Shown piece after piece: positions 1-64,000 of a stretch of 64,000 nucleotides of DNA; within the stretch, counting starts at the first letter, position 1; every line of letters begins with the position of its first letter. The notes beneath the pieces are model-generated. The model was not told the DNA's origin, did not search any database, and saw only the letters and a program-made list of their open reading frames with translations. The stretch spans positions 62,001-126,000 of the forward strand of contig NZ_MRTD01000009.1 in the NCBI RefSeq assembly GCF_001956295.1, written 5' to 3'. A program made the position numbers and the translations under genes. This stretch comes from Paenibacillus sp. FSL A5-0031 (GTDB lineage: Bacteria > Bacillota > Bacilli > Paenibacillales > Paenibacillaceae).

Positions 1-182
1 ACAATATCCTGTATTCATTCGGTCGTTTTAACTTGGAATGGCTGCGGGGAGATTCGCCTCGCTACTTGTTTAATTGGACAGCCGGTCAGTGGACTAGCTT
101 CAGCGTTATAGCGGTTAGCTTAAGCTTAATTGTTTTCCTTGTTATGCGGGAGCGGAAGAAGATGCATATTTCTATCCAATAG
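1..182 (+). CDS. lgt: Prolipoprotein diacylglyceryl transferase-like protein, C-terminal end (partial)
   Basis: The reading frame is open from base 3 to a TAG at 180-182; the 5' part lies outside the window. The 59 visible residues contain SFGRFNLEWLRGD followed by GQW and a last hydrophobic helix ending in a basic tail (RERKK). This matches the C-terminal part of Lgt, the membrane enzyme that moves diacylglycerol from phosphatidylglycerol to the lipobox cysteine of prelipoproteins. With only the tail visible, a non-catalytic Lgt-family paralogue cannot be excluded. No terminator directly follows the stop; the next hairpin (288-322) faces the other way. Confidence 0.55.
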   Translation, partial: NILYSFGRFNLEWLRGDSPRYLFNWTAGQWTSFSVIAVSLSLIVFLVMRERKKMHISIQ

Positions 183-287
183 CTCCAATATACTGAATTT
201 ATAAAATTAAAAAGTTGTGATTTATTCTGATGAAAATGTTTTTACATGCCGTCAGCCGCAGCAATCATTCGAATCGTATACTACTAG

Positions 288-322
288 AAAAAAACAGCGT
301 ACACAGTTACCTGAGTACGCTG
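288..322 (-). terminator. Rho-independent terminator of the glucanase gene
   Basis: Perfect 8-bp inverted repeat CAGCGTAC (295-302) and GTACGCTG (315-322). Read on the minus strand it is followed by a T-run (288-294). It lies 23 bases beyond the stop of the glucanase gene. Confidence 0.85.
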
Positions 323-344
323 CTTCCTTCTTCATTGCACTAGA

Positions 345-3300
345 TTACCAGTTGTTTCCTGATACTCTTGTCACTGTAAAGTTCGGGCTGCCGCTTTCAC
401 CATAAATGGCTGCGACACCTGGGTTATTCACTTTCACATTCGTAAAGCTTGCTCCGCCGACAGCTGGCCCTTGGCCTTGTTCTCCTCTAACCACGAGCTT
501 GATGCCGTAGCGGGAAGGGTTGTTGATGTTAACGTTCTCTACGCGAACGTTTTGCATAGCAAGGTTCTCTGGCGATTTTGTCTGGAACATTAGACCGAAG
601 TACACGGGATTATTAATGTCCACATTTTTTACGAGAATGTTTTTGAAGGTTCTGTCTCCGCCGAAGAACCAGATAGCGCCAAAGTTTTGATATTCATTAA
701 TTTTGTCATCAGCGCCGACGCTGGTCCAGAAATCTCCACCCGTCCGGTCTAATGTTACGCCATCAATTACAGTATCCTTATCGCCAAATCCTAATGTGTT
801 GTAACCAAAGCTTAAGCTGCTGATGGTAATGCCTGGATAAGTCAACGTATCTGCACCATAGAGGTTTTGATATAGGTTATCCGAGCCGCCGTATACGGCG
901 AAAGCTGCTGCGCGTCTTACACAGGTTGCTGTAAGATTCGTGTATTTGTTGCCTACATTGTAGGAACCGCCAGCATCAACTGCACTGAATAAGGCGAAGG
1001 CATCGTCACCGGCGCCTCTTGAGTAGTTGTTGTCAATCACGTTATAGGATGAGCCGTTGGTCATATTAATTCCATCTGCGAATGTGTTTTTGATACGATT
1101 GTCTTTGAACGTGTTGTTGGAGGAATTCACGCCCCAATACAAGCAGATGAAGTGCTCAACCCAGACGTTCTGAACGGTTACATTCTGCATGCCGTTGCCA
1201 TCGATGAATTTACCAGGACCGTCAGTTCTGTATACATAGTTGCCCCATGCAGACAGGTCTTTAATCGTTGAACCGTTAGCGGTAGAACCAATATTAAAGC
1301 CTACATCCGTATTGGATTGGTTCTGTGGCGCAACCAATTTGGTATGCCATGGACCAGCACCAATGATTTCGGTTGCACGTCCATAAAGAAATATTTTACT
1401 GTTGATCACCCATTCGCCTGCAGGGATGTAAATACCTTTTTTCGTGGAATCCTGTCTAAATTCATTAAGCGCTTGCTCTATGGATTTGGAAGAAGAAACC
1501 GAAATATATTTAGTCGTGTCAGGGTTGGCGGCTGGAGGAGCGACATTTTCGGTTTCAATCATGTCAACATAGATTGCCGAAACGTCACCAGCATCCTTTT
1601 GAATTTTGATCTTCGTTCCTGCCGGATATACTTGGTCAAGCAGCAACTGGGAATCTTCATACAGCCAGTAAGCTGTTAATCCTGCCCCAGGCGCATTGTC
1701 GTAACCCAGGCGGCCAAGCGTACTTGGTGTTGCATATACGTAAGAAAACTTGGAGGTTACCGTGAATTTGCCTTTACTCACACCGTTAGCATAAATGCTA
1801 ATCGTTCCGGTCGTATTTTCTGCAACTGCGTTGCGAAGGACAAAAGCGTTAGCAGAAGAAGTCAGCGTAAACTCTACATATTCGCCTGTTGCATCAAGAT
1901 GCACGGCGGAGCGTCCAGAAGCTTCGCCCGCATAATCGCCAGGCTTGAAGTTCGGAGCTAATTTTGTTCCGTTCGTTGTATTGGAAGAGGACTCAGCTTC
2001 AATAATGGTAAACGGCATATTAGCGCCGCGGCCGGAATAAAGGCTTGTTGTATTTGAGTTGTTAGCTTGCTTAATGAGTACTTCGTTTGTGTCAGCTGCA
2101 ACAGTGGAAGTTACTGTGTAGCTGCCATTGACAGCGGTCCAAGTCCCCAGGCTGACATTGACGGATTGGTCTACAGCTAATGAGCCATTATAGGAACCAT
2201 TTAAGGTTTGAATGGTTGCACCAGCAGCATTTTTAAGAACTAATGTTATGGCATGAGCACCACCGGCGGAAGCAATGTTTCCTTGGTTTTTAAGATTTAC
2301 GGTAAAGGTTACTGTATTGCCGGCACTTGGATTGCTAGGATTCCAAGAGGCGGTTGCGATTAGATCGGAGCTGGACACGGCAGCTACGGTTAATGCAGAC
2401 GGGCTGCTATAGCTGTTGTTAGTCTCGTTCTGCTCAATAATTGCATTGCTCTCGTCGACCTTGGCGCTAACGGCGTAGGTTCCAGCATTTTTTGCTCCGG
2501 CATTCAGCGATACGGTAGCTGAAGCGCCAGCCGTCAATGCGGCTACTGGAGCAGATCCTGCCAGCTCGTTGCCGAGATAAAAATTGACTGTAGTCGCAGG
2601 GGCGTTTGCAGTGCCGATATTTTTAACGGTTGCGTTCAGGGTAATCGCATTCGTCTCTACCGGAGCTGTAGGCGTCCAAGTTATTCCTGTAATCGTAAGA
2701 TCCGGATTTGGAGCTGGAGCGCCATAGATTTCAAATTCGGCTACTTGGCCAGCAGGAGCGCTGGAGTTGTTCGTTATGTTCAATTGGACCTGTTTCGCCG
2801 TAGCGGTTACCGGAATCGTTACCGAGTTGCCGTTAGCGGGGTTAAACGTGTAAGATGCCGCGGAAACCAAGCTGCTGAATGTGGAAGAGTTCTGAGTATT
2901 GCCTAACACTTGAATCGTTTGGGTTCGCGTACCCCATTCGCTAGACGGGTTTAGCTTCACAACAATCGATGTGATGTTGTGATTGGAACCGAGATCGACG
3001 GTTAATTGGCTAGGATTGCTGCCGCCTTCCCAGTATGTAGCCGTATTGCCGTCGTTGCCGTTCGTTGCTACGAATGTGTGGACGGTAGAACTGGAAGTGA
3101 TTGATTTACCTAGAGCTAAGTTGCCGCCAGCAGGTGGCGTTGGTGTAATGGTAGGCGTCGGTGTAATTGTAGGTGTAGGTGTAATCGTCGGTGTAGGAGT
3201 TGGCGTTTGTGTAGGCACAGGTGTAGGGGTTGGAGTAGCTGTTGGTATAGGAGTAGGAGTAGGAGTAGGTGTTGGCGTTACTGTGGAACCGTAAATTTCG

Positions 3301-3812
3301 AATTCAGAAATTTGTCCGGCTTGCCAACCCGTGTTAGCCGTAAAGTTTAAGCGAACATAACGGGTGCTGGTGGCTGTAAAGTTGATTGTCACGGTGTTGC
3401 TGCTCACTGCTGGATTGAATGTGTAGGATGCAGAACCAACAATAGTAGAGAACGTTGTGCCGTTTGTGCTGCCTTGTACAGCTAAGGTTTGTGAACGTGT
3501 TTCCCAGCCCGCAGGCAGCTTTAGTTTAACTTGATCGATGCTCGTATTCGCACCAAGATCGATTTGGAGCCATTGAGGGAATGCATTGTTTACACTCTCC
3601 CAATAGGTACCCTGGTTGTTGTCATTAACGTTGCTCGCTACATACACATCGGCATAGCCGCTGGCTGATACAACTTTGCCCAGAGCAAGATTAGGGCCTC
3701 CGGCGGCTGAAGATACGGAGGGGTACAGCGTAAGCTGCGACAGCAATAAAACAAATGCCAAAGACATGATGACGAATGGATTTCTTTTTACCAATTCGTT
3801 CATTGATAACAT
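345..3812 (-). CDS. Secreted multidomain alpha-1,3-glucanase (mutanase), GH87 family
   Basis: 1155 residues. A signal peptide (about 1-36, ending VSSA) is followed by a discoidin/F5-8C domain (about 38-175), a Thr-Pro linker (about 176-230), a second discoidin domain (231-367), two CARDB-like Ig modules (about 375-478 and 481-585), a beta-sandwich module beginning near 600 (TIIEAES), and a parallel beta-helix from about 770 to the end. The helix carries ADGIN and GDDAF, giving Asp913, Asp936 and Asp937. The +23/+24 spacing is that of the three catalytic aspartates described for GH87 enzymes. Discoidin and Thr-Pro modules are also typical of bacilli alpha-1,3-glucanases. The likely role is extracellular endohydrolysis of alpha-1,3-glucan of fungal walls or dental mutan. 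ATG 3812 is preceded by AGGAGG with 6-nt spacing. Mycodextranase (also GH87) remains possible. Confidence 0.82.
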   Translation of the reverse strand: MLSMNELVKRNPFVIMSLAFVLLLSQLTLYPSVSSAAGGPNLALGKVVSASGYADVYVASNVNDNNQGTYWESVNNAFPQWLQIDLGANTSIDQVKLKLPAGWETRSQTLAVQGSTNGTTFSTIVGSASYTFNPAVSSNTVTINFTATSTRYVRLNFTANTGWQAGQISEFEIYGSTVTPTPTPTPTPIPTATPTPTPVPTQTPTPTPTITPTPTITPTPTITPTPPAGGNLALGKSITSSSTVHTFVATNGNDGNTATYWEGGSNPSQLTVDLGSNHNITSIVVKLNPSSEWGTRTQTIQVLGNTQNSSTFSSLVSAASYTFNPANGNSVTIPVTATAKQVQLNITNNSSAPAGQVAEFEIYGAPAPNPDLTITGITWTPTAPVETNAITLNATVKNIGTANAPATTVNFYLGNELAGSAPVAALTAGASATVSLNAGAKNAGTYAVSAKVDESNAIIEQNETNNSYSSPSALTVAAVSSSDLIATASWNPSNPSAGNTVTFTVNLKNQGNIASAGGAHAITLVLKNAAGATIQTLNGSYNGSLAVDQSVNVSLGTWTAVNGSYTVTSTVAADTNEVLIKQANNSNTTSLYSGRGANMPFTIIEAESSSNTTNGTKLAPNFKPGDYAGEASGRSAVHLDATGEYVEFTLTSSANAFVLRNAVAENTTGTISIYANGVSKGKFTVTSKFSYVYATPSTLGRLGYDNAPGAGLTAYWLYEDSQLLLDQVYPAGTKIKIQKDAGDVSAIYVDMIETENVAPPAANPDTTKYISVSSSKSIEQALNEFRQDSTKKGIYIPAGEWVINSKIFLYGRATEIIGAGPWHTKLVAPQNQSNTDVGFNIGSTANGSTIKDLSAWGNYVYRTDGPGKFIDGNGMQNVTVQNVWVEHFICLYWGVNSSNNTFKDNRIKNTFADGINMTNGSSYNVIDNNYSRGAGDDAFALFSAVDAGGSYNVGNKYTNLTATCVRRAAAFAVYGGSDNLYQNLYGADTLTYPGITISSLSFGYNTLGFGDKDTVIDGVTLDRTGGDFWTSVGADDKINEYQNFGAIWFFGGDRTFKNILVKNVDINNPVYFGLMFQTKSPENLAMQNVRVENVNINNPSRYGIKLVVRGEQGQGPAVGGASFTNVKVNNPGVAAIYGESGSPNFTVTRVSGNNW

Positions 3813-3873
3813 AAAAAACCTCCTAGTCAGATGTTTTAACCTCGAATTAATGCGCTTTCAATTTTGCACATCA

Positions 3874-3899
3874 TTACATTCTTTCTTAATCACCTCCTT
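3874..3899 (-). promoter_or_regulatory. Perfect Shine-Dalgarno followed by a start-stop (ATG-TAA) in the glucanase leader
   Basis: On the minus strand AAGGAGGTGATT (3899-3888), complementary over its length to the 16S rRNA 3' end, is followed after 8 nt by ATG (3879-3877) and at once by TAA (3876-3874). The overlapping TAATG reopens a 12-codon frame (from 3874) that stops before the gene. No long ORF uses this site. It would lie near the 5' end of the mRNA, as do stabilising SD elements (STAB-SD) known in bacilli. A leader peptide is the alternative. Confidence 0.5.
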
Positions 3900-3919
3900 A
3901 AATGTGTGAAGTCATCGCG

Positions 3920-3947
3920 ATTCTAGACCGCAATGCAATAAAACCAA
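3920..3947 (-). promoter_or_regulatory. Candidate sigma-A promoter of the glucanase gene
   Basis: Minus strand TTGGTT (3947-3942), 16-bp spacer, TAGAAT (3925-3920). The -35 hexamer lies inside one arm of the inverted repeat 3941-3967. Transcription would start near 3913, giving a leader of about 100 nt. Confidence 0.4.
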
Positions 3948-3967
3948 TATTGATTTAATATTGGTTT
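3941..3967. promoter_or_regulatory. Perfect 11-bp inverted repeat, candidate operator of the glucanase gene
   Basis: AAACCAATATT (3941-3951), spacer GATTT, AATATTGGTTT (3957-3967). There is no T-run, so it is not a terminator. It overlaps the candidate -35 box, as a repressor site would. Confidence 0.5.
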
Positions 3968-4245
3968 ACTAAATAAGCGGATAATGTTGCACGATCAAAC
4001 GATATTGCAAACAAACTTATAGTACTAGCATAAATCAGTTACACAGCTTGCTGAATATGCATTCCTACGATTATCGTGTGTAATATTATTGTTTAGATAA
4101 ACGGGGTCTATATATTAGAGGTTTTCAGTTGAAAATAAGCAACTGCGCTTTATGAAAAAACTTGCCAAGGCACTGTCTAATGAATTTAACACTGCAAAGC
4201 AAGTTAGCTAAATGTGCACATCAGTCAGTGGTAGCTGAATCTAAG

Positions 4246-4365
4246 AGCATAAATGCACTTATTTAACTAAATATTTTTCAATTTTGTTCAACTAGATGCA
4301 TTTATACACTTATTCGAATCATTTTCATCTCGTTTGTTAAAAACAGGTGCACTTCTGCGCTTATT
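4246..4365. repeat. Three degenerate 18-bp repeats spaced exactly 51 bp apart
   Basis: AGCATAAATGCACTTATT (4246), TGCATTTATACACTTATT (4297) and TGCACTTCTGCGCTTATT (4348) share the pattern xGCAyttxtGCxCTTATT. Start-to-start distance is 51 bp both times. The DNA between copies is only weakly alike. Confidence 0.5.
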
Positions 4366-4569
4366 TACACTCGACCATCGATTCACGCACACCACTAATC
4401 TCTATATCGATATCAAAAATGACATTGTAAACGAGCTTTTTTTTGAGTATTTAATAGACTAAATAAATGGTAATTCATCTCTAGTACTATCGACTTCCAA
4501 TATAGCCCTGTTTCAAAATCACCCCTTGGAGGTAAGAAGAAGCATACAATTATCGAGGAGATGATGAAG

Positions 4570-4752
4570 ATGAATACAAACGGACTGAAAGATAAAGTGA
4601 AGGGTATTGCGAATCAAAGCAAAGGCGAAATGAAGGATAGCTACGGCAAAGCGACAGATAACAAGAAGCTGCAGGCTGAAGGCAAGCTGGATAAGCTGAA
4701 AGGTACTGCACAGGAGAAGCTTGGCGAACTGAAGGGAAAAATCAGCAAGTAG
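4570..4752 (+). CDS. CsbD-family small stress protein
   Basis: A 60-residue, very hydrophilic, Lys/Glu/Gly-rich protein with the CsbD pattern: GLKDKVKGIANQSKGEMKDS near the N-terminus and LKGTAQEKLGELKGK at the end. CsbD proteins accumulate under general stress in bacilli (sigma-B regulated in B. subtilis); their biochemical role is unknown. Three ATGs cluster at 4561, 4564 and 4570. GAGGAG at 4555-4560 abuts the first but lies 9 nt before 4570, so 4570 is chosen. The gene is monocistronic, closed by the hairpin at 4860-4903. Confidence 0.85.
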   Translation: MNTNGLKDKVKGIANQSKGEMKDSYGKATDNKKLQAEGKLDKLKGTAQEKLGELKGKISK

Positions 4753-4859
4753 CGAAAGGACGATAATGTATGCATCTGAGCCAATAGGTCTGCGGAAGGG
4801 CTGCCTAGCGGTGTTCAGGTACCAATCATTATCAGCCGCTTATAATATTTTGCAATGAA

Positions 4860-4903
4860 GAGCAGTCGGCTCTCCCGTCGAAGGGAGGCTGGCTGCTCTT
4901 TTT
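4860..4903 (+). terminator. Rho-independent terminator after the CsbD gene
   Basis: Long stem beginning GAGCAG and closing CTGCTC, with a GGCTCTCCC/GGGAGGCT inner part, followed by TTTTT. Confidence 0.8.
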
Positions 4904-5038
4904 GTGCTTACTCCCTGCAAGTCATTCTACGTATTTACATATAATTTTCCTTCAGCAGCCTTACAATTCGAGACCTTTCGTTCTCATTATCGTACAAAAT
5001 AGGAGATGAAATTAATGGGATGAATGGAGGAGCTGTAA

Positions 5039-5755
5039 TTGCGTCTGATTATTGAAGATATCGTTAAGCGATTTGAGGATAAACAAGTGCTCCAAGGAGC
5101 CGGATTTACTTTTGAGAAAGGGAAAATATATGGTCTGCTTGGCCGAAACGGTGCAGGCAAGACGACGCTATTCGACTGTCTGAGCGGAGAGAAGGACATG
5201 GATGGCGGGCAAGTGCTGTTGGAGGTGGATGGCCACACGAGGAAGCTAAGCGAGCAGGACGTCGGATATGTGTACTCGCTGCCGATTCTTCCCGAGTTTC
5301 TTACGGGCTATGAGTTCGTGAAGTTTTTTATGGATATTAACAAAGGCAAGCTGCAAATGGATAAGAACATTGACTATTATTTTGACATGATGAGCATGAC
5401 AATGGAGGATCGCCATCTGCTGATCAAAGGGTACTCACACGGCATGAAGAACAAGCTGCAAATGCTGCTATTTCTCATAACGAAACCGCCAATTATACTG
5501 CTCGATGAGCCGCTTACCTCCTTCGATGTTATTGTTGCTCTGGAGATGAAGAACATGCTGAGGGAGATGAAGAGTGATCACATTCTTATATTCTCTACGC
5601 ATATTTTGCAATTAGCTTCAGATCTATGCGATGAGCTGGTTGTTTTGAACAAAGGGAAGTTGTCTGCCGTACCGTCAGAGCTGCTGCATAGCGCGGAATT
5701 TGAGCAATCCGTCATTAACCTGCTGAAGGATGAAGCCCATGCTGAGAACGCTTAA
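5039..5755 (+). CDS. ABC transporter ATP-binding protein
   Basis: 238 residues forming one nucleotide-binding domain. Walker A is GRNGAGKT (35-42). A signature-like YSHGMKNKL, in which the usual LSGGQ is reduced to SHGMK, precedes Walker B ILLDEP, and a switch His lies in IFSTHIL. The weakened signature is common in exporter-type ATPases of the CcmA/YhaQ kind. The start is TTG 5039, behind GGAGGAG at 6-nt spacing. The end overlaps the next gene by 26 nt, so ATPase and membrane partner are translationally coupled. The substrate cannot be told from sequence. Confidence 0.88.
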   Translation: MRLIIEDIVKRFEDKQVLQGAGFTFEKGKIYGLLGRNGAGKTTLFDCLSGEKDMDGGQVLLEVDGHTRKLSEQDVGYVYSLPILPEFLTGYEFVKFFMDINKGKLQMDKNIDYYFDMMSMTMEDRHLLIKGYSHGMKNKLQMLLFLITKPPIILLDEPLTSFDVIVALEMKNMLREMKSDHILIFSTHILQLASDLCDELVVLNKGKLSAVPSELLHSAEFEQSVINLLKDEAHAENA

Positions 5756-7346
5756 CACGCTGCTGGCCATTCGAACCTCTATTACGGCAAATATGCTCAT
5801 TTATTATATTCAGAAGCTGCCGCTGCTCGGCAAGCTGGTGCACAATAGCTTCTACGCCAATTTGGGGCTCAAGAAGGCTGTTTCTATAATAGCGCTCATC
5901 ATTACCCAGCTGTGGGGATTCATGCTTAGATTCGCATATTTGGGGATACTTATCTACTTGCCTATAGCGGAATTCGTTGTGGGATTGTCTGAGGAAGAAA
6001 AGCACCAGCAGTTTGTACATATTTTTGCAATCATCAGTTTTGTTGTGGCAGCGATCAGCAGCGCGACTGTGCTCGAACCAAAGCGAGAGAAGTACGTAGC
6101 GGTGAAGCTGATGAGGCTGTCTGGAAAAAGATATATGCAGGCGTCGCTTGCCTATCGTTATACAACCTTTTTGCTATATCTGCTGCCAGCCATGCTTTTG
6201 TTCGGATCACTCGCGGGAGTCTCCATTTTGCAAGCGATTTTGCTAACCATTATGGTCACAATGTGGCGAGTTCTTGCGGAGTATGCACATCTCAAGCTTT
6301 TTGAGAAAACGGGAATTGTACTAATTAAACAAACAGCTCTCGTATGGATGATTATTTTAATTGGTTATGCCGGGGCGTATTTGCCATTGCTGCTCGGCAA
6401 GGTTCCGTTTACTGGTACGTTTCTTCTGAGTCTGCCGGTTTGTATTGTCATTACAGCTGTAGGCTTGATTGCTGTCTTTCAACTGGCCCGTTATACCGGT
6501 TATGGTGGAGTGGTTGATGCGGCAACTAAAAGGGATGACCCTCTGCTCGATCTGGGTCGTATGGTGACAGAGTCACAGAAGAAGAGCGTCAAATCGAAGG
6601 AAAGCGATTATATCATAGACGTAAATGAGCAAGGCAAGTTAGACGGCAAAAAAGGTTATGCGTATTTGAACGCTATATTTTTTCTCCGGCATCGCAGCCT
6701 AATCAGCAGCCCGGTTAACAAACGATTAGTTATCGTTGGTGCTTTTGGAGTTGTGGGTGTTCTGCTTACCTTCCTATTCCGAGAGCAGCTGCAGAGTCTA
6801 AAATGGAATGCGGGAACGGTATTTCCGTTCTTAGTTCTGATTATGTACTACATGTCCGTTGGAGAAAACATTTGCAAGGCCATGTTCTACAACTGCGATC
6901 TTAGCCTAATGCGTTATAGCTTCTATCGCGGCTCGGCATTTGGTCATTTCCTCATTCGGCTAAAAAAAATGATGGGCTTGAACCTGAGTATTGCCGCCGC
7001 TTTTGGGGTGTCACTAACAGCAATTATGGCAGCAGCGGGCGGGGAGTGGCTAAACAGCGAACTGCTTATGCTTTGGATCTGTGTTATTTCGTTGGCCGTG
7101 TTTTTCACCATACATCATTTGTTTATGTATTATATTTTCCAACCGTATTCTACAGAGCTGAATGTGAAAAATCCGCTATATTATATAGTGAATATGGGGA
7201 TATCAGCAGCTAGCGGGGCATGTATCTTTTTGCGAATTCCGATAGTGCCATTTACGGTGAGTATAGCTGCTCTGACGCTGATTTACTTAGTTGCTGCGCC
7301 AGTACTTGTCCGCAGGTACGGGCCGAGAACGTTTCGAGTGAGATAA
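5730..7346 (+). CDS. Polytopic membrane protein, permease partner of the preceding ATPase
   Basis: 538 residues with roughly ten hydrophobic segments arranged as two halves (about 45-250 and 330-535) around a charged cytoplasmic loop (about 255-320). No enzyme motif is visible and I do not recognise a named family. The 26-nt overlap with the ATPase gene suggests it forms the membrane part of the same ABC exporter, perhaps for a peptide or lipid-like compound. ATG 5739 (fourth codon) has AAGGA 9 nt upstream and is an equally good start. Expression probably comes from the ATPase promoter. Confidence 0.75.
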   Translation: MKPMLRTLNTLLAIRTSITANMLIYYIQKLPLLGKLVHNSFYANLGLKKAVSIIALIITQLWGFMLRFAYLGILIYLPIAEFVVGLSEEEKHQQFVHIFAIISFVVAAISSATVLEPKREKYVAVKLMRLSGKRYMQASLAYRYTTFLLYLLPAMLLFGSLAGVSILQAILLTIMVTMWRVLAEYAHLKLFEKTGIVLIKQTALVWMIILIGYAGAYLPLLLGKVPFTGTFLLSLPVCIVITAVGLIAVFQLARYTGYGGVVDAATKRDDPLLDLGRMVTESQKKSVKSKESDYIIDVNEQGKLDGKKGYAYLNAIFFLRHRSLISSPVNKRLVIVGAFGVVGVLLTFLFREQLQSLKWNAGTVFPFLVLIMYYMSVGENICKAMFYNCDLSLMRYSFYRGSAFGHFLIRLKKMMGLNLSIAAAFGVSLTAIMAAAGGEWLNSELLMLWICVISLAVFFTIHHLFMYYIFQPYSTELNVKNPLYYIVNMGISAASGACIFLRIPIVPFTVSIAALTLIYLVAAPVLVRRYGPRTFRVR

Positions 7347-7432
7347 GAATGATGATGCTCTTGCTTGCAGAATGAATTTTTAAAAAAGGAGATGCACGTT
7401 TCTCATACATCACAAGATTATAGTAAACAACG

Positions 7433-7467
7433 ACAGGCCACGTCTGGCTTAGCCAGGCGTGACCTGT
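7433..7467. terminator. Hairpin between convergent genes
   Basis: ACAGGCCACGTCTGGC and GCCAGGCGTGACCTGT form a nearly perfect stem with a tiny loop between the convergent genes ending at 7346 (+) and 7486 (-). Flanking T-runs are poor, so its efficiency as a terminator is uncertain. Confidence 0.6.
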
Positions 7468-7485
7468 GGTTACTGCCGTTGTTCC

Positions 7486-7689
7486 TTAGTCCTCGCTTGT
7501 TACTTTTCCAAAAAGGGATAGAGCGTAAAGCGCAGCGACACCGACGATGATATATACAATTCGCGATCCAACTTCTTCTGTTCCCCCAAAAACCTCACTG
7601 ACGACGTCATAGTTGAATAAGCCCACGGATAACCAATTTAAGCCGCCTAGGATGATCAGAATAAGACTAATAACGTTAAGTGCCTTCAT
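7486..7689 (-). CDS. DUF378-family small membrane protein
   Basis: 67 residues with two hydrophobic helices (about 5-25 and 44-63) and the family hallmark GGLNWLSVGLF in the first helix. This is the usual length for DUF378 (YuzA-like) proteins, whose function is unknown. The start ATG has AAGGAGG 9 nt upstream. It stands alone on its strand. Confidence 0.85.
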   Translation of the reverse strand: MKALNVISLILIILGGLNWLSVGLFNYDVVSEVFGGTEEVGSRIVYIIVGVAALYALSLFGKVTSED

Positions 7690-8014
7690 CAGAAATAACC
7701 TCCTTAATGGGGTTTCCTAACTTTTTTGCTGAAAAGCCGGATGGATGTACGCTGATTCTTAGTTGTTTACTATAGGATTATGAGTATCTGCCGCATGATA
7801 TGCCATACAAGCCTCATCCTTTAAACAGTTGTATCCCATTTTTTACAGTGCTTGCCCAAGTCAGTACGGATAGATTTTATTCGCTCCCTTATTAAATTAT
7901 GGAATCATGCTTCCATTAAAGTGAGCTGCATACATATCTATCACCGACTAGACAAGAGCACGATCAGACAATCATACCTCCTCATATGTTAGGGATAAGG
8001 AGGGAATGTACATT
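7690..8014. other. Intergenic region between divergent genes
   Basis: About 325 bases separating the DUF378 gene (-) from the YheC/D gene (+). It must hold both promoters. I could not identify a convincing sigma-A or sporulation-sigma promoter, and no ORF or strong hairpin is visible. Confidence 0.4.
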
Positions 8015-8770
8015 ATGAGCTACAAGAGTACCACGATAAAGAGCAAGTGGACAAAAACGAAATGGCTGCTTAAAAATGCAGATGTAAGAGCGTATGTTCC
8101 TAAGACGCTGCGCTTTAACCGAAGGAATCTTAGTATGATCCTTTCTCAATATCCTACTGTCTATTTCAAGCCGACCACTGGTTCAGGCGGCTTTAATATT
8201 ATACGGATAAAGAAGCAGGGAAATGGTTATCAGATCCAACACAACTCCGAAAAAAATCATTGCTCAACGCTCGACAGCCTTTATGGAAAATTGAAAAAGC
8301 ATGCGAGGAAGCGTTCTTATTTGCTGCAAAAAGGCATTCATCTTGCCACTGTGAATGGCAACTCTTTCGACATACGCGTCATGGTTCAAAAGACGAACAA
8401 CGGCATATGGAAGAGCAGTGCGCTCTTCACGAAAATAGGCAAGCGGGGGAAAGTTACAACAAACTATCACCAAGGCGGTCAGATCGGATATTTCAAGAAT
8501 ACACTTTCTCAAGCAGGGTTCAGTTATGCTAGAGTACAAAGAAAGGAAGCAGAACTGAAGCGGCTTGGCAGATCAGTTGGACGTATATTTGACAGACATG
8601 GAAGTAGATTTCGTGAGCTGGGTCTCGACGTCGCCTTGGACAAAACCGGAAATGCTTGGATTCTTGAAGTAAATACGAGACCGCAGTTTTATCCGCTGAA
8701 GCATTTAAGGGACAAAAGCATGTATCGACGCATTACATCTTATGCCAAGCAATATGGAAGGAAGAAATAG
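8015..8770 (+). CDS. YheC/YheD-family ATP-grasp protein (endospore coat-associated type)
   Basis: About 251 residues. KPTTGSGGFNI provides the ATP-grasp glycine-rich loop, FDIRVMVQ follows, and GLDVALDK...WILEVNTRP carries the Asp and Glu/Asn expected to bind Mg-ATP. This is the YheC/YheD pattern, a family linked to spore coats in Bacillus, with no known reaction. The protein is shorter than typical YheD and corresponds mainly to the ATP-grasp part. Two ATGs are possible (8006, 8015). AAGGAGGG (7997-8004) lies 1 nt from the first and 10 nt from the second, so 8015 is preferred. A bidirectional terminator follows. Confidence 0.82.
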   Translation: MSYKSTTIKSKWTKTKWLLKNADVRAYVPKTLRFNRRNLSMILSQYPTVYFKPTTGSGGFNIIRIKKQGNGYQIQHNSEKNHCSTLDSLYGKLKKHARKRSYLLQKGIHLATVNGNSFDIRVMVQKTNNGIWKSSALFTKIGKRGKVTTNYHQGGQIGYFKNTLSQAGFSYARVQRKEAELKRLGRSVGRIFDRHGSRFRELGLDVALDKTGNAWILEVNTRPQFYPLKHLRDKSMYRRITSYAKQYGRKK

Positions 8771-8778
8771 ACAAAAAA

Positions 8779-8811
8779 ACGACGCCTCTCGCGAAGGAGA
8801 GCGTCGTTTTT
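8779..8811. terminator. Bidirectional terminator
   Basis: ACGACGCCTCTC (8779-8790) and GGAGAGCGTCGT (8796-8807) form a stem with A-run before and T-run after. It serves the convergent genes ending at 8770 (+) and 8823 (-). Confidence 0.9.
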
Positions 8812-8822
8812 CGTTTAGCTAA

Positions 8823-9935
8823 TCATTTAGGGATTTTCAATACCGTGCCGGCTTTTACATTATCAATATCTATGATTTGATTGAAGTCGGCAATAAACAT
8901 TGCGTATTTGTTAGAGCCATAATAGGTTTTAGAAATACTGTAAAGCGTCTCGCCGTTTTTAACGGTATGATCTACTGTCTCAAAACCTGGAGATACGCCC
9001 CATGAGTTGTCATCTTCCTCTTTCTTATAATTTTTAAGAGAAGGAATGATGAGATTGCTGCCTGCTTTCAATCCGGCGTTTTTGTCAATTTTGTTTTCCT
9101 GCGCAATGTAACTTACATATTCCGCGGATTTATAAAACATTTTGGATATGCTGGAGAGGGTATCGCCAGCCTGTACCAAATAGGTTGCTGGCAGGGTGAT
9201 TTTGGAATAATCCTTTGACCCTTGCGAGCTGCCGCCTGTTGATCCAGTGCCAGAGGATAACGCGGGAATAGTTAGCTTATCTCCAGCTTTCATATCATTA
9301 ATAAACAAAATATGGTTATGCTCTGCAAGCAGTGCATAGTGGTCTTTCGATTGATAAAATTTCTCGGATATTGAGCTTAGGGTGTCGCCTTTTTGAACGA
9401 TATAGGTAGTTGGAAGCTTTATCGTCTCATTGGAGGCGCCTGTTGTCTTGTCGCTGTCCTTTGGTTCTTGTACAGGCTTTTCCACCTTGTCGGGCTTTTC
9501 TGTCACAACGGGCTTAGAAGTGTCAGGTGTTTTTACGGTCTCTTTGACCGGTGGATTTGGATTATTAGTCTCAACAGGTTTAGAACCCGTATGGGTATCC
9601 TGCTTTTCTTCAGTTGGTTCTTGTTTTTCTTCCTCGTCTACAGATCCTGCGGGGATAAGCTCGTCTACAATCGTTTCAAGCCCGCCATTTTCGTTTTTGC
9701 TTGAATTCGAGTTAGCGGTTTCATTATTGAGCGCTTGCTCATTTGATTGCTCTAGCTTATTAGCAACAGCGGATTGCAGGTTGAAATCAAGCGCACTCAA
9801 ATATTTGCCGTACAGAACTCCGCAGACTCCAATGAGAATAATGACGATTGCCAAGTAGATGATGAGAGTCGTTTTTTTCAAAGATACAAAGCTGCCTTTT
9901 TGACGGTTATTGCTGCGTGTAATTTTCTGATTCAA
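8823..9935 (-). CDS. Membrane-anchored triple-LysM protein
   Basis: 370 residues. A short basic N-terminus precedes one transmembrane helix (about 22-46) and a long hydrophilic Ser/Glu/Pro/Lys-rich stretch (about 60-170) that should span the wall. Three LysM domains of about 48 residues follow (about 177-225, 250-298, 322-370), each opening with a V(Q/K)xGDTL-like motif and closing with IP. LysM binds N-acetylglucosamine in peptidoglycan. No hydrolase domain is present, so it is probably a wall-tethered structural protein. The start is TTG with AAAGGGG about 10 nt upstream. It converges with the YheC/D gene, which does not by itself prove a spore role. Confidence 0.85.
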   Translation of the reverse strand: MNQKITRSNNRQKGSFVSLKKTTLIIYLAIVIILIGVCGVLYGKYLSALDFNLQSAVANKLEQSNEQALNNETANSNSSKNENGGLETIVDELIPAGSVDEEEKQEPTEEKQDTHTGSKPVETNNPNPPVKETVKTPDTSKPVVTEKPDKVEKPVQEPKDSDKTTGASNETIKLPTTYIVQKGDTLSSISEKFYQSKDHYALLAEHNHILFINDMKAGDKLTIPALSSGTGSTGGSSQGSKDYSKITLPATYLVQAGDTLSSISKMFYKSAEYVSYIAQENKIDKNAGLKAGSNLIIPSLKNYKKEEDDNSWGVSPGFETVDHTVKNGETLYSISKTYYGSNKYAMFIADFNQIIDIDNVKAGTVLKIPK

Positions 9936-9979
9936 AGCACGTTTTCCCCTTTATTCTCAACTTGATTCTATTTTATCCG

Positions 9980-9999
9980 ACATGTTCCAACATGTGGAA
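9980..9999. promoter_or_regulatory. Nested palindromes upstream of the LysM gene
   Basis: ACATGTT-CC-AACATGT (9980-9995) overlaps TTCCA-ACATG-TGGAA (9985-9999). Both are perfect and lie about 45-65 bp upstream of the LysM start codon. This could be a regulator site; it has no T-run. Confidence 0.35.
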
Positions 10000-10208
10000 T
10001 GGGACTAAACAGCCATTTCAACAGTATGCAAAATGCTCCGGATGCAACTCGCATAGACTACCAATTTGTGCATAGCGCCAAAAAATGAAGTATTTAATAG
10101 AACTTAGCTCAAAAAGACCAGTTTAAATGGCAATATACATACAACAATGGTTATTTTACACTATGCTTCTATACAAGATCTAAACATACGATTCAGTGGA
10201 ATGAATAG

Positions 10209-10252
10209 AAAAAAAACCGCTCGCCTTCCAGTGAATACTGGAGGGAGAACGG
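10209..10252 (-). terminator. Terminator of the sigma/anti-sigma operon
   Basis: Stem CCGCTCGCCTTCCAGT with ACTGGAGGGAGAACGG and a GAAT loop, followed on the minus strand by a run of eight T. It lies about 40 bases past the anti-sigma stop. Confidence 0.85.
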
Positions 10253-10288
10253 CTATTACACTTGCTTTATCTAACCCTGTCTCTAGCC

Positions 10289-11263
10289 CTAGATCAAGCC
10301 TTTCACGACGAGCTTAAATTGCTCTTCTGTCAGGTCTACATTGTCTGATGCTGTCACCTGATAATGTGTTTTTTGCGCTTCGTCATACCATATCGCTTGA
10401 TAGCTTTGAAAGCCGTGTATACTGCCGCTTGCAAAAATGGTTTCTATGCCGTTGATATCGACTGTTTCTTGTGTATATTCAGCGGAGAGAGCAACCTCCA
10501 TGCCAATCATGTTTTTCATGGCTTGGATTCGAATGCTCATGTTGTTTTTCGTGTATTCGAGCTCCGATATATTTGCTTTTGTCCAGTTTACCTCCTCGAT
10601 GAATAAATTCTGATCCGGCTCCGCCGCAGCCCTTTGTTTGAACAACGCAAGCAATCTAGCGTGTTCTTCAGAAAGGGAAGCGTCATGTTCATTCGGAATG
10701 AGCGGCATAACGCTGCCGTACTTGAACGTGAACCCATCTGGCAAGTTTACTGGCTCCTTAATGACAGGCGCGGAAGTTCGAGCGAGAAGTACATTGAAAT
10801 CGTTGTAAGAAGTGTTCGTATTTGTGTTGTGGAGGTACTGTATAGTTAGAGGCGAACTATCATTCCTAACATAATAGGCGAGCATTTGTCCGGGCTTAAC
10901 CAATTCCAGTACGCGATCTCTATAAGTTGGAAGCGGAGGGTCATTTTGAAGCGTATAAGGTACAATTTTCGATTCTGACTCTAGCACAATGGATTTAATT
11001 TTGACATCTCCCGCACGATCACGAATTTGAATCAGCTCACTTGCAGCATATACGGATGCAGATGTTAGAAGCACGATGAATAGAATAGTGACGTATATTG
11101 GAAATGGCTTTGCTAGGTTGTAGCTTCGGGCCTTTGCGTCTGATTGCGAAGCAGAAATATGGTTCATTACAGCGTCTGATAAATTAATAGTATTGATCTG
11201 TTGATCGGATATGGAATGCTGCCTTAAGTTTTTATATGGATCGTCTGATTGTTCTCGTCCCAT
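10289..11263 (-). CDS. Transmembrane anti-sigma factor-like protein
   Basis: About 324 residues: a cytoplasmic N-terminal part (1-50), one transmembrane helix (about 56-78, IYVTILFIVLLTSASVYAA) and a large extracytoplasmic domain of the DUF4367-like kind. The gene overlaps the 3' end of the ECF sigma gene by 40 nt, the classic anti-sigma arrangement. It probably holds the sigma factor at the membrane until an envelope signal arrives. ATG 11263 has AGGAGG 7 nt upstream; an in-frame ATG at 11281 lacks this. The N-terminal part does not show an obvious zinc-type HxxxCxxC motif, so it is not a ZAS-type anti-sigma. Confidence 0.75.
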   Translation of the reverse strand: MGREQSDDPYKNLRQHSISDQQINTINLSDAVMNHISASQSDAKARSYNLAKPFPIYVTILFIVLLTSASVYAASELIQIRDRAGDVKIKSIVLESESKIVPYTLQNDPPLPTYRDRVLELVKPGQMLAYYVRNDSSPLTIQYLHNTNTNTSYNDFNVLLARTSAPVIKEPVNLPDGFTFKYGSVMPLIPNEHDASLSEEHARLLALFKQRAAAEPDQNLFIEEVNWTKANISELEYTKNNMSIRIQAMKNMIGMEVALSAEYTQETVDINGIETIFASGSIHGFQSYQAIWYDEAQKTHYQVTASDNVDLTEEQFKLVVKGLI

Positions 11264-11814
11264 TTTAGCTCCTCCTGCCATTCCGCCATTTTTTTTCTAA
11301 CCTTTTCTTTCATTCTGCTTACTCTTTTTTTGGCAGCCTCCGGTTTGCATCCCATAATATCACCCAGTTCCTCGAAAGTTCGTTCTTCAAAAATGCGAAG
11401 AATGAGCATAGATCGATCCTCTGGAGATAACGCAGTCAGTGCATACATTAATTGCGGGCTGAATAATCGGTTGTCCAACGTTTGTTCTGGACTTTCTGCT
11501 TTCACTTCTGGAGTAAACAATCGAAGCAGCAGACGAAGCTGGTATTTACGCTTACGCAATAGGTTTAAACAATGACGGTAGGCAATTTTGTACAACCATG
11601 AAGAGAAACTGACCGTGTTCTTATATTGCATAATAGACTCGAACGCTTTTATGAAAATATCTTGGGCTGCATCTTCAGCATCCTGCTGATTCCCAAGTAA
11701 CCGCAAGCAGTAGCGGTAGATAGCCTGCTGATACTTTTGAACGACCTCGACATAGTAACTCGAATCGCCTTTTTGCACCCGTACGATGAACTGCTCAATG
11801 GTCTGGTCTTCGAT
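11224..11814 (-). CDS. ECF RNA polymerase sigma factor, apparently starting at ATC
   Basis: About 196 residues. Region 2 contains DAEDAAQDIFIKAFE and FSSWLYKIAYRHC; region 4 contains LTALSPEDRSMLILRIFEE and the HTH-like EELGDIMGCKPEAAKKRVSRMKEK. The first ATG/GTG/TTG in frame is GTG 11778, which has no SD and cuts the protein just before QKGD, losing helix 1 of region 2. Upstream codons encode a normal sigma N-terminus (EQFIVRVQKGD). The only codon at SD distance is ATC 11814-11812, 7 nt behind AAGGGAGG. I therefore place the start at ATC; GTG 11778 is the conservative alternative. It is co-transcribed with the anti-sigma gene. Confidence 0.8.
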   Translation of the reverse strand: MEDQTIEQFIVRVQKGDSSYYVEVVQKYQQAIYRYCLRLLGNQQDAEDAAQDIFIKAFESIMQYKNTVSFSSWLYKIAYRHCLNLLRKRKYQLRLLLRLFTPEVKAESPEQTLDNRLFSPQLMYALTALSPEDRSMLILRIFEERTFEELGDIMGCKPEAAKKRVSRMKEKVRKKMAEWQEELKWDENNQTIHIKT

Positions 11815-12012
11815 GAAATCTCCTCCCTTCGCGAATGGTGCTTTCTAATCTATATAACACTTGATAACAGTCAATCGGGACATTTAATATTCTCCACAAT
11901 ATATCGTACAGATGGCTATGTGTATACATAAAAGGAAGGGAGTCCCAAATGTTAATAGGGTTATAAAACAGCGCGGAAATATACCCAATATATTTCATTG
12001 ACGCTTCTAATT

Positions 12013-12031
12013 AATAATGATAATCTTTATC
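12013..12031 (+). promoter_or_regulatory. Fur box
   Basis: AATAATGATAATCTTTATC matches the 19-bp Fur consensus GATAATGATAATCATTATC at 17 of 19 positions. It lies about 100 bp upstream of a siderophore-binding lipoprotein gene, implying iron repression. Confidence 0.8.
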
Positions 12032-12060
12032 AATAAAAGGGGCGGATGAGAACTTTTAGA

Positions 12061-12124
12061 CCAGTATTACTGGGGAAAAGTAAGCTTAGCTGCGTTCAAA
12101 AATATAGATAAACATTACTGGGGG
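12061..12124 (+). promoter_or_regulatory. Palindrome and direct repeat in the leader of the siderophore-binding gene
   Basis: Perfect palindrome CCAGTA-T-TACTGG (12061-12073) overlaps ATTACTGGGG (12066-12075), which recurs at 12114-12123 just before the start codon. This might be a site for the AraC-type regulator encoded downstream; the second copy also supplies the G-rich ribosome site. Confidence 0.3.
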
Positions 12125-12132
12125 ATATCATC

Positions 12133-13125
12133 TTGAAGAAAAACGTATTCATATGCATGAGTATGCTTTTATTTGTATTAGCATTAGCGGCATGCGGGAA
12201 GGCAGAAACGAATCCACAAGCAACGTCAAACCTTGAGCAGAACGACGCAGTTTCACAGAATGAGAAGGCATCTAATGAAAGTACGACCGAAACGCGGGTT
12301 TATAAACATTTCTTTGGAGAAACGAAGATCCCGGTCAACCCGGAGAAAGTCGTTACACTCCAATATGCCAGCCATATGCTTAAAGTAGGACTTAAACCAA
12401 TCGGAGCTTCAAGCCATTTGCTTGAAACAACGGATGCGGACTTTAAAGGTATAGAAGACGTTGGAAGCGCAGATCAAATAAACTACGAGAAAATCGTGTC
12501 ATTGCAGCCTGACTTGATTATTGCTGGTGACATTGAGAAGGACGTTTATGACAAGCTTACTAAAATAGCTCCAACGGTTGTTGTTCCATGGATGGATTAC
12601 GATGTATTCGGCCACGTTGAGGTTATAGGAGATATTCTGAATCGTAAGCAGGAAGCAGCAGCATGGAAAACGGATTTCGATGAGAAAATGAAAACAGCAA
12701 AAGATGAAATTATCGGTAAAATTGGCGAGGGCAAAACTTTTGCTATTTATAGAGTGGACCCGAAACAATTTTACGTTTACGGCGTTCGCAATATGGGCTT
12801 TACGCTTTATAAAGCGCTTGGACTTACTCCGCCTGCTCTCGTTCAGAAGGAAATAGAGAAGGATCCGAATTTGTGGGCAGTTCCGATCTCATTGGAGGTG
12901 CTTCCGGATTACGATGCTGACTATGTGTTTCTGACTTTGCTTGAGGGAGAGGATACAACTAAGCGTTTGGACGAAATTAAGCGAAGCTCGTTGTGGAAAA
13001 ATCTCACGGCCGTTAAAGATAAACATATTTACGATATTAGCATGGACACTTGGTTAGGCTACACGCCTCATGATATTGAAGTTCAAATAAAGGAAGCTGT
13101 TCAATTATTGACACAGGATAAGTAG
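12133..13125 (+). CDS. Iron-siderophore ABC transporter substrate-binding lipoprotein
   Basis: 330 residues with a lipoprotein signal peptide (LALAAC, Cys21) and a FecB/FhuD-type periplasmic-binding domain from about residue 60. Recognisable family stretches are EKVVTLQYASHMLKVGLKP, EKIVSLQPDLIIAG and LTKIAPTVVVPW. It should capture ferric siderophore at the outer face of the membrane. A Fur box lies upstream. No permease gene adjoins it, so it must use a transporter encoded elsewhere, possibly that at 37233-39307. The start is TTG 12133 behind GGGGG. The next gene encodes an AraC regulator with a similar binding domain. Confidence 0.88.
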   Translation: MKKNVFICMSMLLFVLALAACGKAETNPQATSNLEQNDAVSQNEKASNESTTETRVYKHFFGETKIPVNPEKVVTLQYASHMLKVGLKPIGASSHLLETTDADFKGIEDVGSADQINYEKIVSLQPDLIIAGDIEKDVYDKLTKIAPTVVVPWMDYDVFGHVEVIGDILNRKQEAAAWKTDFDEKMKTAKDEIIGKIGEGKTFAIYRVDPKQFYVYGVRNMGFTLYKALGLTPPALVQKEIEKDPNLWAVPISLEVLPDYDADYVFLTLLEGEDTTKRLDEIKRSSLWKNLTAVKDKHIYDISMDTWLGYTPHDIEVQIKEAVQLLTQDK

Positions 13126-13183
13126 AAGCAGCGAAGGAAAGCTAGAGAGCTATTGCTCTTCCTTTAATATCTGTAAATTAAAT

Positions 13184-13226
13184 GAACGCAGCATCTGGTG
13201 TTTCCAGAAGGGTTGCGTTCTTTATT
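13184..13226 (+). terminator. Terminator after the siderophore-binding gene
   Basis: GAACGCA (13184-13190) pairs with TGCGTTC (13214-13220), with an inner ATCTGG/CCAGA pairing, followed by TTTATTT. Confidence 0.7.
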
Positions 13227-13262
13227 TATTCCGCAATACTATAGAGAGCAAATAAATACGAG

Positions 13263-14915
13263 ATGCAGGTGATGAGCGGTATGTACGATGACCAGCAAAA
13301 GAGTGATTATAAGCAGCTAGAGGGCATATGGTTCAAGCTTAGAGCAGTCGAAAAAAACAATAGTCTGACTAGCAATTGGTCTCTTCGAATGCAATTCATC
13401 GAGTCGCATATGCTGCTCATCGCAGCATCAGGCAAGGGATGGATTACTGTAGATGGTCGATATTACGAACTTCGGGCAGGCAGTGCCTATGTATGCACGC
13501 CTGGCCAGCTCGTTGAGGCATCAATGAAGGATTTAGGAGAGCGAGGGCTATACATTGTGCGCTTCGATGTATTTGAGCAGCCTCAATTGCCCGCAAAACA
13601 AGAACATAACTATCCACTTGGCCGAAATATGAGGTTTCCGATCACTGGAGAAGTCGTTATATCCTCGATGATCGTCATAAGTGCACTCTGCGAAGCGATG
13701 GCGAAGTCTATGCGAAGCGATAATGATATACAGCGGCTGCGCGGGCAAATCGAATTTTATGAACTGGTATATAGTCTGTTGAGAGATGGCCGGCGCTTAC
13801 TGGACAATAACTCTGAAGCGGATTTGGAACGTGCTAAAACGTACATCGAGCAGCATTATCGGGAGGACCTTACCATCGAGCAGTTAGCGAAGGAAGCTGG
13901 AGTCAGCTCTCGGCATTTTATTAGACTGTTTAAGCAAAGATATGGCTGCAGTGCTATCGAGTATTTGTCTAGATATCGAATTGGACAAGCTCAAGAATTG
14001 ATGAGGCCTCACCATGATTATCAGCTCAAGGATATATCCAGTTATGTAGGTTATCAGGATGAGGTTTATTTCCGCCGCAAATTTAAGCAAATAACAGGTA
14101 CTCCCCCAGCGGCGTTTATGAGAAACGCGAGGCAAAAGATCGTGGCGTTCCACGCAAATATGATTGGCATTCTTCTCGCGCTTAACATTACTCCTCATGC
14201 GGCTCCCGAGGATCATCCTTGGGTCGAATATTACCGAAGGAAATATGATACAAGTTCGGTGTTGTCCCTTGCGAAAGATGATGTTGTGAAAATAGAACAG
14301 ATCAGAAGCATGAGCCCTGACTTTATCGTTGGGCTAGAGAGTTTCACGAGCTTGGATATGCAGAAGACGCTTAATGGGATAACATCAACTTATTTCTTGC
14401 CGTGGGAACACGATTGGCGCATGCATATGCGATTAATCGCAGAAAAGCTAGGTAAAACAGCAGAAGCAGAGGTGTGGCTGGATCGGTATGAAAGGAAGGC
14501 GGCAGCAGTTCGGGAGCAAACCAAAAACATATTGTATAATGAGCGTCTGCTTATTGTGAGAATTTCCCAAAAAAATATTAGCGTACTGGCAAATCGGAGT
14601 CTTGGCGAGGTGTTTTATGATGATCTTCATATGCTGCCTGCAAGGGAGGTAAATAGGGATATTAATGATCAACACTTGACACAAGAGGAGCTTGCGCAGA
14701 CAGATGCGGACAGATTGCTGCTTATCGTGGATGAAGATGCTCAGTCGCAGGCAGCCTGGCAGGACCTCAAGCAATCAGCGTTTTGGGGGAAGATGCGGCC
14801 AATTAGAAACAATCGAATCGATTATCTTCCACCCTACCCTTGGACAGAATACACGGCGTTCACGCAGGAGCTAATCTTGGACGAAGTGTTAAAGCTTTGG
14901 CGTAATCGTGCATAA
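13263..14915 (+). CDS. AraC-family regulator fused to a siderophore-binding domain (Btr-like)
   Basis: 550 residues in three parts: an N-terminal cupin-like sensor region (about 20-150), a double helix-turn-helix AraC domain (about 184-285, with LTIEQLAKEAGVSSRHFIRLFKQ and DISSYVGYQDEVYFRRKFKQ), and a C-terminal FecB-like binding domain (about 290-548). The architecture is that of B. subtilis Btr (YbbB), which senses ferric bacillibactin and activates its uptake operon. There is no signal peptide, as expected for a cytoplasmic sensor. It lies between two siderophore-binding lipoprotein genes and probably activates them. Starts at 13263, 13272 and 13281 are possible; AGGTGA lies 8 nt before 13281. 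Confidence 0.85.
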   Translation: MQVMSGMYDDQQKSDYKQLEGIWFKLRAVEKNNSLTSNWSLRMQFIESHMLLIAASGKGWITVDGRYYELRAGSAYVCTPGQLVEASMKDLGERGLYIVRFDVFEQPQLPAKQEHNYPLGRNMRFPITGEVVISSMIVISALCEAMAKSMRSDNDIQRLRGQIEFYELVYSLLRDGRRLLDNNSEADLERAKTYIEQHYREDLTIEQLAKEAGVSSRHFIRLFKQRYGCSAIEYLSRYRIGQAQELMRPHHDYQLKDISSYVGYQDEVYFRRKFKQITGTPPAAFMRNARQKIVAFHANMIGILLALNITPHAAPEDHPWVEYYRRKYDTSSVLSLAKDDVVKIEQIRSMSPDFIVGLESFTSLDMQKTLNGITSTYFLPWEHDWRMHMRLIAEKLGKTAEAEVWLDRYERKAAAVREQTKNILYNERLLIVRISQKNISVLANRSLGEVFYDDLHMLPAREVNRDINDQHLTQEELAQTDADRLLLIVDEDAQSQAAWQDLKQSAFWGKMRPIRNNRIDYLPPYPWTEYTAFTQELILDEVLKLWRNRA

Positions 14916-14978
14916 AATGTTGGCGAGATCGTCGATAGGCGTATAGACGTATTTCATTTATACTGCTAGAAGTGATAC

Positions 14979-15004
14979 TGATTCTCATTTTCAAATGAGA
15001 ATCA
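14979..15004 (+). promoter_or_regulatory. Perfect palindromic Fur-type operator
   Basis: TGATTCTCATT (14979-14989), spacer TTCA, AATGAGAATCA (14994-15004). Each half forms a 7-1-7 Fur-like motif (TGATTCT-C-ATTTTCA). It lies just upstream of the SD of the next siderophore-binding gene and overlaps a false in-frame ATG at 14995. Confidence 0.8.
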
Positions 15005-15039
15005 ATGAACATCGAGCGCTCAGGGGGAGTATAGAAAAA

Positions 15040-16020
15040 ATGAAATATTCAAAAATAGGTTCTTTCATCGTTTTGGCCGTGGTGTTGATGGTACTTATGG
15101 TCGCTTGTTCAGGGTATAATGAGTCAACAAAAGGAACGGTGAAAAATGCAGAAACAGAAACACCATCGAATAATGTTCGTGTCGTAGCAAGTGAGAAGGG
15201 CGAAATTACGATTCCGTCCAATCCGAGCAAGGTCATTGGGCTTTCTGTTGTTTATCCGGAATTTCTACAAGCATTAGGGGTTACTCCGATCGCGGTGCAA
15301 AATTATCATGCCGATTTCCCTTCATACCTGCAAGAAGCCTTCAAAGATGTGCAAAAAATGGGCATTGCCGAAACACCAGATTTTGAGATGATATTAGCAG
15401 CCGAGCCTGATCTTATTATCGCACCAGCATGGTGGTCGGATAAAGACTATGATCAGCTAACCAAGATTGCACCAACGGTGTTGCTGCCGCAGCGTGATGA
15501 CTGGCGTGATGAACTGAAGGATATTGGAAAAGTACTGAACAAGGAGGATGTCGCGGATAAAGTCATTCAAGACTTAGTTGATCAGGAAGCAGCAGCCAAA
15601 GCAAAGCTTGATACTCTCGTTGGTGACGAAACCGTTATGTACATGATGATTATGCCCAAGGCAGTTGTCTTGTACGGCGAAAATATTGATCGCGGAAGCT
15701 TTATTCACAAGACGCTGGGGCTTAAGCCGATTGCGAACTTTCCTCAGGCGGAGCAATCTCTCTCTATATCGCTTGAGAAATTGCCAGAATACAATCCTGA
15801 CCATCTTATCGTACAGCTGGACGACGAGAATAATGAAGTCATCCAACAATCGTACAAAGATATGTTGAACAGCGCATTATGGAAAAACATGAAGGCAGTT
15901 CAAAACAATCAGGTATACATGATGGGCGGCAAAGAATGGTTTAGCCTAGGCATGTCTCCGCTTGCTAACAGCTATGCAATAGACGCTGTTCTTAAAGCAT
16001 TCGAAAGTAATGAGAAATAA
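15040..16020 (+). CDS. Second iron-siderophore substrate-binding lipoprotein
   Basis: 326 residues with a lipoprotein signal ending LMVAC (Cys23) and a FecB-type binding domain from about residue 55 (NPSKVIGLSVVYPEFLQALG, LAAEPDLIIAPAWW). The longer reading from 14995 would put 15 charged residues before the signal peptide and place the start inside the Fur operator. ATG 15040 with AGGGGGAG 10 nt upstream fits better. Like the protein at 12133 it has no adjacent permease. It resembles that protein only in family features, so the two may bind different siderophores for a shared transporter. Confidence 0.87.
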   Translation: MKYSKIGSFIVLAVVLMVLMVACSGYNESTKGTVKNAETETPSNNVRVVASEKGEITIPSNPSKVIGLSVVYPEFLQALGVTPIAVQNYHADFPSYLQEAFKDVQKMGIAETPDFEMILAAEPDLIIAPAWWSDKDYDQLTKIAPTVLLPQRDDWRDELKDIGKVLNKEDVADKVIQDLVDQEAAAKAKLDTLVGDETVMYMMIMPKAVVLYGENIDRGSFIHKTLGLKPIANFPQAEQSLSISLEKLPEYNPDHLIVQLDDENNEVIQQSYKDMLNSALWKNMKAVQNNQVYMMGGKEWFSLGMSPLANSYAIDAVLKAFESNEK

Positions 16021-16076
16021 AGAATAGACAGTCTATCTTTATAGTTACATGCAATATTTCAAGAAAAGTATTCAAA

Positions 16077-16124
16077 AAGAAGCGCCGGAAAAGTCTCATA
16101 AAGAGAACCCGGCGCTTCTTTTAT
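16077..16124. terminator. Bidirectional terminator
   Basis: AAGAAGCGCCGG (16077-16088) and CCGGCGCTTCTT (16109-16120) form a perfect 12-bp stem with A-rich and T-rich flanks between convergent genes. Confidence 0.9.
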
Positions 16125-16167
16125 ATTTGAATTTTACTTAAAGCCGTTATTAGAGCTTTCACGAATT

Positions 16168-17751
16168 CTAGGCTCGCGAGATTGGAATCCAGCAAATGAA
16201 GATGCTTCCCACCCCGGGCTCGCTCTCAACGGAAATATGTCCGCCCATTACGGTACAGAATCGGCTGCTTATGGCAAGCCCAAGCCCAGTACCGCCGTAT
16301 TTGCGAGTGGTGGAAGCATCGGCTTGGGTGAACGGCTGAAATAATTTGTCTAGCTGCTCAGGGCTCATGCCGATGCCGGAATCTTTGATAAGAAAGCTAA
16401 AGCCTGGTTTTCCTTCCTTATCTTCTTCATAGACATTAAACTGAATAGCTCCATTATGGGTGAATTTACTAGCATTGCTAAGCAAATTTAATAGAATTTG
16501 GCGCAGCTTTGTAACATCAGCCGTCATTTCACCTCGTACATAGTGAGTCTGCAGCTGGTTGCCATTACTTTCAATAAGCGGTTTTATGGTTGTAATGACA
16601 TCTTGGATTAAATCATGAACCTGAAACATCTCTTCATGGATTTCCATCTTGCCTTCTTCAATTTTTGAAATGTCCAAAATATCGTTAATGAGGGAGAGCA
16701 GATGCCTTCCGCTTTTGCCGATTTTGCCTAAATCCTCTACAAACGTCTGCTCACCAAGCTCCTCTGCCTCCTCGATCAGCATCTCACTATAGCCAATGAT
16801 GGCGTTTAGCGGTGTCCGAAGCTCATGGCTCATATTGGCAAGAAATTGACTCTTGATTCGATTGGCTTTAATCGCTTCATCATGCGCCTTCTCCAGCTGC
16901 GCTGTCCGCTCCTTAACCATCTGCTCCAAGTGTTCGTTGAGCTGCCGCAATTCATGGTTTATTTTTAGAATCTCATCCGACTTATCTTGTATTTCAGAGT
17001 CTTTAACAGAGAACTTATTGGAAATATAGATACCGATTAGCGACATGCCTAATGTAAATAGCGTTCCTCCGGAAATAATATAAGCGAGCCACTGTTGATT
17101 CAGAATCATCCCAGATTCAGCACTGTGCATATGAATATTGTCTATATCAAAATGCGCAGCCATCATGCCGATATAATGCATGCCAACGACTGCAGCTCCC
17201 ATTAACAATCCACTACCGAGCTTCTTCCACATATGTCCGCGCTTGTTCTCATTGCTTTTACGAAAATAAAATGAAAGCCACAAGGCTGCAACTGAGGCCA
17301 CAACAGCAATAATAATAGATAACGAGAAATAAATAGGATCGTAGGTGATCTCAATCATCATAGCTTCCATGCCGATGTAATGCATCGTTACTATACCGCT
17401 TGCCAGCAATATCCCCCCGCTCAGCAATTGAGGCAGCGAAAGCTGGTTTCTACCGACGATATGAAGGGCCAAAAAAGACGCTACTATAGCTACAATAACC
17501 GAGAGAACAACGGTTGGCATATGATATGCAATGGGAACGGGCAGCGAAAAGGCGAGCATTCCAACAAAATGCATCGACCAAATGCCCATACCCATAGCGC
17601 AAGCGCCAAATAGGAGCCATAACCATCGTTTTCTATTATGCGTAGTACTTATTCGTCCGACCAAATCAAGCACCGTATAAGAGGCAACGACCGCTACAAG
17701 ATATGAAAAGATGACCAATACGATATCGTATGTTCCATGAGCATGATTCAT
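16168..17751 (-). CDS. MHYT-domain sensor histidine kinase
   Basis: 527 residues. The membrane part has seven hydrophobic helices with three MHYT signatures (MHF at 60-62, MHY at 123-125 and 191-193), whose Met/His residues are proposed to bind a metal and sense O2, CO or NO. A coiled coil (about 250-300) leads to HisKA ([15 protein letters not shown], His309) and an HATPase with DSGIGM and GGTGLGLAI. There is no receiver domain, so phosphate must go to a separate regulator. The gene diverges from the HD-GYP/H-NOX operon, and its kinase core is strikingly close to that of the hybrid kinase there. ATG 17751 has TAGGAG about 11 nt upstream. Confidence 0.9.
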
Positions 17752-17863
17752 TTGCTAACCAACTCCTACTCGGTTCATTATGGCAATGGTTACATTTCGA
17801 CAAAATATGAGAAATTCCCTTCCTTATCCTGTTTTCGAAATAAAAAGCCTAGCAAGAACTCTC

Positions 17864-17892
17864 TCGATTAATGTCGAATGATGATCTATAAT
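17864..17892 (+). promoter_or_regulatory. Candidate promoter of the HD-GYP/H-NOX operon
   Basis: A perfect -10 TATAAT (17887-17892) has a poor -35 (TCGATT, 17864-17869) at 17-bp spacing, as in activator-dependent promoters. It lies 55 bp before the first start codon. Confidence 0.4.
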
Positions 17893-17947
17893 GATAGCAA
17901 GTATGGAAAGATTATCTAATAACCAAAAGAACAAATGAGGATAAATT

Positions 17948-19015
17948 ATGGATGAGCTATGGATGAAATCCGCAAAGTTTCTGATTGTAGATGATCAGGA
18001 ATATAATATCAGTCTCCTAGAGCGTATATTGTCACGAGCGGGTTATACGAATTTGTTCACGACCACAGATGCAACGCAGCTAGAGACGCTATACCGGGCC
18101 AATCAGCCCGATATTATTTTGTTAGATTTACATATGCCTGTTATGGATGGATTATCGGCGCTGCAGCATTTAAGGAAATGGAAGCAAGAAGGCGAATATT
18201 TGCCGGTTCTTGTCCTAACAGCGGATGTGACACCTGAGGCTAGAACGCGGGTGCTGCATGAAGGCGCCAACGATTTTATTACAAAACCTTTTGATCGGAT
18301 GGAAGTTGTCCTGCGCATTCAAAACTTTTTGAAGACAAGATATTACCATCTGAAGCTTCAAGAGCAAAACTACAATTTGGAGCAGCGGGTTCGCGAACGC
18401 ACGAAAGAAATCGAACAGGCCAAAAATGAAATTTTGAACGTACTGGGGCGTACAGCGGAATATCGTGATGATGAGACTGGGCAGCATACGCAGCGAGTGG
18501 GTGATATGGCTGGAAGACTTGCAACTGATTTAGGGTTGTCGGCAGAGGAAGCAGCTCTTATTAGACGGGCAGCACCTTTGCATGATATCGGAAAAATCGG
18601 AATTTCAGACAGCATTCTGCTGAAGCCGGGAAGGTTCTTGCCGGAGGAATTCGATAAGATGAAGCTGCACACGGAAATTGGCGCCAGCATTTTGGAGGGT
18701 AGCCAGTTCCCGGTTCTGCAATTAGCCAAAAGCATCGCGCTGTCACATCATGAGAAATGGAATGGGACAGGTTATCCGAATGGGCTTAGCGGAGAAGATA
18801 TTCCACTTGCCGGCAGAATCGTGGCGATCGCTGATTTCTACGATGCCCTGACGCATGAGCGTCCGTACAAACGGGCATGGACACAAGAGGAAGCCATTGC
18901 TGAAATCAAGCTTCAGAGCGGAGTCCATTTTGATCCTAAGGTCGTAGAGGCCTTTTTGCGCGTAATAGAAAGCAGCAGTGAAGATGAGAGAGAACGAGAG
19001 GGTGTTCAGTTGTGA
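17948..19015 (+). CDS. Response regulator with HD-GYP output domain
   Basis: 355 residues. A receiver domain (about 10-125; acidic pair Asp15/Asp16, phospho-acceptor Asp60 in LLDLHMPVMDG) is joined by a short coiled coil to an HD-GYP domain (about 150-345). The HD pair is His212-Asp213 (LHDIGKIG) and the GYP motif is 275-277 (GTGYPNG). Both metal-ligand motifs are intact, so it is probably an active c-di-GMP phosphodiesterase switched by phosphorylation. It is the first gene of a four-gene operon. Its TGA overlaps the GTG of the H-NOX gene by 4 nt, pointing to translational coupling. The neighbouring kinases are its likely phosphodonors. Confidence 0.92.
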   Translation: MDELWMKSAKFLIVDDQEYNISLLERILSRAGYTNLFTTTDATQLETLYRANQPDIILLDLHMPVMDGLSALQHLRKWKQEGEYLPVLVLTADVTPEARTRVLHEGANDFITKPFDRMEVVLRIQNFLKTRYYHLKLQEQNYNLEQRVRERTKEIEQAKNEILNVLGRTAEYRDDETGQHTQRVGDMAGRLATDLGLSAEEAALIRRAAPLHDIGKIGISDSILLKPGRFLPEEFDKMKLHTEIGASILEGSQFPVLQLAKSIALSHHEKWNGTGYPNGLSGEDIPLAGRIVAIADFYDALTHERPYKRAWTQEEAIAEIKLQSGVHFDPKVVEAFLRVIESSSEDEREREGVQL

Positions 19016-19551
19016 AAGGAATGGTTTTCACATCTTTTTTGGAAATGGTAGAAAACAAGTTTTCCCTAAAGCTGGTAGATGAAATTATTGAAGCCGCGGA
19101 GCTGCCTTCAGGAGGAAGCTATACAACGGTTGGCACATATGACCACCATGAGATGATTAAATTGATCGTGGAGCTTAACGCTCGAACCCAGATCCCTATG
19201 CCGGACCTCATTCGAACATTTGGCGAATATTTATTTGGCCAGCTGTTAGATATGCATCCTGACTTTATGGTGGAGAATAGCACCGTTTTTGAGTTTTTGC
19301 AAAAGGTCGACAGCTATATCCATGTAGAAGTTCGCAAGCTTTATCCTGGAGCGGAGCTTCCAGCGTTTCAATATGACACTTCTATACCAGGTACTTTGAT
19401 TATGACGTACAACTCCTCACGGCCGTTCGCTGATTTGGCTGAAGGACTTATTTTAGGCTGCGTGGCGCACTATGGAGAAGCAATAGATGTGAAAAGAATT
19501 GATTTGGCAGATGGAACGTCTGCCCGTTTTGAATTAACCCAAGTGGGGTGA
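19012..19551 (+). CDS. H-NOX (heme-NO-binding) sensor protein
   Basis: 179 residues, the standard size of a stand-alone H-NOX domain, starting MKGMVF as many do. The proximal heme ligand is His104, followed 13 residues later by Pro117 as in Tt H-NOX (His102/Pro115). The heme-propionate motif YxSxR is Tyr133-Ser135-Arg137. Five residues after this Arg, where O2-binding H-NOX proteins have the distal Tyr (Tyr140 in Tt H-NOX), stands Leu142. This predicts a selective NO (or CO) sensor rather than an O2 binder. The gene overlaps both neighbours by 4 nt (GTGA each side) between the HD-GYP regulator and a soluble hybrid kinase. Stand-alone H-NOX proteins typically control such kinases. Confidence 0.9.
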   Translation: MKGMVFTSFLEMVENKFSLKLVDEIIEAAELPSGGSYTTVGTYDHHEMIKLIVELNARTQIPMPDLIRTFGEYLFGQLLDMHPDFMVENSTVFEFLQKVDSYIHVEVRKLYPGAELPAFQYDTSIPGTLIMTYNSSRPFADLAEGLILGCVAHYGEAIDVKRIDLADGTSARFELTQVG

Positions 19552-21269
19552 ACCATGCCATGAATGATATTGATGTAGTCCGCAGGCAGCTTGAGCGGGA
19601 GAAAAAGGCTCGCCAAGCAGCCGAGAAGATTGCCGAGGAAAAAACTCGTGAGATCTATTATGTTAACCAAGAGCTGAGGCAATTAAATGATCAGCTGGAG
19701 GAGCTTGTGAAAGAACGGACGCTTGAGCTGTCCAAAGCTCGCGATGAAGCAGTGGAAGCCAGTCAGATCAAAAGCCAATTTCTTGCGAGCATGAGCCATG
19801 AATTGCGGACTCCTCTGAACGCAATTATCGGTTATAGTGAAATGCTGAAGGAAGACATGGAAGAGATGGGCGAACCTGCTTTTGCCGAAGACCTTAACAA
19901 GATTAATAATGCCGGCAGGCATTTGCTCACACTCATAAACGATATACTCGATCTGTCCAAAATTGAAGCGGGCAAAATGGAACTATACTTGGAGCAATGT
20001 GATGTTCCGAGCATTATTCATGACATTGTAACGACCGTACATCCGCTAATGGAAGTGAATAAGAACCAGATCAAGGTAGAATGTACGGAAGGCTCGATTA
20101 AAACTGACATAACAAAGCTCCGTCAAATCCTATTTAATTTGCTCAGCAACGCAAGCAAGTTTACAAAGGATGGAACAGTAACGCTGCAAGTGGAATTTGA
20201 GAGTGAGGCGGGACTGCCTGGCATTGTATTCCGGGTACAAGATACAGGAATCGGGATGACTGCGGAGCAGATGGATCAAATTTTCCAAGCGTTTAAACAA
20301 GCGGACTCGTCGACAACGAAAAAATATGGTGGTACCGGCTTGGGGCTCGCTATTAGCCAAAGCCTATGCTATATGATGGGAGGCAACATTAGCGCGAGCA
20401 GCATAGTAGGCGAGGGTACTACATTCACGATCTGGCTTCCTCTGCTGGAGAATGCAGATTCTGAACAACTAAGCGCTTTAATACATAGTGATGAAAGCTT
20501 CCCCATGGAAGGGGCTAGAACGATTCTCGTCATCGACGATGATCCAGCTATGCTTCGGCTAATGCAGTATTATTTGGGGAATGAGGAGTGGAACGTACAG
20601 CTCGCCCCATCAGGGCAAGAGGGTGTCCGCTTAGCGAAGACGCTGAAGCCAGCTGTCATTGCGCTTGATGTGCTCATGCCCGGAATGGATGGTTGGAACG
20701 TACTGGCAGCACTCAAGAATGATTCTGAGCTTGCGCATATTCCTGTTGTAATGATTTCCATGATGGATGAGCAGCATTTGGCTTATGCGCTTGGCGCGTC
20801 GGAGTTTCTAACCAAGCCGATTTATCGGGAGCGATTGATCTCTACATTAGATAAGTATATACCTGAGCGCCAGTCGCATTCTGTGCTGGTCATCGAAGAC
20901 GATGCGGTGACAAGTGACATGATGACAAAGCTGCTGAAGCGGGAAGGCTACCGCGTGACAAGGGCAGGCAATGGGCATCACGCACTGCAGCGGATGCAAG
21001 AGGAAGCGCCTCATTTAATTTTATTAGATCTTATGATGCCGGAAATGGATGGATTTGAGTTTGTTGCGGCGATGCGTGAGCACGAGGAATGGCGATCAAT
21101 CCCGGTTGTCGTTGTGACAGCAAAGAGCATAACGGAAGAAGATCGACGGAGGCTTAATGGCTGCGTAGAGAACATTGTGCAAAAGGGGCATCTGGATCGC
21201 AAGGCTCTCTTGCATGAGGTACGCCATTTGATTGCGCTCTCGCTCGCAGAGGGGGGAGAACATGCATAA
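19548..21269 (+). CDS. Soluble hybrid histidine kinase with two receiver domains
   Basis: 573 residues without membrane helices. An N-terminal coiled coil (about 5-70) leads to HisKA (His84 in [15 protein letters not shown]), an HATPase domain (to about 305), receiver 1 (about 322-440, Asp374 in LDVLMPGMDGW) and receiver 2 (about 447-560, Asp494 in LDLMMPEMDGF). Lacking its own sensor domain, it is the expected partner of the H-NOX protein encoded 4 nt upstream. The two receivers may act as phosphate sinks or relay points. GTG 19548 overlaps the H-NOX stop; ATG 19560, behind GGGG, is an alternative start. Its kinase core is paralogous to that of the MHYT kinase. Confidence 0.9.
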   Translation: MNHAMNDIDVVRRQLEREKKARQAAEKIAEEKTREIYYVNQELRQLNDQLEELVKERTLELSKARDEAVEASQIKSQFLASMSHELRTPLNAIIGYSEMLKEDMEEMGEPAFAEDLNKINNAGRHLLTLINDILDLSKIEAGKMELYLEQCDVPSIIHDIVTTVHPLMEVNKNQIKVECTEGSIKTDITKLRQILFNLLSNASKFTKDGTVTLQVEFESEAGLPGIVFRVQDTGIGMTAEQMDQIFQAFKQADSSTTKKYGGTGLGLAISQSLCYMMGGNISASSIVGEGTTFTIWLPLLENADSEQLSALIHSDESFPMEGARTILVIDDDPAMLRLMQYYLGNEEWNVQLAPSGQEGVRLAKTLKPAVIALDVLMPGMDGWNVLAALKNDSELAHIPVVMISMMDEQHLAYALGASEFLTKPIYRERLISTLDKYIPERQSHSVLVIEDDAVTSDMMTKLLKREGYRVTRAGNGHHALQRMQEEAPHLILLDLMMPEMDGFEFVAAMREHEEWRSIPVVVVTAKSITEEDRRRLNGCVENIVQKGHLDRKALLHEVRHLIALSLAEGGEHA

Positions 21270-21624
21270 AATTTTGTTGGTTGAAGACAACGAGATGAAC
21301 CGGGATATGCTGTCGCGCCGCTTGATCCGCAAAGGTTATCAAGTGGTCATGGCATCCGATGGCCTGCAAGGGATAGAGATGGCAAAGTCGGAGTCGCCTA
21401 ATCTCATCTTGATGGATATGAGCTTGCCCGTCATTGACGGCTGGGACGCTACAAGGGAACTGAAGGCAGCTGAGGGGACCAATCATATTCCGATTATCGC
21501 CTTGACCGCCCATGCGATGGCAAGTGATCGGGATAAAGCCTTTGAAGCGGGATGCGATGATTTTGATACTAAGCCTATCGAATGGAATAGGCTGCTTGAG
21601 AAGATTCAAAGTTTCTTAACATGA
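21262..21624 (+). CDS. Single-domain response regulator
   Basis: 120 residues consisting of one receiver: acidic pair in LLVEDNEMN, phospho-acceptor Asp52 (LMDMSLPVIDGW), Thr/Ala switch ALTAHAM, and Lys in DTKPIEW. There is no output domain, so it is CheY-like or a Spo0F-like phosphorelay carrier. ATG 21262 follows GAGGGGGGA and overlaps the kinase stop (ATGCATAA). A longer reading from TTG 21234 lies inside the kinase gene and has no SD. It is the last gene of the HD-GYP/H-NOX operon. Confidence 0.88.
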   Translation: MHKILLVEDNEMNRDMLSRRLIRKGYQVVMASDGLQGIEMAKSESPNLILMDMSLPVIDGWDATRELKAAEGTNHIPIIALTAHAMASDRDKAFEAGCDDFDTKPIEWNRLLEKIQSFLT

Positions 21625-21689
21625 GTGTATCTGCCACTTTAATGATATAAAGCTCTTGTTGGATAGTTTGCGCTGATAAATCTATTATC

Positions 21690-21735
21690 TAGATCTATTT
21701 TTGCGAGTAAAACTCCTTTGGCGAAAATAGATCTA
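21690..21735. terminator. Long hairpin between convergent genes
   Basis: TAGATCTATTTTTGC (21690-21704) pairs with GCGAAAATAGATCTA (21721-21735), with one G-U position, followed by TTTTAGATTTATTTTTTT on the plus strand. It is likely the terminator of the H-NOX operon and perhaps also of the opposing regulator gene. Confidence 0.75.
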
Positions 21736-21755
21736 TATTTTAGATTTATTTTTTT

Positions 21756-23363
21756 CTATTTTGTAGATCTATTTTCATTTTGCATTTTCCTAAACTCATT
21801 AGGCGTACAGCCGATCTCCTGCTTGAACAGTTTGGTAAAATAAGAGTAGTTCGTATACCCGGTTTTGCTGGCAATGGTATTGACCGATAACTGTGTGGTT
21901 TCGAGCAAATGCTTGGCTGCCTTGATACGCACTTGAATGATATAATTCCCTAATGAAATGCCTGTTTCTTTCTTAAACAATCGAGCCAAATAATCAGGAT
22001 TAAGATAGACGGTTTCCGCCAGGCTCGTTCTGGACAGCTCATCTCCGCAATGGCTGTGAATATGCTGCTTGATTTCTTCTACGACGGACTTGGGCTGCTC
22101 CGTGAAATTCCGGTACTCTGTCGCCGTATTCACTAGATATTGAAGATAGTTTTCCATATCCTCTATGGAGTTCAACGATTGCATAAACATTTGGTCGTTG
22201 GTTCTTCCCGTATACATTTTATGTGCTTGAATTTCTTTGCTCTTGAGATACGCATAAACAAGCTGAACGATATCCAGCCGGAACAAACTCAGCACAGAAG
22301 CATTCAGCATTTGCTTTTGGGTGATATTGTGCAAATATGAGCTCGTTTCCGCAAGGAAGGAGCTTGGTTTATTTTGCTCCAGCAGCTGCTCCAAAAGCGT
22401 TAAGTTAGGCGGTATATAAGAAGTTTCTTGCTGATTGAAATGCTCCAGCAAAAAGGTTTGATTTCGATATTTAATGATCTTCTCATTCATGCTAAGCAGT
22501 TCCTTCATGACGTGATGGATGGCCTCCAGTTTTCCGGTGCTTGCTATATTGCAGCTTGCATCACATTTGAGAAAAGTACTTGCTCTTTGAATGAAGGTAG
22601 CACAGATGCTTTCAATGATTCCGCTGTCGGGAATGTCCTTCCATTTCAGTATCGCCATCCAATTGGACTCCTTGAACTCCAATATCGATTCGACTGTAAA
22701 GCGCTTGTTCTGGAACAGCTCATGCAGCACATTCATAAGCGCAAAATCAAATAGGTCCTTGTCTTTTTTTTCTAGGCTTTCCTCATGAGGAAATACATGA
22801 ATAAGGACGGGCAGTACTAAGTCTGTTAAGGCGTAAGGGAGATTCTGCTCTGCAATCAAATAAGAAATGTTCGAGGGGGTAGAATAGGTTGTTTTCCCCG
22901 TCACAAGCTTGCGCCAGAAATGCTCTTGTACGTTTTTCTGATTTTTTTGCCAGTAGTAGCCTTCTTGAACTGCCTTGGCAACACCCTGCTGTTCGTTGGC
23001 TTTGAAGATGGCTTTCTGAATAATTAGCGTCAGCTTGTCGAATTCAATTGGTTTTAGAAAATAATCAAAGCTTTGCAGCTCAATCGCTTTTTGCGCGTAG
23101 TTGAAATCAGCATAATTGGTCAGAAATATGGTCTGAATATTGTATTTCTCTTCACGAATCCAAGCGAGCAGCTCAAGCCCGCTGCCCTGCGGCATTTCGA
23201 TGTCGCAAAGTAAAATGTGGATCGGATGCTGCTTAAGCAGCTCCTGCGCGTGGGCGATATTAAAAGCAGTATAGACATGATCAATCGATAGTGCTTGCCA
23301 ATTCACCTTTTTCTCTAGTGCGGTCACAACAAAATAGTCGTCATCTACAAGCAGTACGTTCAT
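21756..23363 (-). CDS. YesN-type AraC-family response regulator
   Basis: 535 residues: an N-terminal receiver (about 1-120; DDDYF, phospho-acceptor Asp in LLCDIEMPQGSGLE, Lys in YFLKPIEF), a long poorly conserved middle (about 130-420), and a C-terminal AraC HTH domain (about 425-530; LSRTSLAETVYLNPDYLARLFKKE and TIASKTGYTNYSYFTKLFKQE). It forms an operon with the kinase at 23379 (15-nt gap) and is divergent from a sugar ABC transporter operon. By analogy with YesMN systems it activates that transporter. The start ATG has AAAGGAG 9 nt upstream. Its last codons run into the AGATCTATTTT repeat family. Confidence 0.9.
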   Translation of the reverse strand: MNVLLVDDDYFVVTALEKKVNWQALSIDHVYTAFNIAHAQELLKQHPIHILLCDIEMPQGSGLELLAWIREEKYNIQTIFLTNYADFNYAQKAIELQSFDYFLKPIEFDKLTLIIQKAIFKANEQQGVAKAVQEGYYWQKNQKNVQEHFWRKLVTGKTTYSTPSNISYLIAEQNLPYALTDLVLPVLIHVFPHEESLEKKDKDLFDFALMNVLHELFQNKRFTVESILEFKESNWMAILKWKDIPDSGIIESICATFIQRASTFLKCDASCNIASTGKLEAIHHVMKELLSMNEKIIKYRNQTFLLEHFNQQETSYIPPNLTLLEQLLEQNKPSSFLAETSSYLHNITQKQMLNASVLSLFRLDIVQLVYAYLKSKEIQAHKMYTGRTNDQMFMQSLNSIEDMENYLQYLVNTATEYRNFTEQPKSVVEEIKQHIHSHCGDELSRTSLAETVYLNPDYLARLFKKETGISLGNYIIQVRIKAAKHLLETTQLSVNTIASKTGYTNYSYFTKLFKQEIGCTPNEFRKMQNENRSTK

Positions 23364-23378
23364 TTGTTGTTACTCCTT

Positions 23379-25115
23379 TCACGGTGCATCTTGTGTAGGA
23401 TGAGGAAGGTATATCGTCACGCAAGCCCCTCCAGCATCAATATTGGAAAAATGAATTTTAGCCTTGCGGTGATATAAGTACTCCAAACGTTGTACTGTGT
23501 TCATGATGCCGATGTGATTCCCGTCTGCTTGATCAAGCGGCTGTCCACTTTCAAGCCTTTCCAATATATCTGGGTCAAAACCAGGGCCGGTATCGGATAT
23601 ACGAATAACAGCAACCTCTTCCTCGGATTCCCTTTCCACATCAACATCCAGCCTAATTTGAACCTCATGTACACGCGAAACCGCATATTTCACTGAATTT
23701 TCGATGAAGGTCTGAAGCACAAGCGGCGGAATTCTCATCTTGCCCGTATCTTGCCCTTGATGAATATGATACGAGAAGGCATCTCTGTAACGATGTTTTT
23801 GAATTTCCAAATAAATGCGAACATGATCAATCTCATCGTCCAGCTTCACGAAATCTTCCCCATTTTGAAAAATATAACGAAAATAGTTGGACGTTGAAAT
23901 GGCCATGCTTTGAATTTCCTCGAACATTTGCATTTGAGCCATGCTGTGAATGTTGGTTAAGCAGTTCAAAAAAAAGTGAGGCTTGATCTGTAATTTCATA
24001 TAATCGAGCTGAATCTTTTGTTTTTCAATTTCATGCTCATAAATATCGATTTTGAAAATTCGAATTTGCTCCAGCAGGTTTTTGAACAGCTTATTGGCAT
24101 ATTCCAGCTCAACAATTTTGTTCATCTTGAGATCGAGCGGTTTGCTGTCTTCATTAAACTGCGTCAAGCTGAATGAAAAGTTTTTGAGCGGCCTTAAAAT
24201 CAAAATATTGAAATACACCATGATGCCGCATAGGGCACAGGCAACAATTGCAGCAAGGAGCATAATGAGCAGCTGGGCAATCATAATTTTCTCAAACGCG
24301 CCAAATTTGATGAACATTTTCACGCCAAAGGTTGCGTTTGCAAATGGTTTACTGACGGTTGTTGTGGTCTGGATCATGCCTAGCAGCGTTTTCTTTTGTT
24401 CGTTGTTACGGACCTCAGTGCCCTTATCCGTCGACAGATTATTGATGACATTGCCTTTATGATCGATTAAGGATACAAACCCGTTGCCGCCAAGATCCAT
24501 TTGCTGAAGCGGACCAATCAGTTCATCAGCAGAAATAAGACAAATCAGGTAGCTTTCATGAAACGGCACAATATTAATGATAAAATATTTCGCATTCAGC
24601 TGGATAAGCGACCAATTGGAATAATAGGTTTCAAGCGAATTTTTATCTTGTACATAGGCTGCGATTTGTTTTTTTAATGATAAATAATCGGGGTACAACA
24701 CATTGGTTGGTGAGGAATTTAAAAAGTATTTTTGATCTTCTAAATAGATGAAGAAATTATACTTTTTCTCGTAATTTTTTTGGAGCTCGGAGAAACGCCT
24801 ATACAGCTCTGTATTTGCTTTAATAAATTCGTTATCGGTGGAGCGAAATTGCTTCATCTTTTTTACGTTTTCATCGTTTGCGAGCGTCCAGCCCATGTAT
24901 TGATTAATATTGGAGAAATCAAGATTGATTTGATTAATGTACATATTCGCGGTGTTTTGCAAATACCGTGTCGTTTGCTGCTTGACCATGGAAATAGCGA
25001 CGATGCTAATAATGCAATCCAGTACTAATACAGAAACTAAAATCAAGAGCATCACTTTTACGTAGTGCCTAATCGGATAGGATTTGCCGGGTTTGCGCTT
25101 TGTCATAGATCTCAT
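23379..25115 (-). CDS. YesM-type sensor histidine kinase
   Basis: 578 residues. Two membrane helices (about 20-42 and 275-300) enclose an extracytoplasmic Cache-like sensor domain. A HAMP-like linker leads to the His_kinase domain (LQIKPHFFLNCLTNIH) and an HATPase with ISDTGPGFD and GIMNTVQRL. In bacilli such kinases usually sense oligosaccharides, often through the binding lipoprotein of the linked transporter. Its partner regulator follows after 15 nt. ATG 25115 has AGAGGA 5 nt upstream. The target is probably the divergent operon from 25380. Confidence 0.9.
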   Translation of the reverse strand: MRSMTKRKPGKSYPIRHYVKVMLLILVSVLVLDCIISIVAISMVKQQTTRYLQNTANMYINQINLDFSNINQYMGWTLANDENVKKMKQFRSTDNEFIKANTELYRRFSELQKNYEKKYNFFIYLEDQKYFLNSSPTNVLYPDYLSLKKQIAAYVQDKNSLETYYSNWSLIQLNAKYFIINIVPFHESYLICLISADELIGPLQQMDLGGNGFVSLIDHKGNVINNLSTDKGTEVRNNEQKKTLLGMIQTTTTVSKPFANATFGVKMFIKFGAFEKIMIAQLLIMLLAAIVACALCGIMVYFNILILRPLKNFSFSLTQFNEDSKPLDLKMNKIVELEYANKLFKNLLEQIRIFKIDIYEHEIEKQKIQLDYMKLQIKPHFFLNCLTNIHSMAQMQMFEEIQSMAISTSNYFRYIFQNGEDFVKLDDEIDHVRIYLEIQKHRYRDAFSYHIHQGQDTGKMRIPPLVLQTFIENSVKYAVSRVHEVQIRLDVDVERESEEEVAVIRISDTGPGFDPDILERLESGQPLDQADGNHIGIMNTVQRLEYLYHRKAKIHFSNIDAGGACVTIYLPHPTQDAP

Positions 25116-25213
25116 TAGCTTCCTCTCTTTTCGGGCTTTCTGTCTGCTAGTAAAACCAATTATAATGCAAACGCAGTAGAATGAGAGGCGGGTCTAGCCC
25201 GTTTTCACATGAA

Positions 25214-25336
25214 AGTCCGAAAAAAACGCAAGAAAGTCTGGATAGTGTCAGTCTTTTTTTAATTTCTATCATCCTGCTGCCAAACCATTAGATGAATGGG
25301 ATGAAAAGTCCGAATAGTCATTTAGAATAGTCCGAA
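25214..25336 (+). promoter_or_regulatory. Three direct repeats AGTCCGAA, candidate YesN-type regulator sites
   Basis: AGTCCGAA occurs at 25214-25221, 25307-25314 and 25329-25336. The last two are 22 bp apart, two helical turns, and share extended flanks (AAAAGTCCGAATAGTC and AATAGTCCGAATTGTT). The proximal copy overlaps the -35 position of the -10 box at 25356, the usual place for AraC-type activators. Confidence 0.6.
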
Positions 25337-25355
25337 TTGTTCTCAAAGCAGCCTC

Positions 25356-25361
25356 TATAAT
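25356..25361 (+). promoter_or_regulatory. Candidate -10 box of the sugar transporter operon
   Basis: Perfect TATAAT 20 bp after the proximal AGTCCGAA repeat. No good -35 hexamer is present (GAATTG at 17 bp), which suits activator-dependent transcription. Confidence 0.5.
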
Positions 25362-25379
25362 AAAGAGGCAAGAGAGAGT

Positions 25380-26357
25380 GTGACGAAACAACATGGACGG
25401 AGACGAATGAAGGATGGGGGAATTTCATTGAAGACCAGCCAATTAAACATGAATATGCAGCAAACGATTGGCCGGATAAGAAAGAATTGGGGCTTGTATG
25501 TTTTGCTGCTGCCTGCAGTTGTGCTGCTTCTGCTTTTTTCTTATAAGCCGATGTATGGGGTGCTGATTGCTTTTAAAGATTACAGTCCCGCTCTCGGAAT
25601 TATGGACAGTCCTTGGGCAGGGTTTAAGTACTTTGAGAAGTTTTTCAACTCCTATCAATTTTCCAGCACAATTAAAAACACGTTGATTATTAGCTTCTAT
25701 AGCATAGCTACTTTTCCAATACCGATTATGCTCGCGCTGATGATCAATCAAATGCGAGTGAACCGGTTTAAGCAAGTGTTTCAGACAGTGACCTATATGC
25801 CGCATTTTATTTCAACCGTCGTTATGGTGGGCCTGATCCTCATATTATCCTCACCGAGCACCGGGCTAATGGGCAATATCTTTCGTTTGTTTGGGGCTGA
25901 AGCTCCTAACTTGATGGGCTCAGCGGAATGGTTTACCAGCGTTTATGTATGGACGGATGTTTGGCAGCACGCTGGCTGGGACAGCATTATCTTCATTGCG
26001 GCATTATCCGCTGTTGATCCAAGCCTTTATGAAGCAGCGAAGGTGGATGGGGCAAGCCGCTGGCAAAGAATACGTTTCATTGATATTCCGATGCTTCTCC
26101 CGACGGCCATCACATTGCTGATCCTTCGAATTGGCGGACTGCTAGGTGTCGGATTTGAAAAGGTTTATTTGATGCAAAATAATTTGAACATTTCCTCCAG
26201 CGAGGTTATTGCAACCTATGTATATAAAATCGGGATGCTGAGCAGCCAGTACAGCTTCTCCTCGGCGATCAACCTGTTTAATACGATCATTAGCTTTATT
26301 TTGCTAATTCTAGTTAATCAGGCAGCCAAAAAATACAGCGAAAACAGCCTGTGGTAA
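25380..26357 (+). CDS. Sugar ABC transporter permease, LplB type
   Basis: 325 residues as written, with six membrane helices and the conserved opening RIRKNWGLYVLLLPA...YKPMYG of LplB-type permeases. The cytoplasmic EAA loop reads YEAAKVDGASRWQRIRFIDIP and contacts the ATPase. No ATPase gene is in the cluster, which is normal for this class because a shared MsmX-type ATPase serves many importers. The true start is uncertain: GTG 25380, ATG 25407 and TTG 25428 are all open, and GGGGG 7 nt before 25428 makes that start attractive. First gene of an operon through 30751. Confidence 0.88.
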   Translation: MTKQHGRRRMKDGGISLKTSQLNMNMQQTIGRIRKNWGLYVLLLPAVVLLLLFSYKPMYGVLIAFKDYSPALGIMDSPWAGFKYFEKFFNSYQFSSTIKNTLIISFYSIATFPIPIMLALMINQMRVNRFKQVFQTVTYMPHFISTVVMVGLILILSSPSTGLMGNIFRLFGAEAPNLMGSAEWFTSVYVWTDVWQHAGWDSIIFIAALSAVDPSLYEAAKVDGASRWQRIRFIDIPMLLPTAITLLILRIGGLLGVGFEKVYLMQNNLNISSSEVIATYVYKIGMLSSQYSFSSAINLFNTIISFILLILVNQAAKKYSENSLW

Positions 26358-26375
26358 CAGAAAGGAAGGATACGG

Positions 26376-27290
26376 ATGGGCACAATGGAAACCGCAGCAC
26401 AACCGGCTTTGCATAAACAAAAAAGGCGTTCCTTCGACGCCATGGAATGGTTGCTCTATTTGTTTGCGATTGTGATGCTGATCCTAATCGTTTATCCGAT
26501 TTATTTTATCGTCATCGCATCATTTAGTGATCCCGCCGCCGTCGCTAACGGTCAAATGTGGGTTCTGCCAAAAGGCTTTACGCTCGATGGTTATAAGGAA
26601 TTATTGAATCATTCAAACATATGGATCGGCTACCGAAATACGCTCCTGTATACCGTAATAGGGACGATCATTAGCTTGGCGATCAATGTTTCGGCAGCCT
26701 ATGCGCTTTCCAGAAAAGATCTTGTAGGCCGCAAGAGCATCAATATATTTTTTATATTCACGATGTTTTTTAATGGCGGTCTCATTCCTACATTTTTGAC
26801 GATCCGCGATTTTCATTTGTATGACACTTTTTTAGTTATGGTACTGCCTTTCTCTGTTGCCGTGTTTAATATCATTGTGGCGCGTACGTTTTTCCAGTCG
26901 AGCATACCTGGCGATTTGTGGGAAGCCGCGCAGCTTGATGGCTGCGGCAACCTGAAGTATTATGTGCAAATCGTGCTGCCGCTGTCAAAAGCCATTTTGT
27001 CTGTTTTGGCATTATGGACGGCGGTTGGTTACTGGAACTCCTATTTTAATGCACTCATTTATTTAAAGGATCAGGATTTGTATCCTTTGCAGCTTGTGCT
27101 TAGAAACATATTAATTACGAACCAAATGCAGTCAAGCATGGGAACAGGCGAAGCGGCGCTTATTGCCCTGCGCTTAGCGAACCTAATGCGCTATTCCGTT
27201 ATTATCGTCTCGACGCTTCCAATCATGTGTATGTACCCTTTTGTTCAAAAGTATTTCAATCAGGGGGTGATGATTGGCGCTGTGAAGTAA
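26376..27290 (+). CDS. Sugar ABC transporter permease, YtcP type
   Basis: 304 residues, six membrane helices, EAA loop WEAAQLDGCGNLKYYVQIVLP and C-terminal YPFVQKYFNQGVMIGAVKG-like ending, all characteristic of YtcP/LplC permeases. It starts 18 nt after the LplB-type gene and should form the heterodimeric channel with it. The transported compound is probably an oligosaccharide released by extracellular enzymes, judged by the family and the linked YesMN system. Confidence 0.9.
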   Translation: MGTMETAAQPALHKQKRRSFDAMEWLLYLFAIVMLILIVYPIYFIVIASFSDPAAVANGQMWVLPKGFTLDGYKELLNHSNIWIGYRNTLLYTVIGTIISLAINVSAAYALSRKDLVGRKSINIFFIFTMFFNGGLIPTFLTIRDFHLYDTFLVMVLPFSVAVFNIIVARTFFQSSIPGDLWEAAQLDGCGNLKYYVQIVLPLSKAILSVLALWTAVGYWNSYFNALIYLKDQDLYPLQLVLRNILITNQMQSSMGTGEAALIALRLANLMRYSVIIVSTLPIMCMYPFVQKYFNQGVMIGAVK

Positions 27291-27335
27291 TTTAGCCATT
27301 TGCCATTCACAATAAGTACTAGGGGGAACTTTCAA

Positions 27336-28928
27336 ATGAAGAAAAAATTGTTCATTGCACTAGTTCTAAGCTTAAGCATGTTAATCAGTCTTATAGGCTG
27401 CGCTTCTGGCAAAACGGAGAAGGAACCTGCCCAAGCAGGCTCCGAATTCAGCTCAGAAGGGCTGCCGATCGTAACGGCGCCAATCACACTGGATGTGTTG
27501 ACTGTGCGCTGGGGCAATATGGGAGATACATTCAAAAATAATAAATGGCTGCAGGACCTTGAAAAAGCAACGAACGTTAAAATAAACTGGCAGGTCATGT
27601 CCTCCAATGACTGGGGCGAGCAAAAATCGATCATGCTGGCGAGCGGCAAGCTTCCTGATATTATTTTTGGAGACAATGCCTTCTCGGATTCCGATATCGT
27701 CAACAACTTAAGTTACTTCCGCCCGCTCGATGATTACATCGATAAATATATGCCGAACTTGAAAGCGGCAATGGACGAAACGCCAGAGCTGAAGCAAATC
27801 AGCACATTCCCAGACGGCAAAATTTACTCTTTGCCTGCTAGGCTGCCATCACGTCCTCTATCGACGATGCAGCCTGTAATCAATAAAGCGTGGCTCGATC
27901 GTCTCGGCCTTGAAGTTCCTAATAATATTGAAGATTTGTACAATGTGTTCAAAGCATTCAAAGAAAAGGACCCGAACCAAAACGGGAAAGCGGATGAAAT
28001 TCCTTTTAGCGGCTCGGTAGATATTAGCATGGATTTTCTAAATCCATTTGGCATAACAGATTTGAACGGCAACAGCATGATGCTTAAGGACGGCGAGCCC
28101 GTTTTCTATCCGACTTCGAACGAATATAAAGAAGCGCTGAAATGGACGCATAAATTGTATTCAGAAGGGTTGATCGATCAGGAGCTGTTCACCCAGGACA
28201 ATACCATGTCTTCTGCTAAACAGCAAAATCCAGATGCGGCTATGATCGGCTTCTCGAATCAATGGATACCGGATGCTGTCTTCGGAAAGTGGAAGGATGA
28301 ATATGCAGCTATTCCGTCCATTGCAGGTCCAGATGGCAAACGTTATCAAACCGGCGATCCGGTTGGATTAAGCTTAAGACGCAATGAAATGCTGATTACG
28401 ACATTCAGTGAAAATCCAGAAGTCGCTGCGCGCTGGGCAGATCAGTTCTACACGAATGAAGCAAGTATTCAAAACTTCTGGGGCGCAATCGGTACCGTTA
28501 TTGATAAAAAAGGCGATGGCAGCTATGCGCTGATGAATCCTCCAGAAGGCACAAGCGCGGATGCTTGGTACTGGGATCAATCGGTCCGTGATTTTGGTCC
28601 AAAATATGTAAGCCCAAGCTTTGAGAAAAATATTATTTTGGATGAAACGACAGGCGACGGGCTGAAGCTTGCAATCGACAAGCTTGTAAGTGAATATGTA
28701 ACGACGCCATTCCCAAATGTTATGTACAACGTAGATGAATTCAAAGAACTTCCAACGCTTACTACGGATATTGACAGCTACGTCAAAACGAACCGTGCAA
28801 AATGGATTATAAAAGGAAACATCGATCAAGAGTGGGACGCGTATATTAAACAGCTGAACGGCATGGGACTTGAACGATTGGTTGAGATTCGCAGTGATGC
28901 CTACAAACGCTACACAAGTGTTAAGTAA
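27336..28928 (+). CDS. Extracellular sugar-binding lipoprotein of the LplB/YtcP transporter
   Basis: 530 residues. A lipoprotein signal (LISLIGC, Cys22) is followed by a large solute-binding domain of the LplA kind, usually about 500-550 residues. It delivers the substrate to the two permeases encoded just upstream. ATG 27336 follows AGGGGGA at 8-nt spacing. The frame is open further upstream (to 27300), but that would add residues before the signal peptide. The downstream ThuA-like gene starts 24 nt after the stop. Confidence 0.9.
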   Translation: MKKKLFIALVLSLSMLISLIGCASGKTEKEPAQAGSEFSSEGLPIVTAPITLDVLTVRWGNMGDTFKNNKWLQDLEKATNVKINWQVMSSNDWGEQKSIMLASGKLPDIIFGDNAFSDSDIVNNLSYFRPLDDYIDKYMPNLKAAMDETPELKQISTFPDGKIYSLPARLPSRPLSTMQPVINKAWLDRLGLEVPNNIEDLYNVFKAFKEKDPNQNGKADEIPFSGSVDISMDFLNPFGITDLNGNSMMLKDGEPVFYPTSNEYKEALKWTHKLYSEGLIDQELFTQDNTMSSAKQQNPDAAMIGFSNQWIPDAVFGKWKDEYAAIPSIAGPDGKRYQTGDPVGLSLRRNEMLITTFSENPEVAARWADQFYTNEASIQNFWGAIGTVIDKKGDGSYALMNPPEGTSADAWYWDQSVRDFGPKYVSPSFEKNIILDETTGDGLKLAIDKLVSEYVTTPFPNVMYNVDEFKELPTLTTDIDSYVKTNRAKWIIKGNIDQEWDAYIKQLNGMGLERLVEIRSDAYKRYTSVK

Positions 28929-28952
28929 CTGTTGTAAAGGAGCTCGTACGTA

Positions 28953-29705
28953 ATGGTGAGAGTAACGGTATGGAATGAAAATCGTCATGAGAAAAACAAT
29001 CCGGTTGTAGGTGGCATTTATCCGAACGGCATTCATGGCGCAATTGCAGACTTCCTGACGAAAGCAGGCTTTGAAGTCGGAACAGCTACGCTCGATGAGC
29101 CGGAGCATGGACTAACGGAGCAGGTTTTAAATCAGACGGATGTATTAATTTGGTGGGGGCATTTGGCGCATCATGAGGTCGAGGACAGTATCGTTGACAA
29201 GGTGTATCAGCGGGTGCTGAAGGGAATGGGGCTTATCGTTCTGCATTCAGGGCATGCTTCGAAAATTTTCAGCAAGCTGCTTGGCACACCGACAGGACAG
29301 TTGAAATGGCGCGAGGCGGATGAAAAGGAGCGGATTTGGGTCATAGACCCGGCTCATCCAATTGCTTCAGGCCTTGGCGAATACATCGAGCTGCAGCAGG
29401 AAGAGATGTACGGTGAGCATTTTAATATTCCGACTCCAGACCAGCTGGTGTTTGTTTCTTGGTTTGAAGGCGGCGAAGTGTTCCGCAGCGGCGTTACTTA
29501 CCACCGCGGACAAGGGAAGGTCTTTTACTTTCGTCCAGGGCATGAGACCTATCCGACCTATTACAATAAAGAAATTCAGAAGGTAATCGAGAACGGCGTG
29601 CGATGGGCAGTGCCAAGTCAAACGGCTGAGCCTGTTTATGGCAATGCAGCTCCGCTGGAGCCTATTAAATCCAAGCCTCACTCGAGAGAGGTAACCGAAA
29701 TATGA
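28953..29705 (+). CDS. ThuA-like (trehalose utilisation) protein
   Basis: 250 residues with the class-I-glutamine-amidotransferase-like fold of ThuA: VTVWNEN start, [25 protein letters not shown] and [15 protein letters not shown]. ThuA of Sinorhizobium is needed for use of trehalose and related disaccharides through 3-keto intermediates; the exact reaction of most members is unproven. It overlaps the following oxidoreductase gene by 4 nt (ATGA). ThuA and ThuB-type Gfo/Idh/MocA enzymes are commonly paired, so the two probably act on the sugar imported by this operon. Confidence 0.88.
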
Positions 29706-30751
29706 GAAAATTTCGTATCGGCTTGATTGGTTTGGGCGGAATGGCTCAGGAGCATATTCGGTGGATGAGAGCGGAAGGCCGCTTTGACATTATTGCGGTA
29801 AGCGATGTGTATGAAGAAGCGTTAGCCAAGGTGGGTGATCAGCTTGATGTTGCTGAGGGCAAGCGTTACTTGGACTACAACCATCTGATTGAGGATGCGG
29901 ATGTGGATGCCGTAGTGTCCGTTACGCCGAACAACGTCCATGCGGACATTATCCGGGCTTGCCTGCAAGCACGAAAGCCATTCATGGCGGAGAAACCTTT
30001 TACCCGCATGTTTGAGGAAGCTGAGTCATTGCTCCAGTTGTATGAACAGCAGCCGATTCCAGCAATGATGGCGTTCACCTACCGCTATACACCTGCATTC
30101 CGTTACGTACGGCAGCTTGTGCGCGAGGGTGAAATCGGATCGGTTCGCAGCTTTAGTGTCCAATATTTGCAGGGATGGGGCGCAGCGCCAAATAATGTCC
30201 CTTATATCTGGCGTTTTAACAAAGATATTACCGGCACGGGGACGCTTGGCGATTTGGGCTCGCATATGATCGATATGGCGCGTTTTCTATTTGGGGAATT
30301 CGAAGAGCTGTCGGCACAGCTGCATACCATTATTCCGCAGCGGCAAGATCCAGCGAGCGGCAATATGGTTACCATCGAGGTGGATGACTTTGCAAGCTTC
30401 CAGGCTCGTATGGAAGGCGGTATTATGGGCGTCTTCCAAACGACTCGCAATGCGATTGGATCGGGCAATCAGCACGAAGTATCCATATATGGAGATTTAG
30501 GTACGCTTCATGCTTCAACGTTAAATCCGAATGAGTTGATTTGGATTCGTGAGGAAGCTCCTGGCCAGCTTGCGAGAGTGGTTGTCGAAGTTCCTGCAAG
30601 TTGTAAAGTGACGCAGTATGCTGATTTTAGGGCATTGCTTGAGGGAAGCATTCCGGATGGCATTGCTGGCTTTATGGATGGCTACCGCAATCAAGAGATT
30701 TTAGATGCTATTATTAAGGCAAGTGAAACGAAAGCAACCGTACAGCTCTAA
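29702..30751 (+). CDS. Gfo/Idh/MocA-family NAD(P)-dependent oxidoreductase
   Basis: 349 residues. The N-terminal Rossmann domain begins [14 protein letters not shown] (about 4-17), and the family Lys is in MAEKPFTR (EKP motif, near 97). The C-terminal domain contains [14 protein letters not shown] with the His typical of substrate binding. It oxidises or epimerises a sugar or cyclitol, as yet unidentified. Coupled by ATGA overlap to ThuA and closed by a terminator at 30766-30807, it ends the operon. Confidence 0.9.
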
Positions 30752-30765
30752 ATTTATTTTGTTCC

Positions 30766-30807
30766 GGTTCAGTGAAGACGATTTTAGTCTTTGCTGAACC
30801 TTTTTTT
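30766..30807 (+). terminator. Terminator of the sugar transporter/ThuA operon
   Basis: GGTTCAGTGAAGAC and GTCTTTGCTGAACC form the stem (two mismatches), followed by TTTTTTT. Confidence 0.85.
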
Positions 30808-30938
30808 GTTTCTAGAGCAGGCTGCGCCGAAAAAACGTGTAGTTTAGTTACAATCAAACTGTACCTTGCTTGTAGCCGCATGCTGGTATAAGTTTGAAAT
30901 ATATCTTCTTTTGAAATTAAAGATTGAGAGTGGGATAG

Positions 30939-31481
30939 ATGATGAAAATTGAAGTAAAGCTGGCTGCTCAAGAAGAATCTTATATCATAAAAAATGTATA
31001 TCCTCTTTATTTGCACGATCTATCTGGGCATTACGGACATATGCCGAACAGCCATGGTATATTCGAGGATAGTAACGATTGTAGAACATTAACGGAGCAA
31101 TATGACGTTCAGAATATTTGGTGGGAAAAGCCTGACTGTTTGTACCCTTTCCTAATAAGGGTCGATGACATTCCTGCGGGCTTTATGCTTATTGCTACAC
31201 CTCCTCATTGTGCAAAAGGGGTCGATTATTTTGTGAATGATTTCTTTCTATTGCAGCCATTCAGAGGGAAAGGTGTTGCACAAAAGGCCGCGACGCAAGT
31301 ATTTGAGATGTTCAAAGGCCAGTGGGAGCTCTTTACAAACCCGATGGAGCAAAATATAACAGGACAAAAATTTTGGAGAAAAACAGTATCAAGCTACACA
31401 AAAAACCATTTTGAAGAAGCGGTTGGCATGACATTTGACGGTCATAAAATGATGTTTAGATTTAATAATGCGGACAGATGA
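30939..31481 (+). CDS. GNAT-family N-acetyltransferase
   Basis: 180 residues. The acetyl-CoA-binding motif A appears as FFLLQPFRGKGVAQKAA, followed by helix and TNPMEQNITGQKFWRKTV, where GNAT enzymes have the NxxAxxFYxxxGF region. The substrate is unknown. ATG 30939 is followed by a second ATG; the upstream GAGAGTGGGATAG is only a weak SD. It lies 18 nt before the nucleotidyltransferase gene and both may be co-transcribed, a pairing that hints at, but does not prove, drug modification. Confidence 0.82.
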   Translation: MMKIEVKLAAQEESYIIKNVYPLYLHDLSGHYGHMPNSHGIFEDSNDCRTLTEQYDVQNIWWEKPDCLYPFLIRVDDIPAGFMLIATPPHCAKGVDYFVNDFFLLQPFRGKGVAQKAATQVFEMFKGQWELFTNPMEQNITGQKFWRKTVSSYTKNHFEEAVGMTFDGHKMMFRFNNADR

Positions 31482-31499
31482 GTTGGGGGAGGCAAAAGC

Positions 31500-32252
31500 A
31501 TGCAGCTGTACTTGAATAAAATCGTTTCTTTGTTTAAAGGGGAGCTCGGCGACAATTTGTCGGGCATTTATTTACACGGTTCACTCGCTATGGGGTGCTT
31601 TCATCCCCAAAGAAGCGATATCGATTTTATCGTTGCGATCAAAGAGAGTCTGACCGAGGAAAACAAAAAGAGGATGGCTAGGTTGGTGCTAGCGCTGGAT
31701 GATGAAATGCCAAATGCTAGAGGCATGGAGTTTAGTGTGGTTCTGGAATCGCACCTGAGTTCCTTCGTCTATCCTACGCCCTGTGAAATGCATTATTCTG
31801 ACTTCCACAAGGAGAGATATCGCTCAGATGAAAACTATGTTTGTGGCGGGTACGAGGATCATGATTTTGCATCGCAGCTGGTTGTCGCTTATTATCGCGG
31901 AATTACCTTATATGGCAAGCCGCTTAATGAGTTGTATGAGCCTATCGATAAAACGTATTTTCTAGCGTCCATTTATTATGATATTAAAGGGGCTTCGGAA
32001 GACATTATGGATCAACCGATGTATGTTACCTTGAACCTGTGTAGAGTGCTGTTCTACCTGAGAGAAGGGAATATATCGTCCAAAAAAGAAGGAGGAGAAT
32101 GGGGCGTCAAAGCTCTTCCAAAAGAGTATCGGGACTTGATTGGAAAGTGCCTAGACGAGTACGCCGGAGTTACAGGGAAACAAACGTTTGATCGTGAGCT
32201 TTTAGCGGCATTTGCAGGCGAGATGCTGCGTGAAATAAAGCCATTAATTTAA
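31500..32252 (+). CDS. Aminoglycoside adenylyltransferase-like nucleotidyltransferase
   Basis: 250 residues. GIYLHGSLAMGCFHPQRSDIDFIVAI has the GSxxxG...SDxD motif binding Mg-ATP, and MEFSVV supplies the Glu that acts as base in ANT(3'')/ANT(9) enzymes. A C-terminal helical domain (about 160-250, with LNLCRVLFYLREG) is of the DUF4111 kind found in AadA. It could adenylylate streptomycin or spectinomycin. Many chromosomal relatives have no proven resistance role. ATG follows GGGGAGG with 8-nt spacing. Confidence 0.82.
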   Translation: MQLYLNKIVSLFKGELGDNLSGIYLHGSLAMGCFHPQRSDIDFIVAIKESLTEENKKRMARLVLALDDEMPNARGMEFSVVLESHLSSFVYPTPCEMHYSDFHKERYRSDENYVCGGYEDHDFASQLVVAYYRGITLYGKPLNELYEPIDKTYFLASIYYDIKGASEDIMDQPMYVTLNLCRVLFYLREGNISSKKEGGEWGVKALPKEYRDLIGKCLDEYAGVTGKQTFDRELLAAFAGEMLREIKPLI

Positions 32253-32333
32253 GTGAGATGAAAAGCAAAGCATCCACTAGAACTGTTGATGTGATTAATT
32301 GTTAAAAGCATAAAATTACTTAACGAATACGAG

Positions 32334-32404
32334 AGCCTCTATTTGCCTCGCTCCTTCTCTTTTGCAGAAGCAGCGGACATAGAGGCTTTTATTTTGCTTC
32401 ATGA
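32334..32404 (+). terminator. Terminator after the nucleotidyltransferase gene
   Basis: AGCCTCTAT (32334-32342) and ATAGAGGCT (32389-32397) enclose a long loop and are followed by TTTATTTT. Confidence 0.65.
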
Positions 32405-32581
32405 CGTAAAAGCTTGCTTCATAAAGGAGTTTTATTTGTAGATGAAGAATAAATAACGGATATGAACTGGAGCGGGACAACATGAGCAATTAATAGACAT
32501 CATTTTAACTCGCTAAGTCGAATTTGAACAATGGTATTCGTCGTTTAAATAAGGACGAAATATTTAGCTGAGTAAAAACAA

Positions 32582-32598
32582 TAATAGAGACTCTATTA
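32582..32598. promoter_or_regulatory. Perfect 17-bp palindrome before the DGPF-ECF42 cluster
   Basis: TAATAGAG-A-CTCTATTA (8-bp arms, 1-bp centre) ends 10 bp before the AGGAGGG of the first DGPF gene. It is well placed for an operator or a 5'-UTR hairpin. Confidence 0.45.
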
Positions 32599-32619
32599 TA
32601 AAACCAGGAGGGAATACAT

Positions 32620-33054
32620 ATGCGATTTATGATGATCGTCAAGAGCACGAAAGATTCCGAGGCAGGAGTTATGCCAAGTCAGGAGCTTCTCGAAGCGATG
32701 CTTCGTTACAATGAAGAATTGGCTAAGGCTGGCGTGCTGCTCGCAGCAGACGGGCTCCAAGCAAGCTCGAACGGCATACGGATTTCTTATCCAAATCCCG
32801 GTGAAAAACCGAAAGTAATAGACGGTCCATTCACTGAGGCCAAAGAAATTATAGCGGGGTATACGCTTATTGAAGTGAATTCTAGGGAAGAAGCCATTGA
32901 ATGGGCGATGAGGATGCCAGATCCCCATGGTAATGGCGAGGGTGAAATTGAGCTGCGGCAGGTGCTTGATGCGATGGATTTGTCACAAAACCCGGAAACG
33001 CTGGCTATGGAAGCCGCGCTTCGAGAACAGATGGAGAGGCCTAAAAAATCGTGA
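32620..33054 (+). CDS. YCII-related DGPF-domain protein (first copy)
   Basis: 144 residues with a ferredoxin-like YCII fold: MRFMMIVKSTKDSEAG start, then DGPFTEAKEIIAGY containing the family-defining DGPF and the conserved RMPDP near the end. DGPF proteins are the constant genomic partners of ECF42 sigma factors; their action is unproven. ATG follows AGGAGGG at 7 nt. The stop overlaps the GTG of the sigma gene by 4 nt, so the pair is translationally coupled. Confidence 0.9.
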   Translation: MRFMMIVKSTKDSEAGVMPSQELLEAMLRYNEELAKAGVLLAADGLQASSNGIRISYPNPGEKPKVIDGPFTEAKEIIAGYTLIEVNSREEAIEWAMRMPDPHGNGEGEIELRQVLDAMDLSQNPETLAMEAALREQMERPKKS

Positions 33055-34340
33055 GCCAGTCTGCAGTCCATCGTACAATTGATGCGATCTGGCGTATTGA
33101 ATCAGCCAAGCTTATAGCCGGGCTGGCGCGGATGGTTCGCGACGTCGGCCTTGCGGAAGACCTTGCACAGGATGCGCTTATTATTGCCCTAGAGAAGTGG
33201 CCGGAAAGCGGAATTCCGGATAATCCAGGAGCATGGCTTATGACTGCAGCGAAACGTCGAGCGATTGATATGATTAGGAGGAGCAAGCTGCGCGACCAGA
33301 AATATGAAGAGTTTGGACGGGGAGCTGTCTTATATACCGAGGAAGATATTCATATTGGGATGGACGGAGAGGTTGGGGATGATCTCCTTCGCTTGATTTT
33401 CACAACATGTCATCCTGCTCTATCTCAGGAGGCGAGAGTAGCTTTGACGCTGCGCTTGCTCGGAGGGCTTACCACGGATGAAATCGCACATGCTTATCTT
33501 GTAGCAGAGTCGACTATTGCACAGCGGATTGTTCGAGCGAAACGTACGTTAAGCAGCTTGCGAGTTGGTTTCGAGGTTCCTGTAGGAGATGAGCTCAAGG
33601 AACGGCTCACTACTGTACTCGAAGTGATCTATTTAATGTTTAATGAGGGGTATACGGCAACTTCCGGCGGCAGCTGGTTTCGACCGCTGCTCTGCCAGGA
33701 GGCGCTAAGGCTAGGGCGTATCCTTGCGGAGATTGCACCCGGTGAGCCTGAAGTGCATGGTTTGGTTGCTTTAATGGAAATCCAATCGTCACGCTTCAAA
33801 ACACGGGTAAATGGTGCGGGTGAACCGATTCTTCTGATGGATCAAAACCGCGGTTTATGGGATCAGCTGCTCATCCGCCGAGGCTTAACTGCCCTTGAGC
33901 GAGCGCAAAAGCTCGGCCGTCCGCTTGGTCCTTACGCGCTTCAAGCTGCGATTACGGCGTGCCATGCTAAAGCTCGGATGGCATCGGAGACCGATTGGGC
34001 GCGTATTGCCGCTTTATATGAAGCATTGTCGCGCGTTATGCCGTCCCCTATCGTAGAATTAAATCGGGCGGTGGCGATAGCAATGGCTTTCGGTCCTGCG
34101 TTCGGCCTGCAAATTGTAGATGAGCTCACGTCCGCAGCATCGTTAAAAGACTATCATTTGCTGCCGAGCGTCCGCGGTGATCTTCTGGTTAAATTGGGCC
34201 GTATGGATGAGGCGCGCATAGAGTTTGAGCGTGCTGCTTCGTTGACACGCAACGCTCGCGAGCGCGAGCTTCTGCTGAATCGTGCTGCCGAGTGCTTGTC
34301 CATAGAAGCGAGTACAGCTAAAAAATTTCATGAAAAATAA
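33051..34340 (+). CDS. ECF42-type RNA polymerase sigma factor with C-terminal TPR-like extension
   Basis: 429 residues, more than twice a normal ECF factor. Region 2 includes VGLAEDLAQDALIIALEKWP and NPGAWLMTAAKRRAIDMIRR; region 4 includes GLTTDEIAHAYLVAESTIAQRIVRAKRTL. EVIYLMFNEGYTA opens the long helical extension (about 190-425) characteristic of ECF42, which carries TPR-like repeats needed for activity in studied members. There is no anti-sigma gene; the flanking DGPF genes are the expected partners or targets. GTG 33051 overlaps the upstream stop. Confidence 0.92.
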   Translation: MSQSAVHRTIDAIWRIESAKLIAGLARMVRDVGLAEDLAQDALIIALEKWPESGIPDNPGAWLMTAAKRRAIDMIRRSKLRDQKYEEFGRGAVLYTEEDIHIGMDGEVGDDLLRLIFTTCHPALSQEARVALTLRLLGGLTTDEIAHAYLVAESTIAQRIVRAKRTLSSLRVGFEVPVGDELKERLTTVLEVIYLMFNEGYTATSGGSWFRPLLCQEALRLGRILAEIAPGEPEVHGLVALMEIQSSRFKTRVNGAGEPILLMDQNRGLWDQLLIRRGLTALERAQKLGRPLGPYALQAAITACHAKARMASETDWARIAALYEALSRVMPSPIVELNRAVAIAMAFGPAFGLQIVDELTSAASLKDYHLLPSVRGDLLVKLGRMDEARIEFERAASLTRNARERELLLNRAAECLSIEASTAKKFHEK

Positions 34341-34432
34341 CAACCATGTCGATTATGAAGCTCCCCATTCGTTGCTGAAGTAGAGGATGGTTTGAAATCA
34401 TCTCGTTCTCAACCGATAGGGAGGAAATATAC

Positions 34433-34867
34433 ATGCGATATATGTTGATTGTTAAAGCAACCAAGCAATCTGAAGCTGGTGTAAAGCCCAATCGACAGCT
34501 AATGGATGAGATGGCTTCGTTCAATGAATCTCTTACTGAGGCTGGTGTGCTCTTAGCTGCTGAAGGTCTGCAGCCCAGCTCGAGCGGACTGCGGATCACG
34601 TATTCCGAATACGGAGAGAAGCCGAATGTTGTAGTCGGCCCTTTTGCGGAGGTAAAAGGAATAATTGCGGGATATACGCTGATTGATGTGAAATCGGAGG
34701 AAGAAGCCATTGCATTTGCGATGCGTATGCCCAATCCAGCCTACGGCGGCGAGGGTGAAATTGAGCTCCGCCTGCTTCTTGAAGATACGAATTTGCTGCA
34801 AGGCTCAAGAATGATGGCACTGGAAGCGGATTTGAGAGACCAAATTGACATCCTAAATAAAAGTTGA
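34433..34867 (+). CDS. YCII-related DGPF-domain protein (second copy, motif altered to VGPF)
   Basis: 144 residues, the same length as the copy at 32620 and clearly paralogous along its whole length (KATKQSEAGVKP, ELRL near the end). The hallmark DGPF is VVGPF here, so the acidic residue of the motif is lost while neighbouring IIAGYTLIDV is kept. ATG follows GGGAGG with 8-nt spacing. It lies 92 bp after the sigma gene and may have its own promoter. The change suggests the two copies have different roles. Confidence 0.88.
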   Translation: MRYMLIVKATKQSEAGVKPNRQLMDEMASFNESLTEAGVLLAAEGLQPSSSGLRITYSEYGEKPNVVVGPFAEVKGIIAGYTLIDVKSEEEAIAFAMRMPNPAYGGEGEIELRLLLEDTNLLQGSRMMALEADLRDQIDILNKS

Positions 34868-34958
34868 GTTTGTTTTAATGAAGCTGTCGATATTGTTAAT
34901 CCTCGTTCGACGTAATGATAGAGTCAGGTAGAATTTAATTACAAAGGAGAAATAACAA

Positions 34959-35300
34959 ATGAATCAAGAAGTAACGGATTTTATCGCAGCGATAAAAGAG
35001 CCTTGGCAAGTGGAGCTGAGTTCTGAGCTACGTAAGCTTGTTCATGGAGCTATCCCAGACGTTCAGGAGCGCATTCAGTATAAGAAACCTCATTTTTTGA
35101 AAAATGGAAAATACGCTGCCGTTATTTCCACTTCGAAGGATGCGGTGAGCTTTACGATCTTTAACGCAAGTGAGCTATCGTTTCCGGAGCCATTGTTTGA
35201 TGGTCCTCCTGAACGGAAAACCATTAAGCTTAAACAGGGGAATACAGTTGATTATGATCAACTGACGTCGTTAGTTGGCCAGGCCGCCTCGACATTATAA
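34959..35300 (+). CDS. DUF1801-family protein
   Basis: 113 residues of the DUF1801/YdhG-like fold: FIAAIKEPWQVELSSELRKLVHGAIPDVQERIQYKKPHF, then AVISTSKDAVSFTIF and KTIKL. The proteins are small and soluble, and their function is unknown; genes are often found beside DGPF or AraC regulators. ATG follows AAAGGAG at 9 nt. It ends the DGPF-ECF42 neighbourhood with a clear terminator. Confidence 0.85.
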   Translation: MNQEVTDFIAAIKEPWQVELSSELRKLVHGAIPDVQERIQYKKPHFLKNGKYAAVISTSKDAVSFTIFNASELSFPEPLFDGPPERKTIKLKQGNTVDYDQLTSLVGQAASTL

Positions 35301-35316
35301 GAGTGTTTTGAATAAG

Positions 35317-35344
35317 AAGAGCACCTTGCTGGTGCTCTTTTTTG
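35317..35344 (+). terminator. Terminator after the DUF1801 gene
   Basis: AAGAGCACC (35317-35325) and GGTGCTCTT (35331-35339), loop TTGCT, followed by T-run. Confidence 0.92.
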
Positions 35345-35389
35345 CGTTTTGCGATGTTTAGTGTACATGTGTTGGAAAGCTAAATCTAG

Positions 35390-35436
35390 CTGAGACTGCT
35401 TGTCTCAGGTGTATCACAAGTAAATTAGTTTATAAT
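35390..35436 (+). promoter_or_regulatory. Inverted repeat and -10 box before the second AraC-binding-protein gene
   Basis: Perfect CTGAGAC-TGCTT-GTCTCAG (35390-35408) lies upstream of TATAAT (35431-35436), at the place of a -35 box. No good -35 hexamer is present. It could be an autoregulatory site. Confidence 0.4.
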
Positions 35437-35476
35437 AGAAATAAAACGACGGAATATCTCCTTAAGGAGGCAGGTT

Positions 35477-37123
35477 ATGGAGCTGGAACTTAAACAGCAG
35501 CTGGATTTAACGAATACTATTATTGAAATTGAGGATGTTAATTATTTTTCAGATTCCGATGAATGGCATTTGGAGTCACAAACGATCAAGAAGTTCACCT
35601 TTATATATTTTGAGAAAATCCAAGGTACCTTTGTATTAAATGGGGTTCCCATTCAGTTGAATCGCAAGAGCTCATTTATGCTTGAGCCAGGCATGACAAT
35701 AGAAGCTAAAAGTGTGAGCGGACAGGATACAAAGCTCTATAGGATTACCTTTGATTTATATCAATTGTCGGAAGCAACCGCGCTGCGAAAAGTGTTTGAT
35801 CAGCTGCTGTTTTTTCCGATAACGGGTAATATACAGCAGGATCAGTATCAAATTCAAAGGCTTGTCCTTGCGATTGCAGAGGAAGTAAAGGAAGCCTATC
35901 GGAGTGTACATTCAGGCAGTATGGGGAAAAAACGGACTCAATTATATATGTACGAATTGCTTGAGCTGCTGCTCGGTAGTACTCCCGCCGTATTGCCAGG
36001 GGGAGAAAAACGGGCTATTCAAATGACCATTCCATATATGCATCAGGCTTATGACTCTGACCTTACACTAGAGAAGCTGGCTGAGCTAGCAGGGATGCAC
36101 CCCTCATATTATTCGCAAATGTTTAAGCAGGAGCTGAATATGTCGCCTATTACTTTTCTCACGCACATTCGAATGAATCGTGCCAAGGAAGAGCTGCTGT
36201 TAACGAATCGCAAAATGAGCGAGGTAGCAAGGCGTGTAGGCTATCAGGATTCATTTTATTTCAGCCGCCGTTTCAAGGAATATGCCGGCTATGCGCCAAC
36301 GCTGTACAAACAACAGCCAAAGCCGAATATTATCTCTTTGTCTTATGCCTATACGGATCATTTGCTGACACTTGGCATTACACCCGTAGCTGCTCAAGTG
36401 TACAAGGATATTCCGGAGACGACGCGGACGCTGGCGCTTCCCTTTCACGGATCGGATGTATGGCAGGTAAGTCGGCAAACGTTTCTGGAGACAAAGCCGG
36501 ATCTGATATTAGGCAAGGACAATGTGACCTCCAAGGCGAGAGAATTAATTGGTGACCTCGCTCCGATTATTACGATTCCATGGGGGACACTAGATATGTT
36601 CCAGCAGTTTCATGAGGTTGCGAGAATCGTGGGCAAAATGGAAAGAGCGAGCGAGTGGTTGGAGCAGCATGCTCGTAAGGTAGAAGCTGAACGTAAGCAG
36701 GTGAAGGAAACGGTCGGAGAGGCTGTAGTGACCATTTGTGTTATAGGGCACTTTGGGCTGCGAATTTACGGAACACGCAATATTGGCCATGTCTTTTATC
36801 AATCGCTTGAGCTTATGCCGTCTAAGCGGCTTCAGCAAAATATCGCAGAGCACATGGGTCCTAAACATTTCAATTGGAAAGCGATCGCGATGGAGCAGCT
36901 TATCGAATATGATTCGGATTATTTATTTATCGTTGTTCGTCCGGATGTGAAAGCGATGGAGTATTTGCGTCAATTAGAGACACAGGAAGCGTGGCTTCAG
37001 CATGCAGCAGTTCGCCGCGGTCAGGTTCATTTTCTGGAATGGGATAAGTGGATCGTCTATGCTCCTACGTCGGTCCAAAGTCAGTTGGACGAGGCGGTTA
37101 AAAAACTAACAGGTGAGCGATAA
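35477..37123 (+). CDS. AraC-family regulator fused to a siderophore-binding domain (Btr-like)
   Basis: 548 residues with an N-terminal cupin-like region (about 20-150), an AraC double HTH (about 180-280; LTLEKLAELAGMHPSYYSQMFKQE and EVARRVGYQDSFYFSRRFKEY) and a C-terminal FecB-like binding domain (about 285-546; KPDLILGKDNVTSKARELIGDLAPI). It has the same architecture as the protein at 13263 and no signal peptide. It sits directly upstream of a Fur-boxed FecCD transporter operon, which it presumably activates when its ferric siderophore is present. ATG follows AAGGAGG at 7 nt. Confidence 0.88.
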   Translation: MELELKQQLDLTNTIIEIEDVNYFSDSDEWHLESQTIKKFTFIYFEKIQGTFVLNGVPIQLNRKSSFMLEPGMTIEAKSVSGQDTKLYRITFDLYQLSEATALRKVFDQLLFFPITGNIQQDQYQIQRLVLAIAEEVKEAYRSVHSGSMGKKRTQLYMYELLELLLGSTPAVLPGGEKRAIQMTIPYMHQAYDSDLTLEKLAELAGMHPSYYSQMFKQELNMSPITFLTHIRMNRAKEELLLTNRKMSEVARRVGYQDSFYFSRRFKEYAGYAPTLYKQQPKPNIISLSYAYTDHLLTLGITPVAAQVYKDIPETTRTLALPFHGSDVWQVSRQTFLETKPDLILGKDNVTSKARELIGDLAPIITIPWGTLDMFQQFHEVARIVGKMERASEWLEQHARKVEAERKQVKETVGEAVVTICVIGHFGLRIYGTRNIGHVFYQSLELMPSKRLQQNIAEHMGPKHFNWKAIAMEQLIEYDSDYLFIVVRPDVKAMEYLRQLETQEAWLQHAAVRRGQVHFLEWDKWIVYAPTSVQSQLDEAVKKLTGER

Positions 37124-37170
37124 TACATGAATCTAAGAATATTCCAAATAGAAACTCTTAAAATAAGCCA

Positions 37171-37199
37171 TGGACGGTCTTTATGACACTTCATATAAT
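37171..37199 (+). promoter_or_regulatory. Promoter of the siderophore permease operon
   Basis: TGGACG (37171-37176), 17-bp spacer, TATAAT (37194-37199). The -10 box abuts the Fur box that begins at 37201. Confidence 0.6.
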
Positions 37200-37200
37200 T

Positions 37201-37219
37201 GATAATGATAATCAGTATA
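37201..37219 (+). promoter_or_regulatory. Fur box
   Basis: GATAATGATAATCAGTATA matches the 19-bp Fur consensus at 17 of 19 positions. It covers the expected transcription start just after the -10 box, so bound Fur would block the permease operon. Confidence 0.85.
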
Positions 37220-37232
37220 CGGGCGAGGTGAA

Positions 37233-38267
37233 ATGGATATCGGTAAAAACAGCTGGGAAAGAACGTGGAGCGCCAAGCTGTCATTGCGAATAGCTATCTT
37301 TATTTTAGCGCTGCTGGCTCTTCTTGCTGCTATGTTTCTAGCGATATCGTATGGAGCGAAGGAGCTTTCAATTTCTGTAATATGGACAGCCGTATTTCAA
37401 TATGATGCGACATTGACCAGCCATCAGGTCATTCATGAGCTGCGCCTTCCGCGGGTCATCGGAGCCGCTGTGGTTGGTGCCGCTTTTGCAGTGGCCGGAG
37501 CGCTCATGCAAGGGGTTACGCGAAACCCGCTTGCAGATACAGGTATTTTGGGAGTGAATGCTGGAGCTACCTTCGTTGTAGCGCTTTGCTTTGCTTTTGC
37601 ACCGAATATGCCTTATTTAGGACTAATCGGATGCTCATTCGCAGGGGCTATGATTAGCACCATCTTTATTTTTGCAATAGGCTCAAGGGTGCCGGGAGGA
37701 ATGACGCCGCTGAGGCTGACGATTGCCGGATCAGTAGTGGCAGCTATGCTTGGAGCGATCAGCACAGGCATCGCGATCTATTATGACCTTAGTCAGGATT
37801 TGGCGTTCTGGTTTTCTGGCGGAGTTGCAGGAATCAAGTGGCTGCACCTAAAGCTGCTTGTTCCCATTATTATAGCGGCGCTGCTGCTTACATTTGCGCT
37901 GAGCAGAACAATCTCTTTGCTCTCACTTGGGGAAGAGGTAGCCGTTAATTTAGGCGGCCGCATAAAACGTGCAAGAATATTGGCCATTACAGCGGGCGTC
38001 ATCCTTGCTGGTGTATCCGTATCTGCTGCTGGGTCCATTTCATTCGTCGGCCTTGTCATTCCTCATATTGTCCGTAAGCTGATCGGTGTAGATTATCGGG
38101 GCATTATTCCGCTTTCCGCGATTCTCGGCGCGATATTGCTAGTGCTTGCAGATTTGGCGGCAAGGATGGTTAATCCGCCTAGAGAATTTGCTTTAAGCGC
38201 TATGGTTGCGCTTCTCGGAGTTCCCTTCTTCCTCTATTTGGCAAGGAAAGAGAAGAGGAATTTATAA
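37233..38267 (+). CDS. Iron-siderophore ABC permease, FecCD/BtuC family (first)
   Basis: 344 residues with about nine or ten membrane helices and family signatures LRLPRVIGAAVVGAAFAVAGALMQGVTRNPLADTGILGVNAGA, SLGEEVAVNLG (the ATPase-coupling loop) and ISFVGLVIPHIVR. It forms half of the channel importing ferric siderophore. Its stop overlaps the next permease start (TAATG). ATG 37233 follows GAGG closely. There is a Fur box immediately upstream. Confidence 0.92.
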   Translation: MDIGKNSWERTWSAKLSLRIAIFILALLALLAAMFLAISYGAKELSISVIWTAVFQYDATLTSHQVIHELRLPRVIGAAVVGAAFAVAGALMQGVTRNPLADTGILGVNAGATFVVALCFAFAPNMPYLGLIGCSFAGAMISTIFIFAIGSRVPGGMTPLRLTIAGSVVAAMLGAISTGIAIYYDLSQDLAFWFSGGVAGIKWLHLKLLVPIIIAALLLTFALSRTISLLSLGEEVAVNLGGRIKRARILAITAGVILAGVSVSAAGSISFVGLVIPHIVRKLIGVDYRGIIPLSAILGAILLVLADLAARMVNPPREFALSAMVALLGVPFFLYLARKEKRNL

Positions 38268-39307
38268 TGGGAGTGAAATCGTTGCATTCCGAAAGCAAGC
38301 AGACAAGGCGGGCGCTGTTCGTCGGATTTATCTTAATGGCTATATGTATGGCGGTTCTGATTTTTAGTTTGAATACAGGGACGATTAAGCTGTCTCCTAT
38401 GCAAGTTTTAAGAACATTGATGGGGCTTGGCACAACGAAGGAAGCGACCGTGTTGTTCGACTATCGCATGCCGCGGATCTTGATCACGATGCTGGCTGGG
38501 ATTGGTCTTGGCATATCGGGTGCCATTCTACAGGGTGTATTTCGCAATCCGCTTGCTGATCCGGGTGTCGTTGGGCTTAATGCAGGCTCGGCTGTTGGTC
38601 TTATTGTGTTTGTCAGCTTCTTTAAAACGCTGGAGAAAATGTCCGCGCTATTGATCCCGTTATTTACCTTCTGCGGGGCGATGCTTACCGCACTGCTTAT
38701 AGGCTTGTTATCCTATGAGCGGGGTCAACGGCTGCAGCCTGCCAGAGTCATCCTTGTAGGTATCGCAATCGCTGCTGGGTTCAGCGCATTATCTTTGTTC
38801 TTATCGCTGAGGCTTGATTCTGAAACCTACACTTTTACTGCGAGATGGCTTGTCGGAAATGTATGGGGCAGAGATTGGGTTCATGTGTATGCGTTGTTTC
38901 CTTGGATTATTGGCTTTGGCGTATTTGCGCAGCTGCATGCCAAAACGCTGAATGCTCTTGCATTAGGAGACGACACGGCAGTCAGCATTGGCGTATCACT
39001 TCACAGTAAGCGGATTTGGCTCATCATAGCGGCAGTCTCCCTCTCAAGCGCAAGCGTTGCGATGGCGGGGGGAATCGGTTTTATCGGATTTGTTGCGCCG
39101 CATTTGGCGAGAAGACTGGTTGGTTCCTCGCACCAATACGTCATTCCCATATCCGGGATGCTTGGACTCGTCATTCTAGTCATGGCTGATACAGCGGGCC
39201 GATCCTTATTTTTACCAAGTTTAATTCCTGCTGGCGTATTGGTTGCGGCTATCGGCGCACCTTATTTCCTCTATTTACTGCTAGCAGCTCCTAACAAAAC
39301 GAATTGA
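38267..39307 (+). CDS. Iron-siderophore ABC permease, FecCD/BtuC family (second)
   Basis: 346 residues. RMPRILITMLAGIGLGISGAILQGVFRNPLADPGVVGLNAGSA, ALGDDTAVSIGV and GGIGFIGFVAPHLARRLVG mark the same family as the preceding gene, with which it overlaps by one base. The pair should assemble as a heterodimer. An ATPase (FhuC/FecE type) is needed but not encoded here. Confidence 0.92.
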   Translation: MGVKSLHSESKQTRRALFVGFILMAICMAVLIFSLNTGTIKLSPMQVLRTLMGLGTTKEATVLFDYRMPRILITMLAGIGLGISGAILQGVFRNPLADPGVVGLNAGSAVGLIVFVSFFKTLEKMSALLIPLFTFCGAMLTALLIGLLSYERGQRLQPARVILVGIAIAAGFSALSLFLSLRLDSETYTFTARWLVGNVWGRDWVHVYALFPWIIGFGVFAQLHAKTLNALALGDDTAVSIGVSLHSKRIWLIIAAVSLSSASVAMAGGIGFIGFVAPHLARRLVGSSHQYVIPISGMLGLVILVMADTAGRSLFLPSLIPAGVLVAAIGAPYFLYLLLAAPNKTN

Positions 39308-39321
39308 GGTTGAATATAACG

Positions 39322-40275
39322 ATGTTTAAAAAAATGAATGCTTTGCTGCTTATTTGTATGGCTTTGGTGCTTGTGCTCTCTGCCTGCGGTCAAAAAAACA
39401 ATAATCAGTCTGGAGCAAATACGGCTCCAACTGCTGCACCAGAACAAAACACAGCGACGAATACACCTGAGACGGCAGAGGTGCCCAAAATCGCTTCATT
39501 ATCGATCCATATTACAAATAATTTGCTTGCGCTGGATGTAACAGCGGCTGGCGGTGTTTTGGGCGGAAAAGCGAAGGATTTTCTTTCTCATGTCGCTGAT
39601 CGCTTGAAAGACACAGCGAAGCTTGGCGTAGCGAAGGAAGTAGACATGGAGGCACTGCTGCAGCTTGAGCCGGACGTTATTTATGCCGATAAAGAATTTG
39701 CTGGTCAAGATACGGCTAAGCTAGAGGCGATTGCCCCGGTCAAAATGTTCGATCTGGATGAAGGCACATGGAGAGATCATTTGAAGCTGCTAGCTGCTGA
39801 TCTAGGTCGCGAGCAGCAAGCTGAAAAATTTATTGCGGATTATGAAGAACAGCTTAAGCGCGTCAAAGGTCTGGTTCAAGCGGAACTGGGCGATAACCCG
39901 AAGGCAATGGCTATTCGAGTAACGGCGAAGGAATTGCGCGTATTTGGTACGCCTCGTCCAATGGGACCTATCTTATTCGATGATCTTGGCTTCACGCCTG
40001 CAAACGGTGTAGAGAAAATTACTTCATCTCCTTACGAAGTAATATCTCAAGAGGTATTGCCTGACTTCGATGCTGATGCAATCTTTGTAGTTGTAAATGT
40101 GGAGGCAGACGCTAAGAAAATTTATGATGAGATGCAAAGCAGTCCGATCTGGAAAGGCTTGAAGGCCGTTAAAAACGGACATGTCTACCTCATCGGTGAG
40201 CAGCCTTGGCTGGATTACTCAGCCATTGGAAACAAGATGGCACTGGATGAAGCTGAAGTGTTTTTCAAGAAATAA
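39322..40275 (+). CDS. Iron-siderophore substrate-binding lipoprotein of the permease operon
   Basis: 317 residues with a lipoprotein signal (VLVLSAC, Cys22), a Gln/Asn/Thr-rich linker and a FecB-type domain from about residue 60 (LLQLEPDVIYADKEF, KLEAIAPVKMFDLDEGTW, NGHVYLIGEQPWLDYSAIG). It is the dedicated capture protein of this importer. TTG 39304 is open in frame, but ATG 39322 with GAGG 12 nt upstream gives a proper signal peptide. A strong terminator follows. Confidence 0.88.
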   Translation: MFKKMNALLLICMALVLVLSACGQKNNNQSGANTAPTAAPEQNTATNTPETAEVPKIASLSIHITNNLLALDVTAAGGVLGGKAKDFLSHVADRLKDTAKLGVAKEVDMEALLQLEPDVIYADKEFAGQDTAKLEAIAPVKMFDLDEGTWRDHLKLLAADLGREQQAEKFIADYEEQLKRVKGLVQAELGDNPKAMAIRVTAKELRVFGTPRPMGPILFDDLGFTPANGVEKITSSPYEVISQEVLPDFDADAIFVVVNVEADAKKIYDEMQSSPIWKGLKAVKNGHVYLIGEQPWLDYSAIGNKMALDEAEVFFKK

Positions 40276-40334
40276 GGGCAATGACATAGAGGCTGCTCCT
40301 GGAAGCGGGAATGAGCATACGGAGCAGCTATAAT

Positions 40335-40375
40335 AAAGCCGGACACTATTCAATCGAATGGTGTCCGGCTTTATT
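40335..40375. terminator. Strong hairpin terminator
   Basis: AAAGCCGGACAC...ATTC and GAAT..GTGTCCGGCTTT pair around an AATC loop (40335-40373). It separates the siderophore operon from the ROK remnant ending at 40377 and may serve both directions. Confidence 0.85.
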
Positions 40376-40376
40376 G

Positions 40377-40667
40377 TTATTGAGTAAGCTTCCTTATCCA
40401 CTCTCTAGCGCCGAATGCGATGACCCGGTTATGAACCTTAGGTTCTGTTAGGTTGCAGCACTTCAACAATTCGGGCAGCGCATGTTCTTCAAGAGCAGCC
40501 TTGGCAGCTTCCATATAGCCCTTATATTTCGAAGTACTGCCGCCAACCACGATGACATCTGGATTATATAGATGAAGCAGGTTAGTTAAAGCGTAGCCAA
40601 AATATTGCCCTGCTTGGCGTACAAGCGCAGTCACCTGCGAATCGCCTGCTTCTAGCCGCTCACGCAC
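40377..40667 (-). pseudogene. ROK-family protein remnant (C-terminal third only)
   Basis: 96 codons matching the C-terminal end of ROK sugar kinases/regulators: YFGYALTNLLHLYNPDVIVVGGS is the characteristic helix-strand before the last domain. ROK proteins have about 300-400 residues. Upstream of GTG 40667 the frame reaches a stop within 3 codons, no SD is present, and no ATP-binding DxGxT motif can be found. It is best read as a decayed gene cut by deletion. The edge at about 40665-40680 carries the palindrome CTATAA-A-TTATAG. Confidence 0.75.
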
Positions 40668-40812
40668 TATAAATTATAGAAAATAGCTGCAATAAGAGTA
40701 TTTCGGACATGCCAAGAACAAGTATAAATGTATTTTATCGGAGCCCGATGTTTATAAATGGTAAACTAAAGAAGTGGTTTAGATAACTATCTATAACGAG
40801 GCGGATACAAAT

Positions 40813-41733
40813 ATGGAAGCACAAATAATGAAATTTCTTAAGGAAGCTTATTCTATTGGTTGTTATAAGGTGGAGACGGTAACCAATGAAATCTATCGTT
40901 GCGATGCTAAGCAGGGCACCTTTTTTGTTCGAATAACGAACTATAAAACCTATCAAGAGCAGTTTGAGGAAGTGAGCTGGACGAATTTTTTATGCCATCA
41001 AGGCGTTGGCGCTTCTAAAGCTGTCCACTCTTCTAATCATCAATATATTGAAAAGATCATGCTGGATGAAGAAAAGCTGGCCGTTGTATATAAAGCTGCG
41101 GCGGGCATTCATTTGCCACGGGCGGAGTGGAACACATCCGTACTTAAAAAGGTTGGAAAACAAATAGGCAAGATGCATCGTGTAACCGGGTCCTATCGTG
41201 AGTCTACGGCACATCTTAAGGATTGGTACGAAAATAAGGAATATGATTTTCTCACACATATCCCGAAGGAAGAAACAGTAATACGAGAAATGGCGTATCA
41301 TCTTTTAACAGAAATTAAGGGTTTACCTAAAAATAATTCAAACTACGGACTGATCCACGGTGATTTATGGCTAGAAAACATCTTAGTGGACGGTTCTAAA
41401 ATCACGATGATTGATTTCCAAGATTGTGAAAAACATTTTAATATTTTTGATTTAGCTGTCCCCATCTATTCTGCTATGGAATTCTCTTTCTCAGGCGGAG
41501 GGAATATAAAGGACTATCGACAGTCCATTACGCAAGCTCTCTTTAATGGGTATAGAGAAGAGCACGATCTATCTTCGGATATGGTTGACACATTGCCTCT
41601 TTTTTTGAAATTGAAACAGCTGTTTGAATACAACCTGATGCATATGTATTGGGATCATGAACAATTAAGTGAGGAACAAGTTCGAATCATCAATTTATAT
41701 AGAATGCGAATAGAGTATGATCACTTTTTATGA
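40813..41733 (+). CDS. APH-family phosphotransferase
   Basis: 306 residues of the aminoglycoside phosphotransferase/choline kinase fold. The catalytic loop is HGDLWLENILVDG and the Mg-binding segment is MIDFQDCE, with an N-terminal lobe (about 1-95) and a helical C-terminal part. The substrate is unclear; family members include homoserine kinase type II, spore CotS-like proteins and drug kinases. ATG follows GAGGCGG. The gene ends at a hairpin shared with the PAS-GGDEF gene on the other strand. Confidence 0.82.
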   Translation: MEAQIMKFLKEAYSIGCYKVETVTNEIYRCDAKQGTFFVRITNYKTYQEQFEEVSWTNFLCHQGVGASKAVHSSNHQYIEKIMLDEEKLAVVYKAAAGIHLPRAEWNTSVLKKVGKQIGKMHRVTGSYRESTAHLKDWYENKEYDFLTHIPKEETVIREMAYHLLTEIKGLPKNNSNYGLIHGDLWLENILVDGSKITMIDFQDCEKHFNIFDLAVPIYSAMEFSFSGGGNIKDYRQSITQALFNGYREEHDLSSDMVDTLPLFLKLKQLFEYNLMHMYWDHEQLSEEQVRIINLYRMRIEYDHFL

Positions 41734-41746
41734 TAATTAGAAATCA

Positions 41747-41797
41747 AAATAGACCGAAACCATTCGATGATGTGGTTCTCGGTCTATTTCCTATTTT
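41747..41797. terminator. Bidirectional terminator
   Basis: AAATAGACCGAAACCA and TGGTTCTCGGTCTATTT pair across the space between convergent genes ending at 41733 (+) and 41817 (-); A- and T-rich flanks lie on both sides. Confidence 0.8.
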
Positions 41798-41816
41798 TAA
41801 AATGGGGAACAAGCGA

Positions 41817-42800
41817 TTAGCCCTCCTCCAAATTGGAGTAGTGTGTAACCCGGTTTCTCCCGCTTTTTTTGGAGTTGTAGAGCGCTTGATCAGCTTTTTG
41901 AAGCAAAGATTGATCGGTATCCTCCTGCGTAATCGTTGCTGCGCCAATACTAACCGTCACATGATATTCTCCCCAATGAGCTGTTTCAGTCTTGCTGCGA
42001 TACCTTTCGGCTGCTAATATGGCATTCTCCTGATTGGTATTAGGAATAATAATGACGAATTCCTCTCCTCCAAATCGAGCAACAATGTCGTCTTCTCTTG
42101 ACTCGGATACGAGTAATTGTGCTAGCTCTGTAAGAACTAAATCACCGACCGGATGCCCATAGGTATCGTTAATGCTTTTAAAACGATCAATATCAATAAT
42201 TAAGAGTGAAAATGGCAGCTCAGTTTGTTGAAATAATGCGATATTCGCGAGTAAGCTCTCTTGAAAAAACCTGCGGTTTTTGAGCCCAGTTAAAGGATCG
42301 GTTGATGCTAGCTTTTCCAACTGGTGGTTCAAATTTAGCAATTGCGATTGTTTGCTTTCATATTCTTCATGCAGGAGTTCAAGCTTTTTGTTGGCTTCAT
42401 TGGTTGCCCGATAAAGCTCCTCCAGCTTTGTTTTGGTTTGCAGGATATCGTTCTCATGTTCAATGCGTTTGCGCATTTCCACAACGACACAATCAATAAC
42501 AATTTCGCCATCCCGTTCGTGACGAATACCGTTTAACAGTACAGGCACATCAAGCTGATCTCTCGTTTTAAACGAGAAGTACATTTCATTCACATGCCCA
42601 TACAACTGGATATACGGATAAAAATAGGTATGAAAAAACAGTTTGTTCGTAAGAGACATAGTGGTTTCAATATGTCGGTTCAGCAGCTCCTGCCGGTCAA
42701 AACCAAGCATGTTTAACAGCGTTTGATTGAACTCTAGAATGACCCCTGTACTTGAAATAGTGAAAAATCCACAGGGGGCATAATTTAACTGGGTATCCAT
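41817..42800 (-). CDS. PAS-GGDEF diguanylate cyclase
   Basis: 327 residues: an N-terminal PAS domain (about 5-115, YAPCGFFTISSTGVILEFNQTLLNMLGFDRQELL), a coiled coil (about 120-165) and a GGDEF domain (about 165-325). The active-site motif is intact (FGGEEF) and is preceded five residues upstream by RxxD (REDD), the product-inhibition site. It should therefore make c-di-GMP under feedback control. The gene is downstream of, and 24 nt from, an RsbQ-like hydrolase gene on the same strand. ATG 42800 has GAGAGG about 10 nt upstream; a longer TTG start at 42821 lacks an SD. Confidence 0.88.
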   Translation of the reverse strand: MDTQLNYAPCGFFTISSTGVILEFNQTLLNMLGFDRQELLNRHIETTMSLTNKLFFHTYFYPYIQLYGHVNEMYFSFKTRDQLDVPVLLNGIRHERDGEIVIDCVVVEMRKRIEHENDILQTKTKLEELYRATNEANKKLELLHEEYESKQSQLLNLNHQLEKLASTDPLTGLKNRRFFQESLLANIALFQQTELPFSLLIIDIDRFKSINDTYGHPVGDLVLTELAQLLVSESREDDIVARFGGEEFVIIIPNTNQENAILAAERYRSKTETAHWGEYHVTVSIGAATITQEDTDQSLLQKADQALYNSKKSGRNRVTHYSNLEEG

Positions 42801-42824
42801 GTTACGAATGCCTCTCTTCAAGTT

Positions 42825-43631
42825 CTAGTTGGTGGATAGATATTGTTTGATCAACTGCGTCGTCTCTTCGGGATGACTTAAGTGCGGGTAATGGCCTTTT
42901 GCGAGCATATGCTGAAGAGTACTGTTTTTAAGATGAGCATGCAAATAGTCGCCAACCTCAATAGGAGCAATGCTGTCGTCAGAACATTGAAGAATGAGGG
43001 TAGGGACGGTTGCATGAATGAGATCAGCGCGACAATCGGATAAAAAAGTTACCTCAGCAAATTGCCTTGCAATATGGGGATCTTTAGAGCAAAAGCTTTT
43101 TTTCAATTCGCTAGTTAATTCCTTGCGTTCTGGATTTTGCATGACGATTGGCGCAAGGTAGCTCGCCCAGCCAATAAAATTCATTTGCATCATATGAAGC
43201 AATTCATCAATTTCATGCCTATGGAAACCTCCATAATAATCAGGAAGGTCGTTTACATAACGCGGAGAAGGACCAAGCATAATGATGTGTTTAAAATATT
43301 CCGTATTGTGAATGGATGCAAGCATCCCAATCATACTGCTAACGGAGTGGCCAACAAATATAGCATCCTTTACATGCAGCGTATCCATAATTTCAATGAC
43401 ATCTTGCGCATAACCATGTAAACTACTATATTTTTCGGGTTCATAATAATCAATTTGCGATTCTCCAGAACCTACATAATCAAACAAGATGATGCGGTAA
43501 TCATCTTCAAAGCTCGGGACGATGTAGCGCCACATATCTTGATCGCAGCCGAATCCATGAGCAAATACAATCGTTTGTTCACCTTTGCCTAAAACATTTA
43601 CGTTATTGCGTACTAGGAAATCGACAGTCAT
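42825..43631 (-). CDS. rsbQ: RsbQ-like alpha/beta hydrolase
   Basis: 268 residues, the size of B. subtilis RsbQ, with close similarity along the whole chain: FAHGFGCDQDMWR, ILFDYVGSGES, GYAQDVIEIMDTL, nucleophile Ser in VGHSVSSMIGMLASI, CSKDPHIARQFA, LILQCSDDSIAP with the acid, and KGHYPHLSHP with the His. RsbQ works with the PAS phosphatase RsbP to activate sigma-B under energy stress. Here the gene downstream encodes a PAS-GGDEF protein instead, so the hydrolase probably supplies a ligand to that PAS domain. ATG 43631 follows GAGAGGGG at 7 nt; the frame is open to 43718 without an SD. Confidence 0.88.
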   Translation of the reverse strand: MTVDFLVRNNVNVLGKGEQTIVFAHGFGCDQDMWRYIVPSFEDDYRIILFDYVGSGESQIDYYEPEKYSSLHGYAQDVIEIMDTLHVKDAIFVGHSVSSMIGMLASIHNTEYFKHIIMLGPSPRYVNDLPDYYGGFHRHEIDELLHMMQMNFIGWASYLAPIVMQNPERKELTSELKKSFCSKDPHIARQFAEVTFLSDCRADLIHATVPTLILQCSDDSIAPIEVGDYLHAHLKNSTLQHMLAKGHYPHLSHPEETTQLIKQYLSTN

Positions 43632-43831
43632 CGGAATTCCCCTCTCTAAGATGATTAGCAAGCAGATATTCTGATATGCCATAAGCTTATGATCATTATA
43701 TCTGATTACAGTGAACAATGGATTATTAATCTAATTAATTAATATATTAGCAGTGGAAATGATAGGGCTTTCTTTTTATTATCTTAATTGTGTATAGTAA
43801 AAACGAAATGAATGGGACAAGGAGTGTAGGC

Positions 43832-45616
43832 ATGAATCGTTTCGGACAAATGAATACATTGCGTAATCAAATTTTCCTTGGCTTCATGCTCGTTATGGTT
43901 ATCGTGCTGGGGGCGGTCGGCTTTTTTACGTATGATCAAGTTTCGGTTCTGCTGCGCAACAATGCGGAAAAACATATTCAACAAACGGCTGTTCAAGCGA
44001 CAGGCAAGCTGGATGTGCTGCTGCGGCAGATCGATACGTTTACAATGCAGGTAGCAACAAGCGCAACGATCCAGCGGTTGATGGCACAAGAGGTGCAAGG
44101 ACGAAAGATCAGCTTTGAAGAGCGTCAATCCCTTCAGCAGGAGATACGAAAGCAAGAAGCTTATGCAACGGGGATTCGCTCATTGGAGCTGTACACAACG
44201 GACTATCGGATGCTGTTCCCTCTCACGGATATAAGCTTGGACAACCGGATATCTATGGACTGGCTTAGCCTTGTGGACAAGGGCAGAGGCAGGTTGGTCT
44301 GGTTCGGGATGGACCCCAGGTACCCCGATTCCATCATTGCGATTCGCCATGTTCGGCTTATTGACCATTCCTTCTCGCATGCAGGGTATTTGATGGTGCA
44401 AATTGATAAAAAATATTTTGAGCTCACCGAATCGAATGGAAACGCTGACAATGGTTCCAGCGAAATGATGGGTTTATTCGATGCCGAGAATCAGACGATT
44501 ACCTCCGATTTTTCGAAGGAAGTAGACGTTGAGAAGATGCTTAATAAAGGGGATGAGACGGTAGCGCTGGACGGAGAACGGTTCATGGCCATTGAGAAAA
44601 AATCGGAAATGACCGGCTGGAAAATTATTATTTTAACGCCGATAAAGTATGCTGCCGAAGGCATTTCGATTTTACGTACCGTTATTATTGTTTCGATTTT
44701 AGTAGGCGGCATGTTATTTCTTATTTTAACGTTTATTTTATCAACGATGATTACTCGCCCGATATTGAATTTGATTAAAGTGATGCGCAATGCGAAGTTT
44801 GGGACCTTGAAGCCGATACCGGTTACGTCCAAAACGATGGAAATTAACGAGCTTAATAATACGTACAATCAGATGGTTGGCTCTTTGAATGAACTTATTG
44901 ATGTTGTTTATCAGAAGGAAATTGTTCAAAGCCGGACGGAGCTGAAGGCGCTGCAAGCGCAAATTAATCCGCACTTTTTGTTTAATACGTTGGAAGCCTT
45001 TTATTGGGCGCTGGATGAGAAAGGCGAAGAGGAGCTGGCGGATGTTGTTATTGCGATGTCTGGTTTGTTCCGGTATGTCATTTCACACGCGGATGAGGAT
45101 GAATGGGTAACGATCGGTGATGAGCTTGAACATGCGCAGCGTTATTTGAAAATAATGGATATGCGCATGATCGATAGGCTGACATGGAAGGTTGAATCAG
45201 ATGAAAATTGCCGCAGTGTGCCAATTCCTAAGCTTCTTATTCAACCGCTCGTGGAAAATGCTATTCTGCATGGCGTTGAGCAGCGAATTGGGGCAGGTAC
45301 CGTTGTTGTTCGGGTCGAGCCGTCTGAGCGGACGGGTTATACTCGCATCGCTGTAACGGATAATGGACCAGGCATGGATGAGGAGAAAATTCGGGCGTTA
45401 TACGCAGCAATGGACAAGGGTCAGCATCAAGCTTCCTCCAAAGGAACTGGAGTTGGCATAAGCAATGTGGAGCGAAGATTGCTGCTTTATTATCATTTGG
45501 AGACCAAAGGCTTGGAAATAAAGAGCGAGATTGGCAGTGGAACAACCGTCGCCTTTGAGATACCGAATGAACATGGGAGGGAAATTTCAATTGAAAACCA
45601 TACTGATCGTGGATGA
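43832..45616 (+). CDS. YesM-type sensor histidine kinase
   Basis: 594 residues. The first membrane helix (about 13-35) and the second (about 282-305) enclose a Cache-like extracytoplasmic sensor. HAMP (about 305-360), His_kinase (LQAQINPHFLFNTLEAFYWA) and HATPase (VTDNGPGMD, GTGVGISNVERRL) follow. It is paired with the regulator whose start overlaps its 3' end by 26 nt. ATG 43832 has AAGGAG at 7 nt. It heads the second sugar-uptake locus and probably senses xylo-oligosaccharides, judged by the linked beta-xylosidase. Confidence 0.9.
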   Translation: MNRFGQMNTLRNQIFLGFMLVMVIVLGAVGFFTYDQVSVLLRNNAEKHIQQTAVQATGKLDVLLRQIDTFTMQVATSATIQRLMAQEVQGRKISFEERQSLQQEIRKQEAYATGIRSLELYTTDYRMLFPLTDISLDNRISMDWLSLVDKGRGRLVWFGMDPRYPDSIIAIRHVRLIDHSFSHAGYLMVQIDKKYFELTESNGNADNGSSEMMGLFDAENQTITSDFSKEVDVEKMLNKGDETVALDGERFMAIEKKSEMTGWKIIILTPIKYAAEGISILRTVIIVSILVGGMLFLILTFILSTMITRPILNLIKVMRNAKFGTLKPIPVTSKTMEINELNNTYNQMVGSLNELIDVVYQKEIVQSRTELKALQAQINPHFLFNTLEAFYWALDEKGEEELADVVIAMSGLFRYVISHADEDEWVTIGDELEHAQRYLKIMDMRMIDRLTWKVESDENCRSVPIPKLLIQPLVENAILHGVEQRIGAGTVVVRVEPSERTGYTRIAVTDNGPGMDEEKIRALYAAMDKGQHQASSKGTGVGISNVERRLLLYYHLETKGLEIKSEIGSGTTVAFEIPNEHGREISIENHTDRG

Positions 45617-46382
45617 TGAACCGAGAACGAGGGAAGGCGTACGCAAAGTGCTTGAAGCATGGTCAGCTGGACAATATCGGATAGAGACCGCATCCAATGG
45701 AATAGAAGCGATGGAGTGGCTGAAGCATAACGAGGCGAATTTGCTAATCACCGATATACGCATGCCTGAAATCGGAGGGCTCGATTTAGTGGAGCGAATA
45801 AACGAGCAGCTGCCGCATCCTCCTGTTGTCATCATTATTTCGGGTCACCCTGAATTTGATTACGCACAGAAGGCGCTGCAGTTTGGCGTGGTCGAATATC
45901 TGCTCAAGCCTTTGGATAAAACTAAACTTATTAAAGCGGTAGAGCTTGCTATGAAAAGAGAAGAAAGCAAACACCGGATTGAGCGCATGGAGAAGCTAAT
46001 GGACCCGAAGCTGCTGGATATTGCGCAGGAAGAAGACCGCTATAGCCCGCAGGTGCAAGAAGCGATTCAGTATTTAAAAGACAATTTGCAGAAGCCGCTC
46101 ACTATGCGCGATACAGCAGAGCATTTGCATATGAATGCAAGCTATCTCAGCGTGCTCTTTAAGGAGCAGACGGGGCTTACGTTTAGCGATTATTTGACGA
46201 GAAAAAGGGTGCAAAGAGCTAAGGAATTACTGTCTACGACAAGACTTGCGATTGCTGATATTGCTGAACAAGTCGGTTATCAAACGGCGAAATATTTTGT
46301 GAAAGTATTTCGTTCGCTTGAAGGAACTAGCCCGGGTCAATACCGAAGAACGATCGCTCATTCCGAGGAGACAATCCAATAA
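45591..46382 (+). CDS. Short YesN-type AraC-family response regulator
   Basis: 263 residues: a receiver (about 1-125; [36 protein letters not shown]) joined directly to an AraC HTH domain (about 160-260; LTMRDTAEHLHMNASYLSVLFKEQ and DIAEQVGYQTAKYFVKVFRS). It lacks the long middle region of the regulator at 21756. The start is TTG 45591 behind GGGAGG (10-nt spacing), overlapping the kinase gene. ATG 45567 in the same frame lies before this SD and is less likely. It presumably activates the binding-protein gene at 46489. Confidence 0.88.
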   Translation: MKTILIVDDEPRTREGVRKVLEAWSAGQYRIETASNGIEAMEWLKHNEANLLITDIRMPEIGGLDLVERINEQLPHPPVVIIISGHPEFDYAQKALQFGVVEYLLKPLDKTKLIKAVELAMKREESKHRIERMEKLMDPKLLDIAQEEDRYSPQVQEAIQYLKDNLQKPLTMRDTAEHLHMNASYLSVLFKEQTGLTFSDYLTRKRVQRAKELLSTTRLAIADIAEQVGYQTAKYFVKVFRSLEGTSPGQYRRTIAHSEETIQ

Positions 46383-46413
46383 AAGTAGTATTTTCCCCAA
46401 TTCATGTACCCTT

Positions 46414-46429
46414 ACGATGCTGACATCGT
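46414..46429. other. Small hairpin between regulator and binding-protein genes
   Basis: ACGATG-CTGA-CATCGT, 32 bases after the regulator stop and without a T-run. It could be an operator half-site pair or a weak transcript-processing hairpin. Confidence 0.35.
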
Positions 46430-46488
46430 GTTGATAAAATGGATTTGTAAGATTCAAATCTATCACCAGCAGAAAAGGGGTTGTAAAC

Positions 46489-47820
46489 GTGTTCAAAAAG
46501 AAATGGACGATTCTCCTATTGACTCTATGTCTTGCAGTTGTTGCAGCAGGCTGCGGTCAAAATTCGAACAATGGCGGTAAAGAGGGTTCAAAGAATGGTG
46601 CAAATGGAAGCGGTTCCGAGAAAGTAACGGTTAACTTTATGCACTTATGGCCTGAGGGTGTATCGGCTGGACAAAACAAAATTGTGAATCAAATTATTTC
46701 TGAATATCAAAAAGAGAACCCTAACGTTACGATCAAACAAGAAGTGCTCGATAACGAACAATATAAAAATAAATTGAAAGTGCTTTCAGCATCAAACCAA
46801 CTGCCGGATGTAGGCGTTACTTGGGCAGCGGGCTTCCTTCAACCGTATGTAGAGGGCAAGCTGTTCACACCGCTGGATGATTTGCTAAGCGGAAATCTTA
46901 ATGGCAAATTCGTCAGCGGCACAACAGAGGCTTATGCTGTAGACGGTAAAACGTATGGTTTGCCGCTTGAATTTAATATTTCACCGGTATATTACAATAA
47001 AGCGCTTTTTGAGAAATACAAGCTGGAAGTGCCGCAAACCTACGAGCAATTTAAGCAAGTTGTGAAAACGCTCTCTGAAAACGGTGTCGCGCCAATCGCC
47101 CTTGGCAACAAGGATCGTTGGACTGGATCATTGTGGTATATGTACCTTGCAGATCGTTTTGCAGGACAAGAAGCATTGTCCAAAGCAATTAGCGGCTCAG
47201 GATCTTTCAAGGATGAAAACCTAGTAAAAGCGGCTAGTGAGGTTCAATCGCTTGTAGACAGCAACGCATTCGTAAAAGGCTTTAACGGCTTGTCCAACGA
47301 AGAAGCAAAATCAGAGTTTCTGAACAGCAAAGCAGCTATGTACATGATGGGTACGTGGGAGCTTCCTAACTTCACAACGAATGAAGATATTCCTAAAGAG
47401 TTCCGCGACAGCGTTGGTTTCTTCAAGTTCCCAACGGTTGAAGGCGGCAAAGGCGATATCAACAGCTGGGTAGGCGGACCAGGCGTTGGATTGTTCGTTT
47501 CAGAAAGCTCAAACGTCAAAGCAGAAGCGAAAGCTTTCGTAGAATATTTTGTGGAAAAATGGGGAGAGCAATCCGTTACTGGAGCAGGTGTTATTCCAGC
47601 AACGAAGGTGGATACTTCCAAGCTTGAGCTGCCTCAGCTATATGTAGATCTGTTCAATGAAATGAACAAAGCTAGCAGCATTACCTTGTTTGCAGATGTA
47701 CAAATGCAAGCAAATGCCGCAGAAACGCATCTCAACCAAATTCAAGCGTTATTCGGCAAAGCAGTGACACCAGAGAAATTCTCTGAAGAGCATGATGCGG
47801 CCATTTCCAAAGGAAACTGA
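46489..47820 (+). CDS. Sugar-binding lipoprotein (MalE/UgpB-like) of ABC transporter
   Basis: 443 residues with a lipoprotein signal (AVVAAGC, Cys22), a Gly/Asn/Ser-rich linker and a family 1 solute-binding domain (FMHLWPEGVSAGQNKIVNQIISEYQKENPNV...). It captures an oligosaccharide, plausibly xylo-oligosaccharide given the GH43 gene at the end of the cluster. The start is GTG 46489 behind AAAAGGGG. A perfect 12-bp hairpin lies between it and the first permease gene and may raise its expression relative to them. Confidence 0.9.
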   Translation: MFKKKWTILLLTLCLAVVAAGCGQNSNNGGKEGSKNGANGSGSEKVTVNFMHLWPEGVSAGQNKIVNQIISEYQKENPNVTIKQEVLDNEQYKNKLKVLSASNQLPDVGVTWAAGFLQPYVEGKLFTPLDDLLSGNLNGKFVSGTTEAYAVDGKTYGLPLEFNISPVYYNKALFEKYKLEVPQTYEQFKQVVKTLSENGVAPIALGNKDRWTGSLWYMYLADRFAGQEALSKAISGSGSFKDENLVKAASEVQSLVDSNAFVKGFNGLSNEEAKSEFLNSKAAMYMMGTWELPNFTTNEDIPKEFRDSVGFFKFPTVEGGKGDINSWVGGPGVGLFVSESSNVKAEAKAFVEYFVEKWGEQSVTGAGVIPATKVDTSKLELPQLYVDLFNEMNKASSITLFADVQMQANAAETHLNQIQALFGKAVTPEKFSEEHDAAISKGN

Positions 47821-47850
47821 CAGCTTCTAGAATAGGGAGCAGGGAAGCCG

Positions 47851-47877
47851 TTTACCCGGCATATGATGCCGGGTAAA
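47851..47877 (+). other. Intercistronic hairpin after the binding-protein gene
   Basis: TTTACCCGGCAT-ATG-ATGCCGGGTAAA, a perfect 12-bp stem 30 bases after the stop and without a T-run. Such hairpins protect the 3' end of binding-protein mRNA and lower read-through into permease genes. Confidence 0.65.
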
Positions 47878-47914
47878 TGCTTACTGCTTGAGAATGAGAA
47901 AGGAGTCGGCTAAT

Positions 47915-48796
47915 TTGGATAAGGTCATGTCGAACAAAAGAATCATTGCGCTGTATGTGCTGCCTTCCCTGCTTTTGATATTAGCTATTGTATACATTCC
48001 AATCGTTCTGACTGGCTATTATGGATTAAACCAGTGGAATGGCATTGGAGCGATGAAATTTATTGGTTTGGATAATTATCAAGCTCTAATTAAGGATAAA
48101 ATGTTTTGGAACAGCGCGGGCCATTCGCTTATGTTAGCTGTTTTTTCAACACTTAGTCTCATTCTCTATTTAGTTATTGCTATGGTGTTGTCCGCCAAAC
48201 TAAAGGGCGTCAATTTTTTTCGCAAAATATATTTGATTCCGATGCTGCTGTCGTCCGTAGCGATTGCACAGCTTTGGCTGAAAATTTATCATCCAACGAA
48301 TGGGATTCTGAACAGCTTTCTCGAATCCATTGGGTTTGCAAATCCTCCCGCATGGCTGGCTGAGTCATCACTGGTATTGTTTGCTTTATTCATTCCAATC
48401 CTCTGGCAGTATGCGGGCTTTTATATTTTAATTTATTACGCTGCGCTTAAGAACATCCCAGCTTCACTTGAGGAAGCGGCGAAGATTGACGGCGCGAACG
48501 CCTTTCAAATCGCTTACAAAATCAAGCTTCCGCTGGCGATGGAGGTCATTAAAGTAACGATCGTGCTGGCGATTGTTGGATCGCTTAAATACTTTGATCT
48601 GATCTATGTCATGACAGATGGTGGGCCAAATGGCTCCAGTGAAGTGATGGCATCGTACATGTATCACCAAGCTTTCCGGGCATATGACTTTGGTTATGGC
48701 AGTGCAATTGGTTTCTTCCTGCTTATCATCTGTCTCATCGTAACTTGGATAATCCGAAAATTGACTGCTACAAAAGATACGATTCAATATTCGTAA
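47915..48796 (+). CDS. Sugar ABC transporter permease, MalF/UgpA type
   Basis: About 293 residues, six membrane helices, EAA loop LEEAAKIDGANAFQIAYKIKLPLA. The start is TTG 47915 behind AAAGGAG at 9-nt spacing; TTG 47888, which would add nine residues, lies before that SD. It pairs with the permease that follows after 13 nt. As with the first sugar locus, no ATPase is encoded, so a shared MsmX-like ATPase is expected. Confidence 0.88.
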   Translation: MDKVMSNKRIIALYVLPSLLLILAIVYIPIVLTGYYGLNQWNGIGAMKFIGLDNYQALIKDKMFWNSAGHSLMLAVFSTLSLILYLVIAMVLSAKLKGVNFFRKIYLIPMLLSSVAIAQLWLKIYHPTNGILNSFLESIGFANPPAWLAESSLVLFALFIPILWQYAGFYILIYYAALKNIPASLEEAAKIDGANAFQIAYKIKLPLAMEVIKVTIVLAIVGSLKYFDLIYVMTDGGPNGSSEVMASYMYHQAFRAYDFGYGSAIGFFLLIICLIVTWIIRKLTATKDTIQYS

Positions 48797-48809
48797 GGAG
48801 GGAAGCTTC

Positions 48810-49694
48810 ATGATGCCCGGAACTGCAGGACAGCTGAGGAACGGAAACAAAAGCTCCGGCGCTTGGATAGCAAGCAAACTGGGTTATTCCGTACTATATA
48901 TCGTGTTATCGGTCGTTGCCATATTGCAAATTTTCCCGCTCGTATGGCTGCTGTTTTTCTCGCTTAAAAACAATCAGGAAGTATTCAATCTTCCTCCGCT
49001 GTCACTGCCTATGAATCCTAGGTGGGAAAATTACGAGAAGGTATGGAGCGCTGGAAATATTGATGTTTATTTTTTCAACAGCGTATGGATTACGGTTGTA
49101 GCGACGGTGCTTACGATTGTGTTAGGCAGCCTGGTTACCTACGCGATAACAAGGTTGAAGTGGAAAGGAAGCTCTTTTGTACTCGGTCTATTCATGGTTG
49201 CGATGATGATTCCGGTGCATTCGACGCTCATTCCGTTGTTCAGCATATTCAACAAAATACATCTCATTGATCATCCGTTGTCGCTTATTTTGTCTTATGT
49301 AGCGTTCAATATGCCGATCACGATTATGATCCTGCTTGGCTTCTATTATGCTTTGCCGCGTGAGGTAGAAGAAGCGGCGGTTATTGACGGCTGCTCCGTG
49401 AACAAAATATTTTTCCGAATCGTACTGCCGATGACAGGCTCTGTTATCGCAACGACAGGCATTATTAACATGATTTATAATTGGAATGAATTTATTTTCG
49501 TTAATACATTTATAAGCTCAGATGCCTATAAAACGCTGACGGTCGGCGTGCAAAACTTCATCGGGCAGTATACGACGGACTGGGGCGCAATCGGCGCTAC
49601 ATTAATGATTAGTATATTGCCAATATTGATTGCATTCCTATTCTTAAGTGATCGTATCGTTGAAGGCATAGCGGCAGGTTCAGTCAAAGGCTAA
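48810..49694 (+). CDS. Sugar ABC transporter permease, MalG/UgpE type
   Basis: 294 residues, six membrane helices, EAA loop VEEAAVIDGCSVNKIFFRIVLPM, and the C-terminal FLFLSDRIVEGIAAGSVKG typical of the MalG-like partner. ATG follows AAGGAGG. It is the last gene of the uptake operon and is closed by a terminator at 49741-49778. Confidence 0.9.
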   Translation: MMPGTAGQLRNGNKSSGAWIASKLGYSVLYIVLSVVAILQIFPLVWLLFFSLKNNQEVFNLPPLSLPMNPRWENYEKVWSAGNIDVYFFNSVWITVVATVLTIVLGSLVTYAITRLKWKGSSFVLGLFMVAMMIPVHSTLIPLFSIFNKIHLIDHPLSLILSYVAFNMPITIMILLGFYYALPREVEEAAVIDGCSVNKIFFRIVLPMTGSVIATTGIINMIYNWNEFIFVNTFISSDAYKTLTVGVQNFIGQYTTDWGAIGATLMISILPILIAFLFLSDRIVEGIAAGSVKG

Positions 49695-49740
49695 AGCTGA
49701 TGATGGGACGTCGTCCGCTTGGCAGTATCTGAATCGTACA

Positions 49741-49778
49741 AGAACCTCCAATCACAGCAGTGGTTATGGAGGTTCTTT
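49741..49778 (+). terminator. Terminator of the second sugar transporter operon
   Basis: AGAACCTCCA (49741-49750) and TGGAGGTTCT (49767-49776) form a perfect 10-bp stem followed by TT. Confidence 0.8.
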
Positions 49779-49799
49779 CGTTTATGCAAAGTATAAAAA

Positions 49800-49844
49800 A
49801 AGAAAGCTCTTAGGAACGATGCTCAGCTCCCAAAAGCTTTCTTG
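49800..49844 (-). terminator. Terminator of the GH43 gene
   Basis: GAAAGCTTTTGGGAGC-type stem with its partner AAGAGCTTTC on the minus strand, followed by TTTTTTT. It lies just past the stop at 49850. Confidence 0.8.
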
Positions 49845-49849
49845 CTTCA

Positions 49850-51457
49850 TTAATGATTGTCGTATATAAAATAATCAAAGTCTGCATGCAGGCTGCGTCC
49901 CGATGTATCTTGACACTGCATGCCGACGAATGCGCCTGTGAAGAAGCCGCCGCCTTGAATGTAGTCATCCGATAGCTTGTAGCATTCGAAGTTTACAGGC
50001 AGACGAGTCCAGCTCTTGCCATCAAACGAATAAGAGTAGTAATACAGTGTATTCTCTACGTCAACACGAATATGCACATAGGCAACGTCTTCTGGAATTG
50101 CTATTTCGCTACCTTGAAGCGGCTCAGAGAACGAAAAATTATCGCATGCAACAAGCTGCAAGATTCTTCCCTTTTCCTCATTCCATGAGATTTGGCAGGA
50201 TGTCCAGTTTTGCGTGTTGTAGTAGTTCACAAGCCCGGCTGATTGTTGGAAGGACGTCGGATGAAATGCGATTTTTGTTTCAGCTGTAAAGTTGAAATGC
50301 TGCCATCTCCTTGCGATAAATGACTGTGTAAATTTAGAAGTCAATGATTCTTTGCCGTATAGACGAAGATGTCCAGGGTTATCGGTCAAAGAAACAATTT
50401 GATCTCCTAAAGGGATGCGCAGGCTTTGGAAATGCAGATTTAGCGTGCTGCTATCGAAATCGTCCTTAACTGGGTAATCGCGCTCCCATTGCACTTCGGG
50501 AATGTTCGGTCCTTCAATGACAAGGGAAGGTTGGTTGCCGCCGACGACATAAGGCCAATCATTGCGCCATTCGAGCCGCTGAATAGCTGTTTCTCTGCCA
50601 AGCGGGCAGTATCCACGCGGATCAAGCAGCGGCTGGCCTTCTCTGGAGAGAGGTCGTCCAACTAGATGCACTAAGAACCACTCGCCCGTATGCGTTTGAA
50701 CGATGGAAGCATGGCCCGCCTTTTGCAATGGAATACGCGGTGCATGGAACGATGTGATTAACGGATTTTCCGGATGCACCTCATATGGTCCGGTAAGCTG
50801 TTTGGAGCGAGCGATGGTCGCCTGATGCTCATATTTGGTGCCGCCTTCAGCCGTAAGCAAGTAGTAGTAGCCATTCATTTTATAGAGGTGAGGAGCTTCG
50901 GTCAGCTTAATATCGGTTCCTTTGAAAATAATTTCAGGTTTGCCGATTAGCTTCTGCTCACTCGCGCTGTATTCCTGCAGCAAAATACCATAGAAGTTAT
51001 GATGGCCGACCCGTTGATCCCACATCATGTTTACAAAATACTTTTTGCCGTCCTCGTCATGGAACAACGATGGATCGAAGCCGGAGCTGTTCACATGAAT
51101 GGGCTCGGACCATTCGCCATCAATCGTGTCGCAGGTAACCAAATAGTTGTGGCAGTCTTTCCATTGTCCTTCGGTTACTTTCACATCGGTATAGATGAGC
51201 CAAAATTTATTGTCGCTATAGGATAGTGCGGGAGCCCAAATACCGCCAGAATCAGGATTGCCCATCATGTTCAGCTGGCTGAGCCTGCTTAAAGGTCTTG
51301 CGGCAAGCCTCCAGTTTTTTAAATCCTTAGAATGATAAATACCAACGCCGGGAAACCATTCGAAGGTTGAAACCGCAATATAGTAGTCTTCTCCTACACG
51401 GCAAATACAGGGGTCTGGATTAAAGCCAGGTAAAATCGGATTTTGGATGGCAGTCAT
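49850..51457 (-). CDS. xynB: GH43 beta-xylosidase (XynB type)
   Basis: 535 residues, the usual length for GH43 subfamily 11 enzymes. The five-bladed propeller (about 1-320) opens with [21 protein letters not shown], with general base Asp15. GFDPSLF carries the pKa-modulating Asp and LTEAPHLYK the general-acid Glu. A C-terminal beta-sandwich (about 330-530, [16 protein letters not shown]) caps the pocket. The enzyme removes xylose from xylo-oligosaccharides, sometimes with arabinofuranosidase activity. No signal peptide is present, so it acts on imported oligosaccharides, matching the convergent uptake operon. ATG 51457 follows AAGGAG. An AraC regulator diverges from it. Confidence 0.92.
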
Positions 51458-51607
51458 ATCTTTTCTCCTTTTTAGGAAATGAATTGTAATCTATACTATC
51501 TATATCATAGCAATGATTTTAACCCGTTCCCATATCCATACCATGTTGATATTTACCCAAATCAATCAGTTTATTAGACTCGCGATTTCGGAAGGAGAGG
51601 GCAACGT

Positions 51608-52492
51608 ATGCAAGCAAAACGAGAACCGGCAAGAAAGGAATTTATGCTGCCTGATATGGACTCGACCTTCCGTGTATTTGCGGCACACTGGCGTACAGTG
51701 GACCCGGATTGGAAATATCCGCTTCATAAGCATCCTCTATTTGAAGTGAATCTCGTATTATCGGGAATGCAGGAGATGAAGGTTAACGGACATGCCTACA
51801 AGCAAGGTCCAGGTGATCTTATATTGCTCAATCCGGGGGACAATCATGAAAGCTCTGTCGTTTGTAATGATGAAATGACCTATTACTGCTTGCATTTTGA
51901 CGTCGATGAAAGGTCTTTCCGTGAGCTTCTTATTCGCAATAGCCATTGTTTTCACGAAGCTGGCAGTGAGCTGGCAGTAGCAATCAAGCCAGCTTTGGAT
52001 AAATTAATGGCATTAACCTCCGAAGAGTCAGTCGTGAGAATCGAGTCTCGCATGAATATTTTGTCCGCGCTATTTGAGCTGTTTGCCGGGTTGAGCGGCA
52101 CATTATCTGAGCTTAATCGCGATGCAGCTGGCGCACGGAAATCTGCTGCAGCCTCTCAAATCGCAGCCATGCTGGAGCGTACAGTTGAAAGCACGGCTGA
52201 GAGGGGGGAGAAGGAGGAGGAGGTGGAGACGATAAAATTAATTGCGGATTCGGTTGGTTACAGCATGTCATCGGTTAATCGCATGTTTACCCAAGTGTAT
52301 GGCGTATCTCCACGTCAATATTTGTCCTCATTGATGCTGAAAAAGGCGAAGCTGCTGCTGATGAATCCCGAAGCAACGGTAGAGTCGATATCGGCGAGGC
52401 TTGGCTACCATAATATTGCGCACTTCAGCAGGCAGTTCAAGCGCTGGACGGGGGAGTCGCCTAGCAGCTTCCGCAGCCGTTTCCATGATTAA
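51608..52492 (+). CDS. AraC-family transcriptional regulator
   Basis: 294 residues. The N-terminal cupin (about 15-105; HKHPLFEVNLVLSGMQEMKVNGHAY, GDLILLNPGDNHES) should bind a sugar, and the C-terminal double HTH (about 205-290; IADSVGYSMSSVNRMFTQVYG and SARLGYHNIAHFSRQFKRW) binds DNA. It diverges from the beta-xylosidase gene with a 150-bp shared promoter region, so it is the likely local regulator of xylosidase. ATG follows GGAAGGAGAGG. Confidence 0.88.
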   Translation: MQAKREPARKEFMLPDMDSTFRVFAAHWRTVDPDWKYPLHKHPLFEVNLVLSGMQEMKVNGHAYKQGPGDLILLNPGDNHESSVVCNDEMTYYCLHFDVDERSFRELLIRNSHCFHEAGSELAVAIKPALDKLMALTSEESVVRIESRMNILSALFELFAGLSGTLSELNRDAAGARKSAAASQIAAMLERTVESTAERGEKEEEVETIKLIADSVGYSMSSVNRMFTQVYGVSPRQYLSSLMLKKAKLLLMNPEATVESISARLGYHNIAHFSRQFKRWTGESPSSFRSRFHD

Positions 52493-52573
52493 GCAAAACG
52501 CTTCATCTTGAATGTGCAATATACTATAATTGGAAAGTGATCATTATATTATCTTATTTGGCGGTGGAAACTA

Positions 52574-53005
52574 GTGTCAGCTGAAATTACTTATGGAAGC
52601 AAAGAAGAAAGCGAATACGTGAAAAGAAAACTGATCGAGTATAATCATGGGCATGTCCCTGATGAGTTAAAAAACAATTATGAGGAAATAAACCTGACGA
52701 TAAAGGATGACGAAGGTAAAATCCTTGGCGGGCTATTAAGCGTCTTTTGCTGGAATTGGATAGAGGTCGATATTTTGTGGGTAGATCAAGCTCTTAGAGG
52801 CACAGGTCTCGGCAGCCAGCTGCTATCCCAAATAGAGAAAATAGCTAAAGAGAAGAAATGCACCTTCATTAAGCTAAACACGTTTAGTTTTCAGGCGCCG
52901 GAATTTTATAAGAAAAACGGTTATAGAGAAGTGGCGGTTTTTGAAGACGCGCCCTTAGGCAGCAAACATTATTATTTTCGAAAAGATATTAGTCCGTTGA
53001 CTTAA
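52574..53005 (+). CDS. GNAT-family N-acetyltransferase
   Basis: 143 residues of a compact GNAT fold. Motif A reads LWVDQALRGTGLGSQLLSQIEKIAKEKKC and motif B FQAPEFYKKNGYREVAVF, both complete. The substrate is not predictable. The GTG start follows GGTGGAA. It stands alone between an AraC regulator and a secreted protein gene, with no shared operon evident. Confidence 0.88.
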   Translation: MSAEITYGSKEESEYVKRKLIEYNHGHVPDELKNNYEEINLTIKDDEGKILGGLLSVFCWNWIEVDILWVDQALRGTGLGSQLLSQIEKIAKEKKCTFIKLNTFSFQAPEFYKKNGYREVAVFEDAPLGSKHYYFRKDISPLT

Positions 53006-53108
53006 ATCAGATGCGACTGCGGTTATTGCTTTGAAGTCGGCAGCAGATTAGCAACAATTATTTCCATTCCATCGTTATAGGGTATAAGAATGAATGGGAG
53101 TGATGAAC

Positions 53109-53696
53109 ATGAGAAATAAAGTACTATTACTAACACTTAGCTGCATCTGTTTGTTTATCGTAGTGAACGCTAATTTTGTCCATGCTTGCTCACCTATCCC
53201 ATGGAACTTTGAAGAGGCGTATGAGTCGAAAGCTATGGTTTATGGCAAGGTGGCTGATATAAGTGAGGACGGAAGAAAAGTTACACTGGCTGTTACTTCA
53301 TATGCTGGACCGGGCAAAGCGCCGCAGACGATTTATTTGCCAGAAACGATAGACAATAGAAGCAAATATCCAGCTGGAAATGCATGTCCTGATTTTTCTA
53401 TGAAGTTCAAATCCGGTGAAGAATACGTCTTTTTCTTATCTGACATCCCTCCTAATCTTAAATTGCTTTCCCCAAGCTGGATAACGGCGTCTCAAGTAGA
53501 AAATGGGCAGGTCGTCGTTGGATATCCTAATGGTGAAACAGACTCATTGGAAGATCGTTTGCAAGCTTTTGCACAATCAAAAGACTACACGATCCAATCG
53601 CCAAATGACCATTCTCCGGTCTGGGGAAAAAGCGATAAGTTATTAGTGCCGTCCATGATCATAGTCGGCTTGCGCATCATGTTAGGACGTATTTAA
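53109..53696 (+). CDS. Secreted protein with NTR/TIMP-like pattern and C-terminal hydrophobic tail
   Basis: 195 residues. A signal peptide (about 1-26, ending VHA) puts CSPIPW at the mature N-terminus. The next 100 residues (VYGKVADISEDGRKVTLAV, a Cys near 95, FKSGEEYVFFL) recall the OB-like NTR fold found in TIMP-type proteins, whose mature N-terminal Cys is structurally important. The last 20 residues are hydrophobic and basic and may anchor the protein. I cannot name a function. ATG 53109 follows GGGAGTG; ATG 53094 would lengthen the signal peptide without an SD. Confidence 0.65.
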   Translation: MRNKVLLLTLSCICLFIVVNANFVHACSPIPWNFEEAYESKAMVYGKVADISEDGRKVTLAVTSYAGPGKAPQTIYLPETIDNRSKYPAGNACPDFSMKFKSGEEYVFFLSDIPPNLKLLSPSWITASQVENGQVVVGYPNGETDSLEDRLQAFAQSKDYTIQSPNDHSPVWGKSDKLLVPSMIIVGLRIMLGRI

Positions 53697-53780
53697 TGTT
53701 GTGACATACGAATGAACAAATGCTAAATCCTTGTTACAATAGGAGGAACGATTCTCGCCTATAGAAAGGGGAATAGCGCC

Positions 53781-54665
53781 TTGGAATTAACGTACTTAAA
53801 AACATTTCGCGAAGTAGCAAAGCGGGGGAGCTTCACACGAGCTGCTGAAGCTCTGGGTTATGCGCAGTCGAGTATTACGACTCAAATTCAGAAGCTTGAA
53901 GAATCGTATGGGGCAGTTCTAGTGGAGAGATTTGGGAGGAAAATGAGGCTAACGATGGCCGGGGAAGCGCTATTGCAATATGCCGACGATATCGTTAGGC
54001 TGCATGAGGAGTCAAAAGAAGTTCTCTCCACACAGTCGAAGGGCACGCTGACCATTGGTACGATTGAGACATTGGCTGCTTTTTTCCTCCCCCCGCATCT
54101 ACAGGCTTATCGTTTAAGCTACCCGCAGGTTAACATTGTCATTCAGCCGGGGAATGAGCCGGTAATTATCGAGAGTGTAAAAGAAGGGGCTTTAGATGTC
54201 GGGATCATCTTAGATCCGCCGTTTACTGATCCTGAGCTTCACAGCTGTATTTTGAGGGAAGAGGAGCTTGTCATCATTACAAGTCCTGATCATCGCTTCG
54301 GAAGCTTTGATAAAGTGCAGGTTGAAGACTTGGAGAACGAATCGATGATTTTAACAGAGAATGGCTGCACCTACCGGGCTATGCTGCTCAAGGTACTCCA
54401 ACATAACCATGTGAATTATACATTATCGTATGAGTTTGGCAATTTAGAAGCGATTAAGCAGTGTGTGATGTACGGTCTTGGAATTGCTTTATTGCCGCGT
54501 ATTGTCGTTGCTGATGCGGTTCAGAAAGGCGAGTTGATTGCTGTTCCTTTTGCGCACCCCGATTGTAAGTTCTATACACAGCTCATCTATGCCAAGAAGA
54601 AATGGAAATCCAAAGCGTTTACGGGGTTCTTAGAGCTTGTCGGCGGGGCTAATCATCAAAATTAA
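53781..54665 (+). CDS. LysR-family transcriptional regulator
   Basis: 294 residues. The N-terminal winged HTH (MELTYLKTFREVAKRGSFTRAAEALGYAQSSITTQIQKLEESYG) and substrate-binding domain (about 90-290; GTLTIGTIETLAAFFLPP, GLGIALLPRIVVADAV) are those of LysR proteins of the YwqM/CysL branch. The start is TTG behind AAAGGGG. LysR genes usually regulate a divergent neighbour, but the upstream gene runs the same way here, so no target is evident. Confidence 0.88.
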   Translation: MELTYLKTFREVAKRGSFTRAAEALGYAQSSITTQIQKLEESYGAVLVERFGRKMRLTMAGEALLQYADDIVRLHEESKEVLSTQSKGTLTIGTIETLAAFFLPPHLQAYRLSYPQVNIVIQPGNEPVIIESVKEGALDVGIILDPPFTDPELHSCILREEELVIITSPDHRFGSFDKVQVEDLENESMILTENGCTYRAMLLKVLQHNHVNYTLSYEFGNLEAIKQCVMYGLGIALLPRIVVADAVQKGELIAVPFAHPDCKFYTQLIYAKKKWKSKAFTGFLELVGGANHQN

Positions 54666-54775
54666 TGAAGTGTACTATAGATTTCTATCGATAACTCCAT
54701 TGTTTAAGGCTGTGCTACATTGTATTTAAGAAAGCGAACGGCTTAAATATAACAGCTCAAATGGAGGCAGCGGAA

Positions 54776-55189
54776 ATGGAAAACGAAACTTATGAATCGC
54801 TTGTTCTTGAAACACCAGCAGCTTCACCGGAGGATACCCATCGTTATTTTATGAACAAACTGGCTGTAGAAACAGATGTATCTGATGTATGTCATGATAT
54901 GAAGCGGGGCGTTAATGACTTTCTGCTCATCGATGTTCGCAGCGCAAAAGCTTATGAAGAGTGCCATGTTCCTGGTGCGATTAACCTGCCCTCTAATATG
55001 ATTAATGAGGAGAGGACTTCATCCTTCTTAAAGGAACAAGTCATTGTTGTATACTGCTGGGGGCCGGCATGCAATGGAGCTGCGAAAGGTGCCGCTCGTT
55101 TATCTGGGCTTGGCTTTAAGGTAAAGGAGATGCTTGGCGGCATGGAATATTGGCGTAAGGAAGGCAATGAGGTAGAGGGCAGCTTATAG
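54776..55189 (+). CDS. Rhodanese-domain sulfurtransferase
   Basis: 137 residues. After an N-terminal extension (about 1-30) comes one rhodanese domain with LLIDVRSAKAYEECHVPGAINLP, the Cys-containing active loop YCWGPACNGAAKGA and GGMEYWRKEG. The CWGPACN loop is typical of small bacterial rhodaneses that carry persulfide sulfur. ATG 54776 follows GGAGG at 8 nt; ATG 54761 overlaps the SD and is less likely. A bidirectional hairpin follows. Confidence 0.88.
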   Translation: MENETYESLVLETPAASPEDTHRYFMNKLAVETDVSDVCHDMKRGVNDFLLIDVRSAKAYEECHVPGAINLPSNMINEERTSSFLKEQVIVVYCWGPACNGAAKGAARLSGLGFKVKEMLGGMEYWRKEGNEVEGSL

Positions 55190-55204
55190 TTGCAGGAATC
55201 AAAG

Positions 55205-55252
55205 AAAAGGACTGTTGTAGCTGCCGAAGGGCAAGCTGCAACAGTCCTTTTT
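55205..55252. terminator. Bidirectional terminator
   Basis: AAAAGGACTGTTG and CAACAGTCCTTTTT pair with an inner AGCT/AGCT step. It lies between the convergent rhodanese gene and the nucleoside operon. Confidence 0.9.
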
Positions 55253-55268
55253 GATCATTTTAGAAATA

Positions 55269-56570
55269 CTATTCTGTCACAATTCCGTAAATGAGTACGG
55301 GTGGTGTTACGCTGCTGCCGATGCGGATATTTTCGTAAATGATGTTAAGCACATCATCAACATTCTCACGGTTGGAATGAATCGTAACGAGGGATTCACC
55401 TGTTTTAACCGCATCGCCGATTTTTTTATTCAGCATGAGGCCAACAGCCAAATCAATTTCCGATTCCTTCGTCGCCCGTCCAGCTCCTAGCAGCATCGCT
55501 GCAGTTCCGATCTCATCGGCAATAATTTCAGTAACCACGCCGTCTGCTTTGGCAGGCACTTCAATAAGATAAGGCGCTTGTGGCAATTTCTCAGGATGAT
55601 CCACAACAGATGGATCGCCGCCTTGATTAGCGATAAATGATTTGAACTTTTCGAGTGCTTTGCCGTTACGGATAACTTCCTTCAGCATTTCCTCGGCTTC
55701 TTCTAGAGAGCTAGCTTTATTCGCAAGAAACACCATTTGGCTGCCTAGTGCAAGGCAAAGCTCTTCCAAATCTTTAGGTCCATTTCCTTGAAGTGTATCG
55801 ATTGCTTCTTTCACTTCAAGCGCGTTGCCGATTGCAAGGCCAAGCGGCTGGCTCATATCCGAAATGACAGCCATCGTCTTACGGCCAACGTTATTGCCGA
55901 TGCTTACCATAGCATGTGCAAGCTCTTTGGCATCTTCAACAGTTTTCATAAACGCACCAGCGCCTGTTTTCACATCCAGCACGATAGCATCTGAACCGGC
56001 AGCAATCTTCTTGCTCATAATCGAGCTGGCAATGAGCGGAATAGAATCAACCGTTGCTGTAACATCGCGCAAAGCGTATAGCTTCTTATCAGCTGGCGTC
56101 AAATTGCCGGATTGTCCGATAACCGCAATTTTATCCTTGTTCACGAGGTTCACAAATTCATCCTTGCCGATTTCCACATGGAATCCAGCAATGGCTTCCA
56201 GCTTGTCGATCGTACCGCCAGTGTGGCCAAGGCCGCGGCCTGACATTTTGGCAACCGGGATATCCAGTGCAGCAACAAGTGGAGCAAGTACAAGCGTAGT
56301 TGTATCGCCAACACCGCCAGTGGAGTGCTTATCTACCTTCACGCCTTCAATTGCCGACAGATCAATCGTATCGCCGGAATTCACGATCGCCATCGTTAAG
56401 TCAGCGCGTTCGCGCTCTGTCATATCCTTGAAGAAGATAGCCATAGCCAAGGCGCTAACCTGATAGTCAGGAATTTCATCCTTCGTATAACCTTCAATAA
56501 TAAAGTTGATTTCCTCTGTTGTAAGCTCTCCGCCGTCACGTTTTTTCTCAATTAGGTCAACCATTCTCAT
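55269..56570 (-). CDS. pdp: Pyrimidine-nucleoside phosphorylase
   Basis: 433 residues, full length for the family. [22 protein letters not shown] binds phosphate and [19 protein letters not shown] is the thymidine/pyrimidine phosphorylase signature. It splits thymidine, deoxyuridine and uridine to base plus (deoxy)ribose-1-phosphate. It is the last gene of the deoC-cdd-nupC-deoB-deoD-pdp operon, closing the salvage route to acetaldehyde and glyceraldehyde-3-phosphate. ATG follows GAGGAG at 8 nt. The N-terminal [16 protein letters not shown] is canonical. Confidence 0.96.
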
Positions 56571-56611
56571 GTTGTTGTCTCCTCGCTGTTCATTGATTAT
56601 TTAATATCAAA

Positions 56612-57319
56612 TTATAGTGAAATTACGGTTTCAAGAGCAACTTCCATCATATCGTTAAAGGTGCTTTGACGCTCTGCCGAAGTCGTTTCTTCGCCAGTTA
56701 GAAGATGGTCGCTTACCGTTAGAATCGTTAGAGCGTTGACGCCGTATTTAGCTGCAAGAGTATAAAGTGCTGTTGTTTCCATTTCTACACCTAGAACGCC
56801 GTGATCCATTAGTCTTTGAACAATTGTTTTATCATCGCGGTAGAAAGTATCCGAGCAGAAAATATTGCCAACATGCAATTTTAGCCCTTTTTCAATACCG
56901 CGCTCATAGGCTGCCTTTAACAAGGAGAAGCTGCCGATTGGCGAGAAATCATATCCGCCAAAAACATGGCGATTCACGCTGGAGTCTGTACAAGCGGCTT
57001 GTGCCAAAATGACTTCACGAACATGTACACTTTCCTGCATAGCGCCGCAAGTGCCTACACGAACTAGATTTTTAACGCCGTATTCCTTAATCAATTCATT
57101 CACATAAATACTGATGGAAGGGACGCCCATTCCAGTTCCCTGCACGGAAATGCGATTTCCTTTATAAGTACCTGTAAAACCTAGCATGCCCCTAACTTCG
57201 TTATAGCAGATGACATCCTCCAAATACGTATCCGCAATATATTTGGCTCTCAGCGGATCTCCCGGCAATAAAATAGTTTCTGCAATTTGGCCTTGTTCGG
57301 CTGCAATATGAACGCTCAT
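56612..57319 (-). CDS. deoD: Purine-nucleoside phosphorylase, DeoD type
   Basis: 235 residues, homologous end to end to B. subtilis Deo[64 protein letters not shown] and [13 protein letters not shown], whose Asp protonates purine N7. It phosphorolyses (deoxy)adenosine and (deoxy)inosine. The frame also opens at 57325, but GAGGAG lies 7 nt before ATG 57319, which gives the family N-terminus. It is preceded by deoB with a 21-nt gap. Confidence 0.96.
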
Positions 57320-57340
57320 CAACATTCTCCTCTAAAATTG

Positions 57341-58522
57341 TTATTTTAATTGTCCCAAAAAGCTTTTGCCATGCTCAGGCATCTTCACTCCGAAGTTTTC
57401 AGCAATGGTTGCCCCAATATCTGCAAAGGTTTCGCTTATAGGCAGAGCTTGACCAGCTTGTTGAAAACGCGGCGAGTATGCGAGTAGAGGCACATATTCG
57501 CGAGTGTGATCCGTACCATGATAAGTCGGATCATTGCCGTGATCGGCTGTAATGATCAGCAAGTCCTGATCTGTTAATTTGGCGAAAACCTCTGGCAAAC
57601 GAGCATCATATTCTTCCAATGCTTGTCCATAGCCCTTTGGATCGCGGCGATGCCCGAATAGCGCATCAAAATCAACGAGGTTCAAGAAGCTGATTCCCGT
57701 AAACGATTCGTCAAGGGCCCTGATAAATTGATCCATGCCGTCTGCATTGGACACTGTACGCACGGTTTTCGTAACACCTTCACCATCGTATATATCGGAT
57801 ATTTTACCAAGAGCGATGACATCGAATCCACCATCTTTTAGCTCATTCATAACTGTTCTATTAAATGGCTTCAACGCATAGTCATGGCGATTGGATGTTC
57901 TTTTGAAATGGCCGGGCTCACCAACAAAAGGACGTGCGATAATTCTTCCCAGCATGTAGGGATCTTCCAGTGTGATTTCCCGGCAAAATTCACAAATTTC
58001 ATAAAGCTCGGAGAGCGGAACAACCTCTTCATGAGCAGCAATTTGCAGCACGGAATCAGCAGAGGTGTAGACAATTAGCGCACCCGTCTGCATATGCTCT
58101 TCACCAAGCTCGTCGATAATCTCAGTGCCGCTTGCAGGTTTGTTTCCAATGACCTTGCGACCGGTATGAGCTTCAATGCGAGCAATCAATTCCTGTGGGA
58201 ATCCATCTGCGAAGACACGAAAAGGTACTGCAATATGGAGTCCCATGATCTCCCAGTGACCCGTCATTGTATCTTTGCCATTGGATGCTTCTTGCATTTT
58301 TGTATAATAAGCAAGCGGCTGGTCTGCGACCTTCACTCCAGCAATTTCCTTAATGTTGGATAGTCCGAGCTTAGCCATATTAGGCATCTCCAGACCACCG
58401 CATTCCCGTGCGATATGACCGAGTGTATCGACATCAACGTCCCCGAAGCTGGCTGCATCCGGCGACTCGCCGATACCTACAGAGTCCATGACTACAAGGT
58501 GAATTCTTTGAAACTTGTTCAT
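57341..58522 (-). CDS. deoB: Phosphopentomutase
   Basis: 393 residues. The alkaline-phosphatase-superfamily metal site is visible as [14 protein letters not shown] near the N-terminus and [28 protein letters not shown] near the C-terminus, with MTGHWEIMG carrying the phosphorylated Thr region. It interconverts (deoxy)ribose-1- and 5-phosphate, linking the phosphorylases of this operon to DeoC. ATG follows AAGGAG, and the gene starts 17 nt after nupC. Confidence 0.96.
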
Positions 58523-58539
58523 TGGTTTTAGGCTCCTTG

Positions 58540-59721
58540 TTATTTAATAAACAGTCCGGCAATAATGGCAGACAAGACGCTAACTAAAGTAGCCCCGTAC
58601 AACAATTTTAACCCAAATCGAGCCACGACGTTACCTTGTTTTTCATGCAGCCCTTTCACAGCGCCGGCAATGATGCCGATCGATGAGAAGTTGGCGAATG
58701 AAACTAAAAATACAGAGACAATGCCGACAGCGCGAGCGGACAAATTAGGATATTTTTCTAGCTCAAGCATAGCGACAAACTCGTTGGATACCATTTTTGT
58801 AGCCATAATGCTTCCTGCGTCGACTGCGTCTTTCCATGGAATACCCATGATAAAAGCGAAGGGAGCAAAAATATAGCCTAACAGTTCTTGGAACGAGATG
58901 CCAATGATACCGCTGAAAAGTCCATTTACGAGCGCGATCATGGCGATAAAACCGATAAGCATGGCTGCGACGATGATAGCAACCTTGAAGCCATCTAATA
59001 TATATTCGCCCAACACTTCAAAGAAGGATTGTTTTTCTTCTTCTTGCACCTGCAAAATATCGTCTTCCGGCTCAACCTTATAAGGGTTAAGAATGGAAGC
59101 GATGATGAAACCGCCAAACAGATTCAGCACAAGCGCTGTAACTACATATTTTGGATCGAGTATTTGCATGTACGAGCCGACAATCGACATCGACACCGTA
59201 GACATCGCCGAGGCACACAACGTATACAACCGATGTTTAGGCAGCAACCCGATTTGTTTTTTAACGGAAATGAAAACCTCTGATTGTCCCAAAATTGCAG
59301 AAGCTACCGCATTATAGGACTCCAATTTGCCCATGCCATTTATTTTGCTCAAGACAAGACCGATATATTTGACGATAAACGGCAGAACCTTGATGTATTG
59401 CAATATACCAATGAGCGCGGAAATAAACACGATTGGCAGCAGCACACTTAAGAAGAAAGAAAACTGTCCTTCATTCAGCAAGCCGCCAAATACGAATTCA
59501 ATCCCGGTATGGGCATAGCCAAGCAATTTCTCAAACATACTGGAGAACCCTTTAATTAAAACAGCACCAGCTAAGGTGTTTAATAGAACGAAGGCTAAAA
59601 TCACCTGCAGGACGACCATGATAATGAGTGGTTTATAGCGAATGTTCTTTTTGTTATTGCTCGCGATGTAAGAAAGCCCAAGAACAACAAGCAAACCTAA
59701 TATAGCGATTAAAAATTTCAT
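58540..59721 (-). CDS. nupC: Concentrative nucleoside transporter, NupC type
   Basis: 393 residues with about ten membrane segments. Family stretches are [25 protein letters not shown] and [24 protein letters not shown]. It imports pyrimidine (deoxy)nucleosides by ion symport and supplies the salvage enzymes of the operon. ATG follows AGGAG. Its position between cdd and deoB recalls the dra-nupC-pdp operon of B. subtilis, with three genes added. Confidence 0.95.
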
Positions 59722-59797
59722 GGTTCATTCTCCTAGTTAGTTAATATTGTGCGAGTTTAGAATTACTATGAAGCGCTTACAATAGATTCACAGATTA

Positions 59798-60187
59798 CTA
59801 TTTCATATCGGAGGCTTGAAAAGCACCTGGCAGCAGCTGTGCCATAGTCCATTCTTCTGTATGTCCATGGAGATTTGTTAAATAGATTTTTGTATTCTCA
59901 TCACAAAATTCGGCCAATACCTGTCGACAAGCTCCGCATGGAGATACAGGACCTTCGGTATCTGCCACCACTGCAATAGCTTCAATGATGCGTTCACCTT
60001 CGGATACCGCTTTGAAAATAGCCGTTCGCTCCGCGCAATTCGTTAATCCAAATGATGCATTCTCAATATTACAGCCTCGGTAAATACGTTTGCTGCCTGT
60101 TAGTAGAGCGGCACCAACTGCAAAATGCGAGTAGGGGATATGAGCATGCTGACGGGCTTCAATGGCTTCTTTAATTAACTGTTCCTT
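59798..60187 (-). CDS. cdd: Cytidine deaminase
   Basis: 129 residues, the short tetrameric type. The zinc site is formed by CAERTAIFKAV (Cys and catalytic Glu) and SPCGACRQVLAEF (two Cys); the substrate-binding NIENASF precedes them. It deaminates cytidine and deoxycytidine to (deoxy)uridine, which Pdp then cleaves. ATG 60187 follows GGAGG at 8-nt spacing. The frame is open upstream to 60220, but that adds 11 residues before the SD. Confidence 0.95.
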   Translation of the reverse strand, partial: KEQLIKEAIEARQHAHIPYSHFAVGAALLTGSKRIYRGCNIENASFGLTNCAERTAIFKAVSEGERIIEAIAVVADTEGPVSPCGACRQVLAEFCDENTKIYLTNLHGHTEEWTMAQLLPGAFQASDMK

Positions 60188-60245
60188 CATCCTACAATCC
60201 TCCTGTAAAGGCTGCTCCAAATTGGAGCAGCACCATCATATCTAT

Positions 60246-60914
60246 TTAGTAAGAAGAGGTCGATTGCTCGCCTTCCATAATCTTCACGCCTGAGCTGGCA
60301 CCGATTCGTGATGCGCCTGCTGCAATCATTTTTTCCATATCTTCAAGACTGCGAATGCCGCCGGAAGCTTTAACGCCGAGCTTGTCCCCAACGGTTTTGC
60401 GCATAAGCGCTACGTCTTCAGCAGTTGCTCCGCCAGTTGAAAAACCTGTCGATGTTTTCACGAAATCCGCACCCGCACGATCAGACAACTGACTAGCGCG
60501 TACTTTTTCATCGTCTGTAAGCAGCGATGCTTCGATAATTACTTTCACAATAGCTTTACCAGCAGCGGCTTCAACAACGGCTTGAATATCTTTTTGTACA
60601 AAGTCGTCGTCGCCATCTTTGAGTGCACCAATGTTAATGACCATATCAACTTCAGTCGCTCCATTTGTAATAGCGTTCTTAGCTTCAAAGGCCTTTGTCT
60701 CCGTAGTAGAAGCCCCTAATGGAAATCCGATTACTGTACAAACCTTAACGGTGCTGCCTGCCAATTGCTCAGCAGCGTAAGCTACCCAAGTTGGATTGAC
60801 GCAAACGGAAGCAAAACTATATTTTCTCGCTTCTGCCGTTAATTTTGTAATCTCAGACTTTGTTGCATCTGCACGCAAAAGCGTATGATCAATCATTCCA
60901 GACAAATTTAACAT
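60246..60914 (-). CDS. deoC: Deoxyribose-phosphate aldolase
   Basis: 222 residues, TIM-barrel class I aldolase. [14 protein letters not shown] carries the Schiff-base Lys, [10 protein letters not shown] the second catalytic region, and [13 protein letters not shown] the third. It splits 2-deoxyribose-5-phosphate to acetaldehyde and glyceraldehyde-3-phosphate. It is the first gene of the salvage operon, right behind a DeoR-type operator. ATG 60914 follows GAAGGTGA. Confidence 0.96.
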
Positions 60915-60958
60915 AGCCAGTTCACCTTCCCCTTATACGAATGCTTAATTTCACGCTT

Positions 60959-60987
60959 ATAATAACACGACTTTGAACATATGTAAA
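60959..60987 (-). promoter_or_regulatory. Promoter of the deo operon
   Basis: Minus strand TTTACA (60987-60982), 17-bp spacer, TATTAT (60964-60959). Transcription should start near 60952, leaving a 38-nt leader to deoC. Confidence 0.8.
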
Positions 60988-61011
60988 ATCATAAATGAAC
61001 AAATGTTCAAT
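60972..61011 (-). promoter_or_regulatory. DeoR-type operator: palindrome plus direct repeat
   Basis: The minus strand reads ATTGAACATTTGTTCATT (61011-60994), a near-perfect palindrome at about -59 to -42. Its right half recurs as ATGTTCAAA (60980-60972) between the -35 and -10 boxes. The layout copies the B. subtilis DeoR operator of dra-nupC-pdp. Confidence 0.75.
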
Positions 61012-61199
61012 CCTAATGTTGGATAATGTAGATTATAAGGAAAAATTCATGAGTTGTACTTACATTGGGCTGATTCGCAACATTCTTTCACAAAAAAACG
61101 TTTTACATTTGGAATGGAAAAATGTAGTGTGTCATCTTTTTAAGATTTGTATACATTAATGGATTTGTTTTTTTCATCTTATAAAAAGGAGATAAAACA

Positions 61200-61706
61200 A
61201 TGTCTGACTTAAAACCATTTGATGCTAATATCATGAAACTAGGCAGCACAAATACACAAGAAGCGTTTCATGCGATACATAATTTGAAAAAACAAGGGAC
61301 AAGTGTAATTCCAGCTTTAATCGAACAACTGCATGTAACGGATGTATCTGTACGTACTATGATCGTTGTTGTACTAGGTGAGTTTGGCGAAGCAGCATCA
61401 GAATCTGCTGCTCAGGTTGCTGCCTTGTTGAAGGAGGACAATGAACAGCTCAGAATGGCCTCTGCATTAACTTTAACGAGAATAGGCAGCCATAGCCTCC
61501 CTTATTTACTGCAAATACTCGCTTCCACAAATGATAAAGCTTGTTTTTGGGCAGCATGGGCATTGTCTTTCATTGATCCCGCTCACATTAATGATGAAAC
61601 AATTGAACGGTTAAAGCATACCCGAGAAAATCCTGATAGCCCAATTGAAGTTTTTGCAGCGGAAGAGGCATTAGGGAAAATATTAGCCAATCGGCTTCAA
61701 AAGTAG
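61200..61706 (+). CDS. HEAT-repeat protein
   Basis: 168 residues made of about four alpha-helical HEAT/PBS-lyase-type repeats (VSVRTMIVVVLGEFGEAA, EQLRMASALTLTRIG, KACFWAAWALSFID). Such solenoids mediate protein binding. No catalytic motif is seen, and the function is unknown. ATG 61200 follows AAAAAGGAG at about 8 nt. It diverges from the deo operon and is closed by a perfect terminator. Confidence 0.82.
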   Translation: MSDLKPFDANIMKLGSTNTQEAFHAIHNLKKQGTSVIPALIEQLHVTDVSVRTMIVVVLGEFGEAASESAAQVAALLKEDNEQLRMASALTLTRIGSHSLPYLLQILASTNDKACFWAAWALSFIDPAHINDETIERLKHTRENPDSPIEVFAAEEALGKILANRLQK

Positions 61707-61711
61707 AACGA

Positions 61712-61747
61712 AAAAGCCTTGCGAGGCAATCTCGCAAGGCTTTTGAT
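61712..61747 (+). terminator. Terminator after the HEAT-repeat gene
   Basis: AAAAGCCTTGCGAG (61712-61725) and CTCGCAAGGCTTTT (61731-61744) form a perfect 14-bp stem with a GCAAT loop. Confidence 0.95.
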
Positions 61748-61796
61748 ACCTTTTCACCCGAAAATGCATAAAATGGATAACAATAGGAGTGTTTGG

Positions 61797-62417
61797 ATGA
61801 ATAATCGTTTTAAGGCGAGAATTTCTTTTTTTGCGTATATAGCGCTTCTGTTTACTTTGGATAACTATTATTCATTTATGATTTTTAATTTATTTCTTGC
61901 TTTTGCAGCACTGGAGCTGTCTTTTTTACTGCCTTTATTTAAGTCGCATAAGAAAAGAAATATGCTGGTTAGTTTTGTTTTCTTTATCGTTTTCATCCTG
62001 CTCTCGCCAAATGTGTTCTATGTTGTAACCGATCTGATTCATCTCAATTTCTTTTCGTTTGATTATATGGAGGGACTTCACGTTAATGAGTGGTGGAACT
62101 TCTTTGTATTAATCAGCGGGGTTTTCATAGCTCTATTTTTTTACATAGTAATGATCAAAGAGATTCAACTGCTTCTTATAAATACAAAGTGGAATAAACT
62201 GATTTTATTAGTATTTATGCTGCTCGGCGGCCTAGGGATATATATAGGAAGATTTTTACGCTTTCATTCTATTCATTTGTTTACGGAGCCTTTGTCTTTA
62301 TTGAAACAAGTGCTTGATTCACTAAACGGAAATTCATTGCTGTTCATCCTATGGATGAGTGTTTTACAATTTATCGTTTATTGGTTTTTTGTAGATTCAA
62401 AAAGGAATGAAGCTTGA
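61797..62417 (+). CDS. DUF1361-family membrane protein
   Basis: 206 residues with six or seven hydrophobic helices. SPNVFYVVTDLIHL and IYIGRFLRFHSI match the two conserved DUF1361 segments (PNxxYxxTDxIHL and RFLRxxS). Its function is unknown. ATG 61797 has AGGAG at 7-nt spacing. The frame is open back to 61719, but that start would lie inside the preceding terminator. Confidence 0.82.
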   Translation: MNNRFKARISFFAYIALLFTLDNYYSFMIFNLFLAFAALELSFLLPLFKSHKKRNMLVSFVFFIVFILLSPNVFYVVTDLIHLNFFSFDYMEGLHVNEWWNFFVLISGVFIALFFYIVMIKEIQLLLINTKWNKLILLVFMLLGGLGIYIGRFLRFHSIHLFTEPLSLLKQVLDSLNGNSLLFILWMSVLQFIVYWFFVDSKRNEA

Positions 62418-62454
62418 TGGAGGGAACAGCCTAACTTATAGCGAAATTTAATAA

Positions 62455-62502
62455 AAACCTCTTGTTAATTGAGCTGATTCAGCTGCTTTAACAGGAGGTT
62501 TT
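62455..62502. terminator. Bidirectional terminator
   Basis: AAAACCTCTTGTTAA pairs with TTTAACAGGAGGTTTT around a loop that contains its own AGCTGATTCAGCT palindrome. It lies between the convergent genes ending at 62417 (+) and 62516 (-). Confidence 0.85.
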
Positions 62503-62515
62503 CCTATAGTTATAG

Positions 62516-63721
62516 TTACGGCTGCCGTATTACCCTCCGTTGTGAAACTTTCCTCACTATTTTTTTAAATACCATATAGCAGAATGATACGGCAGGCGCT
62601 GGGTCACGTAGGCTCCAGATGGCAGGCGCTCTTTTGACAAAATGGGATTTAACGATTGGCAGGACGCTTAACTGTTTGGTTCGGACATAATCGCGCGATG
62701 AAATAAGATCTTCAAACAAAAAGCAGAAAGCGATCCCTGTATCGCTTGTAATCGCATAGCTTCCAATCGGCTTGCCTACAAGCTCGTTGTAGGCGAGCAG
62801 TGGGAAGTTAACGCCACATTTTTGAAGGAGAGGGTCCAGTGTAGTCGTTCTTGCATTAATCTCCAGCAAATAAAACTTGCCGGTTACCGCATCCTTCTTG
62901 AATTCAATTTCGGCGAAGCCTTTATAGCCAATCGCTTCTAGAAAAGGGGCTCCGATGTGGTAAAGCTCCTCTATGTACTTTTGCTTTGTAAAGGAAGAGG
63001 CGCCAAAGTTAATTGGGAATTGCCGTAGTTTTTGACAGGTCATCCAGTGAGTTACCTTTGAACTCTGATCCAAGTAAGCATCAAATGTGTAGACATGGTC
63101 ATCGAAGCCGGGAATAATTCTTTGCACGATAACCTGAAGTTTAGCTTGCCTCGATTTCTCGATTGCAGCTCTCATTTCCTCCAAGTTATGGCATGTGAAT
63201 ATTTTGGCTCGAAAAAAGTCCACGAAAGCTGGGGAGTCCGTGGGTTTCACGATACATGGAAAGCCGATCTCAGCAACGACTCGTTCTTCAAATCGTTCCT
63301 CAGCTGGGCTGATCGATTCTGGCACTAATACACCGTGTTTTGTTGTAAGGGTATGGAGATACTCCTTGTCCATAATATTGCTCCAAAAGCCTTGTACGTT
63401 CATATTAATATGGTAGTACTTTTTGAGCTCGTTCAAATAAGAATCAACAAACTCCACATAAGGGTCGACGCTCGGAAAAAGGACAGGCTTCTTGTCCTGC
63501 TTTTTTGCGTATTCGATTAAATAGTGCAGAAGCTGTTCCTTCTGCTGTTTATAATGAGGAACAATAATTTGCTCGCTTAAGTATTTGGATTTGGCGCCAT
63601 ATGTATTTTGCTTGGAATAATCCATTGCTACTGTATAGATGCCCTTGGAGCCGAGGCCTCTTATAATGCTTAAACCAGTGTAAAAGTTTGAGCCAAGTAT
63701 GACAGCTTTATTTTCCACCAA
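62516..63721 (-). CDS. ATP-grasp carboxylate-amine ligase (D-aspartate ligase-like)
   Basis: 401 residues. A Rossmann-like N-terminal domain (about 1-120; AVILGSNFYTGLSIIRGLGSKGI) precedes the ATP-grasp core (about 125-320), with FPCIVKPTDS binding the phosphates and GFAEIEFKKD...FYLLEINARTTT supplying the Mg-binding Glu and Asn. The order and length resemble D-aspartate ligases and carbamoyl-phosphate-synthase-like ligases that join a carboxylate to an amine. The substrate is unproven; peptidoglycan cross-bridge or a small peptide-like metabolite are options. The start is TTG 63721 or GTG 63718, with AAGGAA about 11 nt upstream. Confidence 0.75.
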   Translation of the reverse strand: MVENKAVILGSNFYTGLSIIRGLGSKGIYTVAMDYSKQNTYGAKSKYLSEQIIVPHYKQQKEQLLHYLIEYAKKQDKKPVLFPSVDPYVEFVDSYLNELKKYYHINMNVQGFWSNIMDKEYLHTLTTKHGVLVPESISPAEERFEERVVAEIGFPCIVKPTDSPAFVDFFRAKIFTCHNLEEMRAAIEKSRQAKLQVIVQRIIPGFDDHVYTFDAYLDQSSKVTHWMTCQKLRQFPINFGASSFTKQKYIEELYHIGAPFLEAIGYKGFAEIEFKKDAVTGKFYLLEINARTTTLDPLLQKCGVNFPLLAYNELVGKPIGSYAITSDTGIAFCFLFEDLISSRDYVRTKQLSVLPIVKSHFVKRAPAIWSLRDPAPAVSFCYMVFKKIVRKVSQRRVIRQP

Positions 63722-63925
63722 ACAACACTCGCTTCCTTAGTCATATGAAATAGTTATGTCATTCGCGTTGTTTTCAATCGCTCCTAAATATTGCTAAATA
63801 TATCATGAGGGTATTTCATTATCAAACACATTTTGATGAATATAGCCATTGCCTGTTCTACTGTATTAGAATAGTTATGTAGGGAATTATTGCAAGCATA
63901 AGTATCTTGTAAGAGGAGAATGGCC

Positions 63926-64000
63926 ATGACATGTGTTCAAGCCGTAATTACTAATCCCTTTTTCGATAAGCCTTTATGGCTTCCTAAAGCAGAAGGCCGA
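63926..64000 (+). CDS. Start of an unidentified gene (partial, runs off the window)
   Basis: ATG 63926 follows GAGGAG at 7-nt spacing and opens a frame to the window end (25 codons visible: MTCVQAVITNPFFDKPLWLP...). ATG 63920 in the same frame abuts the SD. The visible residues fit no family I can name. It diverges from the ATP-grasp gene with a 200-bp AT-rich space. Confidence 0.5.
   Translation, partial: MTCVQAVITNPFFDKPLWLPKAEGR

Follow-up and report, generated by a model that had tools for sequence, protein, structure and literature searches.

The window, i.e. the whole 64,000-nucleotide stretch of Paenibacillus sp. FSL A5-0031 DNA analysed here, contains an rsbQ homologue followed directly by a gene for a PAS-linker-GGDEF protein (Table 1). 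The catalytic motifs are present in both products, five of the nine residues typical of RsbP are kept in the PAS domain, and the pairing is conserved among relatives. We propose that the pair would act in the cytoplasm as an RsbQ-PAS sensing module with a diguanylate cyclase as its output; the hydrolase would probably act through the PAS domain and the linker on c-di-GMP synthesis, and we put the probability of this reading at about 0.8. RsbQ-PAS modules with GGDEF output, the main idea of the original prediction, were already described in PMC3183031 (Nadezhdin, Brody and Price 2011), so that idea is in print; the pair is a further example of the class described in 2011 and not a new principle.

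The gene pair and its domains

Table 1. Features of the rsbQ-PAS-GGDEF locus, in window coordinates.
Feature	Position	Strand	Details
rsbQ homologue, alpha/beta hydrolase	42825..43631	-	268 aa; ATG 43631, stop 42825; triad Ser96, Asp219, His247
PAS-helical linker-GGDEF protein, putative diguanylate cyclase	41817..42800	-	327 aa; ATG 42800, stop 41817
RsbP-type PAS domain	42456..42800	-	residues 1-115 of PAS-GGDEF protein; C10, F55, Y59, P62, E72, P86
Long helical linker, predicted, PAS to GGDEF	42312..42476	-	residues ~109-162; AlphaFold model
Intergenic gap, 24 nt	42801..42824	-	GAGAGG upstream of PAS-GGDEF ATG; ribosome-binding site by eye
Inverted repeat, possible shared terminator of convergent genes	41747..41789		by eye

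As had been claimed beforehand, 24 nt separate the rsbQ stop from the ATG of the PAS-GGDEF gene; this is also the median rsbQ-partner gap in 140 GGDEF rows, a set that includes repeats between collections and relies on estimated starts. Pfam analysis of longer open reading frames with TTG starts gave Abhydrolase_1 (2.1e-18), PAS (1.5e-6) and GGDEF (3.4e-46). A promoter scan of the locus stayed at chance level (7 matches vs 6.8), and a terminator scan with a loop limit of 8 found none. Elsewhere in the window, a 96 amino acid open reading frame (40377-40667, minus strand) resembles a ROK-family sugar kinase at its C-terminal end but lacks the front part, and looks like a gene remnant.

Among solved structures, the hydrolase comes closest to B. 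subtilis RsbQ (1wom, E 6.8e-100); Olei00960 ranks next, ahead of the plant proteins KAI2/HTL and D14. The description "very close RsbQ homologue" is correct as far as family membership goes, and the protein is ~53% identical to the RsbQ adjoining an RsbP-type protein (L081). Because of the ranking of solved structures, the kinship with the karrikin and strigolactone receptors to which attention had been drawn also holds. Among the top matches listed, KAI2/HTL chains scored 216-223 bits and D14 ~185-190. Window hydrolase and plant receptors share the alpha/beta hydrolase family and an identical triad, which is intact in the window and invariant in all 159 distinct RsbQ sequences of at least 240 amino acids compared (from 195 matches, many of them repeats of one species between collections). 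They differ in the partner, which is a bacterial PAS protein here and an F-box protein in the case of the KAI2/D14 receptors.

In ungapped RsbP numbering, the PAS domain of the window carries C10, F13, M48, K53, F55, F56, Y59, P62, E72 and P86. Nine characteristic PAS residues are given in PMC3183031, namely C10, L13, L48, Q53, F55, C56, Y59, E72 and P86, the consensus being partly by residue type. Five of these are identical in the window (C10, F55, Y59, E72 and P86), and the four that differ (F13, M48, K53 and F56) are of similar or listed type. According to the same paper, loss of F55, Y59 or E72 is null in B. subtilis; all three are identical here. M48 and F56, neither of which is the B. 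subtilis RsbP residue, recur in 92/114 and 111/114 GGDEF-partner PAS rows, respectively. As a stand-in for RsbP we used the PAS-SpoIIE protein adjoining RsbQ in L081, which carries all nine B. subtilis RsbP residues. Its PAS domain is identical to that of the window at 46 of 113 positions and, when used as a query against the 7.8-Mb genome, retrieved the window protein (E 4.5e-26) as the only match below E 1, the next lying at E 1.01. The class residues kept and this match place the PAS domain among the relatives of the RsbP-type PAS, a kinship on which the original prediction depended. The DIT motif at the PAS end is absent from the window protein, which reads VVVEMRKRIEHENDI there, and phmmer (E 0.01) found no solved structure for its PAS domain. 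Cys104 of the protein (42489-42491), which lies outside the nine residues studied in PMC3183031, is conserved in 108/114 GGDEF-partner rows and 18/27 PAS-only rows.

The window protein has a GGDEF domain where B. subtilis RsbP has a PPM phosphatase, and Pfam gave no match to a SpoIIE phosphatase domain. The GGEEF motif is intact and an RxxD site lies five residues upstream (REDD-IVARF-GGEEF), both as originally read. Among the relatives, GGEEF was present in 90/90 cyclase open reading frames of at least 300 amino acids, and RxxD in 67 of the 90, being absent from 23. With both an active site of the GG(D/E)EF type and an inhibitory RxxD site, the protein is a putative diguanylate cyclase, which would be expected to be active. 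The linker is predicted by AlphaFold to be one continuous helix of 54 residues (386-439 of a read-through chain), at the place where the modules of PMC3183031 have a coiled coil. The genome as a whole holds 20 GGDEF and three PilZ matches.

An RsbP-like role with Sigma-B as output was considered and appears unlikely. No sigma factor in the genome exceeds the NCBIfam Sigma_B cut-off (best 206 vs 315 bits), although three SpoIIE-type matches lie over their cut-off, and an RsbV/SigB output is therefore not expected.

Conservation of the pairing and the RsbQ tree

The pairing was followed through 295 Paenibacillaceae genomes, in which RsbQ was accepted at E 1e-50 or better. At this threshold RsbQ was found in 118 genomes (126 matches) and in none of the other 177; the unit is therefore dispensable in the family. 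All matches except G487 were read, and in 125/125 loci a PAS sequence related to that of the window lies downstream of RsbQ (recognised by profile in 124 and by eye in L158). The outputs of these partners are GGDEF in 97 cases, none in 27 (PAS-only) and a PAS-PAS-histidine kinase in one. The 97 consist of 90 open reading frames of at least 300 amino acids and seven that are short or were missed by the ORF caller, some of which may be intact genes since the caller uses the first start codon. The pairing is thus conserved, as the original prediction had supposed, and judged by sequence it is not a matter of chance. Stop codons inside the aligned stretch were seen in five of the 126 family matches (G404, G380, G383, G415 and G394).

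A scan of genome contigs yielded 51 loci. In 40/40 Paenibacillus and Cohnella loci, tblastn placed a PAS-GGDEF gene, or no less than the PAS portion of one, immediately after RsbQ. The remaining 11, from Actinomycetota, Bacteroidota and fragments, comprise five GGDEF-EAL, two PPM, two kinases, a truncated RsbQ fragment (L056) and a locus that lacks PAS (L049). The histidine kinase label of L043 was given by eye, with no profile match. L049 (6-4202) belongs to a metagenome bin and has RsbQ at the contig start followed by two further genes, presumably a metallo-beta-lactamase-fold protein and a catalase-peroxidase-like gene, and no PAS.

Across the class, RsbQ was present in 34/299 genomes, with 17 matches outside the Paenibacillaceae; their partners are PAS-GGDEF (11), PAS-PPM (3), PAS-PAS-histidine kinase (1) and STAS proteins (2). 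Nine RsbQ matches that had no called PAS open reading frame were excluded from the PAS counts. When these were inspected, L158 was open with PAS-GGDEF, L047, L052 and L055 had GGDEF-EAL matches, L045 and L048 PPM matches, L095 and L096 STAS proteins, and L049 none. Beside rsbQ, the PAS-GGDEF gene is seemingly interrupted by a deletion or frameshift in L016 and L198, L027 and L182, L037 and L160, and L150, which may be decay or assembly error.

Clustering of open reading frames from 41 window-type loci gave rsbQ and PAS-GGDEF clusters that each span 38 of them. The next most common neighbour family was found in 21, at scattered distances, and the flanking genes vary. A larger operon was rejected, since no flanking gene is common to more than 21/41 loci.

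A tree was built from 103 RsbQ rows, near-copies of GGDEF rows having been thinned, by a quick search with SH-aLRT support only and a midpoint root. The window falls within a lineage of 61 rows (SH-aLRT 85, below 95) which spans three family codes of the class and comprises 58 GGDEF, two STAS and one row labelled GGDEF-EAL. This last label (L094) derives from an EAL match in its 2.6 kb, and the partner is a PAS-GGDEF protein of 347 amino acids. A second lineage of 32 rows (SH-aLRT 88, again below 95) unites the Bacilli PPM (3) and histidine kinase (2) rows with all 27 PAS-only rows. Actinobacterial and Bacteroidota rows, with PPM, histidine kinase and GGDEF-EAL outputs, lie outside both. Output type changes nine times over the 103 rows vs a shuffled mean of 40.9. 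Because the tree sets the GGDEF lineage of the window apart from the Bacilli PPM/histidine kinase/PAS-only lineage, the link to GGDEF appears to be an old one in Bacilli. The sensing unit had been thought to be re-used for setting c-di-GMP; an RsbP-type PAS with a GGDEF output is indeed what we find, but "re-used" is misleading here, the GGDEF lineage being old on the RsbQ tree. One might still picture a recent local swap, in which an RsbP-type gene of this lineage traded its phosphatase domain for GGDEF, and the occurrence of one PAS type with differing outputs in related bacteria would agree with it. Such a swap is nevertheless highly improbable given the place of the window inside the GGDEF lineage, apart from the other Bacilli outputs (SH-aLRT 85 and 88), and the small number of output changes compared with the shuffled mean.

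When 114 GGDEF rows were compared with 36 rows of the PAS-only, PPM or histidine kinase types, the clearest separation in RsbQ came from columns 248, 150, 220, 183, 200 and 230. Column 248, which adjoins His247, is Y or N in 114/114 GGDEF rows vs C, F or L in 36/36 others, and column 220 adjoins Asp219. On the PAS side, positions 50-67, the predicted F-alpha helix, account for seven of the 14 columns that differ most. These group differences may be plain descent, since the groups compared are largely clades. The GGDEF and PAS-only groups, differing beside the triad and in the PAS F-alpha helix, appear as if mutually insulated.

RsbQ-PAS pairs without an attached output

Twenty-seven RsbQ genes of the Paenibacillaceae have as their downstream partner a short PAS protein (111-224 amino acids) without output (L087, L088, L089, L090, L103-L111, L113 and L115-L127). 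The two genes often overlap, and the median distance between them is 1 nt (29 rows) vs 24 nt for the GGDEF pairs (140 rows; repeats included in these counts). L48 is present in 27/27 of the partners, Y59 in 21/27, and F55 and E72 in 17/27 each; some of them are degenerate, since class residues are missing in part. Pfam found no PAS match in L087, one of two PAS-only partners scanned. Nine PAS-only pairs tested, which were hand-picked related genes, are under purifying selection (dN/dS 0.073-0.348), the values being rough because dS exceeds 1 in five of the nine.

Just two PAS proteins without output are mentioned in PMC3183031, which gives a contig end and a frameshift as the causes. For the present set we rejected frameshift artefacts as the explanation, with 23/27 loci having no match to GGDEF, PPM, histidine kinase or EAL in the 2.6 kb of same-strand sequence that follows (tblastn with one query per output type, which would miss more distant types). 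At the remaining loci, three have PPM in the next gene and one a histidine kinase match at 1.1 kb. In L118, L126 and L127 the PAS-only gene is followed by a homologous separate gene, the L118 copy of which is a receiver-SpoIIE (receiver-phosphatase) protein by Pfam. In each of the eight genomes that carry two RsbQ genes, one belongs to a GGDEF pair and the other to a PAS-only pair.

Perhaps RsbQ-PAS can be a free-standing sensor without an attached output, a suggestion that we make tentatively. An output-free unit would need to signal in trans, and hydrolase plus PAS alone would therefore be the whole receiver. Action on c-di-GMP is not a necessary property of an RsbQ-PAS pair, given that 27 of the 125 family partners lack an output and another one is a histidine kinase.

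Other partner types were also seen. In two genomes of one genus code, RsbQ is followed by a STAS protein and not by PAS (L095:9102-10865, plus strand; L096:195-2032, minus strand); these STAS partners look RsbR-like, Pfam giving STAS only. RsbQ followed by a PAS-PAS-histidine kinase occurs in Bacilli at L078:2307-3737 and L114:3610-5049; PMC3183031 lists kinase outputs in Gram-negative bacteria.

Proposed mechanism and related systems

In the mechanism that we favour, the hydrolase would bind or turn over a small molecule and would touch its partner at the PAS F-alpha helix. The resulting change would travel via the helical linker to the GGDEF dimer and alter c-di-GMP synthesis, with product feedback possibly operating at RxxD. 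We infer the direct contact, the dependence on the triad and the signalling through the linker from B. subtilis RsbQ/RsbP, which has in common with the window the RsbQ family, an RsbP-type PAS and adjacent genes. In that organism F55A and Y59A disturb the contact with RsbQ and F55A abolishes signalling, changes in the RsbQ triad are null, and RsbQ is needed for RsbP signalling (PMC3183031). An AlphaFold model of RsbP in PMC12143880 has RsbQ between the PAS domains and the linkers.

Our own AlphaFold runs, on a read-through chain of RsbQ and PAS, gave no confident placement of PAS relative to RsbQ (pTM 0.62 for 440 residues and 0.68 for 392), although in both runs RsbQ and PAS each fold well (pLDDT 87.6 and 87.5). 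No interface is claimed because of these pTM values, which are about the share of RsbQ itself; the runs used shallow alignments of a monomer, and contact is neither supported nor refuted by them. The lack of a confident interface in the two models would suit a simpler scheme, in which PAS regulates the cyclase by itself and the hydrolase, a metabolic enzyme, is linked to it only by the common operon. Many PAS-GGDEF proteins function without a hydrolase. We nevertheless consider this scheme unlikely, as a PAS partner accompanies RsbQ in 125/125 loci across output types while the other neighbours change, the window PAS retains the F-alpha residues with a role in the B. subtilis RsbQ contact, and RsbP signalling there requires its RsbQ.

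Within the sensing-module reading, two models are set out in PMC3183031, delivery of a product to PAS or the hydrolase as a receptor. The original prediction took up the first when it spoke of RsbQ as the supplier of a PAS ligand; that is one of the two, with the receptor model standing beside it and neither proven in the available text. The second would make the hydrolase the sensor, as KAI2/D14 are, with its occupancy read by PAS and no product passing into it. We regard this as a possible sub-case, somewhat doubtful. KAI2/HTL and D14 are the nearest solved relatives after Olei00960 and, of the three best separating RsbQ columns (248, 150 and 220), two adjoin His247 and Asp219, both of which would be in keeping with a receptor. 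These three columns could, on the other hand, reflect ligand choice or descent, the comparison being largely between two clades; the other top columns (183, 200 and 230) are not beside the triad in sequence; and the PAS fold could still accept a ligand.

The sensing module is best compared with the 45 RsbQ/RsbP-PAS pairs of PMC3183031, which have PPM, histidine kinase or diguanylate cyclase outputs, the cyclase combination occurring in both Gram-positive and Gram-negative bacteria. The cyclase modules described there resemble the window in the order of hydrolase then PAS, the N-terminal RsbP-type PAS, the predicted helical linker, the GGDEF domain and most class residues. Only M48/F56 (compared with B. 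subtilis RsbP) and the host genus were found to set the window apart from that class as described there, and "Paenibacillus" has no occurrence in the main text of the paper. The RsbQ-PAS/GGDEF link is repeated in PMC12143880, which also cites a Moorella system with an RsbU-type N-domain on GGDEF. This is alike in that a stress-partner protein acts on GGDEF via a helical linker; it differs from the window in that the partner is the kinase RsbT and the N-domain is another one. In the open-access literature we found nothing on RsbQ in Paenibacillus or on RsbQ with a stand-alone PAS, and RsbQ together with cyclic di-GMP only in PMC3183031. In 2011 it was not known which signal RsbQ-PAS modules read (PMC3183031), and no ligand is named in the available text of PMC7522486 (2020), a review of the SigB side, or of PMC12143880 (2025).

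RsbQ is a bacterial cousin of the karrikin and strigolactone receptors, and a cyclase output offers a simple c-di-GMP readout for ligand hunting. The new material lies in the relatives, where the output-free pairs and the RsbQ-STAS pairs deserve a second look, the former providing a minimal system, of just two proteins, in which to study binding and structure.
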